Positions 1 to 43,663 of a stretch of DNA of 43,663 nucleotides are shown one piece after another. The stretch's first letter is position 1. Each line of letters begins with the position of its first letter. The stretch comes from Thermoproteota archaeon (GTDB taxonomy: Archaea; Thermoproteota; Bathyarchaeia; RBG-16-48-13; GCA-020355125): the NCBI GenBank assembly GCA_030837285.1, contig JAUPKU010000079.1, forward strand, positions 1-43,663. Direction: 5' to 3'. Below the pieces are notes generated by a model. It did not search any database, was not told where the DNA came from, and worked only from the letters and a program-made list of their open reading frames with translations. Position numbers and translations under genes: made by a program.

Positions 1-1
1 C

Positions 2-76
2 GCTCTTCCAATCTTCTTCATCATAATAGGCGCTATACTCGGCATCCTAGGGCTCGTCCTAATCTCTTTCATCTAG
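2..76 (+). CDS. C-terminal end of a membrane protein (partial)
   Basis: The frame is open from the window edge and ends in TAG at 74-76. The 24 visible residues are almost all hydrophobic (ALPIFFIIIG, then AILGILGLVLISFI), which is a single transmembrane helix ending at the C-terminus. Such a tail is common in archaeal surface-anchored proteins. The rest of the gene lies outside the window, so its function cannot be stated. Confidence 0.55.
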   Translation, partial: ALPIFFIIIGAILGILGLVLISFI

Positions 77-302
77 AAAAACAAAAGACTATCACCTATA
101 GAAGTAGCATAAGCGGTTAAATAGGCATTCTGTCTCCGTATGCTTGTTTTTAGATCCCTAGTTTAGGGGAAATGCAGTATCATTGATGCTTTTTATCATT
201 CATGCAGTTAATTGGAGAGTTATAGAGGATACGAAAAATAGGAGAAACCGCGTCGCGATGAAGGGAGCGTACGTATTCTCGAATGGTCAAAGAGAGAAAG
301 AA

Positions 303-947
303 TTAGCTGGTCCATTTCTTGAGGAAGTTTTCAGCTTCTTTTTTTAATGTTTTCCTTTGACTATTCGTGTATTTCTTAACAAATTGGATTATTTTTTCTT
401 TATTCTTAACTTGGTCAAAGAAGATGCTAAACGATTGGATCGCGTGTTCAGCTATTACCCTCTTACACTCCTCGGTTAAGTGTAGGCCTGTACTTATATT
501 CTCAACCTTCAGAAGTTCATTCGAGATTCTTTCGGTCAAGTATGGTTTTACCAGTGCGATCTTGCCAGAGTTCCCCACAACATTAGCCACCGTAACCATG
601 TACTCGTCATCCAAAAGACTGTAGTATCTGCTGAATATCTTGTCAAACTTCTTTTTATCATCAACCTTCGTCAGATTCGCAATGATTGCCAGCGCATTCC
701 AAGTGAGGATCCTATACTTGCTATCCAAGAGGTCCACACAAAAGTCCATATACGGATACAGTTTGTCAGGATGTTTTTCACTTAAATCCATCAGTACCTT
801 AGCACAACCATACCTAATCGCTGCCTTCGAAGAAGAAACTCCGGCGATTACAGTTGGAAGCAAATCCCAGTTATCCCCAACCTCTTTCACAAGTTCCTCG
901 CTAGTAAGCGACTTATCCATAAACCCCTGCAGTAAACTATCTTCCAT
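303..947 (-). CDS. HEAT/ARM-repeat-like protein
   Basis: A 214-residue, all-helical protein built of repeated paired helices, for example AAIRYGCAKVLMDLSEK, then LLDSKYRILTWNALAIIANL, then LLDDEYMVTVANVVGNSG. This pattern of short helices with conserved Ala/Leu and Asp at the turns is typical of HEAT or armadillo solenoids that act as protein-protein scaffolds. No catalytic motif, signal peptide or membrane segment is visible. The C-terminal 40 residues are lysine-rich. It stands alone, with non-coding sequence on both sides, and its partner cannot be inferred. The ATG at 947 is the only good start. Confidence 0.7.
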   Translation of the reverse strand: MEDSLLQGFMDKSLTSEELVKEVGDNWDLLPTVIAGVSSSKAAIRYGCAKVLMDLSEKHPDKLYPYMDFCVDLLDSKYRILTWNALAIIANLTKVDDKKKFDKIFSRYYSLLDDEYMVTVANVVGNSGKIALVKPYLTERISNELLKVENISTGLHLTEECKRVIAEHAIQSFSIFFDQVKNKEKIIQFVKKYTNSQRKTLKKEAENFLKKWTS

Positions 948-1595
948 AGAAATTCCCGATCAACTAATATTACACAAATACTACATAAAACTTTGATGCT
1001 AAACTTCCAACATAAGATAAAAAATAAAATAATGTAAAGTCAGGAAAACAATATTTACCAATTGTATAGCAATCACTTCCTTTGATGATGTAAGCGCTCG
1101 CACTTAGCCCTACAATAGTCTTCGACGCGTCAGACAGTAACCCCCAAGGTGAATTGCAGAGTCTACTTGCTAAATATCAAGTGTAAAGACCAATTCAACA
1201 TATCCATTACAAAAGATGTTAAAATAACATTCTCTAACCTAACAAGCCTTCCCAAGACTCCTTTCTCAAGTTGGATAAACATGACTTAAGTGCAGAGTGG
1301 AATGGTCTCCTTTGGCATACCATCACGGTCTCCATAATAGAGAGCTACACATTACTGAACACAACAAGCATGTCATTTGTCAGAAATCAAGTAATTGACT
1401 CGCTTATCTGGAACCACAACACCGTTGGCATGCCTCAACTTCTAATAGCTGCAGCAGTAATACTTCTAGCAATCCTTTAGAAATCCTTTTAAACTGAAGA
1501 AGACGGGTCAAAGCAATAATCAATAGTAATTAAGAAGAAGAGTTATTCCAAAAAATGAGAAACCTTTGCAGTAATGATCTGTAAACTCCTTCCAA
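948..1595. other. Intergenic stretch, no convincing gene
   Basis: About 650 bases between two leftward genes. The longest open frame (1271-1480, plus) starts at TTG, has no Shine-Dalgarno sequence, and encodes 69 residues of irregular composition ending in a short hydrophobic run. I do not count it as a gene. I see no tRNA, repeat or obvious promoter pair apart from the likely promoter of the HEAT-like gene just right of 947. Confidence 0.4.
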
Positions 1596-2294
1596 TTAGA
1601 TCTTTGATAGAATACCCGAGTATTTCTCCATCCTCATAGTTTTTCCCTCCGGCTGTACGAGCCACGTCATCCAGCAGAGCTCCACAGGCTGATACCCGCA
1701 AAGCAAAGCGATCTCCTCAGTCTTCTTCACAAACTCGATGTCGCTATTCACCTGCTCTAAACCAGCTTCTCTTAGAATCGAGTTTATCACTCTCTTAACA
1801 ATCTTGTCAGGCATCACAGTATTAACACCACCCATCATCCTAAGATACTGAAATGTGATCAGCCCGACTCCCCTGATCCTCCCGATAGGATTATCCATCC
1901 AGCCCTCAAGGCTGGTATTACGTGCCCAGCTTCGCAGGGTTCTCCTATCATCTCCCTCCATGGTTGAAAGGTAAGACGCCACTTCCTTAGCTACCATCCA
2001 TGATCGCTCATTCTTCCACACCATCTTTAATTTACCTGTGTCTGCTTGTGCAAGGTCTTCTAGATTCTTTATCGTTCCATTCTCCATATACTTTTTACTG
2101 AATTCCTCAACCTTCGGAACAACCGCCGTGAAGTAGTTCAAGCCGATAGAGTCGAAAGCCGCATCGACAACCATTAAGACGACGCTTCCACCCCACCTCT
2201 CAGTTCTAAGGCACCTCTCGCAAAAAACCTCTATCCCAGAAACCTTCTCCATATATTCTTCAACAATCTTCTTGAGCAAAGACATCTCATCCAC
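1596..2294 (-). CDS. HhH-GPD (endonuclease III-like) family protein
   Basis: A 232-residue helical protein. Residues 139-170 read as the helix-hairpin-helix plus following helix of the HhH-GPD DNA glycosylase fold: RIRGVGLITFQYLRMMGG, then MPDKIVKRVI. The Asp of PDKIVKR (D163) occupies the place of the catalytic Asp found in endonuclease III and AlkA relatives. The Lys of bifunctional glycosylases (GVGRKTA in EndoIII) is Ile here, so AP-lyase activity is unlikely. There is no C-terminal four-cysteine Fe-S loop; two Cys occur near the N-terminus (FCERC). A DNA-binding or repair role is inferred from the fold, and the substrate is unknown. An AlkD remnant lies about 1 kb to the right. Confidence 0.6.
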   Translation of the reverse strand: MDEMSLLKKIVEEYMEKVSGIEVFCERCLRTERWGGSVVLMVVDAAFDSIGLNYFTAVVPKVEEFSKKYMENGTIKNLEDLAQADTGKLKMVWKNERSWMVAKEVASYLSTMEGDDRRTLRSWARNTSLEGWMDNPIGRIRGVGLITFQYLRMMGGVNTVMPDKIVKRVINSILREAGLEQVNSDIEFVKKTEEIALLCGYQPVELCWMTWLVQPEGKTMRMEKYSGILSKI

Positions 2295-2446
2295 TTTCCT
2301 CTACATCAGAATATTTGGCTCATTAAAACTTTGAACAATGGAAAAAACTTCTACATCACCAGTTCTCGCATCTCTCATAGATCTCGGAGATCCGTTTAAT
2401 GGTCAAATTATCTTCTAATCTCAGCAGCCTGTTTATGACTTTTTCC

Positions 2447-3073
2447 TCAAACCACATCATTCTTAACCTCCACGATACCATCTAAAACAGTGTTGAGTAA
2501 GACCTTTTTAATGTGATTCCAGTTGAAGTCAACTCCCATCGTCGACCAGTGAAGAGTCAGTCCATCGATAGTTACAAAGAGAAGAGCTGATAGAGTCGCT
2601 GAGTCAAGGCTTTTCCTAAATTCTCCCTTTAGCACGCCTTCTTGAAGAATCTTCTTGATGAACCCTTCAATAGTCTTGTAGCGTTTGTTAAATCCTTGAG
2701 CTAGAGGTTTCTTGCGAGACGCTTCTATAAAGAACTCTATGTTACTTCTCTGGAATTCTTTTGGACAACAATAAGTATTGGTGAAGATAAGTTCACCAAC
2801 TCTCCTTAGTTTTTCGATTGTAGAGAGGTTCTCGGAGAAGGTGAGGTTTAGCTGGTTCAGGACTAACTCGGTCTGCCTTTTATGTATTGCTAGTATTAAC
2901 TGTTCTTTATTCCTGAAGTGTCCATAAATGGCACCTTTGCTCAAACCGCTCTTCTTTACGATTTCGTCCATAGAAGTCTCTTTGAAACCCTTCTTAGAGA
3001 AAAGAGACTGGGCTGCGTCCAGAATCTTTTTGTCAGTGATTATTTTCTGCTTCTCGGTCACGCTTGGAGACAT
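2447..3073 (-). CDS. TetR/AcrR-family transcriptional regulator
   Basis: The N-terminal third is a textbook TetR helix-turn-helix: KILDAAQSLFSKKGFKETSM, followed by DEIVKKSGLSKGAIYGHFRN and then KEQLILAI. The remaining roughly 140 residues form a helical ligand-binding and dimerisation domain that differs between family members, so the effector cannot be predicted. I chose the ATG at 3073; the open frame extends three codons further to a TTG at 3082 without a better ribosome site. A TATA-like run (3105-3112, minus strand) sits about 35 bases upstream of the ATG. No obvious target operon adjoins it. TetR proteins usually repress their own gene and a neighbour. Confidence 0.88.
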   Translation of the reverse strand: MSPSVTEKQKIITDKKILDAAQSLFSKKGFKETSMDEIVKKSGLSKGAIYGHFRNKEQLILAIHKRQTELVLNQLNLTFSENLSTIEKLRRVGELIFTNTYCCPKEFQRSNIEFFIEASRKKPLAQGFNKRYKTIEGFIKKILQEGVLKGEFRKSLDSATLSALLFVTIDGLTLHWSTMGVDFNWNHIKKVLLNTVLDGIVEVKNDVV

Positions 3074-3216
3074 ATTTCTCAATTTATAAAACCGACTGGG
3101 CAGTCTTATAACTCCTTTAGTTAATCAAATTTACAACAATAATGACTTGTAATACAAAATAGGCAAACCCACAACTAAAATGAGATTTCTATCTCATCAA
3201 ATGTCTAAACGAGTTT

Positions 3217-3408
3217 TCATCTCAGCTTATTTTTAACGACCTTGTCTGTCAGCTCCCGTAAAGCATCCGTCGCAATCCACCTTGCACTCTTTGAGTCAAT
3301 TTTTAGAATCTCATTCGCCGTCCTTATCGCTTCCTCCTGCAATTTTTTACTGCGTTTTCCAATCTGTCTAAGAGCCCAGTTGACTGCCTTTCTCACAAAG
3401 TTTCTCTC
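3217..3408 (-). pseudogene. C-terminal remnant of an AlkD-like DNA alkylation repair protein
   Basis: Translating the minus strand gives 63 residues that look like the end of the DNA alkylation repair (AlkD) family: ERNFVRKAVNWALRQIGKRS, then AIRTANEILKIDSKSARWIA, then TDALREL. A TAG at 3409-3411 lies directly in frame before this segment. Upstream of it the same frame no longer resembles the family, which normally has about 220-240 residues of HEAT-like helices. There is no start codon at the beginning of the segment. I read this as the surviving 3' end of a decayed gene. The family match is from memory of its conserved C-terminal motif. Confidence 0.65.
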
Positions 3409-4366
3409 CTAAAACCAATATTCTTCACCACTAATTACGGTATAAAAACCTATCTTAACAAGCGTGACTATATTTTCACAACAACAAATGAATTCAAATC
3501 AATATGATCTAGAATCCCAAAAATATAGATTTCAAATATAGATTCACAGTGTGGAAATGAAGGGGGAAATGCTTTCATCTTGACAGTCATATGATATTAT
3601 CTAATCAACAGGTTATTTGCTCTTTCCTCTCCTGTTTCCCAAGCAAATCAGAAAGGAATATCCAGCAAGTTTTCAATAGTCCAATGATTACCTGCTATCC
3701 ATGCAATCCCCTCTGCAAATTAGAGTTAATTCAACATATTGCGTGGAGAACTTTCAAAAGATCATTGAAATCTATTCGTCATCCTTGTGTCACTATGATA
3801 AGAATCCTCTCCAGATTACTCGTTTAGAACCTAGTAGGCTAGTCCGAACATGAGCTTGACCGAGTAAGTTCACTTTATGAGGATTGGCCGGATTTTTAAA
3901 GCAGAGAATTTCCATTCAAAACAGATAGCTATCAAGAAATGATTCATAGTCTGCATGGTAGTGGAGATGAGAATTGAAGAATGATTTGGGGGTGCCCTCA
4001 TGACTCGACCATGCCACCCGTGATAGCATTGTTTTAGCTCCCTCTGTGTTCCTTTAGAGATGAGACATGCATGGGATTTATGCATGGAAAGTCTGTTGAC
4101 ATGAGGGCATAACGCCCAATATGCTATTCTGCAGTATAGGATTTTAATACATTTATGAATCTAGAATTCACAAGTAGGTAGTGATTTTTTGTCAAATTGG
4201 ATTAAACAACGTAATTCAATGATAATTCGAGTGTGACACCTTCTTCAACTTCTTTCCTAAATATTTTTAGCATTTAAACAGGTTTATAGGATGGTTGTTA
4301 AGAAAGAGAGGATGAAACATTCTGATAGACAACAAGAGTCAAAAAAAGTTGAAAATGTCAGATTGG
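3409..4366. other. Long intergenic region with one inverted repeat
   Basis: Almost 1 kb without a believable gene. Open frames at 3591-3827 (plus) and 3870-4085 (minus) have random-looking composition and no ribosome site. The only structure seen is a perfect 10-base inverted repeat, TGCCCTCATG at 3993-4002 and CATGAGGGCA at 4100-4109, enclosing 97 bases. Together with the AlkD remnant on one side and the broken flavodoxin gene beyond the next gene, the region looks like decaying sequence. Confidence 0.5.
3993..4109. repeat. 10-bp inverted repeat pair, spacer 97 bp
   Basis: The arms TGCCCTCATG (3993-4002) and CATGAGGGCA (4100-4109) are exact reverse complements. The enclosed 97 bases also contain two ATGCAT words. 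This could be a stem of an unrecognised RNA or simply chance; there is no known family match. Confidence 0.35.
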
Positions 4367-5062
4367 CTACTTTTTGTACTTGCATTTGAATCTTGTATGA
4401 ACGTGGGTGGAATCGCAGAAAGGTTTATTCTTTGATTTTCCGCAGCGGCAGATAGTAATCCGGTTTCTAGTTTCATATTGCTTACCATCATGAGACACCA
4501 GTTCCACCCCGCCCTCCAACCTTATTGGACCACTGATTCCCTCTATGGGATCTTCCACAAGGCTTATCGCCTTTTCGAGAAGGGGTTCTATTGGTTTCTG
4601 GCTTTGTTTGTCAATCGCGACTAGACGACCTGACGCGCAGTTGCATGCTTCCTCAACTATTATTTTTCTGATCTTGGGGTCACCTGATTTTTCAAGAAGA
4701 TTCCATATACCTCCAGCACCATGGCAGAAACGTGATGCAGCGCAAAGGCTCTGAACATCCGCTAAGCTGATCCCCAGTGCTTCTTCAATCTCCGCTTGTT
4801 CAAAATACCTTTTTAGACTTGCCGTCTCTGCTTCATCGAAGCCTTTTTTATCGTGGGTCCCATCGCAGAAGGGTTTACTCCTTGACTTGCCGCAGCGGCA
4901 AAGGGTGTATATCCTCTGGTTAGGGTATCTCCTAATAACACTCCATCCACTAGCTTCGCCAGCACTGTTTCTAATAATCTCTTTGACATTCAAAGGGAGA
5001 TTTCCATAGACAGTGTAAGGACCATTCATGTTAACTGTCACTCTCGCTTTATCTCTTAGCAT
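4367..5062 (-). CDS. Double CDGSH iron-sulfur domain protein
   Basis: This protein (231 residues) carries two CDGSH-type [2Fe-2S] motifs. CRCGKSRSKPFCDGTH is at 55-70 and CRCGKSKNKPFCDSTH at 205-220; each supplies the C-x-C-x8-C plus His ligand set. In the second motif Ser replaces the Gly of the consensus. The middle segment (about 85-160) contains several further Cys (LCAASRFCHG, EEACNCASGRLVAID). It resembles the linker found in large prokaryotic CDGSH proteins, where it has been described as an additional metal-binding region. A role in electron transfer or cluster handling is inferred. The gene is single, with no operon partner; the flavodoxin gene, now broken, lies divergently to its right and could once have been a redox partner. 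Confidence 0.85.
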   Translation of the reverse strand: MLRDKARVTVNMNGPYTVYGNLPLNVKEIIRNSAGEASGWSVIRRYPNQRIYTLCRCGKSRSKPFCDGTHDKKGFDEAETASLKRYFEQAEIEEALGISLADVQSLCAASRFCHGAGGIWNLLEKSGDPKIRKIIVEEACNCASGRLVAIDKQSQKPIEPLLEKAISLVEDPIEGISGPIRLEGGVELVSHDGKQYETRNRITICRCGKSKNKPFCDSTHVHTRFKCKYKK

Positions 5063-5201
5063 ATCCTTCTCAATTCTGTTCTATAGCATCTGTCATTGAG
5101 CGATGGAAACGTGCTTATAAAACCTTACTGTAATGGCGAAAAAATATTAACATACAATTCCAAGCAAGATTTAACGTGTTATGAATGCTGGAAGATGAAA
5201 G

Positions 5202-5639
5202 ATGATGAAGATTCTTGTTGTACACGATGGAAATAATACGGGAATCATGGCAAATGCTATCGCTGACGAAGTTATGTTCCTGAAGGAAACGCAGGTGATT
5301 CTAAAGAGCGTTGACAAAGTGAAGACCGAAGAGTTGGCAGAAGCTGATGCGATCATTTTAGGGTCTCCAACAATCAACAGCAACATCGGCATAAAGATGA
5401 AAGCACTTATAAAGAGACTTGGTCTACAATTCAAAGGTAAAATCGGATCTGCCTTTGGCTCATACGGTTGGAGTGTTGAAGTAACAGGCTCCTAATGGAC
5501 GAACTAAGGGCGCTTCAACATGGATCTTCACTATCCCTTTATGCGTGCAAAGCGCCAACCAAGAGAATTCAATCTAGAAGAATGCAAGAAATGGGGGCTT
5601 TCTATAGCAATGGAAGCTGCAAAAAGAAAAAATACTTAA
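5202..5639 (+). pseudogene. Flavodoxin gene interrupted by two in-frame stop codons
   Basis: The first 97 codons encode a flavodoxin start: MKILVVHDGNNTGIMANAIA is the FMN phosphate loop, followed by ADAIILGSPT and GSYGWSVEV, the second FMN-contact loop. A TAA at 5493-5495 and another at 5505-5507 then close the frame. In the same frame after the second stop, coding resumes with FNMDLHYPFMRAKRQPREF and EECKKWGLSIAMEAAKRK, and ends at TAA 5637-5639. That is the usual C-terminal part of this flavodoxin family. Read through, the gene would be about 145 residues, the normal size. So there is no frameshift, only two nonsense codons in a slightly degraded helix. A sequencing error would have to produce both stops, so decay is more likely. 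Confidence 0.8.
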
Positions 5640-5754
5640 CTAGCACAAGCTGATGACACTTTTGTAAGTGAAAATTGAAACAGACACAAGCATTTCACAC
5701 TAATAGCATGCCTTTTTTATTGCTCAGGCCGTTCCTTTTTTCGCTCAAACTAGT

Positions 5755-7221
5755 TCAGTCCATTCCATGCTTCCCACTAAAGGTTCTTCTGTAGAATTTT
5801 CTCAGATGCTGCAAAGCATGAGCTAGAAAGCGTTTCTCTTCGGCGCAGGCTCTTTTTAAAGCTGATTCACGTGAGACTAACGCTTTTCCAAGTTCAGAAA
5901 GCTCTTTCTTAGGAGAATACTTTGTGTATATTGGCACACCAACAAGAAGCAAAGCCAAGCCTAACCCAATCTGGATGAAGCTACACTGTGTTATGAGATA
6001 TAAGGAGAAGATTATTCCAAGGCTTGGAATGAGTGAGTCTCCTCTGAAGTTGAACCGTGCTTTAGCACCCTTTCTCCTAAGAAAGAATACAGAGGCGCTC
6101 GTCGCCGCGTATGCGAAGGCAAGAAAGAACACTGAAGTAGATATGAGTAAACTGAGATTGCCTACTACTGCTGCTATAAGTGCTGTAACCGCTTGGATAA
6201 TGATGCCCAGATACGGCGTCTTGTACCTCGGATGAATCTTAGCGAAGACACTTGGAAATAGACCATCAGCAGCAAGTGCGTATCCAAGCTTGGAAGTCCC
6301 TATCATCCCTGACTCATCGGAACCAGAGACTGAGATGAGAGCTCCAACACCTACTATGAGTGAGCCAGCCTGCGCTAAAGCTGGTACTGAGCTTAGAATC
6401 ATATTTGTCCCTGTAGCTAAAGGAGCACTATCCAGTGCCAGCAAACTTGAGGGTCTCACCCCGAAGAGCACGATATTCGTTGTCAAGTAGAAGATGGTTA
6501 CAATCGAAATTCCAAGTATAATTGCCTTTGGAATAGTCCTACCTGGATCCCTTATCTCATCAGCAGGGATTGTTGAGATTTCAAAACCCGTGTAAGCCCA
6601 GAATATTAGGACAAGTGCTGACCCAAAATTGTCAAAACCTAAGGGAGAGAAAGGTGTGAGATTCGCTTTTACTAAAACCAAATTCGAGATGATGTATACT
6701 AAGCCTATCACGACAAAGAAGACAAGCGGAATAAGCTTTACTACTGTGAGTACATCATTTGTTTTACCAGCAGCTCTGATACCACCAATGTTTGTAACAA
6801 TAAGGAAAACAACGAACAATACCATCACAGTGGTCTGAGAGATCCAATTTAGATCTGGTAGGAAGAACATAAGGTACCGCGTGAAAGCCACTGGGAAGAT
6901 AGCGAGAGATATCCATTCGGCGAGCCAGAGAGACCACCCAACAATGAAGCCTGCGAAGGGACCCCAAGCCACATAAGCATAGGAGTATGGCCCGCCGACT
7001 CTGGGAACCATAGCCGAGCACTGGACAAAACACAGCCCAACAATTATGGCTATTAATCCAGCAACCACCCATGCAACCAGTGAGAAGGGTCCTAAAAGGC
7101 CTGCACCAAAGGCTGATGCAACATATATATCCGCTCCTATTATCGCACCGACAACAAGATTCGTTACATCAAAAAGCGTAAGCTTCTCCTTGAACCCAGC
7201 TTCAGACATCAAAGTCACCAA
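5755..7221 (-). CDS. APC-superfamily amino acid permease
   Basis: A 488-residue membrane protein with about 12 hydrophobic segments. The N-terminal signature of the amino acid-polyamine-organocation family is clear: LTLFDVTNLVVGAIIGADIY, with the unwound-helix glycines. PRVGGPYSYAYVAWGPFAGF follows in the position of TM3, and FWAYTGFEISTIPADEIRDP in that of TM6. It should import an amino acid by proton or sodium coupling, or by exchange; the substrate cannot be told from sequence. The C-terminal tail of about 50 residues is charged and cytosolic. The gene ends the leftward strand of a convergent pair with the broken flavodoxin, and the MoaD-like gene lies upstream on the same strand, 75 bases away. 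Confidence 0.88.
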   Translation of the reverse strand: MVTLMSEAGFKEKLTLFDVTNLVVGAIIGADIYVASAFGAGLLGPFSLVAWVVAGLIAIIVGLCFVQCSAMVPRVGGPYSYAYVAWGPFAGFIVGWSLWLAEWISLAIFPVAFTRYLMFFLPDLNWISQTTVMVLFVVFLIVTNIGGIRAAGKTNDVLTVVKLIPLVFFVVIGLVYIISNLVLVKANLTPFSPLGFDNFGSALVLIFWAYTGFEISTIPADEIRDPGRTIPKAIILGISIVTIFYLTTNIVLFGVRPSSLLALDSAPLATGTNMILSSVPALAQAGSLIVGVGALISVSGSDESGMIGTSKLGYALAADGLFPSVFAKIHPRYKTPYLGIIIQAVTALIAAVVGNLSLLISTSVFFLAFAYAATSASVFFLRRKGAKARFNFRGDSLIPSLGIIFSLYLITQCSFIQIGLGLALLLVGVPIYTKYSPKKELSELGKALVSRESALKRACAEEKRFLAHALQHLRKFYRRTFSGKHGMD

Positions 7222-7296
7222 GAAACAAATGCTGTATAGAAAGAACTCTTTCCTAAAAGATGAACCAACTAGAATTATAAGATGCTTACCTCTATC

Positions 7297-7545
7297 TCAG
7301 CCGCCTCCCAAAGGAGGCATAAGAATTATCCTTTCAATCTTTGGGTTAAAACTGAATATCTGCTTTCTACCCTTAGGCTCATCGCTGAAGGCCATCCAGC
7401 CATCAGCCAAGTACTCGCGGAACTTCTCCTCGGCATACGCGACTCCCTGACCATTATCTAAATTCCAGGAGACCTCCATCTCATCAGGTAAAGTCCACTC
7501 TTTGAGCAGATGCCTCATAACCTTCACGGTCATCATTTTGCCCAT
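7297..7545 (-). CDS. Small beta-grasp-like (MoaD/ubiquitin-type) protein with GGG tail
   Basis: The 82-residue product ends in IERIILMPPLGGG. A diglycine tail after a hydrophobic final strand is the hallmark of MoaD, ThiS and the small archaeal ubiquitin-like modifiers, whose C-terminal glycine is adenylated by an E1-like enzyme. The size fits and the predicted strands fit a beta-grasp fold, although overall similarity to canonical MoaD is weak. It lies divergently from the ferredoxin-AOR operon. A role as sulfur carrier for the pterin of the tungsten enzyme is therefore attractive, and protein modification is the alternative. No E1/MoeB or MoaE gene is visible in the window. Confidence 0.65.
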   Translation of the reverse strand: MGKMMTVKVMRHLLKEWTLPDEMEVSWNLDNGQGVAYAEEKFREYLADGWMAFSDEPKGRKQIFSFNPKIERIILMPPLGGG

Positions 7546-7646
7546 AGAACATCAGTCCCCTTTCAAATAGGTGAAACATATATCTTAGGTACTGTATTAA
7601 CTTTTCAAATCAAGAAAAAGAGGAGCAAAAGAAAGAGAAAAAACGG

Positions 7647-8183
7647 ATGTGTTTTTCTATGAAGAGTCCAATGCAAATATACGTTGATCACAATCTTCCT
7701 GGATGCAGTGGATGTCGAATCTGCGAGAAGATGTGTGCCTTGAATCATGAGAAGAAGTATAATCCAGCTTACTCAAGGATCAAAGTGTTCCAATTCTATC
7801 CAGGACCAATAGATGTTCCTATCGTCTGCCAATACTGCGAAGACCGCCCATGCGTTGCTGCGTGTCCTACAGGCGCTTTAATATATGACACTAACAACTT
7901 CCAGATGAAAGTTGACGAAAATAATTGCACAGGCTGCAGAGCCTGCAACCAAGCCTGCACCAATAGTGGAAGAGGCGGATGCATCACATTTAACCCAAGT
8001 AGTGGTATGGCTCAGATCTGTGACTTATGCGGTGGTAACCCAAAGTGCGCGAAGTACTGTCCATCAGATACTCTTCACTTCCTGGCAATGTCAAGGTTCT
8101 CCAAAAGATTAGCGAAGCCCGCTAAACTTATAGCTAGCAGAATAGCAGACCAGTTTTACCCAGTTAAGAAGGAAATCGACTAA
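7647..8183 (+). CDS. Four-cluster ferredoxin-type electron-transfer subunit of AOR
   Basis: The protein (178 residues) has four cysteine groups, each suited to a [4Fe-4S] cluster: CSGCRICEKMC, CQYCEDRPCVAAC, CTGCRACNQAC and CDLCGGNPKCAKYC. This spacing matches the HycB/DmsB-like polyferredoxins encoded next to aldehyde ferredoxin oxidoreductases. It ends at 8183, and the AOR gene starts 19 bases later with a strong ribosome site, so the two are co-transcribed and probably form a complex or transfer electrons between them. Three in-frame Met codons lie within the first ten codons. The one at 7662 (MKSPMQIYVDHN) is as plausible as 7647. There is no membrane segment or signal peptide. Confidence 0.9.
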   Translation: MCFSMKSPMQIYVDHNLPGCSGCRICEKMCALNHEKKYNPAYSRIKVFQFYPGPIDVPIVCQYCEDRPCVAACPTGALIYDTNNFQMKVDENNCTGCRACNQACTNSGRGGCITFNPSSGMAQICDLCGGNPKCAKYCPSDTLHFLAMSRFSKRLAKPAKLIASRIADQFYPVKKEID

Positions 8184-8189
8184 AGGAGG
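8184..8189 (+). promoter_or_regulatory. Shine-Dalgarno site of the AOR gene
   Basis: AGGAGG begins immediately after the ferredoxin stop codon (TAA 8181-8183) and lies 13 bases before the AOR ATG. It is the strongest ribosome-binding site in the window and supports translation from a shared transcript. Confidence 0.8.
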
Positions 8190-8202
8190 ATGAAAAACAA
8201 AA

Positions 8203-10038
8203 ATGATTGGTGGATATGCTGGTAAAATACTTGATATTGACCTTACCAATAAGACGGTAAAGAAGACACCGCTTGACATGGACGATGCTAAGCGGTTCCT
8301 AGGCGCCAGAGGAATGATGACGAAACTCCTTTGGGATCGAATGAAGCCTGGAACAACAGCCTTTAGTCCGGACAACTTTATAATGTTCTTCACCGGACCT
8401 TTAACAGGAGTTTTGAGCGGAAATAGGACGATCATTCGATTCAAATCGCCATTAACGGCGACTTCAACGGGACTAAATCTGATGGGACACACCGCAACAG
8501 GCGGCAACTGGGCTGCGGAACTCAAATACGCTGGCTTCGACGGCATCGCCGTTACAGGAAAAGCTGAAGAACCCGTCTACATCTACGTCAAAGATGGAGA
8601 AGCAGAGATCAGAAATGCCACCCACCTCTGGGGGCACTCAATCTTCGAGACTGAAGTGAAACTCAAAGAGGAAATAGATCCTCTCGTTCGCGTCCTACAG
8701 ATAGGCCCAGCTGGCGAGAATCTCATCCGTTACGCTTGTATTAACCAAGAGTACTTTTATTCGGCATCTCGTTGTGGAGGCGGCGCTATCATGGGCTCAA
8801 AGAAACTCAAGGCAATCGCTGTCAGAGGCACTTTAGATGTTCCAGTAAACGATGTTGATAACCTCATCTCCTTAGAAGGTGAAGTCTACGGGAAGCTGCG
8901 AAATGACCCAACCGAACTGTACAGTAGAAGAAGGTGGGGATCAACCACAGCCAACATCTCCTCAAGCGATTCTTCAACAGGCCCGCTGAAGAACTGGAAA
9001 GAAGCGTACTGGGCAGACGACGTTGAAGTAGGCGGACCACTTCAATGGGAGTCCAGATGTCGAGTTAAGAATAGAGGATGCTTCGGATGCCCAACACCAT
9101 GCAACCAGCTTGGCATTATAAGAGAAGGACCTTGGGCGGGAACATTTGACATTCCAGATTATGATTCCACAGATCTTCTCCATCCGAACTGTATGATCAC
9201 CGACCCCAACGGCGTGTATGCTCTGAGTAGTTTCTTAGACTCTATGGGTTTAGATTCTGTCTCAACTGGAAACACTCTCTCCTGGGCTATGGAATGCTAC
9301 GAGAAGGGTTTATTGACGAAGAAAGACTTGGATGGGATAGAATTGACTTGGGGAAACGTTCCGGCCATGTTCGAGATGGTGCGGAAGATTATCCGACGGG
9401 AGGGAATAGGTGACCTACTAGCTAATGGCGTCCGTATAGCCTCAGAGAAAGTTGGCAAAGACTCAGATAAGTTTGCTATGCATTGTAAAGGCGTTGAATG
9501 GGGTGTTGGTGGAGCTGGAAACAATCGTGATCAGCGAGAGACATTCTGCTACGTCATGTCTGACCGAGGTGGAGTCCACCTTTACGGTCCAACTATTGAC
9601 GGACAAAACAACTTCGCAGTCGCAGACTCGCTGACGGTATGTATAAGAAACATGAGAGCCCTCGACGTCGTAACGGTGGAGAAGGCACTTAAGGCCGCAA
9701 CTGGGCTGAGCTACTTCAGCAGCCAAGGGGATTTGGATCATTTTGCCCACCGCATAATCATATTTGAGAGAGCCTTGAATGTCAGAGAAGGTCTAGTTCC
9801 AGACAGAGACGATATTCTACCGGAGCGAGTTTTCACAGAACCATTAACTCTAGGCCCAAGAGCTGGAACTGTAGCTGCGATCTACGACAGAAAGAAATTC
9901 CAAGAAGACAAACAGACATGGTACAAAGCCAGAGGCTGTGACGAACATGGCATTCCCACTAAGAAGACACTTAGAGACCTAGACTTAGCCTTCGCAATAC
10001 CTCTGTTAGAGAAGACAGCTGACTTAGAAGAATCCTAA
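8203..10038 (+). CDS. Aldehyde ferredoxin oxidoreductase family protein
   Basis: The length (611 residues) is typical for tungsten-containing AORs, which oxidise aldehydes to carboxylic acids and reduce ferredoxin. The N-terminal domain has the family start GGYAGKILDIDLTNKTV. It continues with FLGARGMMTKLLWDR and FFTGPLTGVLSGNR, the pterin-binding region. The [4Fe-4S] ligands are C293, C296 and C300 (CFGCPTPC) and the distal C480 (ADSLTVC). The subfamily, and hence the aldehyde (formaldehyde, glyceraldehyde-3-phosphate, aromatic or other), cannot be fixed by eye. The paired polyferredoxin recalls multi-subunit AORs such as the BAM- or benzoyl-type and WOR-type enzymes. Codon 1 is set by the AGGAGG 13 bases upstream. 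Confidence 0.93.
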   Translation: MIGGYAGKILDIDLTNKTVKKTPLDMDDAKRFLGARGMMTKLLWDRMKPGTTAFSPDNFIMFFTGPLTGVLSGNRTIIRFKSPLTATSTGLNLMGHTATGGNWAAELKYAGFDGIAVTGKAEEPVYIYVKDGEAEIRNATHLWGHSIFETEVKLKEEIDPLVRVLQIGPAGENLIRYACINQEYFYSASRCGGGAIMGSKKLKAIAVRGTLDVPVNDVDNLISLEGEVYGKLRNDPTELYSRRRWGSTTANISSSDSSTGPLKNWKEAYWADDVEVGGPLQWESRCRVKNRGCFGCPTPCNQLGIIREGPWAGTFDIPDYDSTDLLHPNCMITDPNGVYALSSFLDSMGLDSVSTGNTLSWAMECYEKGLLTKKDLDGIELTWGNVPAMFEMVRKIIRREGIGDLLANGVRIASEKVGKDSDKFAMHCKGVEWGVGGAGNNRDQRETFCYVMSDRGGVHLYGPTIDGQNNFAVADSLTVCIRNMRALDVVTVEKALKAATGLSYFSSQGDLDHFAHRIIIFERALNVREGLVPDRDDILPERVFTEPLTLGPRAGTVAAIYDRKKFQEDKQTWYKARGCDEHGIPTKKTLRDLDLAFAIPLLEKTADLEES

Positions 10039-10171
10039 ACTCCTTCCTCCCTTTTTCTCATCTTGTTTTTCTGGAATTATACTTCGCATCCTCTTACAAA
10101 AATTGAGAAAATTCCAAGAGAATCCTTAAGAATAGAAGAGACTTTCTTTTACCCAACCCAGAAGTGCTATG

Positions 10172-10429
10172 CTATCGTAGGAATTTGTCGACTCTGTCAT
10201 CTATGAGGCTCCTAGCTGCCACATTGCTCACTAACCTGTATACTGCTAAATGAGCCAACTCATGAAACACAACCAAAATCATGTGCAAGAATGAGTCACA
10301 CTTGCTAACCACCACCTCTGAAGTGCCATCCTCATTTATCATCAGTAAGCCTCTGCAGTACCTTCGCCTACCATTGAAAGTGGTGCTGACAATGTAAGGC
10401 ACAAAGACGAGCCTCAATTCAATCACCAA
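10172..10429 (-). CDS. Small HExxH putative zinc metallopeptidase-like protein
   Basis: An 85-residue protein whose second half contains HMILVVFHELAHLAVYRL, an HELAH zinc-binding helix as in gluzincin peptidases such as the ImmA/IrrE and SprT groups. A third ligand could come from the acidic C-terminal stretch (IDDRVDKF), but this is not certain. The N-terminal half looks like three short beta strands (RLVFVPYIVST, RRYCRGLLMI, TSEVVVS), as seen before the active helix in these minimal peptidases. Start codons are TTG 10429 or GTG 10426. The gene is isolated. The function is unknown, and the short length leaves room for it being a relic. Confidence 0.5.
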   Translation of the reverse strand: MVIELRLVFVPYIVSTTFNGRRRYCRGLLMINEDGTSEVVVSKCDSFLHMILVVFHELAHLAVYRLVSNVAARSLIDDRVDKFLR

Positions 10430-10640
10430 AAGAACACTTTACAATAGGGAAAACCATCCTAAAACATTATTCGCAGAGAAGAAACAACCTTCTCATAGCA
10501 CACTTGCCATAAGAAAGCAAACTAGCCCAGCTTCTCCTGAAAAGAGATTATCTCTAGCGCTCAGTGAAATATTGTAATTAACATTAGACTACAACATAAG
10601 AATATAAGCTGTCATCAGGTTAACTACTAAACTGGCAAAC

Positions 10641-11903
10641 ATGATGTTACCTGTTTCTCTTAGAGAAGACTTAGACACTTTTATCAGGAACAGGCTATTC
10701 CTTAACAGCTTCATATTGCCAGACTACGAGCTATTTAACATCAAAAACATCTCTTCAATAGTAAGAGACCTCTTCGCCATTAAATCAGAACTAAACACAA
10801 GCTTCCCCAAGGACTACGTAGCCGACTATAACGGAGTGGAGAAGGTTCTCCTTGTCATACTTGATGGATTCGGATACACTCGTCTGCTCTCACATACTCA
10901 GAGGTTCAATGGCGTATTCTCAAGTTTCATCGAGAAGGGTGTTTCAAAGTTCCTCACCTCCCCTTTCCCTGCAACGACTTCAACATCTCTAACGAGCATC
11001 TTCACAGGTCTTCCACCATCTAAACATGGAGTAATCGGCTTCACCACCTTCCTCAAGGAATACGGCCTTATCTTCAACACCTTAAACATGAGAGCTATTT
11101 ACGGAAATACTCCATACATTGACATAGCAGAAGAATTATCAAACAAACTCACACCATGGACCGCAACTCTTACAGAGAATGGGATCGAGGTTATCTCTCT
11201 CACTAGAAGTTCCATAGTAGGGAGCGGTCTATCGAAGATAATACACAAAGGACAGCGAATAGTCCCATACATCCTACAATCAGACATGTTCATTCAATGC
11301 AGAAAAATCCTTCAAAAACAAACTCCACTCTTTTTAACCATGTACTATGGCGGCATAGACTCAGTAGAACACTTGTATGGACCGGAGTCGGAAGAGACAA
11401 GCCGCGAAATACAACTCCTTGAAGGCCAACTCAAATCCCAGCTTCTTGACAAGCTCCCAGAAGAAGACAAAAAGAAGACTCTGATAATAGTAACTGCAGA
11501 CCATGGGGTAGTCGAAGCAACAAGAACATACTTCCTAAAAGACATTCCTGACATTAACGACAAGCTCCTCCTCCCCCCAGTTGGAGATAGTAGAGCAACA
11601 TTCCTATTTCCAAAATACGGTAATGTCGAAGAATTAAAAGATGCTCTGAAAAAGAATATTGAAGGATTCACTATAATATCCTCCAAAACCCTCATAGAGA
11701 AAGGAGCATTAGGTCCAACTCAAGACATAAATCTCCTAAAGACAGGTCTTGGTGAACTGGCTGCCTTAAGTACAAACAAGAATATAATAGCTTATCCACA
11801 CTATTCGGAAGACCGCAAGAACCTAATGGCAGGCGCACATGGTGGAATGACTCCTGGCGAGATAATTGTCCCACTACTCACAGCGAAACTCTCCAAACTC
11901 TAA
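10641..11903 (+). CDS. Type I phosphodiesterase / alkaline phosphatase superfamily protein
   Basis: A 420-residue metal-dependent phosphohydrolase-fold protein. The expected two-metal site is visible: D75 in LLVILDGFGY, the Thr nucleophile in FPATTSTSLTSIFTGLPPSK (T112/T113), GGIDSVEHLYGP with its Asp and His ligands, TADHG, and the distal AGAHGG. Relatives include nucleotide pyrophosphatases, phosphodiesterases and, in archaea, several uncharacterised enzymes with an approximately 70-residue N-terminal helical extension like this one. No signal peptide is present, so the protein is probably cytosolic. The substrate is unknown. A TATA-like AATATAAGC at 10601-10609 implies a very short leader. 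The gene is monocistronic. Confidence 0.85.
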   Translation: MMLPVSLREDLDTFIRNRLFLNSFILPDYELFNIKNISSIVRDLFAIKSELNTSFPKDYVADYNGVEKVLLVILDGFGYTRLLSHTQRFNGVFSSFIEKGVSKFLTSPFPATTSTSLTSIFTGLPPSKHGVIGFTTFLKEYGLIFNTLNMRAIYGNTPYIDIAEELSNKLTPWTATLTENGIEVISLTRSSIVGSGLSKIIHKGQRIVPYILQSDMFIQCRKILQKQTPLFLTMYYGGIDSVEHLYGPESEETSREIQLLEGQLKSQLLDKLPEEDKKKTLIIVTADHGVVEATRTYFLKDIPDINDKLLLPPVGDSRATFLFPKYGNVEELKDALKKNIEGFTIISSKTLIEKGALGPTQDINLLKTGLGELAALSTNKNIIAYPHYSEDRKNLMAGAHGGMTPGEIIVPLLTAKLSKL

Positions 11904-12023
11904 CCCACAAAGAAAGAAACCCAAAACAGGTTAGACAGAGAACTTAAGCTGCTAAATTGCTTCGATAATTTCTAAAACAACTCCGTGAAGAGAGACAAGT
12001 AAAGACTGTAATAATGTTGAAGG

Positions 12024-12644
12024 ATGAATACAATTATGAGTGACAATTCTGAAAAGGAAGTTGCAGAAGAGTGGGATGCACTTTACAGGCGGTACGCCCC
12101 TGACCGCCTTCCTTGGGAAAGAGGTAAACCTGATACCAATCTCATAGAGTCAGTCGAGAAGGGCATTGTTGAGAAAGGACGTGTCCTAGATGTCTGTTCA
12201 GGTCTCGGAACCCAAGGAATCTACCTCGCGGAGCAGGGTTTCGAAGTTTATGGAATAGATATCTCTCCAACAGCTGTTAGTTTCTCGAAGAAACGATGCG
12301 AACGTAAAGGTTTAATATGCAATCTAACCATCGGAGACGCTTCAAACCTGAAGTTTCCCGCTGGATTCTTTACGCTCGTCTTCGACAGAGGTTGCTTCCA
12401 CAGCATCCGCCCTGAAAGAAGAGAAGCGTTCATTAATGGCGTCCACCGCGTCCTAAAGAAGAATGGCAAGTACCACATGACCTGCTTCAGCTACAAGAAC
12501 GGACCAGCCCAAAACCACTTCACAAAACAGGATATTAAAAGACAATTCTCAACCCAATTCCAAATACTTAGCATTAAAGAAGAAGTTGTCGAAGACAATG
12601 GGTCAAAAATATACTTCTACATATCACTTATGGAAAAAAAGTAG
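12024..12644 (+). CDS. Class I SAM-dependent methyltransferase
   Basis: The Rossmann-type methyltransferase motifs are clear. Motif I is RVLDVCSGLGTQGIYLAEQG, followed by the acidic loop YGIDISPTAV, GDASNLKF (motif II region) and FTLVFDRGCFHSI (motif III/IV). The entry segment (EEWDALYRRYAPDRLPWERG, then KPD) resembles the thiopurine/TehB-like group of small methyltransferases that act on small molecules. The acceptor is not predictable. The ATG at 12036 is better spaced from GAAGGATG than the first ATG and would shorten the protein by four residues. The gene is followed 106 bases later by the yyaL-like gene on the same strand, possibly as a loose operon. Confidence 0.85.
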   Translation: MNTIMSDNSEKEVAEEWDALYRRYAPDRLPWERGKPDTNLIESVEKGIVEKGRVLDVCSGLGTQGIYLAEQGFEVYGIDISPTAVSFSKKRCERKGLICNLTIGDASNLKFPAGFFTLVFDRGCFHSIRPERREAFINGVHRVLKKNGKYHMTCFSYKNGPAQNHFTKQDIKRQFSTQFQILSIKEEVVEDNGSKIYFYISLMEKK

Positions 12645-12750
12645 AAAAAACAATTAATCACAATTAATGACAGACGAGGATGCAACCCGATAACTTTATT
12701 GTAGCCAATCCATTCAATAAAAGGAATAATCATTAGGAGTATATGGTACT

Positions 12751-14841
12751 ATGTCCAGCGTATCGAAGACGCCTAACCACCTGTCGAAGGAGAAGAGTCC
12801 ATACCTCTTACAGCATGCATTCAACCCCGTTGATTGGTACCCATGGGGAGAAGAGGCCTTTGAGAAAGCTGAGAAGGAAGATAAACCAATCTTCCTTTCA
12901 ATTGGCTACTCCACGTGCCACTGGTGCCACGTCATGGAAAGGGAATCCTTTGAAGATACGGATGTCGCTAAGATTCTGAATGAGAATTTCGTAGCCATAA
13001 AGGTTGACAGGGAAGAGCGACCGGATATAGATAATGTGTACATGAACCTTTGTATATTGATCAGAGGCACAGGCGGCTGGCCCCTAACAATGATCACGAC
13101 ACCTAAGAAGCAACCTTTCTTCGCAGGAACCTACTTTCCCAAAAAAAGCAGAAGAGGAATGACGGGTTTAATCGACATACTCAAACAAGTTGTAGAATTA
13201 TGGAAAACTGACAAGATCAAGTTGATTTCCTCAGCAGAGAAGACGGTGGAATATCTAAAAGAGAATGTTTCTGCCAAGCAAGAAGGGGAGGCGCTAGACC
13301 AGACAGCTTTGGAAGAAGGATTTGTAAACCTGCTGGAGAGCTTCGATTCGGTTGACGGTGGATTTGGAGCTCGACCAAAGTTTCCTATCCCCTTTAACCT
13401 CCTATTTCTGCTGAGGTACTGGAAGAAGAAAGGTACCTCGCAGGCATTGAGCATGGTCGAGAAGACTCTGCAGAAGATGAGGCAAGGTGGCATATTCGAT
13501 CAAGTAGGTTATGGATTCCACAGATACTCCACTGATTCAACATGGCTTGTTCCACATTTTGAGAAGATGCTCTATGACCAAGCCTTGATCTGCATGGCAT
13601 ACACCGAAGCCTATTTGGCAACAGGAAAACCTGAGTTCCGAAGAGTTGTGGAAGAGACACTGGAGTACGTTTCAAGAAGCATGTCAGACTCTGAAGGTGG
13701 TTTTTACTCAGCCGAAGACGCGGACAGTGAAGGCAAAGAAGGAAGACTCTATCTCTGGACAGAAGCGGAAATTAGAGAAGCCCTCGGCGCTGATGCTGAC
13801 TCAATAATCAAGGTATTCAACATAACAAAAGAAGGAAATTATGACGACGAGGCTCAGCAACGTAGAACGGGAAGAAACATTCTTCACTTGACAAAGGCAT
13901 ATCAGGAACTGGCGAACGAGTTTGGAATTAGCATGATCGAGTTTGAAAGCTTCTTGGAGCGGAGCAGACGAAGACTCTTCGAGGCAAGGGAGAAGAAAAT
14001 CCCCCCACTGAAAGACACAAAGATCCTCACAGACTGGAATGGTCTCATGGCTGCAGCGCTTGCAAAATGTTCAACAGCTTTTAACCAGCCGATATACGCT
14101 GAAAAAGCGGAGAAAACACTGAACTTCATCCTTGAAAGACTACAAACGGTGGATGGAAAACTTTGTCATAGATACAAGGATGGAGAAACAGCGATCAGAG
14201 CAAGCATCGAAGATTACGCTTTCACAATCTGGGGGTTAATTGAAGTCTACGAAGCCACTTTCAAAGTGAAATTCCTAGCTGAAGCTCTAAGACTGCAACG
14301 CGAAGCAATTAAACATTTTTGGGATAATATAGCTGGTGGCTTCTATTTCACAGCAGAATACGATGAGAAAGTATTAGTTCGTGTCAAAGAATATCGTGAC
14401 AGCGCAATTCCTTCAGCAAATGCAGTATCTTTATTGAATCTCACAAGACTAGCCAGAATGACTGGTGAAGTTGAATTTGAAGAGAAAGCCCAAGAACTTC
14501 AAAAAGCCATCGCTACTGCCACCAGCGTGTCAGCCTGCCAAAATACTATGCTTCTAGCTGCCTTGGACTTCGCAATTGGACCGACCAGCGAAGTTGTAAT
14601 AGTCGGCGATAAAGAGGATAGAACAACAAAAGAAGCACTAAGAGTCTTCTCCACCAAGTTCATCCCGAACATGACGATCTTGCTTAAAGGCGAAGAAGAT
14701 GAACAGTTGGTTGCGATAGCAGAACACACAAAAGTCATGAGGATGATAAACGATAAGACTACTATATACGTTTGCAGAAACTACACATGCAACCAGCCAA
14801 CGAATGACATAGCCCAAGCATTAGAAGCTGTCAACAAATAA
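12751..14841 (+). CDS. YyaL/SPATA20-type thioredoxin-domain protein
   Basis: The 696-residue architecture is that of the widespread YyaL (DUF255 / spermatogenesis-associated protein 20) family. An N-terminal thioredoxin-like domain has the conserved stretch [20 protein letters not shown]. It continues with the CxxC-like active site [10 protein letters not shown] (C56, C59) and [14 protein letters not shown] long (alpha/alpha)6-barrel resembling glycoside hydrolase/epimerase folds follows ([42 protein letters not shown]). The biochemical function is not established in any organism I know of; a redox or sugar-related role has been proposed. AGGAG at 12735-12739 supports the ATG at 12751. The sequence is complete and intact. 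Confidence 0.93.
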
Positions 14842-14905
14842 TAAAAACAGCACTCGCCCAAAGGACTACTTAATTATTCTATAAGTAAGAAATACGAATT
14901 GCTTC

Positions 14906-16423
14906 CTACAAATTGTTCAGAAGTTTCTTTATTATTTCCACGTATGTGTCCGCTATTCCAACGTTGCCTGGGCCAAGGATTATTAATGTCTCTCTTCCTT
15001 GAAAACGTGTGTTGTCATCTGGCAAAATCTTCACTATTGGTATACCAGAGTCAATCTGTCCCATCGCGTAGACTTTTCTCGCACCCGACCTTAGAAGTCC
15101 GATGCTTGAGGTTGTCCCACCCTTAAAGAGTAGGACACTTGGTGGAGAATTGATTTCATCATTAATTTGCTGAAGCGAATTAGCGATCTTTAAATGATTC
15201 GCGGTCCGCTCCTCCTCATTCAAATCTCCTAGAGGATATTCGCTTCTAGGAATTGTATAGACTATAGCATTCTTACTATGCTTCAATGCTTCTTCAGTAG
15301 CATTCCTTGCTGAAGCTATAACTTTCTCTCTCTCCTCCTCACTCTCCAAAATCCTTTTCACATCAAGTTCCACGGAGATCCAACCTTCTACATCCTTAAC
15401 CATTCTCTCCAACTGCTTGTTTGATAGTTCACCTATGGAACCCCATATGCTTAAAATTCCCCCATCTAGTTTTCTATTCCCAAGTATTTGCTCTCTGGTT
15501 AACGAGGGCAGATCTGGCATACCCACCCTTGCAGGCGGAAAGGAGGCTGCAGTTCTGTAAATGAAGTACTTTCCTTCTCTCTCAGTCCACAACAGTCCTA
15601 AGACAAACACATCCAAGTCCCTTCGAGAAACAGCGTCAACAGTTATCATATGTCCATTCTTCATCTCAAGGAGCATACTCGAAACCTTCTCTGGCCCTCC
15701 TCTTCTAATATCATCAATACTAATGTGACGAATATCCTTTGATTCAATCTTCAAATTCGAAACAGCAAATTTGTATTTAATATATTCCTTCATGTTTGAG
15801 GTCGGATAATGGAAAACTGGGTCCTGAGCAAAGCCAGTTAAATGAACTGGTGTATACCAGATGGAGCCATCATTCTTTTGAGTCCTAAGCAGATGGATAT
15901 CATTCACTGTGACTCGAGCCATCTCAGTTAGAAAGGCATGAGAAATGATTATTCCGTCAACAACTCTACCGCTTGCCTCAAGGGACTTCTTTATAGTGAG
16001 AGGTTCTAAAGGGAAGTGTCCCCTCAAAGTTGAGTCACCTCGACTGCCCAGCCGTAGTTCAATATTCTCCTCATTAGAAATTTTAATCAAAGATTCAACG
16101 ATGCTTCGATTAAACTCTTCAGTTTTCTTCGGTGGAAGACCTCTCGAGTTTGTCAAGATGAAAAGCAGCTTATGCTCTGTCTTTCTAGCTGCAATAATTC
16201 CATCTCTAATTCCGTCTTCAGATGGATAGATAACCATAAACACGTCATGAGACTTCTGAACTCCCGTAGAATCATCTTCCAAATAAACGACGACTTCATT
16301 GCTTCTCCTCTTCAATTCATCCTCTATTGGGTGAGAAACATCTTTTCTATATTCTGGCGGTAAGGCTCTAAGTAGCTTTTCTTCCCTTATCTCCTTACGT
16401 TCGTATGGCAGTAGTTCGCTCAT
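14906..16423 (-). CDS. Four-carbon acid sugar kinase family protein (DUF1537/OtnK-type)
   Basis: The 505-residue protein has both family domains. The N-terminal substrate-binding domain shows EDDSTGVQKSHDVFM, with the Asp-rich loop slightly modified from DDxTG. It also has LFILTNSRGLPPKKTEE and LGSRGDSTLRGHFPLEP, the signature Arg/Asp loop. The C-terminal nucleotide-binding domain ends with LLFKGGTTSSIGLL and IILGPGNVGIADTYVEIIKK. Characterised members phosphorylate four-carbon sugar acids such as erythronate, threonate or the 2-oxo derivatives. Here no aldolase or dehydrogenase partner is adjacent, so the substrate is open. An N-terminal extension of about 40 residues precedes the domain. 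The gene converges on the yyaL-like gene and diverges from the DP2 gene. Confidence 0.85.
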   Translation of the reverse strand: MSELLPYERKEIREEKLLRALPPEYRKDVSHPIEDELKRRSNEVVVYLEDDSTGVQKSHDVFMVIYPSEDGIRDGIIAARKTEHKLLFILTNSRGLPPKKTEEFNRSIVESLIKISNEENIELRLGSRGDSTLRGHFPLEPLTIKKSLEASGRVVDGIIISHAFLTEMARVTVNDIHLLRTQKNDGSIWYTPVHLTGFAQDPVFHYPTSNMKEYIKYKFAVSNLKIESKDIRHISIDDIRRGGPEKVSSMLLEMKNGHMITVDAVSRRDLDVFVLGLLWTEREGKYFIYRTAASFPPARVGMPDLPSLTREQILGNRKLDGGILSIWGSIGELSNKQLERMVKDVEGWISVELDVKRILESEEEREKVIASARNATEEALKHSKNAIVYTIPRSEYPLGDLNEEERTANHLKIANSLQQINDEINSPPSVLLFKGGTTSSIGLLRSGARKVYAMGQIDSGIPIVKILPDDNTRFQGRETLIILGPGNVGIADTYVEIIKKLLNNL

Positions 16424-16710
16424 AAAAACGAATATTAAATCTATGATTATATAAGCCCGTACAGAATCAGGAAAAAAAGCTGAAATATTGTGTCTTTTTT
16501 TTCCACCTTTTCATATATAAAAGAGCTTACTTCTTCTAAAAGAAGCATAATCAACTAGATGGCACTGGTGAACGCATGGAAGAACCGTCCTTCATAATCA
16601 CATTCATATCAATGCTATATCAAAAAATCTTTTAGATTTAAATATTTTCTAGCAATAAAATTCTTATTAATAGAAGAACTCTCTCCTTTGCTAGGAGGCC
16701 ACCCACTTTC

Positions 16711-19700
16711 TTGCAGTTAGCCACTACAAACGATTGTGAACAATATCTAACTAATATTGAGGAAAGACTCAACTCTTTATATGATATTGCGAGAAAGGCA
16801 AGGAAGAAGGGTATAGATCCATCTTTTGAGCCTGAGCCCCACGTTGTCAAAGACCTCGCTGAGATGGTTGAAGGACTGGTGGGTCCACCCAAGGTTGCTG
16901 AGAGGGTGAGAGAACTTAGCAAGAAGATGGACAAGTATGAAATGTCTTTTGTGGTAGCCGAAGACATAGTTCATGCAAAATATGGTCATACGGATGCGGA
17001 ACGTGCAGCAGATCAGGCAGTGAGGACAGCCCTTGCTATTATGACTGGAGGAATAACCGCTGCACCAATCCAAGGGATAGCCTACGTTAAAGTCAAACAG
17101 AACTTTGACAAGACGCGATACCTAGCTGTCTACTTCGCTGGACCTATACGCTCGGCTGGAGGAACTGAACAGGCTCTAACGTTGGTTGTTGGCGACTTTG
17201 TCAGAAGTCGTTTAGGCCTTGACCGTTATAAGCCAACTAATGATGAGATTCAACGATTCATTGAAGAAGTCAGGCTCTACGAGCGGGAAGTTGGAAGATT
17301 TCAGTATCATGTTTCTGACCAGGAGTTGGAAGCAGCTCTAAGAAGTGTTCCCGTCGAAGTGACCGGGACGGAAAGCGATCCAATTGAGGTTTCCTCATTT
17401 AGAAATCTTCCTAGGATAGAGACGAATCGGGTGAGGGCTGGAGCTTTAAGGGTCGTTAACGATGGCATAGTAGGAAGATCTCAGAAGGTTTTAAAGATAA
17501 TCGAGACGATTGGCATAGAAGGCTGGGACTGGCTCAAGCGGATGAAGGACATCCAGAATGGAGGAACTGGGAATGAGAGCAGTCAAGCAGGATATATGGA
17601 AGAAGCTATAGCCGGTCGTCCAATCTTTTCTTTTCCATCTAGAAGCAGCGGATTCCGCTTAAGATATGGCCGTTCAAGGAACACTGGGTTAGCCTCCATG
17701 GGCATACACCCTGCAACTATGTCTGTTTTACAGGACTTCCTCGCCACCGGAACCCAGATGCGTATTGAAAAACCCGGAAAAGGCTGCATAGTCGTCCCAG
17801 TGGATACGATAGAGCCTCCAGTTGTAAAACTAAATGATGGCTCGGTGGTAAGAGTCGAATCCTACTCAGAAGGAAAGAAACTAAGCAACGATATCCATGA
17901 GATTCTATTCCTAGGTGACCTCCTCGTAGCCTTCGGCGAATTCCTAGAGAACAATAAACCTCTCTCTCCATCTGGCTACACTGAGGAGTGGTGGGCAAAA
18001 GAGGTCCAGGCAAAGATACAGAATGACTTTCAAGGCTCTTTGGGGAAGGCAGCTGAAACCATCCCAATTTCATCCAGTCTTCTGGAAGAATTACTCACAA
18101 GTCCCCTTGTCTCTAAGCCAACAGCTCAAGAAGCAATAATCATTTCCAAAAGCTTAGGTATACCTCTTCATCCCCACTTCACTTACTTTTGGAAGGAAAT
18201 AGAGATTGAAGATCTCTCCACATTGAGGCACGCTCTACGTGAATCTGATAGGAAAATAGAAAAAGGAATTCTAACTGGATTAGAACTCCCCCTTAACTTA
18301 AAGATCAAAGCCATCTTGGAAAAACTATGTGTATCCCACAGAGTCTACGACAAGAGAATAATAATAGAGCAGAATGACGCCTTAATCCTCTCCACTCTCC
18401 TACGAATAGATAATCAAGAAGAGCGAGTTAAAAAACAGAAGACTGTGATAGAGACACTCAAAGAGTTATCAGGTATAACCCTTCGAGAAAAAGGTTTAAC
18501 CTACATCGGAGCCAGAATGGGGAGACCTGAAAAGGCAAAGAAACGTGACATGTCTCCACCAGTCCATGCATTGTTCCCCATAGGATTAGCTGGAGGTTCC
18601 CGTAGGAATATAGTTGAGGCTGCTGGGAAGAAGCTGATACAAGTTGAAATAACAAAGAGAAAATGCCCCGAATGCGAAGAAGAGTTCTATCAGCTTATAT
18701 GCCCTAACTGCGGTGTAGAGACTCATCAGGAGAAGGTCTGTCCCCGTTGTGCCCGAGTCATCGACGGAGAAGTATGCCCAGTTTGCAAATCTCAAACCGT
18801 TGGTTTCGAAGAACGTATAATAAACATTAGAGAAATCTATGAGAAGGCCTCCAGGTCTCTAGGAGTGCAATCCCTCGGGCTGGTCAAAGGTGTCAAAGGT
18901 TTAACAAGTGCCCTCAAAACCCCCGAAGCCCTAGAGAAAGGAATACTTCGAGCTAAGCATGATCTATCAGTCTTCAAAGATGGCACAATCCGCTTCGATG
19001 CCACAAACGCACCCCTTACTCACTTCCGGCCTTCAGAAGTAGACGCTCCACTAGATATACTGAGGAGTCTAGGTTACACTCACGACACTTGCGGCCAACC
19101 GCTCCAAAATCCAGGCCAAATGTTTGAGCTCAAAGTTCAAGATGTGATAATTCCAAAATCGTGTGCAGAATACCTAGTAAGAGAATCCAAGTTCATAGAT
19201 GAGTTGCTCCAGAAGGTCTACAAACTCCCGCCATGCTATAACGTGCAGACTGAGCAAGACCTTATAGGCCAACTTATAATTGGATTCGCTCCTCACACTT
19301 CTGCGGGCGTCGTAGGTAGGGTCCTAGGCTTCACCAGTACCAACGTCTGCTATGCACATCCATTATGGCATAATGTCAAGAGGCGGGACTGTGATGGAGA
19401 TGAGGACTCTATTATGCTCGTTCTTGACGTTTTGTTAAACTTCTCCAAAGCATATCTCCCTTCTCAAATAGGTGGAATGATGGATGCTCCTCTACTCCTA
19501 ATATCTGTAGTCAACCCTTTCGAGGTTGATGAAGCCCAGAATCTGGATGTAGCTTCCTCATATCCCATCGCCTTCTATGAGAAGACACTGGAGCATGCTG
19601 ATTCAAAGGTTGTGGGGAAAATAATAGATGTAGTCGAACATAGGCTTGGAACTCCTGCCCAATTTGAAGGCTACTCTTTCACCCAAATGACTAATGACAT

Positions 19701-20145
19701 TAATGAAGGAAATCTAGAAAGCTCCTACATAAAATTGGGAACGATGACAAACAAGCTCATGGGACAGCTAGGCTTAGCTGAGAAGCTAAGAGCGGTGGAT
19801 TCCAGAGAAGTGGCGAAAAAGGTTCTTACAACCCATTTCATCAGAGATATGGCTGGCAATCTCAAAGCTTTCACAGGTCAAAAGTTCAGATGCAAGAAAT
19901 GCAACACAAAATACCGAAGGATACCCCTATCAGGAAAATGCAGTAGATGTGGGGGTGGCATCCTTCTAACCGTCCACCAGAAGGGCATCGAGAAATACCT
20001 AGACATAGCTGAAGAGCTGACTAAAAAGTACGACATTGGAGTATATTACCAGCAAAGAATCGCCTTAGTCAGAGATGAGATTAACTCGCTATTCAAAGAA
20101 GAGAAGAATAATGTGAAACAGATTAAACTCGGAGAGTTCATGTAA
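16711..20145 (+). CDS. polC: DNA polymerase D (PolII) large catalytic subunit DP2
   Basis: This 1144-residue protein is the catalytic large subunit of the archaeal replicative polymerase D, which works with the DP1 exonuclease subunit (not in this window). The family-specific N-terminus (IARKARKKGIDPSFEPEPHV) and the catalytic core VKRRDCDGDEDSIMLVLDVL are present; D893, D895 and D897 carry the metal-binding role. The zinc sites are an eight-Cys double ribbon starting at C652/C655 (CPECEEEFYQLICPNC) and a C-terminal ribbon at C1061/C1064/C1077/C1080. No intein interrupts the DCDGDED site, where inteins often insert. The start is TTG at 16711, supported by AGGAGG at 16693-16698. The missing DP1 gene is normal for many archaea. 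Confidence 0.96.
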   Translation: MQLATTNDCEQYLTNIEERLNSLYDIARKARKKGIDPSFEPEPHVVKDLAEMVEGLVGPPKVAERVRELSKKMDKYEMSFVVAEDIVHAKYGHTDAERAADQAVRTALAIMTGGITAAPIQGIAYVKVKQNFDKTRYLAVYFAGPIRSAGGTEQALTLVVGDFVRSRLGLDRYKPTNDEIQRFIEEVRLYEREVGRFQYHVSDQELEAALRSVPVEVTGTESDPIEVSSFRNLPRIETNRVRAGALRVVNDGIVGRSQKVLKIIETIGIEGWDWLKRMKDIQNGGTGNESSQAGYMEEAIAGRPIFSFPSRSSGFRLRYGRSRNTGLASMGIHPATMSVLQDFLATGTQMRIEKPGKGCIVVPVDTIEPPVVKLNDGSVVRVESYSEGKKLSNDIHEILFLGDLLVAFGEFLENNKPLSPSGYTEEWWAKEVQAKIQNDFQGSLGKAAETIPISSSLLEELLTSPLVSKPTAQEAIIISKSLGIPLHPHFTYFWKEIEIEDLSTLRHALRESDRKIEKGILTGLELPLNLKIKAILEKLCVSHRVYDKRIIIEQNDALILSTLLRIDNQEERVKKQKTVIETLKELSGITLREKGLTYIGARMGRPEKAKKRDMSPPVHALFPIGLAGGSRRNIVEAAGKKLIQVEITKRKCPECEEEFYQLICPNCGVETHQEKVCPRCARVIDGEVCPVCKSQTVGFEERIINIREIYEKASRSLGVQSLGLVKGVKGLTSALKTPEALEKGILRAKHDLSVFKDGTIRFDATNAPLTHFRPSEVDAPLDILRSLGYTHDTCGQPLQNPGQMFELKVQDVIIPKSCAEYLVRESKFIDELLQKVYKLPPCYNVQTEQDLIGQLIIGFAPHTSAGVVGRVLGFTSTNVCYAHPLWHNVKRRDCDGDEDSIMLVLDVLLNFSKAYLPSQIGGMMDAPLLLISVVNPFEVDEAQNLDVASSYPIAFYEKTLEHADSKVVGKIIDVVEHRLGTPAQFEGYSFTQMTNDINEGNLESSYIKLGTMTNKLMGQLGLAEKLRAVDSREVAKKVLTTHFIRDMAGNLKAFTGQKFRCKKCNTKYRRIPLSGKCSRCGGGILLTVHQKGIEKYLDIAEELTKKYDIGVYYQQRIALVRDEINSLFKEEKNNVKQIKLGEFM

Positions 20146-20420
20146 AAACTATTTTTAATCGCGACTATTTTTTCTCACATTTCTCCAAAATAGATGTCGA
20201 ACTTCATAGTAACCCGTCTGGAACCAGGTTACATTATTCCAACTCAAACACTTAAAATGACAGTTCTAGCTCATCTTGACTCCCTCATTAATGAGAATAA
20301 TGTAAAGACTTTGAGAAGGAAAGAATGGTTCTCTTTAAGCTTAAGAATTAGTTTGAAAAATAAAAAACTTAGTAATAGTGATGAGTAAGTATTGTAGAGA
20401 GATTAGTTGTTGAGGTAATA
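20146..20420. other. Intergenic spacer between DP2 and the AKR-like gene
   Basis: It holds a 64-codon open frame (20194-20388, plus) with a start at ATG but no ribosome site and no recognisable motif; I do not treat it as a gene. T-rich runs just after the DP2 stop (20150-20175) could end transcription. The ribosome site of the next gene is GAGGT at 20412-20416. Confidence 0.4.
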
Positions 20421-20426
20421 ATGATT

Positions 20427-21458
20427 ATGAGATACAAGAAACTCAAACGGACTGGGTTTAAAGTCTCCGCTGTAGCTAGTGGCAGCCATATACAGCAGAT
20501 GTCGCAAGAGCAGTGTAACATAGCCTACAATACCGCCCTTGACCATGGTGTTAATCTGATATTCACAAGCGCCGCCTACATGGTTGCAGAAGCTAAGATC
20601 ACAGCAGCTGTCGGAGATAGGCGAAAAGAGTTCTATATAGTTTCGACGACCGATTACCGCGATGCAGAACACGCTTCTAAGCAGATTGACGAGAGTTTAA
20701 AGATTTTCAAGACAGATTACATTGATATCTATAACATCGGTGGTATCAGGAAGCCAGAGATCATAGATCAGGCTTTAGCTCCAGGTGGAGCTCTTGAAGC
20801 ACTTCTTGAGGCTAAGAAAGAGGGAAAAATTGGGCACATAGGTGTAACAGGTCATAGGCCAGAAGCCTTAGAGAAGGCAATAAAGACTGGACATATTGAA
20901 TGTGCACTCTTCGTCTTCAACTGGGCTCTTCAGAATCCTCTACAGGACATGCTTCCTCTGTGCAAGGAGTATAATGTGGACACCTTCTGTATGAGACCTC
21001 TTGAAGATGGCATGCTTGACAATCACGCAGAGAGGAACCTACGCTTCCTATTCTCTTCTCCCCTAGACATCGTGGTTTCAGGAATGTACACTCCAGAGGT
21101 AATCGACTATAACGTGGCGTTAGCATCGAAATCCCCAACGAAGACCGAATGGGAAGAACTTCAGTTACAAGCCAGAGAGCTTGGTTGGACTGGCTGCAGG
21201 AAATGCGGTTTATGCCTCTCTTGGCGCGAGATGACTGGGACTACGACGACATGTCCATACGCAATCAACTCACCAATGATTATGACCTTGTACTACTACA
21301 GAAAGAAGTATGGCCTATCACCCAACGCTGAAAAGCGATGGAGAGAGTTCATAGGAGTTGCGAAGAAGTGTGATGACTGTGGCAAATGCGAAGCCATATG
21401 TCCGTACAATCTGCCAATCACAAAGTACATCCACAACGCGATTAGAGAGACTCCTTAA
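20427..21458 (+). CDS. Aldo/keto reductase-fold protein with C-terminal ferredoxin-like domain, catalytic tetrad lost
   Basis: The first 240 residues follow the aldo/keto reductase barrel: start MRYKKLKRTGFKVSAVASGS, then HGVNLIFTSAAY, YIDIYNIGGI and IGHIGVTGHRPEAL. The C-terminal part has CRKCGLCLSW followed later by a distant CPYAIN, and a clean CDDCGKCEAICPYNLP, which should hold one or two Fe-S clusters. Compared with the usual FDTA-x-x-Y / TK / LHG residues, three of the four tetrad positions are replaced: Asp to T47, Lys to T74, His to G105. Only Tyr (Y51) remains. NADPH-dependent carbonyl reduction is therefore doubtful. I start at ATG 20427, ten bases after GAGGT; the upstream ATG at 20421 is too close. 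Confidence 0.85.
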   Translation: MRYKKLKRTGFKVSAVASGSHIQQMSQEQCNIAYNTALDHGVNLIFTSAAYMVAEAKITAAVGDRRKEFYIVSTTDYRDAEHASKQIDESLKIFKTDYIDIYNIGGIRKPEIIDQALAPGGALEALLEAKKEGKIGHIGVTGHRPEALEKAIKTGHIECALFVFNWALQNPLQDMLPLCKEYNVDTFCMRPLEDGMLDNHAERNLRFLFSSPLDIVVSGMYTPEVIDYNVALASKSPTKTEWEELQLQARELGWTGCRKCGLCLSWREMTGTTTTCPYAINSPMIMTLYYYRKKYGLSPNAEKRWREFIGVAKKCDDCGKCEAICPYNLPITKYIHNAIRETP

Positions 21459-21766
21459 CTAGGCGCAAGAAACAAAAATCCAATTTGCTAAGAGGATTTT
21501 ATAGTGTTTCATCCAGAGGTTTTCCTTCACGCGTGAAATAGTCTATGCGACTGATCGACTCTAAAATTACAAAAGCGGAGAAACTTTAGACATAGATAAT
21601 AGTGTATTTCTACCCGATATGTAATATGCGGAAATGGAGTTCTTCTGTAATTGTATAGACACAACCACAATAACATATAAGTTTAAAATTTACCAATACT
21701 TCTAGGTTAGCAGCTTTATTAAATCAAAATTAAACGATTACTTCAATTCTTTATGAGGGATTTAAT
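21459..21766. promoter_or_regulatory. Promoter region of the cdc48 gene
   Basis: About 300 bases with no gene. An archaeal TATA-like element, ACATATAAG near 21674-21682, lies about 90 bases before the ATG. A second AT-rich candidate is closer (TTTATTAAATC, about 21715). GAGGGA a few bases before 21767 is the ribosome site. Nothing else structured was seen. Confidence 0.4.
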
Positions 21767-23923
21767 ATGTCAGATTATAAGAATGTTAGATTGCGAATTG
21801 TAGAGGCTAGGTCTCGAGACGTCGGTAGAGGAATTGTTCGAGTTGGTTCTAGGGCTCAAAAAGTCTTAGGCCTTACTCCAGGAGATGTTTTAGCTATTGA
21901 AGGCAAACGAACAACTGTAGCTACCTTCTGGCCAGGTTACCCCGATGATGAAGGCATGGAAATTATAAGGGTTGACGGTATCACCCGTCATAATCTAGGC
22001 GTCTCAATTGAAGAGTTGGTATATGTGAGGAAGGCTGAGATAAAAGTCGCTTCAAGGATTACGTTAGCACCACCAATGGCCATACGCTTCAGTGAAGACT
22101 TTGAAGAGTATGTGAAACGCCAGCTCCTAGGTCGGCCAATATCTCGTGGAGACACTGTTACCATTTCGGTTTTGGGAGAGGCATTGCAGATGCAGATTAC
22201 ATCGACTGTTCCATCGCCCAATGTAGTGGTAGGCGAGGGAACGAAGGTAACTGTTAGCACTGAGCCAGGAGGCGAGGTAGCAGCTCCAGAAGTCACCTAC
22301 GAGGATATAGGCGGCCTCAAGAATGAGCTACAAAGAATACGGGAAACTATAGAACTACCTCTGAAGCACCCCGAACTATTCAAACACGTCGGTATAGAAC
22401 CGCCTAAAGGTGTTCTCCTCTACGGTCCTCCAGGAACAGGAAAAACACTCATAGCGAAGGCAGTTGCAAATGAGGCAGGAGCTCACTTCACTTCAATTAA
22501 CGGTCCTGAGATAATGAGTAAGTACTACGGCGAGTCTGAAGAAAGGCTCAGACAGATATTCAAAGAAGCAGAGGAAAACGCGCCTAGCATAATATTCATC
22601 GATGAAATAGACACTCTAGCCCCTAAGAGAGAAGAGGTCACCGGCGAAGTGGAGAAACGCATCGTCTCTCAGCTTCTAACGGTGATGGATGGTCTGAAAG
22701 GTAGGGGTCGAGTGATAGTCATAGGAGCTACGAACCGTGTTGACGCTGTTGATCCCGCGTTAAGGCGGCCCGGAAGATTTGATCGAGAGATCGCAATTGG
22801 CGTTCCAGATAAGGAAGGTAGAGAGGAGATAATCCGCATCCACGCCCGTCACATGCCTTTGGATAGCGATGTGAACCTAACCGAACTTGCGGAACTAACA
22901 CATGGCTTCGTTGGCGCTGATCTAGCAGCCTTGTGTAGAGAAGCAGCTATGAATGCTCTTAGGAGATATTTGCCCCAAGTTGACCTGGAGAAGGAGACAA
23001 TACCCACTGAGATTCTTGAAAAGATAAAAGTTACCTCTAATGACTTCTCTGATGCTTTGAAAACTACGCAACCATCAGCCATGAGGGAAGTCTATGTTGA
23101 AGTGCCTGATGTCCATTGGAGTGATGTCGGCGACTTAGAAACGGTTAAGCAGCAATTGAAAGAAGCGGTTGAATGGCCTATAAAGAGCCCTGAAATATTC
23201 ACCAGACTTGGCGTCCGCCCGGTAAAAGGGATACTCCTATATGGCCCACCTGGAACAGGGAAGACGCTATTGGTTAAAGCAGTGGCGAATGAGAGTGAAG
23301 CTAACTTCATAAGTGTACGTGGACCCGAAGTCCTATCAAAGTGGGTTGGTGAGAGTGAGAAAGCTGTTAGGGAGATTTTCCAAAAGGCTAGGCAGACTTC
23401 TCCCTGCATCATCTTCTTCGATGAGTTAGACTCTATAGTTCCGCAGAGGGGAAGTCGAATGGGTGACTCAGGTGTGACAGAGCGAATAGTCAATCAACTT
23501 TTGACTGAGATGGATGGTCTTGTGATTCTGAAGAACGTCGTAGTTGTAGGAGCCACAAACCGCGCTGACCTCATCGACGCTGCACTATTAAGGCCAGGAC
23601 GCTTCGACCGAGTGATATACGTTCCTCCACCTAACAAAATTGGTCGTCTGGAAATATTCAAGATCCATGCAAAGGCTATGCCTCTTGCCAAAGATGTTGA
23701 TCTAACAAAACTGTCTGATATGACCGAAGGTTATACTGGAGCGGATATTGAGGCGGTTTGTAGGGAAGCTGCCATGATCGCCGCGAGAGAGAATAAAGAA
23801 GCAAAAGAAGTGAAAGCAATACACTTTGAAGCAGCACTCAAAGCCGTAAGCCCCAGTCTTACAAAAGAAGGAATGGCTAGATACGAGAAGACCGCTGAAG
23901 ATCTAAAAAGAATGATCTCCTAA
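21767..23923 (+). CDS. cdc48: Cdc48/VAT-type AAA+ ATPase (two AAA domains)
   Basis: The 718-residue product has the full p97/VAT layout. The N-terminal double-psi barrel region includes [20 protein letters not shown]. The D1 AAA domain has Walker A GPPGTGKT at 220-227, Walker [15 protein letters not shown], sensor IGATNR and arginine-finger helix [11 protein letters not shown]2 has GPPGTGKT at 493-500, [14 protein letters not shown] and [11 protein letters not shown]. It unfolds proteins, often feeding them to the proteasome. It ends [12 protein letters not shown], without a clear hydrophobic-Tyr-X proteasome-docking tail. It is transcribed alone and appears intact. Confidence 0.97.
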
Positions 23924-24088
23924 TACCACTTTTTATTAAGTATTAGAATATTGATATTCTATTAAGACAATAAAGAGTGAAAAACAAGTACCTATAAGAA
24001 ATGGAATGCTTCAGATCTTTAGAGCTCAAATAATCCTAGCCGTCATGATACAATCAGAACCGTTGGATATTAAGCGGTCATTTTTGTC

Positions 24089-25006
24089 TTATGATAATTC
24101 AACCATTCTCTCTAATGCGCGTCTAGCTCTAGTGGCAATGCCTTTTGGAACAGTTACTGGATAGACTTCGTCTCTTAATGATTTATATATGTTTTCTAGA
24201 GTGTTCATCTTCATGTTAGGGCATATTCCTAGGACACTTGCTAATATGAACTCTTTGTTAGGATTATCTTTTCTAAGCCTGTGGAGAATTCCCTCTTCAG
24301 TTCCAATAATGTATCTCTTAGCTTTAGCCTCTTGCGCGTAGCGAATGATCTGAGAGGTGCTTCCAACAAAGTTAGCTGAATGCCGGACTTCTCTGGAGCA
24401 TTCTGGATGAACGAGTACAGGAGCATCTGGATACTGCTCTTTGAGGAGACGAATGCTTTCTATGTCAAACACGGAGTGGGTTGGACAGAAGCCGTGCTCT
24501 GGAATCGGTATGATCTTCTTTTTTGTCTTCTCTTGGACGTATTCTGCTAGATTACAATCTGGACCGAAGATTATCGTGTCTCCCTCCACGCGCTCCACGA
24601 TCTTCACTGCGTTAGCCGATGTACAGCAAACCTCACAGCTAGCCTTTGCTTCTGCAAATGTGTTAACGTATAAGACCAATGGAATTCGGAGGTACTTCTT
24701 TCTGTATCGTCTGATATCGTCTAGACTCAGCATTCTAGCCATGGGGCAGTGGGCATACAAACTCGGAATTAAAATCTTCTTAGTGGGATTTAGGAGAAAG
24801 GCGTTCTCAGCCATAAAGTCAACCGCTGCTACTACAAGGATCTTCGCTTCCTTCTCGTCCATAGCCCTTCTGGCTAATTCAATACTGTCTCCAACGTAAT
24901 CAGCGATATCTTGAACTTCAGGTCTCTGATAGTTATGCGCTAGTATCACAGCTTTCTTTTCTTTCCTTAGCTTCCCTATCTCTTTTACTAGTTCTTCTGT
25001 GCTCAT
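24089..25006 (-). CDS. nadA: Quinolinate synthase A
   Basis: NadA condenses iminoaspartate with dihydroxyacetone phosphate to quinolinate on a [4Fe-4S] cluster. The 305-residue length is normal for the short archaeal type. The signatures are AVILAHNYQRPEVQDIADYV at the N-terminus, CEVCCTSANAVKIVE, GPDCNLAEYV, PIPEHGFCPTHSVF, VLVHPECSREVR and LGICPNMKMNTLENIY. The cluster cysteines of the family are in the CTSAN and CPNM blocks, with a third from the central region. The gene is divergent from nadB across a 158-base shared promoter region, so the first two enzymes of de novo NAD synthesis are probably co-regulated. Confidence 0.97.
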   Translation of the reverse strand: MSTEELVKEIGKLRKEKKAVILAHNYQRPEVQDIADYVGDSIELARRAMDEKEAKILVVAAVDFMAENAFLLNPTKKILIPSLYAHCPMARMLSLDDIRRYRKKYLRIPLVLYVNTFAEAKASCEVCCTSANAVKIVERVEGDTIIFGPDCNLAEYVQEKTKKKIIPIPEHGFCPTHSVFDIESIRLLKEQYPDAPVLVHPECSREVRHSANFVGSTSQIIRYAQEAKAKRYIIGTEEGILHRLRKDNPNKEFILASVLGICPNMKMNTLENIYKSLRDEVYPVTVPKGIATRARRALERMVELS

Positions 25007-25075
25007 CTGCTCACCTAGCCAAATATATTTTTAAAAATAAGTGTTTCACGACTAAAAGATTTACTATTATCGTGG

Positions 25076-25112
25076 ATTGACCACTTAGCTTATTAATAAA
25101 AGGTCGGTCAAT
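25076..25112. promoter_or_regulatory. Inverted repeat in the nadA-nadB divergent promoter
   Basis: ATTGACC (25076-25082) and GGTCAAT (25106-25112) are perfect 7-base inverted arms, 30 bases centre to centre, about three helical turns. The AT-rich TTATTAATAAAA between them is the likely nadB TATA box. On the other side a TTTTTAAAAATA run at about 25026-25037 would serve nadA. The arrangement suggests a dimeric regulator, but no NAD regulator gene was identified. Confidence 0.4.
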
Positions 25113-25164
25113 ACTGCTAGCATTGATATGTGTTCATTGAAAACAACTTGAAGATGTCAATAAG

Positions 25165-26724
25165 ATGCCTGAAATTTTTGAGGTAGACTTCCTAGTTATT
25201 GGCAGTGGAATAGCAGGATTAAGCTTCGCTATTCAAGCGTCTAAGAAAGGCCGAGTTACCATTATTACAAAGAAGGAGCTGATGGAGTCAAATACTAACT
25301 TGGCTCAGGGTGGCATAGCTGCTGTCTTGGGTACGCGAGATTCTTTTAAGCTTCACATTAGTGATACGCTTCGGGTGGGATGTGGTCTATCAAATATTAA
25401 GGCTGTTGAGACGCTTGTAGAAAATGGACCGAAAGCTATCGAATGGCTGATTACTCAAGGTGTCGAATTTGATAAAACTCGAGACAAACTGGCACTTAGT
25501 ATGGAGAGTGGTCACTCCAAGAAGAGAATCGTCCACAAAGGCGACTACACTGGAAGGGAGATCGAAGAGGCTCTGGTCGCTTCTCTCAGAAGCAATGATG
25601 TTTACATTTTTGAGAACTGTCTTGCTCTGGATCTACTTACGAAAGATGGACGATGCTATGGTGCAGAAGTTATGGCTCTTAACGAGAGAAGACTAATCGT
25701 TTTCTTTGCTAAAGCCACAATTCTCGCAACTGGGGGTATAGGTCAAGTTTACGCGCAAACCTCTAATCCGTATATTGCTACTGGCGATGGAATCGCGATG
25801 GCGTATAGGGCAGGCGCGAAATTGGAGGATATGGAGTTCGTCCAATTTCATCCGACGACACTTCAGCGGAAGGGTGAACCCAACTTTCTCATTTCGGAGA
25901 CAGTGAGAGGCGAAGGTGGAATCTTAAGGAACGCTTCTGGCGAAGCATTCATGACGAAATATGATATAGCCAAGGAGCTCGCGCCTAGGGATGTGGTTTC
26001 AAGGGCCGTCTTCGAAGAACTCAAGAAAGGGGCTGTCTACCTTGATTTACGCCATAAGAATAGAAACTTCATTCAACGACGATTCCCAACAATTTATCAG
26101 GAATGCCTCCTTCACGGGATAGACGTTGCAGAGGACTTAATCCCTGTTGTACCCGCGGAGCACTATCTGTGCGGAGGAGTCAAAGTTGACCTTAACGGTG
26201 AATCAAGTATAGCTGGTCTCTTCGCCTTTGGAGAGTGTTCATGTACTGGCATCCATGGAGCCAATAGACTGGCAAGCAATTCTCTACTCGAATCAGTAGT
26301 TTTTAGTACTCTTGGCGTCTCCAGAGCCACAGCATACCTCAAGAGAGACTCTTCACCTCCAACTCTCAGGGAAATGTCTGTTGAATTTGAGGATGTTGAC
26401 TCTCAAAAGGATACGGTTAAGGGGGAACTGCAGAGCTTGATGTGGGAGTTTGTGGGTGTAGTCAGGAGGACTAGTGATCTGACTCATGCTCTTTTGAGGC
26501 TTCAGCGTTTGGAGGAGACAATAACGAAGCTTGATAAAGACATTCTTCACAGCAGCATGATCGAACTACGGAATATGATTACTATCGCTAAACTAATAAC
26601 AAAAGCCGCTTCTATCAGAAAAGAAAGCCGCGGAACCCACTATCTCGTTGAACAGCCTAAGCAGGATGATGAAAACTGGCTGAAGCACATAGTCTTTGAG
26701 AATGAAAACGTAGAAATAAAGTGA
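25165..26724 (+). CDS. nadB: L-aspartate oxidase
   Basis: NadB oxidises L-aspartate to iminoaspartate, the substrate of NadA. The protein (519 residues) has the FAD dinucleotide loop VIGSGIAGLSFAIQASKKG and the conserved LAQGGIAAVLG. The flavoprotein-family active region SGHSKKRIVHKGDYTGREIE, EDMEFVQFHPTTL, PRDVVSRAV and the C-terminal cap motif HGANRLASNSLLESVVF are all present. The C-terminal helical domain is complete. In anaerobes fumarate rather than oxygen is the likely electron acceptor. The next step gene, nadC, lies about 5.3 kb downstream rather than adjoining, separated by the KaiC/UbiA block. Confidence 0.96.
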   Translation: MPEIFEVDFLVIGSGIAGLSFAIQASKKGRVTIITKKELMESNTNLAQGGIAAVLGTRDSFKLHISDTLRVGCGLSNIKAVETLVENGPKAIEWLITQGVEFDKTRDKLALSMESGHSKKRIVHKGDYTGREIEEALVASLRSNDVYIFENCLALDLLTKDGRCYGAEVMALNERRLIVFFAKATILATGGIGQVYAQTSNPYIATGDGIAMAYRAGAKLEDMEFVQFHPTTLQRKGEPNFLISETVRGEGGILRNASGEAFMTKYDIAKELAPRDVVSRAVFEELKKGAVYLDLRHKNRNFIQRRFPTIYQECLLHGIDVAEDLIPVVPAEHYLCGGVKVDLNGESSIAGLFAFGECSCTGIHGANRLASNSLLESVVFSTLGVSRATAYLKRDSSPPTLREMSVEFEDVDSQKDTVKGELQSLMWEFVGVVRRTSDLTHALLRLQRLEETITKLDKDILHSSMIELRNMITIAKLITKAASIRKESRGTHYLVEQPKQDDENWLKHIVFENENVEIK

Positions 26725-27388
26725 CATCATTATCAAATGATTAGATGGCTCTTTTAAAGAAAAAAGAAAAGAAAATACACTGAGCACTTCATGTATGCTG
26801 ATGTCTCTTTTCCTGTCTCTCTGTGTCTGAGGCTCTCTATTTTCGGAGGGTAGGAGAGTTGATAGGCTATTTCCAAGCTTTATTTTTGAAACTTAGTTTT
26901 ACGTGCCTATTGGGCTGCGAAAAAGCGCTAAAAAGGATTCGAAATCATGGGATATAATATGGAAACGGACTCTTATTCATTATAAATTTTCACATAGCTT
27001 CTCAATTGTTTTCTGAGATGATATATACAGCATTGCTGTTTTAGATTTCTTAACTTTTTTACAGGGTGCTTTGTAGGCATTGTTGTTTTAGGACTGCATG
27101 AATAGTGTGAGATGAAGGTCAGAGCTTCTGAAGACCCTTATTAACAAAAGGCTAGTTTGTTTGTTTAACATGTGCATCATTTTTTCTTAGCAAGTTCTCA
27201 TCAGCGAGTCTTTCTGTACAAGGAGCTTAGGCTTCTGAGGAAGACTGAATTTCGTTCTCAACTCTTTATGCTGCAATGCTTCTAGCTTGTCAAGCCACTC
27301 TCATCTCATGTTAGGGAGAGCAAATTATATTTGATATTTAGAAAACCAGTTTAGGAATGTGCATACGAGTTAGGTGCGTTAGAAAGGA
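26725..27388. other. Long non-coding stretch between nadB and the wHTH gene
   Basis: Roughly 660 bases with no convincing gene. On the minus strand around 27185-27300 a short protein-like run can be translated (EWLDKLEALQHKELRTKFSL), but it has stops on both sides and no start. It may be a relic. A few CTCT-rich runs near 26800-26840 were seen. Nothing here matches a known RNA. Confidence 0.4.
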
Positions 27389-27437
27389 TTTATAAACCAT
27401 TCACTCATTTACCATATTATTTGTTTGAACAGTTCAA
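27389..27437 (+). promoter_or_regulatory. TATA box and 13-bp palindrome upstream of the wHTH gene
   Basis: TTTATAAA (27389-27396), preceded by a purine-rich BRE-like GAAAGGA, forms a good archaeal promoter. The perfect palindrome TTGAAC-A-GTTCAA (27425-27437) falls where transcription should start, 33 bases before the ATG at 27470. A dimeric winged-helix protein bound there would block initiation, so autorepression is a reasonable inference. Confidence 0.55.
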
Positions 27438-27469
27438 CAACTTAAATCATAAAACGGCCTCGTGGTAAG

Positions 27470-27796
27470 ATGAGCGAAGTTTCACAGAGAATAAAGAAGA
27501 TTGAGGAACGCTTAGACGCTCTGGAAGGAACGATAAAAGCTCTTGGATTTTCATCTTCAAGAGATCAACCAAGATCAATAAACATGAATGATCTGCTATC
27601 TCTTCCCAGCAGTCTACAAAAAACTATCCTGACAGCTCAGAGTTTGAAGGACGCTACATCGAATGAAGTAGCTGAAAAGACAGGAAGAGATAGAACTGTT
27701 GAAACCATTTACTTGAATCAGCTGGTTAGGCTAGGATATCTAAACAAGGAGAGAAGGGGCAGAAAAATCTACTTTAAGGTTCTTCAGTACTATTGA
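27470..27796 (+). CDS. Winged-helix DNA-binding protein with N-terminal coiled coil
   Basis: The 108-residue protein starts with a heptad-like helix (RIKKIEERLDALEGTIKALG), a likely dimerisation coil. The rest has a winged-helix pattern: LPSSLQKTILTAQSLKDATS is helix 1, NEVAEKTGRDRTVETIYLNQ is the recognition pair, and LVRLGYLNKERRGRKIYFKV forms the wing. This is ArsR/MarR-like in layout, and the family is common in archaea. Its promoter has a palindrome at the expected transcription start. It converges with the first KaiC-like gene (one base between stop codons), and it may control that block. Confidence 0.8.
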   Translation: MSEVSQRIKKIEERLDALEGTIKALGFSSSRDQPRSINMNDLLSLPSSLQKTILTAQSLKDATSNEVAEKTGRDRTVETIYLNQLVRLGYLNKERRGRKIYFKVLQYY

Positions 27797-27797
27797 G

Positions 27798-28538
27798 TTA
27801 TGAGATTTCTATTCTCTCCTCAGGGTGAACGACAATTCCAGTGTTGGAAATCTCCATGAGGTATATGTCTGAACTGTGCTTGTTGCCTCTCAACTTGAGA
27901 ACTTGAATCGCCCTTGCCATAGAAGACCCTTTTCGAGTGTAGTATAGTACAACTACACCTTGAACCAAAGCTCTTTCCAGTTGGGCATTATCCGACTCTA
28001 TTTGGCTTTCGGTGATTAGTAGAGAAGTGCAATCTAGGCTGCTGAGCACCTGAATTAATCCCAGCAACCCTTGTCGAACGTATGATTGACTTTCATACTG
28101 AGTCGTTAGTACTGTGATGGAGTCAATGACTAATCGTTTGGCGCCGACTTTCTTTACTGTGTCTACGATCAGACGGGTTATTTGGCTGAATGGCACACCT
28201 TCACCCTTGAATAGGGTGTTATTTGGAACTATGTATCCGTCTTCTGTGAAACCGACAGGTCGAGCGTCAATTATCACAAGCTTCTTCTTATCTTCAAGCT
28301 TTTTTAAATCCCAGCCATAGACAAGCATATTCTTTCTGATCTCGTCAGGGTTCTCGCAAAGAGTAACATATATTCCAGGCTCCTTGTTCTCAACTACTCC
28401 ATTGTATAGGAACTGGGTGGAAAAGGTTGTTTTTCCACTTCCAGGTCCACCATGTAATAGAATACAGCTTCCTCTAGCAAGCCCTCCACCACAGATTTCA
28501 TCAAACCCCTTTATTCCAGAATGAATTATCATAGTCAT
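27798..28538 (-). CDS. KaiC-like single-domain RecA-fold ATPase (paralog 1)
   Basis: A 246-residue single-domain relative of KaiC. Walker A is HGGPGSGKTT (P-loop residues 30-37). The segment YVTLCENPDEIRKNMLVYGW carries the Glu typical of the catalytic position, and Walker B is RLVIDSITVLTTQYE. The entry motif HSGIKGFDEICGGGLARGSC is also characteristic. Such archaeal proteins are implicated in signalling and include the archaellum protein FlaH, but no partner is known for this group. Unlike paralog 3, its nucleotide site is intact. It lies upstream on the minus strand of nothing but the convergent wHTH gene, and 87 bases from paralog 2, transcribed in the same direction. Confidence 0.9.
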   Translation of the reverse strand: MTMIIHSGIKGFDEICGGGLARGSCILLHGGPGSGKTTFSTQFLYNGVVENKEPGIYVTLCENPDEIRKNMLVYGWDLKKLEDKKKLVIIDARPVGFTEDGYIVPNNTLFKGEGVPFSQITRLIVDTVKKVGAKRLVIDSITVLTTQYESQSYVRQGLLGLIQVLSSLDCTSLLITESQIESDNAQLERALVQGVVVLYYTRKGSSMARAIQVLKLRGNKHSSDIYLMEISNTGIVVHPEERIEIS

Positions 28539-28625
28539 AACCGCATTTTTATAGTGATACTATCTAAATACTTTTTCATTGTTTTAATTCTATCGGAGAA
28601 TTGTTCCACCCATCATTTTCTCGGC

Positions 28626-29342
28626 TCAACTCTTATGAGCAATTGGGGAATCGATTATGTCAAGATGTCCACCGTTGTTGATCATGAATTGATACCAATT
28701 AGTTTTAACGGAATATCCCTTTAGAGTATGAACTCTAATTAATCGTTTCAGCTCGGATTCTTCTTCAAACTTCATTTCAATTATGCCATCAGCCAGATGG
28801 CGTAAAAGATTAGAAAATGTTTGAGTGTGCATACCTTCTCCAACAGTCCAGAAACCTATGCTTCCACTCTGTTTAATTCGCGCCATATTAACCTGCATGA
28901 AACGCGTAATTTCGTTTTCGCCATTATATATAAAGAGGGTTGAAATTGAATCGAAAAGAAGAATATGAGGACTTGCCCGCTCATTTAAAGTACTAAAGAT
29001 TCTCACGCCAAGATTATTTAGATTTGAAAGATGAGCAACAGGGTTATCCTCGGTTACCTCTCCCAAAAGCCAAGAATACCCATCGATGAAAGAAGGTCTT
29101 TCTTTTTTTCCTGACTCCTTTGAACATAGCAATTCTAACCTGCCCATTATTTCTTTTGGTGCAGTGTCAAGAGTAATATATATTACGTGTATTCCCTTTG
29201 CTAGACAATCAATTACCAGATTGTCACAAAGAACTGATTTCCCAACTCCAGGTGGACCAGCGGCGATAATATTTCTGCCAAAGGATAACTCTTCAATTCC
29301 TAAAGGTTTCAGAACTGGAAAGTTATATGCTACTTGATTCAC
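28626..29342 (-). CDS. KaiC-like single-domain RecA-fold ATPase (paralog 2)
   Basis: The product (238 residues) has an intact P-loop, GPPGVGKSVLCDNL (29-36 for GPPGVGKS). Walker B is HILLFDSISTLFIYNG, and VIYITLDTAPKEIMGRLELL aligns with the helix that follows the catalytic carboxylates in KaiC, though Asp is present rather than Glu-Glu. The N-terminal lead-in is short and lacks the G-x-D-E-x-x-GGG motif of paralog 1 (it has PLGIEELSFGRN), so it is a separate subgroup. It is co-directional with paralog 1 and may be co-transcribed with it. The biochemical role is unknown. Confidence 0.85.
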   Translation of the reverse strand: MNQVAYNFPVLKPLGIEELSFGRNIIAAGPPGVGKSVLCDNLVIDCLAKGIHVIYITLDTAPKEIMGRLELLCSKESGKKERPSFIDGYSWLLGEVTEDNPVAHLSNLNNLGVRIFSTLNERASPHILLFDSISTLFIYNGENEITRFMQVNMARIKQSGSIGFWTVGEGMHTQTFSNLLRHLADGIIEMKFEEESELKRLIRVHTLKGYSVKTNWYQFMINNGGHLDIIDSPIAHKS

Positions 29343-29393
29343 CAGTTTTACACTCCGACATGCAGATATTAGAGCGTATTAGATAATCGGTTT

Positions 29394-29507
29394 CTAAGTT
29401 GATATCTCTTTTTCTATCTCAAGTTCTTTATGGAGCCTCAATCTATCTTTTATCTCAATTATTATTTCACGTAGCTTAGCTCTATTTTGAATTCGACTAC
29501 TAGTCAT
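29394..29507 (-). CDS. Possible 37-residue helical peptide
   Basis: A small open frame from ATG (29507) to TAG (29394) encodes MTSSRIQNRAKLREIIIEIK followed by a charged helical run rich in Leu, Glu and Lys. Its composition looks like real helical protein rather than random translation, and it lies 51 bases upstream of KaiC-like paralog 2 on the same strand. There is no strong ribosome site. It could be a leader peptide or small partner, or chance. Confidence 0.3.
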   Translation of the reverse strand: MTSSRIQNRAKLREIIIEIKDRLRLHKELEIEKEIST

Positions 29508-29669
29508 GGGTTTACATAATCGCTCTCATGTCCTTTAACCAATTAGAGACTAATGCTATTCTAGAAGTACTGCTCTCTACAATATGTAATGAGAATAGAG
29601 TTGAAGTTGGATGATGCAAATTATATTATTTAAAATTTGAAGATGTGGCTTCATTCTAGTATATTTAAT

Positions 29670-29936
29670 CTAATTTAAGGGTGGTTTAAAATTAGGATTA
29701 AACATTCTAAGTCGGATCCATTTATGTAATGAAGCCCTCCGAAATATACGTAGGAATGTCGATAGCAGAAGGAAAATAGTCATTAAGAAAATTCCGATGT
29801 TTACTGTTAGTTTGAAGTCAAGCTGTAGAGCTATGCCCAATATCAAAGAGAAGAAGTAAGATGCGATGCTTACTGAATCTATTAAAATCAAAATTTCTGT
29901 TTGAATCAGACGTATCAGTATATTTTCTATATTCAT
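29670..29936 (-). CDS. Small two-helix membrane protein
   Basis: The 88-residue product has two strong hydrophobic segments, ILILIDSVSIASYFFSLILG (extending on to IALQL) and LTVNIGIFLMTIFLLLSTFL. A basic tail follows (RIFRRASLHKWIRLRMFNPN), which predicts both termini cytosolic. No family was recognised. It sits between the KaiC-like genes and the divergent UbiA gene, in the most AT-rich part of the window. This could be the membrane anchor of the cluster, but that is inference from position only. Confidence 0.55.
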   Translation of the reverse strand: MNIENILIRLIQTEILILIDSVSIASYFFSLILGIALQLDFKLTVNIGIFLMTIFLLLSTFLRIFRRASLHKWIRLRMFNPNFKPPLN

Positions 29937-30090
29937 AATCTATAAAGTAAAATTCTCGCCTAATTGGATTATGAAGACTGAATATAGGTTTCTATAGTAC
30001 TTGCTCTAAAATTTTTATAGAGAATCATTATATATTTGAGATATATAGTCTAACTATATAACTGTTAATCTTCTAATCGGTGACAAGTGT

Positions 30091-30948
30091 TTGACAAAAA
30101 TAATAGGAATTTTCAAACAATTTAGAGCGCCTTTCGTGTCCTTGGGACTACTAGCCATCGCATCGGGTTATGTTCTAACGGGAAATTATAATCTCATTCA
30201 ATTATTCTGGGCATCTCTATCCTATGTTTTCCTCCATTTCTTTATGGCAAGTGTAAATAATACTTGTGATGTTACCTTTGATACTGTTAGTAAAATTATG
30301 AATAACCAAAATCCTATTGTAACTAATGAGTTAACTATACAAGAAGCTCAATCGATAAATTATATTACAGTGACACTCGCTATAACTACAAGTTTTTTTG
30401 CTGGCTTTTACTGGATAGTTTTTACTCTCATAGGTATAGGACTGGTTATACTCTATGATATTAAACCATTTAGAATGAAAGACAGACCTTCAGGAATTCT
30501 CATCACTCCACTACATCAAGCTCTACCATTTTTATTTGTGTATATAAATACAACTGCTAGTTTTATTTTTCCTCACTCAGTTCTTCTTTGCTTTATGTTT
30601 CTATTCTTTGGAGCCATCACATCTTTGAGACATATTCCAGACTTTGAAAAAGATCTCCAAATGAATGTCCATAATTTCGCCTCTAGATATTCTATTGAAG
30701 CCGCAATAGATTTAGAATTAGTAGTCAATATTATTTTGCCAGTCATTCTCATAATAGCAATAATTCTCAATTATATATCAATATTAGGTTTACCTTTATT
30801 GGCTCTTGTGACTGCTTTAAGAGTAGGTGTATTATTGAAGCCAATAAAAGACTTAAAAACCACAAGCCCCTGGAAAAAATATGCTCAATATATGGCAATG
30901 AGCAACCTTACTTTATTAATTAGTGCCGCAGGAATTTATTTTGTTTAG
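30091..30948 (+). CDS. UbiA-family prenyltransferase-like membrane protein
   Basis: This 285-residue protein has about eight hydrophobic helices and the two Asp-rich regions of the UbiA superfamily. The first is N56-N57-x-x-D60-x-x-x-D64 (VNNTCDVTFDTVSK), where the usual ND starts with NN instead. The second is D184-x-x-x-D188 (IPDFEKD). The YDIKPFRMKDRP loop after the fourth helix is also typical. Family members transfer prenyl chains to aromatic rings, glycerol ethers or haem. The substrate here is not predictable. The start is TTG 30091, with GGTGA just upstream. It ends directly against the convergent KaiC-like paralog 3 (stop codons abut). Confidence 0.8.
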   Translation: MTKIIGIFKQFRAPFVSLGLLAIASGYVLTGNYNLIQLFWASLSYVFLHFFMASVNNTCDVTFDTVSKIMNNQNPIVTNELTIQEAQSINYITVTLAITTSFFAGFYWIVFTLIGIGLVILYDIKPFRMKDRPSGILITPLHQALPFLFVYINTTASFIFPHSVLLCFMFLFFGAITSLRHIPDFEKDLQMNVHNFASRYSIEAAIDLELVVNIILPVILIIAIILNYISILGLPLLALVTALRVGVLLKPIKDLKTTSPWKKYAQYMAMSNLTLLISAAGIYFV

Positions 30949-31728
30949 TTAGACATTTATTTGGTGTTCGTGCGAGGGGAATTCGATCATTGTAATCGGA
31001 AATATATCTATCCCCTTGCTGTTTATTTCAATTGGGAAAGGGCCTTTCTTATATTCCCCAATATATTTGTCCAAAAATATGGTATTAGATCCGTTTGGAT
31101 TCTCAACTATTTCAATTACTCCATCACCAAGAGATTTGAAATTCTGTTCAGTTTTGGGTTCATGCATTCCAGTGTGCATTAAACCAATACCAATAGCCTT
31201 GGTAAATCTAGTAGCGAATTTCAATGTATGAAGAAGTTGAAATACACCTTTAGCGTTAGTCGTGAGAATTGGGGAAATTGAGTCAAAGATTATAAGTCTA
31301 GGTTTTGAATTACCTGAAATAGCTGGCATGAATTTAACTCCAGCTCTAACTATAGATTTTAAATCGTACAAGTCTTTATTGAATAATATTTCAGGCACTT
31401 CATCATTTGAAGAAATTTCTTGTGGGATTTTTAAAGCCTTTTCAGCTGTGTCTGTGAAAACGTCTTCTATATGTAATAATTTTTCTTTTTCAAATTCTGT
31501 TACGTCCCACTTAAACCTCGCCATATCATTTCGTAAATCTTCAGCTGACTGGCTTACGCTATAGTATAAGACTTTTGATCTTTTTTGAAGAAAATTCCAA
31601 ACAATCTGTCTAACAAATATTTCCTTTATACTACCAACATTACCGATTAGAGCCAAAGCTGCAGGTATAAGCAATCCTCCTCCCGATATCTTATCAAAAT
31701 TAAAGATATCTGTTTCAATCTTTTCCAA
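30949..31728 (-). CDS. KaiC-like protein with degenerate P-loop (paralog 3)
   Basis: A 259-residue KaiC-fold protein with overall similarity to paralog 4: IFNFDKISGGGLL, VRQIVWNFL, KVLYYSVSQSAEDLRNDM and PRLIIFDSISPILTTN (Walker B region). Its P-loop reads GNVGSIKE (29-36) where paralog 4 has GEMGSGKS. The Gly before Lys and the Ser/Thr after it are both lost. Tight Mg-ATP binding is therefore doubtful, and a regulatory or structural subunit role is inferred. The start is TTG 31728 with GAGG about ten bases upstream. It is convergent with UbiA with no spacer, and the promoter lies in the AT-rich stretch before nadC. Confidence 0.82.
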   Translation of the reverse strand: MEKIETDIFNFDKISGGGLLIPAALALIGNVGSIKEIFVRQIVWNFLQKRSKVLYYSVSQSAEDLRNDMARFKWDVTEFEKEKLLHIEDVFTDTAEKALKIPQEISSNDEVPEILFNKDLYDLKSIVRAGVKFMPAISGNSKPRLIIFDSISPILTTNAKGVFQLLHTLKFATRFTKAIGIGLMHTGMHEPKTEQNFKSLGDGVIEIVENPNGSNTIFLDKYIGEYKKGPFPIEINSKGIDIFPITMIEFPSHEHQINV

Positions 31729-31998
31729 TAATTCTGCCTCATATGAATATAATTATAGTTTAATAGTTAAACTAATTTAATATATTCTTTATGAATTCCG
31801 CATCTATATTATTACTGAATTATTCCCACAGCCAAAACTTTTATTTTTCTAAATTAATAATATATAAGTGAATTTTATAAGCTATTCTCTTCCAAATAGT
31901 TTGTGTAGTCATTTGGTGTAAACTATATTTAATCGAGTTTTACGACAGATTATAGAAAATGCATTTATTTCTAGAATAACCTCCTTTTAATAAGTTCC

Positions 31999-32967
31999 AT
32001 GAAAGAGCGCGAGACTATGAACAAGGAGAGAGCCTACAATCGGAACCTAGCAAAATATAAAGTTAGGATGATTTCTCAGGCTAATTTAGCCCTTGATGAT
32101 GATGTTGGTTCTGGAGATATTACTACTCAAGCTCTGATAAGAGATGTCGCGAGACTTGAGGATGCAGTAATAATCGCAAAGGCTACGGGTATTCTATGCG
32201 GTCTCCAAGAGGCTGAGGCAGTTCTTGAAGAAGGTGGTTTAGATTTTAAGGGTTACAAGAAGGAAGGTGATGTCATTAAGAAGGGAGAAGTCATTGCGAA
32301 AGTTCGGGGAAATGTTAAAGAGATTGTGATGCGGGAGAGAACTGCTCTGGATTATCTACAGGTTCTAAGTGGTATAGCCACGGCAACTCATCATCTTGCA
32401 CGTCGGTTTCCAGGGAGAGTTGCTGGATTAAGGAAGACTCATCCAGGACTATGCTACAGTGAGAAGCGGGCGATTCAGGCGGGCGGTGGTTTTTCTCATA
32501 GACTTGGACTTTATGACGGTTTTCTCATCAAGGACAATCATTTAGCGGCTATTATACGGGAGCTTTACGGTGATGATGATGCCACTGAGGAGAAGAAGAT
32601 CATGGCGATAAGGGAGGCGTTGAAGCGAGCGAAAGAGTATAGACTTAGCCACAATCTTGAGGATTGTTTCATTGAGGTGGAGGTTGAGTCGTTGGCGCAA
32701 GCCCTTGTTGCAGCGAAGATTCATAGAGTAGAAGGAGTGCCTGATATGATCTTACTGGACAATATGACTCCACAGAATGTTACACAATGTGTTAAAGCCA
32801 TTAGAAGAGAAGCTGGAGAAGGAATTCTAATAGAATCTTCTGGTGGAGTGACTTCTAAGAATATAAGAGCCTATGTTGAAGCTGGAGTGGATATTGTTTC
32901 CACTAGCCAGATAACTCTTGCAGCCAAGCCATTAGACATTAGCATGAAGATCATCGGATACAAATAG
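31999..32967 (+). CDS. nadC: Nicotinate-nucleotide pyrophosphorylase (quinolinate phosphoribosyltransferase)
   Basis: NadC converts quinolinate and PRPP to nicotinate mononucleotide with loss of CO2. The 322-residue protein has LALDDDVGSGDITTQALI, RERTALDYLQVLSGIATATH, the PRPP/quinolinate site RKTHPGLCYSEKRAIQAGGG, and HRLGLYDGFLIKDNHLA. It then shows VEVESLAQALVA, MILLDNMTPQ and ESSGGVTSKNIRAY. A second ATG at 32017 (MNKERAYNRN) is equally possible as the start. With nadA and nadB to the left it completes the three-gene de novo NAD route, but here it is detached from them. Confidence 0.97.
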   Translation: MKERETMNKERAYNRNLAKYKVRMISQANLALDDDVGSGDITTQALIRDVARLEDAVIIAKATGILCGLQEAEAVLEEGGLDFKGYKKEGDVIKKGEVIAKVRGNVKEIVMRERTALDYLQVLSGIATATHHLARRFPGRVAGLRKTHPGLCYSEKRAIQAGGGFSHRLGLYDGFLIKDNHLAAIIRELYGDDDATEEKKIMAIREALKRAKEYRLSHNLEDCFIEVEVESLAQALVAAKIHRVEGVPDMILLDNMTPQNVTQCVKAIRREAGEGILIESSGGVTSKNIRAYVEAGVDIVSTSQITLAAKPLDISMKIIGYK

Positions 32968-33050
32968 CAGTATCCCATGTTCATCAACATTCTATAACAA
33001 TCATTATTTAAGTATTGAAATCTGGTTAGATATGATAGGGGTTAGCTGTT

Positions 33051-34049
33051 TTGTCAAAGTTCGAGAAGATTAAAGCAGTTATGAGAGGCGCGGTCTTAGA
33101 TGAGACTCCTGTGAGTCTTTGGAGGCATTTTCCAGGAGATGACCTTAAGGCTGACTCACTCTATGAGAAGCATATCAACCTTCAGAAGCGTTTCAACTTC
33201 GATTTGGTCAAGTTCTCTGCTGGCGGAGGATATAACACTATAGCCTTTGGTGGAGATGTTGAGTATGTTGGTGCGATTGATGGTTCTACTAGAACTAAGC
33301 GATACGTGGTCAACTCGGTGAAAGATTGGGAAAATCTTGAGGTTCTCGATGTTCAAGAGGGCATCTTTGGAGAAATGCTTAAGGCGGTTAAACTCTTTGC
33401 TAAGGGGTCAAAGGGAGAGGTTCCTTTTGTAGAAACGATGTTTTCACCTCTGACTATATGCCGTCAGATCGCCGGAGACCGAGTTGTTAGCGATCTTAGG
33501 ATGAAACCAGAGATTCTTCACAAGGCATTAGGAGTCATTAGTAAGACTGAGGTTGAGTTCGCTAAGGCTGCACTTGACAGTGGGGCAAATGGCATATTCT
33601 TCGCAACCCAGATGGCTACTTTCAACATGCTCAGTGAAGATGAGTATCGAAGCTTTGGCATGAAGTATGATCTCCCTGTTCTGAAAGCTGTTGAGGGCAA
33701 AGCATTCTTCAACATCCTTCACATTCACGGCTTTAACACCATGTTCAACCTCCTAATCGATAATTATCCTGTGAGTGGAGTCAACTGGCACGTTCACAGA
33801 ACCGAGCCGACTCTTAAGGAAGCGTTCAGCAAGTTCAAAGGAGTCCTACTGGGCGGTATAAACGAGGTTGAAACCATGACTAGAGGTTCAACCAGAGATG
33901 TTGAGAAGGAAGTTGTAGGATCTATATCTGAGACAGACGGAAGCCGGATAATAGTCGCTCCAGGCTGCGTAGTCCCCCTTGTTGTCACAGAGGACAAGTG
34001 GGACGCCGTTATTAGAGCGACGAGGACATACAAGAAGAAGACAAGCTAA
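33051..34049 (+). CDS. URO-D superfamily protein (uroporphyrinogen decarboxylase/methyltransferase-like)
   Basis: The 332-residue TIM-barrel protein fits the URO-D superfamily. The N-terminal helix FEKIKAVMRGAVLDETPVSL replaces the RQAGR motif of true HemE. FVETMFSPLTICRQIAGDRV, GANGIFFATQMATFNMLSED, FNILHIHGFNTMFNLLIDN and GVLLGGINEVETM follow the family pattern. Absence of the HemE signature, together with the lineage, suggests a corrinoid or methyl-transfer type or an unknown function rather than haem synthesis. The start is TTG 33051 after an AGGGG run; the ATG at 33081 would remove the conserved first helix. The F420-type gene follows 77 bases later. Confidence 0.8.
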   Translation: MSKFEKIKAVMRGAVLDETPVSLWRHFPGDDLKADSLYEKHINLQKRFNFDLVKFSAGGGYNTIAFGGDVEYVGAIDGSTRTKRYVVNSVKDWENLEVLDVQEGIFGEMLKAVKLFAKGSKGEVPFVETMFSPLTICRQIAGDRVVSDLRMKPEILHKALGVISKTEVEFAKAALDSGANGIFFATQMATFNMLSEDEYRSFGMKYDLPVLKAVEGKAFFNILHIHGFNTMFNLLIDNYPVSGVNWHVHRTEPTLKEAFSKFKGVLLGGINEVETMTRGSTRDVEKEVVGSISETDGSRIIVAPGCVVPLVVTEDKWDAVIRATRTYKKKTS

Positions 34050-34126
34050 AGACCGGAAGCCTCATTTTCCTATTCTTTACATTGCGATCTCTGAATTATT
34101 AAAATTGGATATGAAGGAAATAAAGA

Positions 34127-34489
34127 ATGATCGACAAAGATATCTCTAAACTTACTACAGAAAAATACGTCTACCTGACTACAAGTGGTCGAAAGACTGG
34201 GAAGCGGCACACAGTTGAATTGTGGTTTGCTGTAGCCGCGGGTAAAGTTTACCTCAGTCACGAGGGTGATTTCACAGACTGGATGAAGAACATCCTCAAA
34301 GACGACAATGTTAACTTTAAAATACATGACGTTTCGTTTAAGGGAAAAGCCAGAATAGTCAAGAAGGGTGAAATCTTCGAAATAGGTAAGCACGCACTCT
34401 ATCGCAAATATTATGGCGAAGCAAGTAAAGGCGTTATAGACGACTGGTTCTCAGAGTCAAATGTAATCGCGATATCGCTAAGTGGTTAG
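34127..34489 (+). CDS. F420-dependent (DUF385-type) split-barrel oxidoreductase-like protein
   Basis: A 120-residue protein of the deazaflavin-dependent nitroreductase/PNPOx-like split-barrel group. The opening YVYLTTSGRKTGKRHTVELW is the characteristic strand-turn with the cofactor phosphate-binding GRKTGK. Strands AVAAGKVYLSHEGDFTDWMK, NVNFKIHD and FKGKARIVKKG follow. The partner cofactor is likely F420 or a flavin, and the substrate is unknown. It is short but complete for the family. It is co-directional with the URO-D family gene and may share its transcript. Confidence 0.75.
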   Translation: MIDKDISKLTTEKYVYLTTSGRKTGKRHTVELWFAVAAGKVYLSHEGDFTDWMKNILKDDNVNFKIHDVSFKGKARIVKKGEIFEIGKHALYRKYYGEASKGVIDDWFSESNVIAISLSG

Positions 34490-34531
34490 AAAGACTACAT
34501 GGCAGAATTGGTGAGACTGGTCTATCTAAGA

Positions 34532-35545
34532 TTATCTGATTATTCTTCCAGTAGCAACAATTTCTCTTTCTCTTCCGTTTGAGAAAGATGCTACTACTGT
34601 AGGCTTGTCCATCAGGAAGTCCATGTGGTTAGCTGAATTATTCTTTCCTCCAGTAGGATAGTCGATGTTGCTCCCGAAGGCTATGTGGGCTGTGCCATAG
34701 ACTTTCTCTGTTTCTAAGAATTCTTTGATGACTCTTGCCTTGGGATTCATTCCAATAGCCATTTCACCTACCACTGAAGCCAACTGATCTATAGATAAGT
34801 TCTCTTTGACCTTAGATACAACTCCCTCATCATCGCCTCTGACACTTTGAGCCTTTCCCTCCTTACAAACTATCGTCACAGGCTTCTTCAAAAGGCCTAT
34901 TCCTCCTATAGCCATGTCGCATACAAGTATTCCTTCAAGACTGTTCTCGATTGGGCCCACAGCCACTTCGCCTGTGGGCAGGTTACCCCACTTCTCCCTA
35001 GTAATATTCATATCTTTGAAGAAGCCCCTTCTCTCAATGGAGAGTCTAACGTCTGTGCCTCCGGGAGTGGTTATTCTAATCTCTTTAGCGCCCTCGGTTA
35101 ATGCAATAATCTCATCTGAATGAGTGTTCATAACCTGATACTCTTCGGTATTCAAAGCCAGCGCTCCCTCAGTCAGCATGTCCAAGGTTATACCTGGGCC
35201 ATGTCCAAGACGAACAGTCTTATCCTTCGTCTCCAAGTGTATCAGCTTTATGCGAAATAGCGTCTCCTCAGCTGGTCCTCGGAGACAGTTAACCGCCACG
35301 TCTGGCTTAGTTTGGACTATCGCTTCAATTAGAGATTCTGGTAACTTCTTTCTGAACTCTTTCGGATTAGTCTTGAGAGTTATGAGTCGCGTGTTTAAGC
35401 CTGTTTCAAGTCCTGCCTCAGCGAAGATCCATCCTACATCCCTTCTGACATCATCGCATAAGATGAGGAGCTTCTCCCCCGAGTAGGCGTCCATCACCTC
35501 TCTAAATGCGTTACAGGCATATTCTACAGCCTTCTCTTTAGCCAA
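34532..35545 (-). CDS. Thermophilic metalloprotease (M29-type) aminopeptidase-like protein
   Basis: The 337-residue protein shows the features of the M29 aminopeptidase fold, a two-metal exopeptidase. They are NLPTGEVAVGP (first Glu ligand region), VVGEMAIGMNPKA (second Glu), GTAHIAFGSNIDYPTGGKNN (His/Tyr region) and NHMDFLM (His and Asp). The N-terminal domain (EKLLILCDDVRRDVGWIFAE) is the partner Rossmann-like domain. Canonical M29 enzymes are about 400 residues, so this is a short version found in archaea. It follows the PHP gene on the same strand with a six-base gap; the two are almost certainly co-transcribed and might share a pathway. Confidence 0.8.
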   Translation of the reverse strand: MAKEKAVEYACNAFREVMDAYSGEKLLILCDDVRRDVGWIFAEAGLETGLNTRLITLKTNPKEFRKKLPESLIEAIVQTKPDVAVNCLRGPAEETLFRIKLIHLETKDKTVRLGHGPGITLDMLTEGALALNTEEYQVMNTHSDEIIALTEGAKEIRITTPGGTDVRLSIERRGFFKDMNITREKWGNLPTGEVAVGPIENSLEGILVCDMAIGGIGLLKKPVTIVCKEGKAQSVRGDDEGVVSKVKENLSIDQLASVVGEMAIGMNPKARVIKEFLETEKVYGTAHIAFGSNIDYPTGGKNNSANHMDFLMDKPTVVASFSNGREREIVATGRIIR

Positions 35546-35551
35546 TCTTTC

Positions 35552-36289
35552 TCATTCCTCTTTATCTTTTGTCTTATCTTTTCTGGTAATGTGAAGTCTC
35601 ATAAGTGCCATGCGTACGTCCACCCTAATCTTCTCTTTGAATGAAGATGTCTTTCCAGCAGGCTGAGTTCTGCCAGCCCGAATCGCCTCAAGAACCGCTT
35701 CTGTATTCCTCGAATCAGCCTCAACAATCGTGTACATGTCTCCAACAGTTTGAGGGCTATGCGAATCGCTTCCGCCAGTCTGCGGAAGACTCAAACCTTC
35801 TGCGAGTTCAATATTCTTCTTCTTGTAATGCCAGAAGAAAGGCGTCTTCGCGTTACATGTCTCAATTGCATCTGGCTTTATCCGACCGATGATATCTTTT
35901 GGTACGCTGATGAAAGGCATATTCGGATGGGCTATGATTATCACTCCTCCCTTCTGCCTTGCATACTTGGCAACTTCAGTCGCCTCTAAATCCTTTGGAG
36001 GAGCCTCTTTTACGCCTAACACTAGAATGTGGCCTTCCCTTGATTCAACTTCCATTCCCTGAATAACTATGAGATCTGGAGCTAGCTTCTGGGCTTGGGC
36101 GAAGGCTGACGTAGTTCCATGATCAGTAATGGCTATTCCATCAAGATGTCTTAGCCTGGCAGCCTCTACAACTTCTCCCACTGAGGTTATAGCGTCTGAG
36201 TGGTTTGTGTGGACGTGAAGATCTATCTTCAGCTTCATCCTCTTCGTCTGTCCTAAAATGGTCTTTTTCACTCTATCTTTGATTCTCAT
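35552..36289 (-). CDS. PHP-domain metal-dependent phosphoesterase-like protein
   Basis: A 245-residue PHP protein with the expected metal ligands in order: KIDLHVHTNHSDAITS, GIAITDHGTTSAFAQ, LIVIQGMEVESREGHIL, IIAHPNMPFI and QTGGSDSHSPQTVGDMYTI. PHP proteins hydrolyse phosphate esters (histidinol phosphate, nucleotide or RNA substrates) using a trinuclear site. The family has many specificities, so none can be assigned. Met codons near the N-terminus leave the exact start open: MRIKDRVKK at 36289, or MKLKIDLHVH 18 codons later. It heads a two-gene operon with the M29-type gene. Confidence 0.88.
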   Translation of the reverse strand: MRIKDRVKKTILGQTKRMKLKIDLHVHTNHSDAITSVGEVVEAARLRHLDGIAITDHGTTSAFAQAQKLAPDLIVIQGMEVESREGHILVLGVKEAPPKDLEATEVAKYARQKGGVIIIAHPNMPFISVPKDIIGRIKPDAIETCNAKTPFFWHYKKKNIELAEGLSLPQTGGSDSHSPQTVGDMYTIVEADSRNTEAVLEAIRAGRTQPAGKTSSFKEKIRVDVRMALMRLHITRKDKTKDKEE

Positions 36290-36424
36290 GAGTCACGCTG
36301 GAATATACTGTTTACTGTACTTCGTCTTATAACCTTCAATTCCTCTATCGTCTAGGCTGGGAACTGGTGAAGAACGATTTAGAAAAAGTTTAATGAATAC
36401 GCTTTTGTGATGGAACTATTAATT

Positions 36425-37273
36425 CTAATTTGGGATTTCTGTTAGTTGTTGGGATATTATCTTTATCTTCTCGAATGTCTTCTTGGCTAATTCTTTGATC
36501 TTCTTGTCTATTGTCTCCTTCGCGGTTTCTTCTAGGTGTTGAGATGCAAGCATGATTTCTTGTCTTGCTCTTTCTGTTTTGATGTTGAATCGCATTAAAT
36601 GCTGGATGGCGGTGCTAAGCCTCTGAATTGGATAGTGGATTTGATCGCCAGCCTTCTCTTCTAAACCTTCAAGATAGTATTTCTTCATTAGTTCAACGAG
36701 TATTTCTTGTAATTCGACAATTACGTTCAAGCGTTCTTCTGGTACCTTTATGGTTGAGGTGGCTTTCTTTGTCTGGTCGAAGCATTTCAGAGTCTCTGCT
36801 TGAAGCACTTCAAGAGTGTATCTCAAGTTGACGTTGGTCTTAATCTTCTCGATTGAGTCTGTCTTTGAGCTTTGAAATGCGTTGCTCATGAATATCTTTG
36901 CGCCAAGCCAATCTCCATCCTCAATTCTATGCCCAGCATTTGCGATGTAGTCCAGCCAATAATTAATATCTCTAATTATACTAGGGTTCACTCGTCCTAG
37001 TAGGCTGGAAAGTTCCATCTCGATTCCCCTTACCTCTATTATTAGGCCAGTTATGTCTAGTTTGGTCTGAGTCTGCTCTAGTGCGGGTTCAAGCCAGAAG
37101 GCAATTTCCCTGTCTAAATGGCTTTTGGATACTATGAGACTGCGGTGAAGGGTCTTTATTCCTTCAATGTTTGGATTAGAATAGAGGTTGATTAGGTTTC
37201 GATTGAACCGTCTGTTGTATAATTCACATTCAAGCGCTAAACCAATTATGAACTTAATAAACCTGTTATCCAG
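36425..37273 (-). CDS. All-helical protein, apparent CTG start
   Basis: An ATG-based reading begins at 37018 and gives 197 residues of helices (VEDGDWL-like turns, EVLQAETLKCFDQTKKATST, QRLSTAIQHLMRFNIKTERA). The same frame stays open for another 85 codons upstream and is plainly protein-like: DNRFIKFIIGLALECELYNR, then TLHRSLIVSKSHLDREIAFW, with ELDI-type spacing. There is no ATG, GTG or TTG in that extension, but CTG at 37273 is nine bases from a GAGGAG (37283-37288, minus strand). I therefore annotate 282 residues from CTG. The fold may be a helical bundle; no family was recognised. Confidence 0.6.
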   Translation of the reverse strand: MDNRFIKFIIGLALECELYNRRFNRNLINLYSNPNIEGIKTLHRSLIVSKSHLDREIAFWLEPALEQTQTKLDITGLIIEVRGIEMELSSLLGRVNPSIIRDINYWLDYIANAGHRIEDGDWLGAKIFMSNAFQSSKTDSIEKIKTNVNLRYTLEVLQAETLKCFDQTKKATSTIKVPEERLNVIVELQEILVELMKKYYLEGLEEKAGDQIHYPIQRLSTAIQHLMRFNIKTERARQEIMLASQHLEETAKETIDKKIKELAKKTFEKIKIISQQLTEIPN

Positions 37274-37478
37274 AAGATATCACTCCTCTAAGATTGGAGA
37301 ATGATTGATGATACTTCGATAATATTCTTCTCTTTTTCACTATTTTTGGTTATATCTTTGCCTAGACATAGTCTTGTGTAACTCTATCTTCTCACAAGTC
37401 TTTTTCCACTGTTTTAAGATGAAAGAAGGATAGAGAATGAGCATAGTTATGATTGGAAGAGTAGAATCTTTGGATTGT

Positions 37479-37874
37479 TCAGCGGACTATCAGTACTGGG
37501 CAGACGGCGTGGTGGCTGACCTTATCTGAGATTCCTCCTAGGAAGAAGGATTTTAGATCGCTTAAGCCTCGGCTGCCTATGACTATCATATCGAATTTCT
37601 CTTTCTCCGAGATATTGCAGATTGTCGCTGCTGGGTTACCGCTTACTGGGTCTTTGATTATGGCTTTAACTCCAGCCTTATCCAGAACCTCTTTGGTCTT
37701 GTTCAGGATGTCCCAAGATGTTTCTTTATCGCCGAGTCTAAGAGGTGGCATCATGACGTTTAGAATGTGGATTTGGGAGTCAAAGTTTTTGGCGATCTCA
37801 GTTGCGAAAGCCGCTGCTTTTAGGGCGTGAGTTGAGCCGTCAGTTGGCACTAAGATCTTTCTTATACTTAGCAT
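37479..37874 (-). CDS. Universal stress protein (UspA family)
   Basis: A single Usp domain of 131 residues. The start ILVPTDGSTHALKAAAFATE and the ATP-loop region IVIGSRGLSDLKSFFLGGIS are typical. The usual G-x2-G-x9-G-S/T motif is nearly kept (GSRG, nine residues, GG), with Gly where Ser/Thr binds phosphate. Usp proteins are stress-linked nucleotide-binding proteins of unclear exact role. The gene is single, with a promoter in the 37875-38030 spacer, and is followed after 200 bases by the helical-protein gene on the same strand. Confidence 0.92.
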   Translation of the reverse strand: MLSIRKILVPTDGSTHALKAAAFATEIAKNFDSQIHILNVMMPPLRLGDKETSWDILNKTKEVLDKAGVKAIIKDPVSGNPAATICNISEKEKFDMIVIGSRGLSDLKSFFLGGISDKVSHHAVCPVLIVR

Positions 37875-38206
37875 CTCCTACACCCTCCAAAGAATGATTG
37901 TTTGAAACATCTAATAACGGTTTTCTTCTGATTTTATAGGTGTGAGTTGGTTCTCTGCTGTGCTGTCTCCTATTGTCTTGTTTCTTAGATAGACCTGTGT
38001 CTTTTTCACTCTCTATGAGACGGAGGCTTTAGCGCACTGGTTCACCATTTTTCAAGAGAGTGTAAACGTGATAGATGTAATAATGATAGCTGTTGGGGTA
38101 GCATGTCAAAAGATTAATTATGGTGGACAACCTATGACTGGTAAGTTGAATGAGGATTTTCTTTTAGAAATTTTTAAAAGGGTGAACTCAAAATCAATCT
38201 TAGACC
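37875..38206. promoter_or_regulatory. Spacer with tRNA-Phe promoter
   Basis: No gene is credible here; the open frame at 38068-38316 runs through the tRNA and is rejected. TTTTTAAAAG at 38171-38180, 27-36 bases before the tRNA, is a good TATA box for it. The stretch between 37920 and 38060 contains the likely Usp promoter on the minus strand. Confidence 0.5.
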
Positions 38207-38283
38207 GCCCAGGTAGCTCAGACTGGGAGAGCGTTCGGCTGAAGACCGAATTGTCGAGAGTTCAAATCTCTCCCTGGGCACCA
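38207..38283 (+). tRNA. tRNA-Phe (anticodon GAA), CCA encoded
   Basis: The cloverleaf is complete. The acceptor stem is GCCCAGG (38207-38213) with CCTGGGC (38273-38279), and the D stem is GCTC/GAGC. The anticodon stem TTCGG/CCGAA carries the loop CTGAAGA (GAA at the anticodon position), and the T arm is GAGAG-TTCAAAT-CTCTC. The discriminator is A (38280) and CCA follows (38281-38283). The gene has no intron. The variable loop is the short class I type. Its 3' end is copied twice downstream, marking it as an integration target. Confidence 0.96.
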
Positions 38284-38560
38284 AATATTCCGAGTAATCT
38301 GCTGTCTTATTTTTAATAGGCAAACTGAAAACAGCATTATCTTGTTTTAGGCTTATGTTACTATATTCTATAACGCCGTTACTGTTTTTAGTAACAGAAA
38401 GTATAACTTCATCTACCCACCGTCTTGTCTTGGCATTCTTTGATAAAACGTCTGAGTCTTCTCTGATTATCATTAGTTTCTTAAATCCTTCAGAGCAGGA
38501 CTCGCGATATCGAATCAGAACGGCTATACTCAGCATTTTGAGAAACCTTTAGGTAACATC

Positions 38561-38683
38561 TTAGCCGGACAGCCTTCCTATACCTAGTGGGGCAGGCTTA
38601 ATCTCATTATACTCCTCCACGGATCGCTCCACAGGTGCTTTCAAGATCACTCTCCTCGGGATAGCGTGTGCCGCGAGACTCTT
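38561..38683 (-). other. Short protein-like fragment, possible relic
   Basis: The minus strand between a TAG (38684-38686) and a TAA (38561-38563) has 40 sense codons: KSLAAHAIPRRVILKAPVER, then SVEEYNEIKPAPLGIGRLSG. It is GC-rich relative to its surroundings and reads like a real protein tail. It has no start codon in frame after the stop, and I do not recognise the family. It sits between the tRNA and the first shared repeat relic. Confidence 0.25.
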
Positions 38684-38824
38684 CTACGCCTTATCCTAAT
38701 TTAATTGATCGGAATGAAGCTATTCCTGGGATCCAACATCTATGGCAGTTTATCCATTGGCCTCAATTGTCATAAATAACTAGCTTGATCTATAGATGAT
38801 CCAAAAACTAGCAATATTACAGCA

Positions 38825-38861
38825 ATTCTAGAACAGTCTTTATAGTAGTTTGATGAATCTA
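38825..38861 (+). repeat. Diverged copy A of the cassette-boundary repeat
   Basis: TTATAGTAGTTTGATGAATC (and three more bases) matches the corresponding part of copy C at 20 of 23 positions. The tRNA-tail portion seen in copies B and C is absent here. Confidence 0.45.
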
Positions 38862-38879
38862 AGCACGTGGGCTTTGTTT

Positions 38880-39614
38880 TCATAATGAAAGTTCTTCAGT
38901 TGGGTATATTGTAATCCCATGTTTTCTATCAATTTCGAGATAATAGGGTTTGTCTCGGGATATTTCAGGGGATTTCGAAATCCTTATGTATCTTTTATAC
39001 CCAATTTTGTTGAGCTCTATGACCATGTCAGCTATTTGAATATAAGATTTCTTAAACCTCGAATCGTGGGTTTCTACGTTGGCGATGGCTATGCCAATGC
39101 ACTGTGATGCTCTGGTTATGGACTTCATCTCCTTTAGGAAACCTAGTGCAGCTTCCTCATCTAGGAGTGTGATGAGCGGGTCTAAGGAGTCTACTATGAT
39201 TAGGAGATCTTTTCCCGCCATTTTCCGGAGACAAAAGTCATTACCTTCTTTCAGAAGTTCATTGAAGTCAAAGATTTGTTTCATCTGTTCTGAAAACGGA
39301 ATGTCTGGAAAGTTATTAGTTACATCAGTTGCATGTAAAAATATATCTACAAAGTGGAATTTGCCTTCCTGCTCATATCTTGTTATGTCCCAGCCTTGAT
39401 ATCTCATGTAGTCTCGCACGTCCATTGCGCTATCGTCCACGGAATAATAGAGTACATCGAACCCTTTCCTTAGGAGGTTCCAACTGATTTGTCGAGCCAG
39501 TAGAGATTTGCCGCTGCCCATCTCACCGACCAGGCTGATTGCTGCTGGTCTGGGGAGACCACCGTCAACGATTTCGTCTAGACCACCTATGTCAGTGGTA
39601 ACTCGAGTAAACAA
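38880..39614 (-). CDS. KaiC-like single-domain RecA-fold ATPase (paralog 4)
   Basis: A 244-residue KaiC-fold protein with an intact P-loop, GEMGSGKS (30-37). Its Walker B region is DLLIIVDSLDPLITLLDEEA, and LYYSVDDSAMDVRDYMRYQG follows the first strand after Walker A. It is closest to paralog 3 by its shared layout (GG-L-x-x-PAA, RQISWNLL, VLYYSV, W-D-I-T), although paralog 3 has lost its P-loop. The start is TTG 39614; the ribosome site is weak. It lies alone inside the repeat-bounded unit next to tRNA-Phe, away from paralogs 1-3, which suggests acquisition or duplication by the integrating element. Confidence 0.88.
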   Translation of the reverse strand: MFTRVTTDIGGLDEIVDGGLPRPAAISLVGEMGSGKSLLARQISWNLLRKGFDVLYYSVDDSAMDVRDYMRYQGWDITRYEQEGKFHFVDIFLHATDVTNNFPDIPFSEQMKQIFDFNELLKEGNDFCLRKMAGKDLLIIVDSLDPLITLLDEEAALGFLKEMKSITRASQCIGIAIANVETHDSRFKKSYIQIADMVIELNKIGYKRYIRISKSPEISRDKPYYLEIDRKHGITIYPTEELSL

Positions 39615-39760
39615 AACTACTACCTGTTCAACATTTAAATTCTAACCTAAAATAAGCTATTTAGAGAGAATATATCAATTTTATGAATCTCAACTCTATT
39701 TCACTACGTAGTGCGCGCGAAAAGTAATGAATTGGCATGGGCTATGCAATATTATATTAA

Positions 39761-39833
39761 GTTCAGAGCAGTTTTTGTAGTAATTTGACAAATTTAAACG
39801 GAAACTTTCAGCTCTCCTTGGGCACCAAATATT
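39761..39833 (+). repeat. Copy B of the cassette-boundary repeat with tRNA-Phe 3' end
   Basis: The left part (39761-39810, containing TAGTAATTTGACAAATTTAA) matches copy C, with TAATTTGA-AAATTTAA shared. The right part (39812-39833, CTCTCCTTGGGCACCAAAT plus ATT) copies the tRNA-Phe end with one mismatch, including the CCA and six further bases. It would act as an attachment site if the unit were excised. Confidence 0.7.
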
Positions 39834-40031
39834 TACGCTTATTTTAAGCCAATAGTTGAAAAATATAGCTTTTTAATTTTGTGTCTAGATTTAAATTTAT
39901 CATAACAATTGGATTTTATCAAAGCTCTAAGAATGTCCATGACGAATTATAATCGTTTCTCACTGCTTTGTAGAACGTTGTATCTTCATTTTCCCATAAC
40001 AATTCAGCCTTAAATTGATATATGATTGCAA

Positions 40032-40250
40032 TCACGAATAGTATTTGAGGAATTCTTCCCTTGAAATTTCACAATCCCTTAGAATCCTGTTGAGAAGGCC
40101 AACTTGGATCTCGCCCACTGGAACAGTTATGTATGATTTATCACGACAAAGCGTAACATGACTACCTCTCTGTCTGACCTTTGAAAAGCCAAACTGATTA
40201 CAGAGAATTTTAGTAAGCGTTGACCCGGGAATAGGTCTTAGCCGAGGCAA
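40032..40250 (-). CDS. hicA: HicA-type mRNA interferase toxin
   Basis: The 72-residue product has the HicA double-stranded-RNA-binding-like fold pattern: FGFSKVRQRGSHVTLCRDKS with the invariant GSH catalytic His, then YITVPVGEIQVGLLNRILRD, then SREEFLKY. HicA toxins cleave mRNA. The start is TTG 40250 behind GAGGAAG, which lies in the 13-base gap after the HicB stop. In many systems HicA comes first; here the antitoxin is upstream. Confidence 0.85.
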   Translation of the reverse strand: MPRLRPIPGSTLTKILCNQFGFSKVRQRGSHVTLCRDKSYITVPVGEIQVGLLNRILRDCEISREEFLKYYS

Positions 40251-40263
40251 ACTTCCTCAACCG

Positions 40264-40473
40264 TTACGCAGATACTTCAATTTCTTTCAAGGCCTTCTCC
40301 CTTAGAACAGCGAGGTGAAGGTCTAAGGCAGCTTCAAAATTCTTCTTAGCTTCATCCAGAGTTTTACCTATGCAATAAATACCTAACGCAGAACATGCAA
40401 TTCCGAAGCTTCCATCTTTCTCTTTGATGACTTCAGTAGATATGTCCTTAAGCTTCAATCTCAACACAATCAC
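40264..40473 (-). CDS. hicB: HicB-type antitoxin
   Basis: The 69-residue protein is the short HicB type with a partial RNase H-like fold: DGSFGIACSALGIYCIGKTL, then DEAKKNFEAALDLHLAVLRE. This matches antitoxins that block HicA. There is no C-terminal DNA-binding extension, so any autoregulation must use the core domain or another factor. The start is GTG at 40473. Two direct repeats, AATGTA-CAC-AATGTA (40481-40495), sit just upstream of the start and could be a binding site. The pair occupies the repeat-bounded unit B-C. Confidence 0.82.
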   Translation of the reverse strand: MIVLRLKLKDISTEVIKEKDGSFGIACSALGIYCIGKTLDEAKKNFEAALDLHLAVLREKALKEIEVSA

Positions 40474-41011
40474 TATTTAGAATGTACACAATGTAAATTA
40501 ATTAAACATATTGATATCATACAAGGGGAGCCCAGGCTCTTAAAGATGGAAGAAATTAATCCATGGGATTATATTCGTATTCTGAAACGCAAAAAAATGC
40601 GTTGAATAAGCATCTAAACCTGTACAGTGTTAGGGTTACTTTACAGCTACTGTTAGTGGCTTTAATTAGGCAATATCAACGCAATTCAGAAGCAATATTT
40701 ATAGTAATTTGATAAATTTAAACTTGAACTTTTAGCTCTCCCTGGGCACCACCAAATTCTCCTTGGACATTTTCCTATTTCCGTTTCCTAAGCATTCTTG
40801 TTTCATCAATCTTGCAGACATACTCAAATCCAGCTTCAATCAAAGGTTTCGCTTCTTTGACTATTGTAGCAACTTTACAGATATATTCCTCGTTTCCTTC
40901 TCGGAAATTTGGCTTTTTCGAGATCAATGTATATCATTATATTTACAATGCTTCTGTGTCCGAGGAAAGTACGCTCTATAGTATCCATTTTATCATTTTA
41001 ACGCACGCAAT
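40474..41011. other. Non-coding region containing cassette-boundary copy C
   Basis: Besides the repeat copy at 40684-40756, this region has no recognisable gene. Two overlapping open frames at 40763-41015 are random in composition and are rejected. The HicAB promoter must lie at its left end (40474-40530). Confidence 0.4.
40684..40756 (+). repeat. Copy C of the cassette-boundary repeat with tRNA-Phe 3' end
   Basis: ATTCAGAAGC then TTATAGTAATTTGATAAATT and TTTAGCTCTCCCTGGGCACC. The last 15 bases (40736-40750) are identical to the tRNA-Phe end. Three extra bases (ACC) follow before the AAAT that continues the match. This is the far boundary of the HicAB unit. Confidence 0.7.
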
Positions 41012-41173
41012 CTAAAAGGAATAGTCAATTTTATTATAGACGTTCACATGTCCTTTTGGACATTGATGCGTTTTGTTTATTAGCGATAGAGTGTTAAAGT
41101 TTTTTATGTCTGATGCAATCCCTGAATAAAATCTAACACCACATGTCTTACATTTAAGATAAAGAATTGCCAT
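41012..41173 (-). CDS. Small zinc-ribbon protein
   Basis: The 53-residue product starts MAILYLKCKTCGVRFYSG, with a CKTC knuckle (C8, C11). It ends with THQCPKGHVNVYNKIDYSF, where C38 and H42 complete a likely Zn site. The layout (YLKCKxCG at the N-terminus, a C-P-x-G/C-H knuckle, YNK-x-DY at the end) matches a small uncharacterised prokaryotic zinc-ribbon family. AAGGGA about ten bases upstream of the ATG (41173) is a good ribosome site. It is too short to stand out by length alone, but composition and motif make it a real gene. Confidence 0.75.
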   Translation of the reverse strand: MAILYLKCKTCGVRFYSGIASDIKNFNTLSLINKTHQCPKGHVNVYNKIDYSF

Positions 41174-41553
41174 TTTATTCCCTTACATTAATTGACTTTA
41201 AAGTGCATAAGGTTTTACTATGTTTCATTGTTTATTTATCTTCCTAGTGCTAATTAAAAATCAAAGAAAGAAAAAGTAGATAGGATACATTACAAGACAT
41301 TATTTCTCGTCGCGGGCTAGTGGATTCTTGACTGCCTTCGCACGCGGCGGACTATACATAACCTGATCTAAAATTTAGGTTATCCTAAAGTTAGAGTAAC
41401 ATATATCAGGGGAGAATCTTCTTTTTAGAATGCTCAACTTTAAATAACCGTGTAATATCTTATGGGTTACACGTACAATGGGAATATTTTTCAAGGTTTT
41501 TGTTTTTTGGAAGATTTCTTTTTGTATAGTTATCGAATTGAGGTGAAAAATTA
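41174..41553. other. Spacer with GC-rich stem candidate
   Basis: AT-rich, with one GC-rich patch at 41306-41352. There CGTCGCG (41308-41314) can pair with CGCGGCG (41343-41349), seven pairs with one G-U. In AT-rich archaeal genomes such islands often mark structured RNA. No known family is recognised. Confidence 0.35.
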
Positions 41554-41703
41554 ATGGGTTTTCAAAGACGTAGCTTCGGACCGAGAACAATGCACAAGGC
41601 AGTATGCGCAGATTGCAAGAAGGAATGTGAAGTTCCTTTTGAGCCTAAAGAGGGACGGCCAGTCTATTGTAGAGAATGCTATCCAAAGCATAGGCAATAT
41701 TAG
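41554..41703 (+). CDS. CxxC-x17-CxxC zinc-binding protein
   Basis: The 49-residue product contains CADC (C18, C21) and CREC (C39, C42) separated by exactly 17 residues, with KECEVPFEPKEGRPVY between. This is the known CxxC-x17-CxxC domain found in bacteria and archaea, likely a zinc ribbon of unknown partner. The N-terminus MGFQRRSFGPRTMHK is basic. GAGGTGA (41540-41546) sits eight bases before the ATG. A terminator-like hairpin follows the stop. HflX lies about 190 bases downstream but is probably transcribed separately. Confidence 0.88.
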   Translation: MGFQRRSFGPRTMHKAVCADCKKECEVPFEPKEGRPVYCRECYPKHRQY

Positions 41704-41721
41704 TCATTTTTGAATATCTTG

Positions 41722-41752
41722 GTAGATATTCATCTACTTTTTTCTATTTTTT
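41722..41752 (+). terminator. Hairpin plus T-tract terminator
   Basis: GTAGAT-ATTC-ATCTAC (41722-41737) is a perfect six-pair stem with a four-base loop, followed by TTTTTTCTATTTTTT. It lies 19 bases after the stop of the zinc-binding gene, the expected place for an intrinsic-type terminator. In archaea the T-tract alone can also stop transcription. Confidence 0.6.
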
Positions 41753-41889
41753 AACTGCTAACCAGATTATAGTGACTATGTACGTATAAAATTGGGAAAT
41801 TTGACAGAATTCTTCACTGCAGTTCTATTAATTAGTTAGGCAGTATCTATGTGTATACACGTGACTTGTGGTAAGAGTGTGTTTATTGA

Positions 41890-43026
41890 TTGAAGACCAT
41901 TATTGTTGAGTGTAGAACCCCTCAAGCGCCCTCAAGGTCAGATGAGGTTGCTTCAATGGCCAAGAGTATCGGCTATGAGGTTATAGGAATAGAGGCTCAA
42001 AACAGGCGTACTGTTCATGGTGGTACTTGTGTGGGTCCTGGAAAGCTCGAAGAGATAAAGAAGCTAGTTGATGACAAGTCTGTTCAAAAGGTGATTTTTG
42101 CGAATGCTTTGTCCAGCTCTAAGATCTTTAGGATTCAAAAGGTTCTTGGAAGAGACATTAACGTGATAGATCGTAATCTTCTGATCCTTGAAGTATTTGA
42201 CAAGAGAGCTATGACAACAGAGGCGAAGCTTCAGATAGAGCTTGCACGTCTAAAATATACCTTCTCTTGGGGACGAGAATTCATTAAGGCGGGAGGGCTT
42301 CAAGGTCAGCAAGTTGGATGGGGTGGTCCAGGAGAGTATCCTTATTTTGATTATGAGCGAGAGTATAGGAAGAGGATAAGCCATCTAGAGTTACAATTAA
42401 GAGACCTCTACACTAGGAAAGATAATTTGAGGGAGCGAAGACACGCCCAGGGCTTTCTAGTAGTCGCCCTAGCAGGATACACGCAAAGTGGAAAGACAAC
42501 ATTCTTCAATAGGCTTAGCAGAGAAAAGAAAACCATCGGTTTAGGACCATTTACAACTTTATCAACGTCTGCAAGGCGGATAACAGTGCAGGATGACAGT
42601 GGTAACAAGTCCTTCATTTTAGTTGATTCAATAGGCTTTATCGAGGATATGGATCCAATCATACTCGATGCATTCAACACTACACTGGGAGAGATTATAC
42701 AAGCTGATATTATTTTACTCTTCATAGATGTGAGCGAAGATTTGTCAACGATAAGACGTAAACTTGTAACAAGTAGAAAGATCATCATGCAGACTGATAT
42801 AATGCATAGGACGATAATCTGCGCAAACAAGGTAGATACGATCAATGAAGAAGCCTTGGATAACGCGGAGAAGGAGATTGAGGGCTTCTTTCCAGCACTG
42901 CCAATAGTTGCGATTAGCGCATCTACAGGAAAAGAAATCGACAAACTTCTCTCCCTAGTAGTATCTACCCTCGGGAATGTCACACCATCCAAATATAGAA
43001 CCATGATGCCACTAAACAACACCTAA
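41890..43026 (+). CDS. hflX: HflX-type GTPase
   Basis: The 378-residue product has the two HflX parts. The N-terminal HflX domain runs from the start through VIDRNLLILEVFDKRAMTTE and ELARLKYTFS. The glycine-rich loop GGLQGQQVGWGGPGEYPYFD follows, and then a coiled-coil linker. The GTPase domain has G1 GYTQSGKTT (196-204), G2 Thr in FTTLST, G3 DSIGF (D246, usually DTVGF) and G4 NKVD (313-316). HflX binds and splits stalled or idle ribosomes. The start is TTG 41890; other starts are less good. The gene is single and complete. Confidence 0.95.
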   Translation: MKTIIVECRTPQAPSRSDEVASMAKSIGYEVIGIEAQNRRTVHGGTCVGPGKLEEIKKLVDDKSVQKVIFANALSSSKIFRIQKVLGRDINVIDRNLLILEVFDKRAMTTEAKLQIELARLKYTFSWGREFIKAGGLQGQQVGWGGPGEYPYFDYEREYRKRISHLELQLRDLYTRKDNLRERRHAQGFLVVALAGYTQSGKTTFFNRLSREKKTIGLGPFTTLSTSARRITVQDDSGNKSFILVDSIGFIEDMDPIILDAFNTTLGEIIQADIILLFIDVSEDLSTIRRKLVTSRKIIMQTDIMHRTIICANKVDTINEEALDNAEKEIEGFFPALPIVAISASTGKEIDKLLSLVVSTLGNVTPSKYRTMMPLNNT

Positions 43027-43538
43027 TAGCCGAAATATAAATTATAGAGCACATTAACATCAATTTTACAATCGTTTGGAATACCAACGAAATATGCAAA
43101 TATGATGGGAAAAATACACTCAAGTTTAATTATTTAATTAAACAGGATCGGTTGAAGACTCAAGAAAGAACGAACCATCTTCGAATATGGTCACTCCAAG
43201 AAACAGAGTAATGAAGTCAAAATATTGCTAAATAGCTTATTGAGTTCGCATGGTTCATAGAAAGCATCTACATGGAAATCCTACATTTTCTTTTGTGACA
43301 GAAGCGTTTTCAGGAATGTAATGTTTTTTACAGTTCTACATATATATTTTTGATACTTAAGCACTTATATCACTATACTTATAAGCTTGTAATAGTATAA
43401 TAACTTATAAGCATAGGCAAATCTGAAAGAATTGAATACTAAAACAAGCAAATGTAACACTTGGCGTACAAGGATTTGCTTACTAGAAATCAGTTAACAC
43501 GAGGGAACCGGGAATACATATCAAAAAGTAGAGAAGTG
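43027..43538. other. Spacer with repeated ACTTATAAGC words
   Basis: Half a kilobase with no gene seen. Near its right third, ACTTATAAGC occurs at 43377-43386 and 43403-43412. Partial copies are at 43355-43362 (ACTTAAGC) and 43363-43369 (ACTTATA). Its centre CTTATAAG is palindromic. The region could hold the promoter and operators of the ribbon-helix-helix gene. Confidence 0.4.
43355..43412. repeat. Cluster of ACTTATAAGC direct repeats
   Basis: Two exact ten-base copies, 26 bases apart, plus two shorter partial copies just left. Spacing of two and a half helical turns and the palindromic core CTTATAAG suit a dimeric DNA-binding protein, possibly the ribbon-helix-helix protein encoded about 130 bases to the right. 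Confidence 0.4.
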
Positions 43539-43663
43539 ATGGTGGTTAAGATGGGTCGAATCAGCGTGGACATTCCAGATGAGTTGGAGAAGGAACTTAG
43601 GTTCAAGACGATCGAGAGATTTGGTGGCAAAAAGGGTGACTTATCCAGAGCCGTCGAAGAAGC
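43539..43663 (+). CDS. Ribbon-helix-helix protein, N-terminal part (runs off window)
   Basis: The visible residues MGRISVDIPDELEKELRFKT and FGGKKGDLSRAVEEA are the usual opening of archaeal ribbon-helix-helix proteins: a short beta strand (RISVDIP) and two helices with the FGG-K-KGDLS turn. Such proteins are DNA-binding antitoxins or repressors, often paired with a VapC toxin. The start could be ATG 43539 or ATG 43551; the second gives the conventional MGRISV. The rest of the gene and any partner lie outside the window. Confidence 0.75.
   Translation, partial: MVVKMGRISVDIPDELEKELRFKTIERFGGKKGDLSRAVEE

What the first reader, a model, noticed from the sequence alone, without database searches (positions are those of the whole stretch)
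38207..40756. tRNA-Phe 3' end duplicated twice, bounding KaiC-like and HicAB units of near-equal length
The tRNA-Phe tail (38268-38289) recurs at 39812-39833 (one mismatch in 22) and as an exact 15-base core at 40736-40750. Each copy is preceded by the same approximately 50-base AT-rich block, and a relic of that block lies at 38825-38861. The blocks are 935 and 924 bases apart. This looks like successive insertions at one tRNA, one carrying a KaiC-like ATPase and one a HicAB pair, with no integrase in sight. Mobile units lacking an integrase yet of similar size would be unusual.
Basis: partly seen in the sequence, partly recalled or inferred. Interest (0 to 1): 0.75.

Follow-up and report, generated by a model that had tools for sequence, protein, structure and literature searches.

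The report
Integrase-less tRNA-tail gene cassettes in Bathyarchaeia
Behind several tRNA genes of an uncultured archaeon lie rows of small gene packages, each ending in the same DNA docking sequence plus a copy of the tRNA's tail and mostly without an enzyme to move themselves, which suggests a borrowed-enzyme, cassette-like way of swapping genes.

Summary
The repeats are real and extend far beyond the window. The tRNA-Phe tail recurs at 39812 and 40736, each time behind a conserved ~80-nt arm (P). A sequence-only model of P plus tail finds 15 strong sites on 9 contigs of this genome; six were not used to build the model. The same arms pair with the tails of tRNA-Phe, tRNA-Trp and probably initiator tRNA-Met. 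An inverted partner arm (P') follows the tail at many left ends, including the HicAB unit and the Trp and Met tRNA genes. Units between sites carry unrelated cargo (KaiC-like ATPase, HicAB, nitroreductase, AOR operon, flavodiiron protein, histidine kinase) and are 0.9-4.2 kb, so the near-equal lengths are coincidence. Distant Bathyarchaeia have related cassettes at tRNA-Trp, with one base-level empty site in a congener. 'No integrase in sight' is wrong: 40778-40967 is a degraded tyrosine-integrase C-terminus beside the last tail copy, and other sites abut integrase relics. Best reading: CIME-like, integrase-less integrative cassettes stacked at tRNA 3' ends by a tyrosine integrase acting in trans. 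Placement by site-specific recombination is well supported; ongoing mobility and the enzyme's identity are not shown. New variant of a known kind.

The parts
38207..38283 (+). tRNA-Phe (GAA); its 3' end 38268-38283 is the attachment core
   Evidence: ARAGORN and Rfam RF00005
38284..38862 (.). unit A: decayed cassette ending in a relic right arm; no recognisable left arm
   Evidence: R1 match at 38803-38862, 31.9 bits; no P' motif after the tRNA
38803..38862 (+). relic right arm (P) that has lost its tRNA-tail core
38863..39827 (.). unit B: KaiC-like cassette (left arm lost, right arm and core present)
   Evidence: bounded by relic arm and P+core
38880..39614 (-). KaiC-like ATPase, 244 aa
   Evidence: Pfam PF06745, E 4.8e-29
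39730..39811 (+). right arm P of unit B
   Evidence: R1 77.5 bits
39812..39827 (+). attachment core (tRNA-Phe tail, 15/16)
39828..40751 (.). unit C: complete HicAB cassette with both arms, 924 bp
   Evidence: P' and P arms both present
39889..39907 (-). left arm site P' (GATAAATTTAAA, inverted relative to P, 62 nt from the core)
   Evidence: (I6, I10)
40032..40250 (-). HicA toxin, 72 aa
   Evidence: Pfam PF07927, E 5.7e-10
40264..40473 (-). HicB-like antitoxin, 69 aa
   Evidence: weak Pfam PF15919/PF21748 matches below cut-off and adjacency to HicA
40655..40735 (+). right arm P of unit C
   Evidence: R1 78.7 bits
40736..40751 (+). attachment core (tRNA-Phe tail, 16/16)
40778..40967 (-). unit D: degraded C-terminus of a tyrosine integrase, its stop 24 nt from the core
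   Evidence: search with the C27 integrase, 64% over 47 aa, E 1.1e-15; 68% over 44 aa plus 67% over 21 aa

Best explanation
The region is an array of small integrative cassettes stacked at the 3' end of tRNA-Phe. Each cassette is a piece of DNA whose attP (in the circular form) would consist of a tRNA-tail core flanked by two arms: P, about 16 nt from the core, and P', about 60-115 nt from it, carrying inverted copies of one short motif (GATAAATTTAAA in this genome). Recombination between attP and the tRNA tail inserts the cassette, regenerates the tRNA 3' end and leaves P plus a tail copy at the far end; repeating this stacks cassettes. Most cassettes encode no integrase, so a tyrosine integrase supplied in trans, by integrase-bearing elements that use the same cores, probably inserted them. 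Shown: tail copies, arms, several tRNA targets, varied cargo, tandem order, an empty site in related genomes, integrase relics next to cores. Inferred: excision, circular form, action in trans, present activity, and which integrase does it.
For: 15 strong P+tail sites on 9 contigs plus a relic, always same-oriented where tandem. Cores match Phe (three sites, 15-16/16, next best tRNA 10-11), Trp (six sites, 13-16/16) and initiator-Met (one clear site, 14/16) tails out of 31 tails compared. An inverted P' motif follows seven left ends with at most 1 mismatch, including the Trp and Met tRNA genes themselves. Arms co-vary: this genome uses GATAAATTTAAA at both ends, distant family f15 uses TGTAAAATTTAAA at both ends, so one protein probably reads both. 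G127 holds a 1,165-bp cassette at tRNA-Trp where congener G129 is empty, collinear through the tail junction. Other genomes hold different cargo at the same tRNA. Integrase sequence directly abuts cores at C27, C107, C108 and in the window.
Against: No reads were available, so no excised circle or junction was seen. No intact integrase element bearing the P arm at its own far end was found; 30 integrase loci of the relatives show no arm within about 1.5 kb. No empty site exists for the window itself: HflX orthologues in the order have no tRNA nearby. Within the order the arms occur in this one genome only. Units A and B in the window lack a recognisable left arm.
Confidence: 0.63

Rival explanations
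1. Passive remnants: full-size integrative elements (viruses or plasmids with integrase) inserted one after another at these tRNAs and then lost their integrase and backbone by deletion, leaving arms and one or a few genes. The array is a graveyard, not a mobile cassette pool.
For: Integrase relics stand next to cores in the window, C107 and C108; units A and B have lost an arm; related integrases occur in IMG/VR viral contigs; tandem decayed elements are the classical CIME origin (PMC5704250).
Against: Complete cassettes with both arms and one gene or operon recur with unrelated cargo. Deletion would have to stop just inside both arms each time. Minimal cassettes of 0.7-1.2 kb with both arms occur in distant genera at tRNA-Trp with different cargo.
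Confidence: 0.29
2. The block is a dispersed repeat or promoter-like sequence (a MITE, or the promoter of an integrase gene) that happens to sit before tRNA-tail fragments.
For: The block is AT-rich, contains a TATA-like stretch about 26 nt before an ATG in the Trp-type copies, and recurs around the genome.
Against: At 10 of the 15 strong sites the next 16 nt match one tRNA tail of the genome clearly best, and two more are weakly Met-like; the tail differs by locus. P' lies inverted on the other side, and the cargo in the window is on the opposite strand. A promoter role for the integrase in the circular form is compatible with the best explanation.
Confidence: 0.04
3. Assembly or binning artefact: short contigs from other strains or chimeric joins create the apparent arrays.
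For: The genome is an assembly of 281 contigs with 4% estimated contamination; most sites are on contigs of 4-20 kb.
Against: The window contig is 43.7 kb with the array inside it; G126, G127, G145, G147 and G150 show the same anatomy on contigs of 22-455 kb.
Confidence: 0.04

Closest known systems
Cis-mobilizable elements (CIMEs), defined in Streptococcus ICE work; 15 integration-module-free ssrA islands in Dehalococcoides (PMC5704250, PMC3146451)
   Same: attL/attR retained, no integration module, tandem accretion at the 3' end of an RNA gene, cargo-rich
   Different: Here units are often single genes, the same arms serve several tRNA genes, hosts are archaea, and the nearby integrase relics are tyrosine recombinases rather than the serine recombinases of Dehalococcoides
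Additive flexible genomic islands with repeats of the tRNA-Lys tail in 'Ca. Methylopumilus' (PMC10872708)
   Same: Repeated 20-nt tRNA tail, variable units (from 330 bp), accessory genes including a nitroreductase
   Different: No conserved arms or multi-tRNA use are described in the passages read; bacterial host
Archaeal tRNA-targeting integrative elements, including SSV-type 'suicidal' integrases (PMC8371274, PMC6563490)
   Same: tRNA 3' end as attB, integrase gene abutting the core (C107, C108, C232), tandem integrations known
   Different: Those elements carry an integrase; the cassettes here do not, and have arm-type repeats around the core
Integrons, also reported in Archaea (PMC9668308)
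   Same: Array of small gene cassettes moved by an integrase encoded elsewhere (logic only)
   Different: Boundaries here are tRNA tails with flanking arms; IntI and attC were not searched for

Membership tests
Cis-mobilizable element (CIME) | Both attL and attR retained | tested here: met
   Unit C of the window and units on C28, C107, C108 (left arm weak), C242, G126, G127 and G145 have P' and P+core ends; units A and B of the window have only one end
Cis-mobilizable element (CIME) | No integration or transfer genes of its own | tested here: met
   Proteins of the complete units tested match only cargo families; integrase relics are in other units
Cis-mobilizable element (CIME) | Mobilised together with or by a related element | not testable with these tools
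   No reads and no experiment
tRNA-targeting integrative element | Duplicated tRNA 3' end at both boundaries | tested here: met
tRNA-targeting integrative element | Empty site in a related genome | tested here: met
   Met for the tRNA-Trp cassette of G127 against G129; not available for the window itself
SSV-type (suicidal) integrase element | attP inside the integrase gene, gene split by integration | tested here: inconclusive
   C232 integrase frame runs on from the tRNA-Leu tail; C107 and C108 relics start at the core; the int(N) half was not found and PF16795 was not tested
Integron cassette array | IntI integrase with attC sites | not tested
   Not searched for; the boundaries seen are tRNA tails

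The most novel reading that the evidence does not exclude
Bathyarchaeia run a dedicated cassette system: single genes or operons carried on minimal att-flanked units that use tRNA tails as landing sites, with arms recognised by a trans-acting tyrosine integrase that serves several tRNA genes, a functional analogue of integrons that arose independently.
Probability: 0.27. Interest if true: 0.82.

Novelty: new variant of a known kind. Interest (0 to 1): 0.6.

Why it matters
It shows how an abundant uncultured archaeal class may gain and swap single genes (toxin-antitoxin pairs, redox enzymes, sensors), and gives a searchable sequence signature for it. The lineage-specific co-variation of two arms around variable cores also predicts a lambda-like, two-contact integrase in archaea and separates arm recognition from core (tRNA) choice, which can be tested directly.

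Tried and rejected
Order-wide search with R1 found nothing outside this genome. HflX synteny gave no empty tRNA-Phe site. Arms near 30 integrase loci of relatives: none. Arms in viral contigs: two pattern hits, both judged chance (they lie in apparent coding sequence; R2 gives 14 bits for one and nothing for the other), and no arm on the stretches held of three viral contigs that encode relatives of the integrase. Weak R2 hits in G054, G057, G059, G097, G115, G122, G180, G196, G208, G220 and the second G098 hit have no convincing tail and are not counted; G073, G156, G175, G177, G098 (first hit), G244 and G248 look like arm plus tail but no matching tRNA was tested, so they are only suggestive. 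The MITE, replication-slippage and equal-length ideas were dropped because the tail changes by locus while the arms stay, and unit lengths vary.

Full report
OBSERVATION. The tRNA-Phe gene is 38207-38283. Its tail recurs at 39812-39833 with one mismatch in 22 and as an exact 16-nt core at 40736-40751; the AT-rich block recurs at 38811, 39746 and 40670, spaced 935 and 924. All coordinates in the finding hold. The conserved stretch before the tail is about 80 nt.

NOT A LOCAL ODDITY. A DNA search of the host genome found the same block plus Phe tail on contig C27 and the same block in front of a different tRNA tail on C28. A scan for the most conserved part found further same-oriented copies on C28 (three in all) and two on C108. 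A sequence-only model (R1) of nine P-plus-tail sequences then found 15 strong sites on nine contigs plus the relic in the window; six of them (two on C107, one on C142, two on C242, one on C179) were not in the model and have E-values from 8.8e-18 to 2.6e-10.

WHICH TAILS. Comparing each core with 31 tRNA tails of the genome assigns three sites to Phe (15-16 of 16, next best 10-11), six to Trp (13-16) and one clearly to an initiator-type tRNA-Met on C263 (14); two C108 sites are weakly Met-like and three are unassigned. The tRNA-Trp on C218 contains an intron; it is read from the sequence because ARAGORN in its default mode and Rfam did not call it. The label initiator-Met rests on my reading of the 5' end AGCGGGGTGGGG. 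Thus the arm stays while the tail changes.

THE SECOND ARM. After the core, seven left ends carry GATAAATTTAAA, inverted, 62-114 nt from the core, with at most one mismatch: the HicAB unit, both the Trp and Met tRNA genes, C28 (two), C107 and C242; C108 has a weaker one. Joined as a circle, a cassette would have P, core and P' with inverted arm sites, like the attP of a lambda-type tyrosine-integrase element. In family f15 both arms read TGTAAAATTTAAA (exact on both sides in G126, G127 and G145; the left arm of G147 is weaker). Matched change at both ends in two lineages is best explained by one protein reading both.

CARGO. Window: KaiC-like ATPase (PF06745, E 4.8e-29) and HicAB (HicA PF07927, E 5.7e-10; HicB weak). 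C28: cupin and metallo-beta-lactamase-fold protein in one unit; FMN oxidoreductase, ferredoxin and aldehyde ferredoxin oxidoreductase in the next. C107: nitroreductase. C108: flavodiiron-type protein. C242: PAS histidine kinase.

INTEGRASE. A search with the C27 integrase finds 40778-40918 (-) at 64% over 47 aa, E 1.1e-15, extended to 40967 across a frameshift. It is a C-terminal relic whose stop lies 24 nt beyond the last core. On C27 the related integrase (PF00589) likewise ends next to a Phe core, with its zinc-ribbon N-terminal part in another frame (inference). On C107 and C108 the sequence right after a core encodes the N-terminal part of an integrase, in relic form (for C107 by my reading of the frame); the C108 relic is 29% identical to the C232 integrase over 294 aa. 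C232 has an intact frame directly after tRNA-Leu. So integrase-bearing elements have used these cores, but which enzyme moves the cassettes is open.

OTHER GENOMES. R1 over 257 genomes of the class found matches in three more; R2, built from 19 sites, reached 23 genomes at E 0.01, many of them chance. The convincing set is G126, G127, G145, G147 and G150, all at an intron-containing tRNA-Trp. Three of them correspond, by pattern match and contig length, to public records of Candidatus Bathyarchaeota (JAGTQI010000011.1, JAGTQX010000003.1, JAGTQG010000008.1); the window's genome is in the same class. G126 holds a DUF2283 plus PBECR2-like pair, G127 a winged-helix protein plus a 94-aa protein, G145 and G147 a decayed unit, and G150 a site followed at once by sequence like another left end, as in a tandem.

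EMPTY SITE. G129, of the same genus as G127, has the same tRNA running straight into the downstream ParB-like gene. Joining the two flanks of the 1,165-bp unit of G127 in silico gives a sequence collinear with G129 through the tail: GGCCCCACCACC[A/G]GTAATG. For the window no such comparison was possible.

MECHANISM. Site-specific recombination at tRNA tails, repeated in tandem, is well supported. That a tyrosine integrase did it follows from the neighbouring relics and from the known biology of tRNA-targeting elements (PMC8371274). That cassettes move in trans today is inferred. The main rival is that they are deletion remnants of larger elements; complete two-armed small units in distant genera speak against decay alone, but units A, B and D of the window are clearly decayed, so both processes are at work.

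KNOWN PARALLELS. Integrase-free islands between repeated RNA-gene tails are known: 15 of the ssrA islands of Dehalococcoides (PMC3146451), CIMEs (PMC5704250), tRNA-Lys-tail islands of Methylopumilus (PMC10872708). I found no description of such cassettes with shared arms at several tRNAs in archaea in the searches made, which cover an open-access library only. Hence: new variant of a known kind.

LIMITS. Cassette contigs other than the window are short and could in part come from close strains.

Noticed in passing
L009 (G000:C27) 1540-1994: Beyond the integrase-side Phe core the sequence continues into the lid and winged-helix part of an Orc1/Cdc6 gene (PF22703 E 1.8e-10 on a hand-joined frame); it looks like an integration into cdc6 at a chance match to the core, or a mobile element carrying cdc6.
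   Followed up: partly
L041 (G000:C69) 1683-9788: An approximately 8-kb element bounded by exact 22-nt copies of the tRNA-Leu(GAG) tail, with an integrase relic near its right end and a different, non-matching arm.
   Followed up: partly
L208 (IMGVR_UViG_3300032069_000027): A viral contig encodes an intact zinc-ribbon tyrosine integrase, 51% identical to the C27 one, directly followed by a whole tRNA-Ser gene at the contig end.
   Followed up: partly
L152/L161 (G126:C4:419523-420853): Two different tyrosine-integrase genes flank one tRNA-Phe gene, one on each side.
   Followed up: no
L070 (G126) 10092 and L131 (G127) 7324: The cassette-supplied tRNA-Trp end reads GGCCCCACAT, so insertion removes the genomically encoded CCA that the empty site has.
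   Followed up: partly
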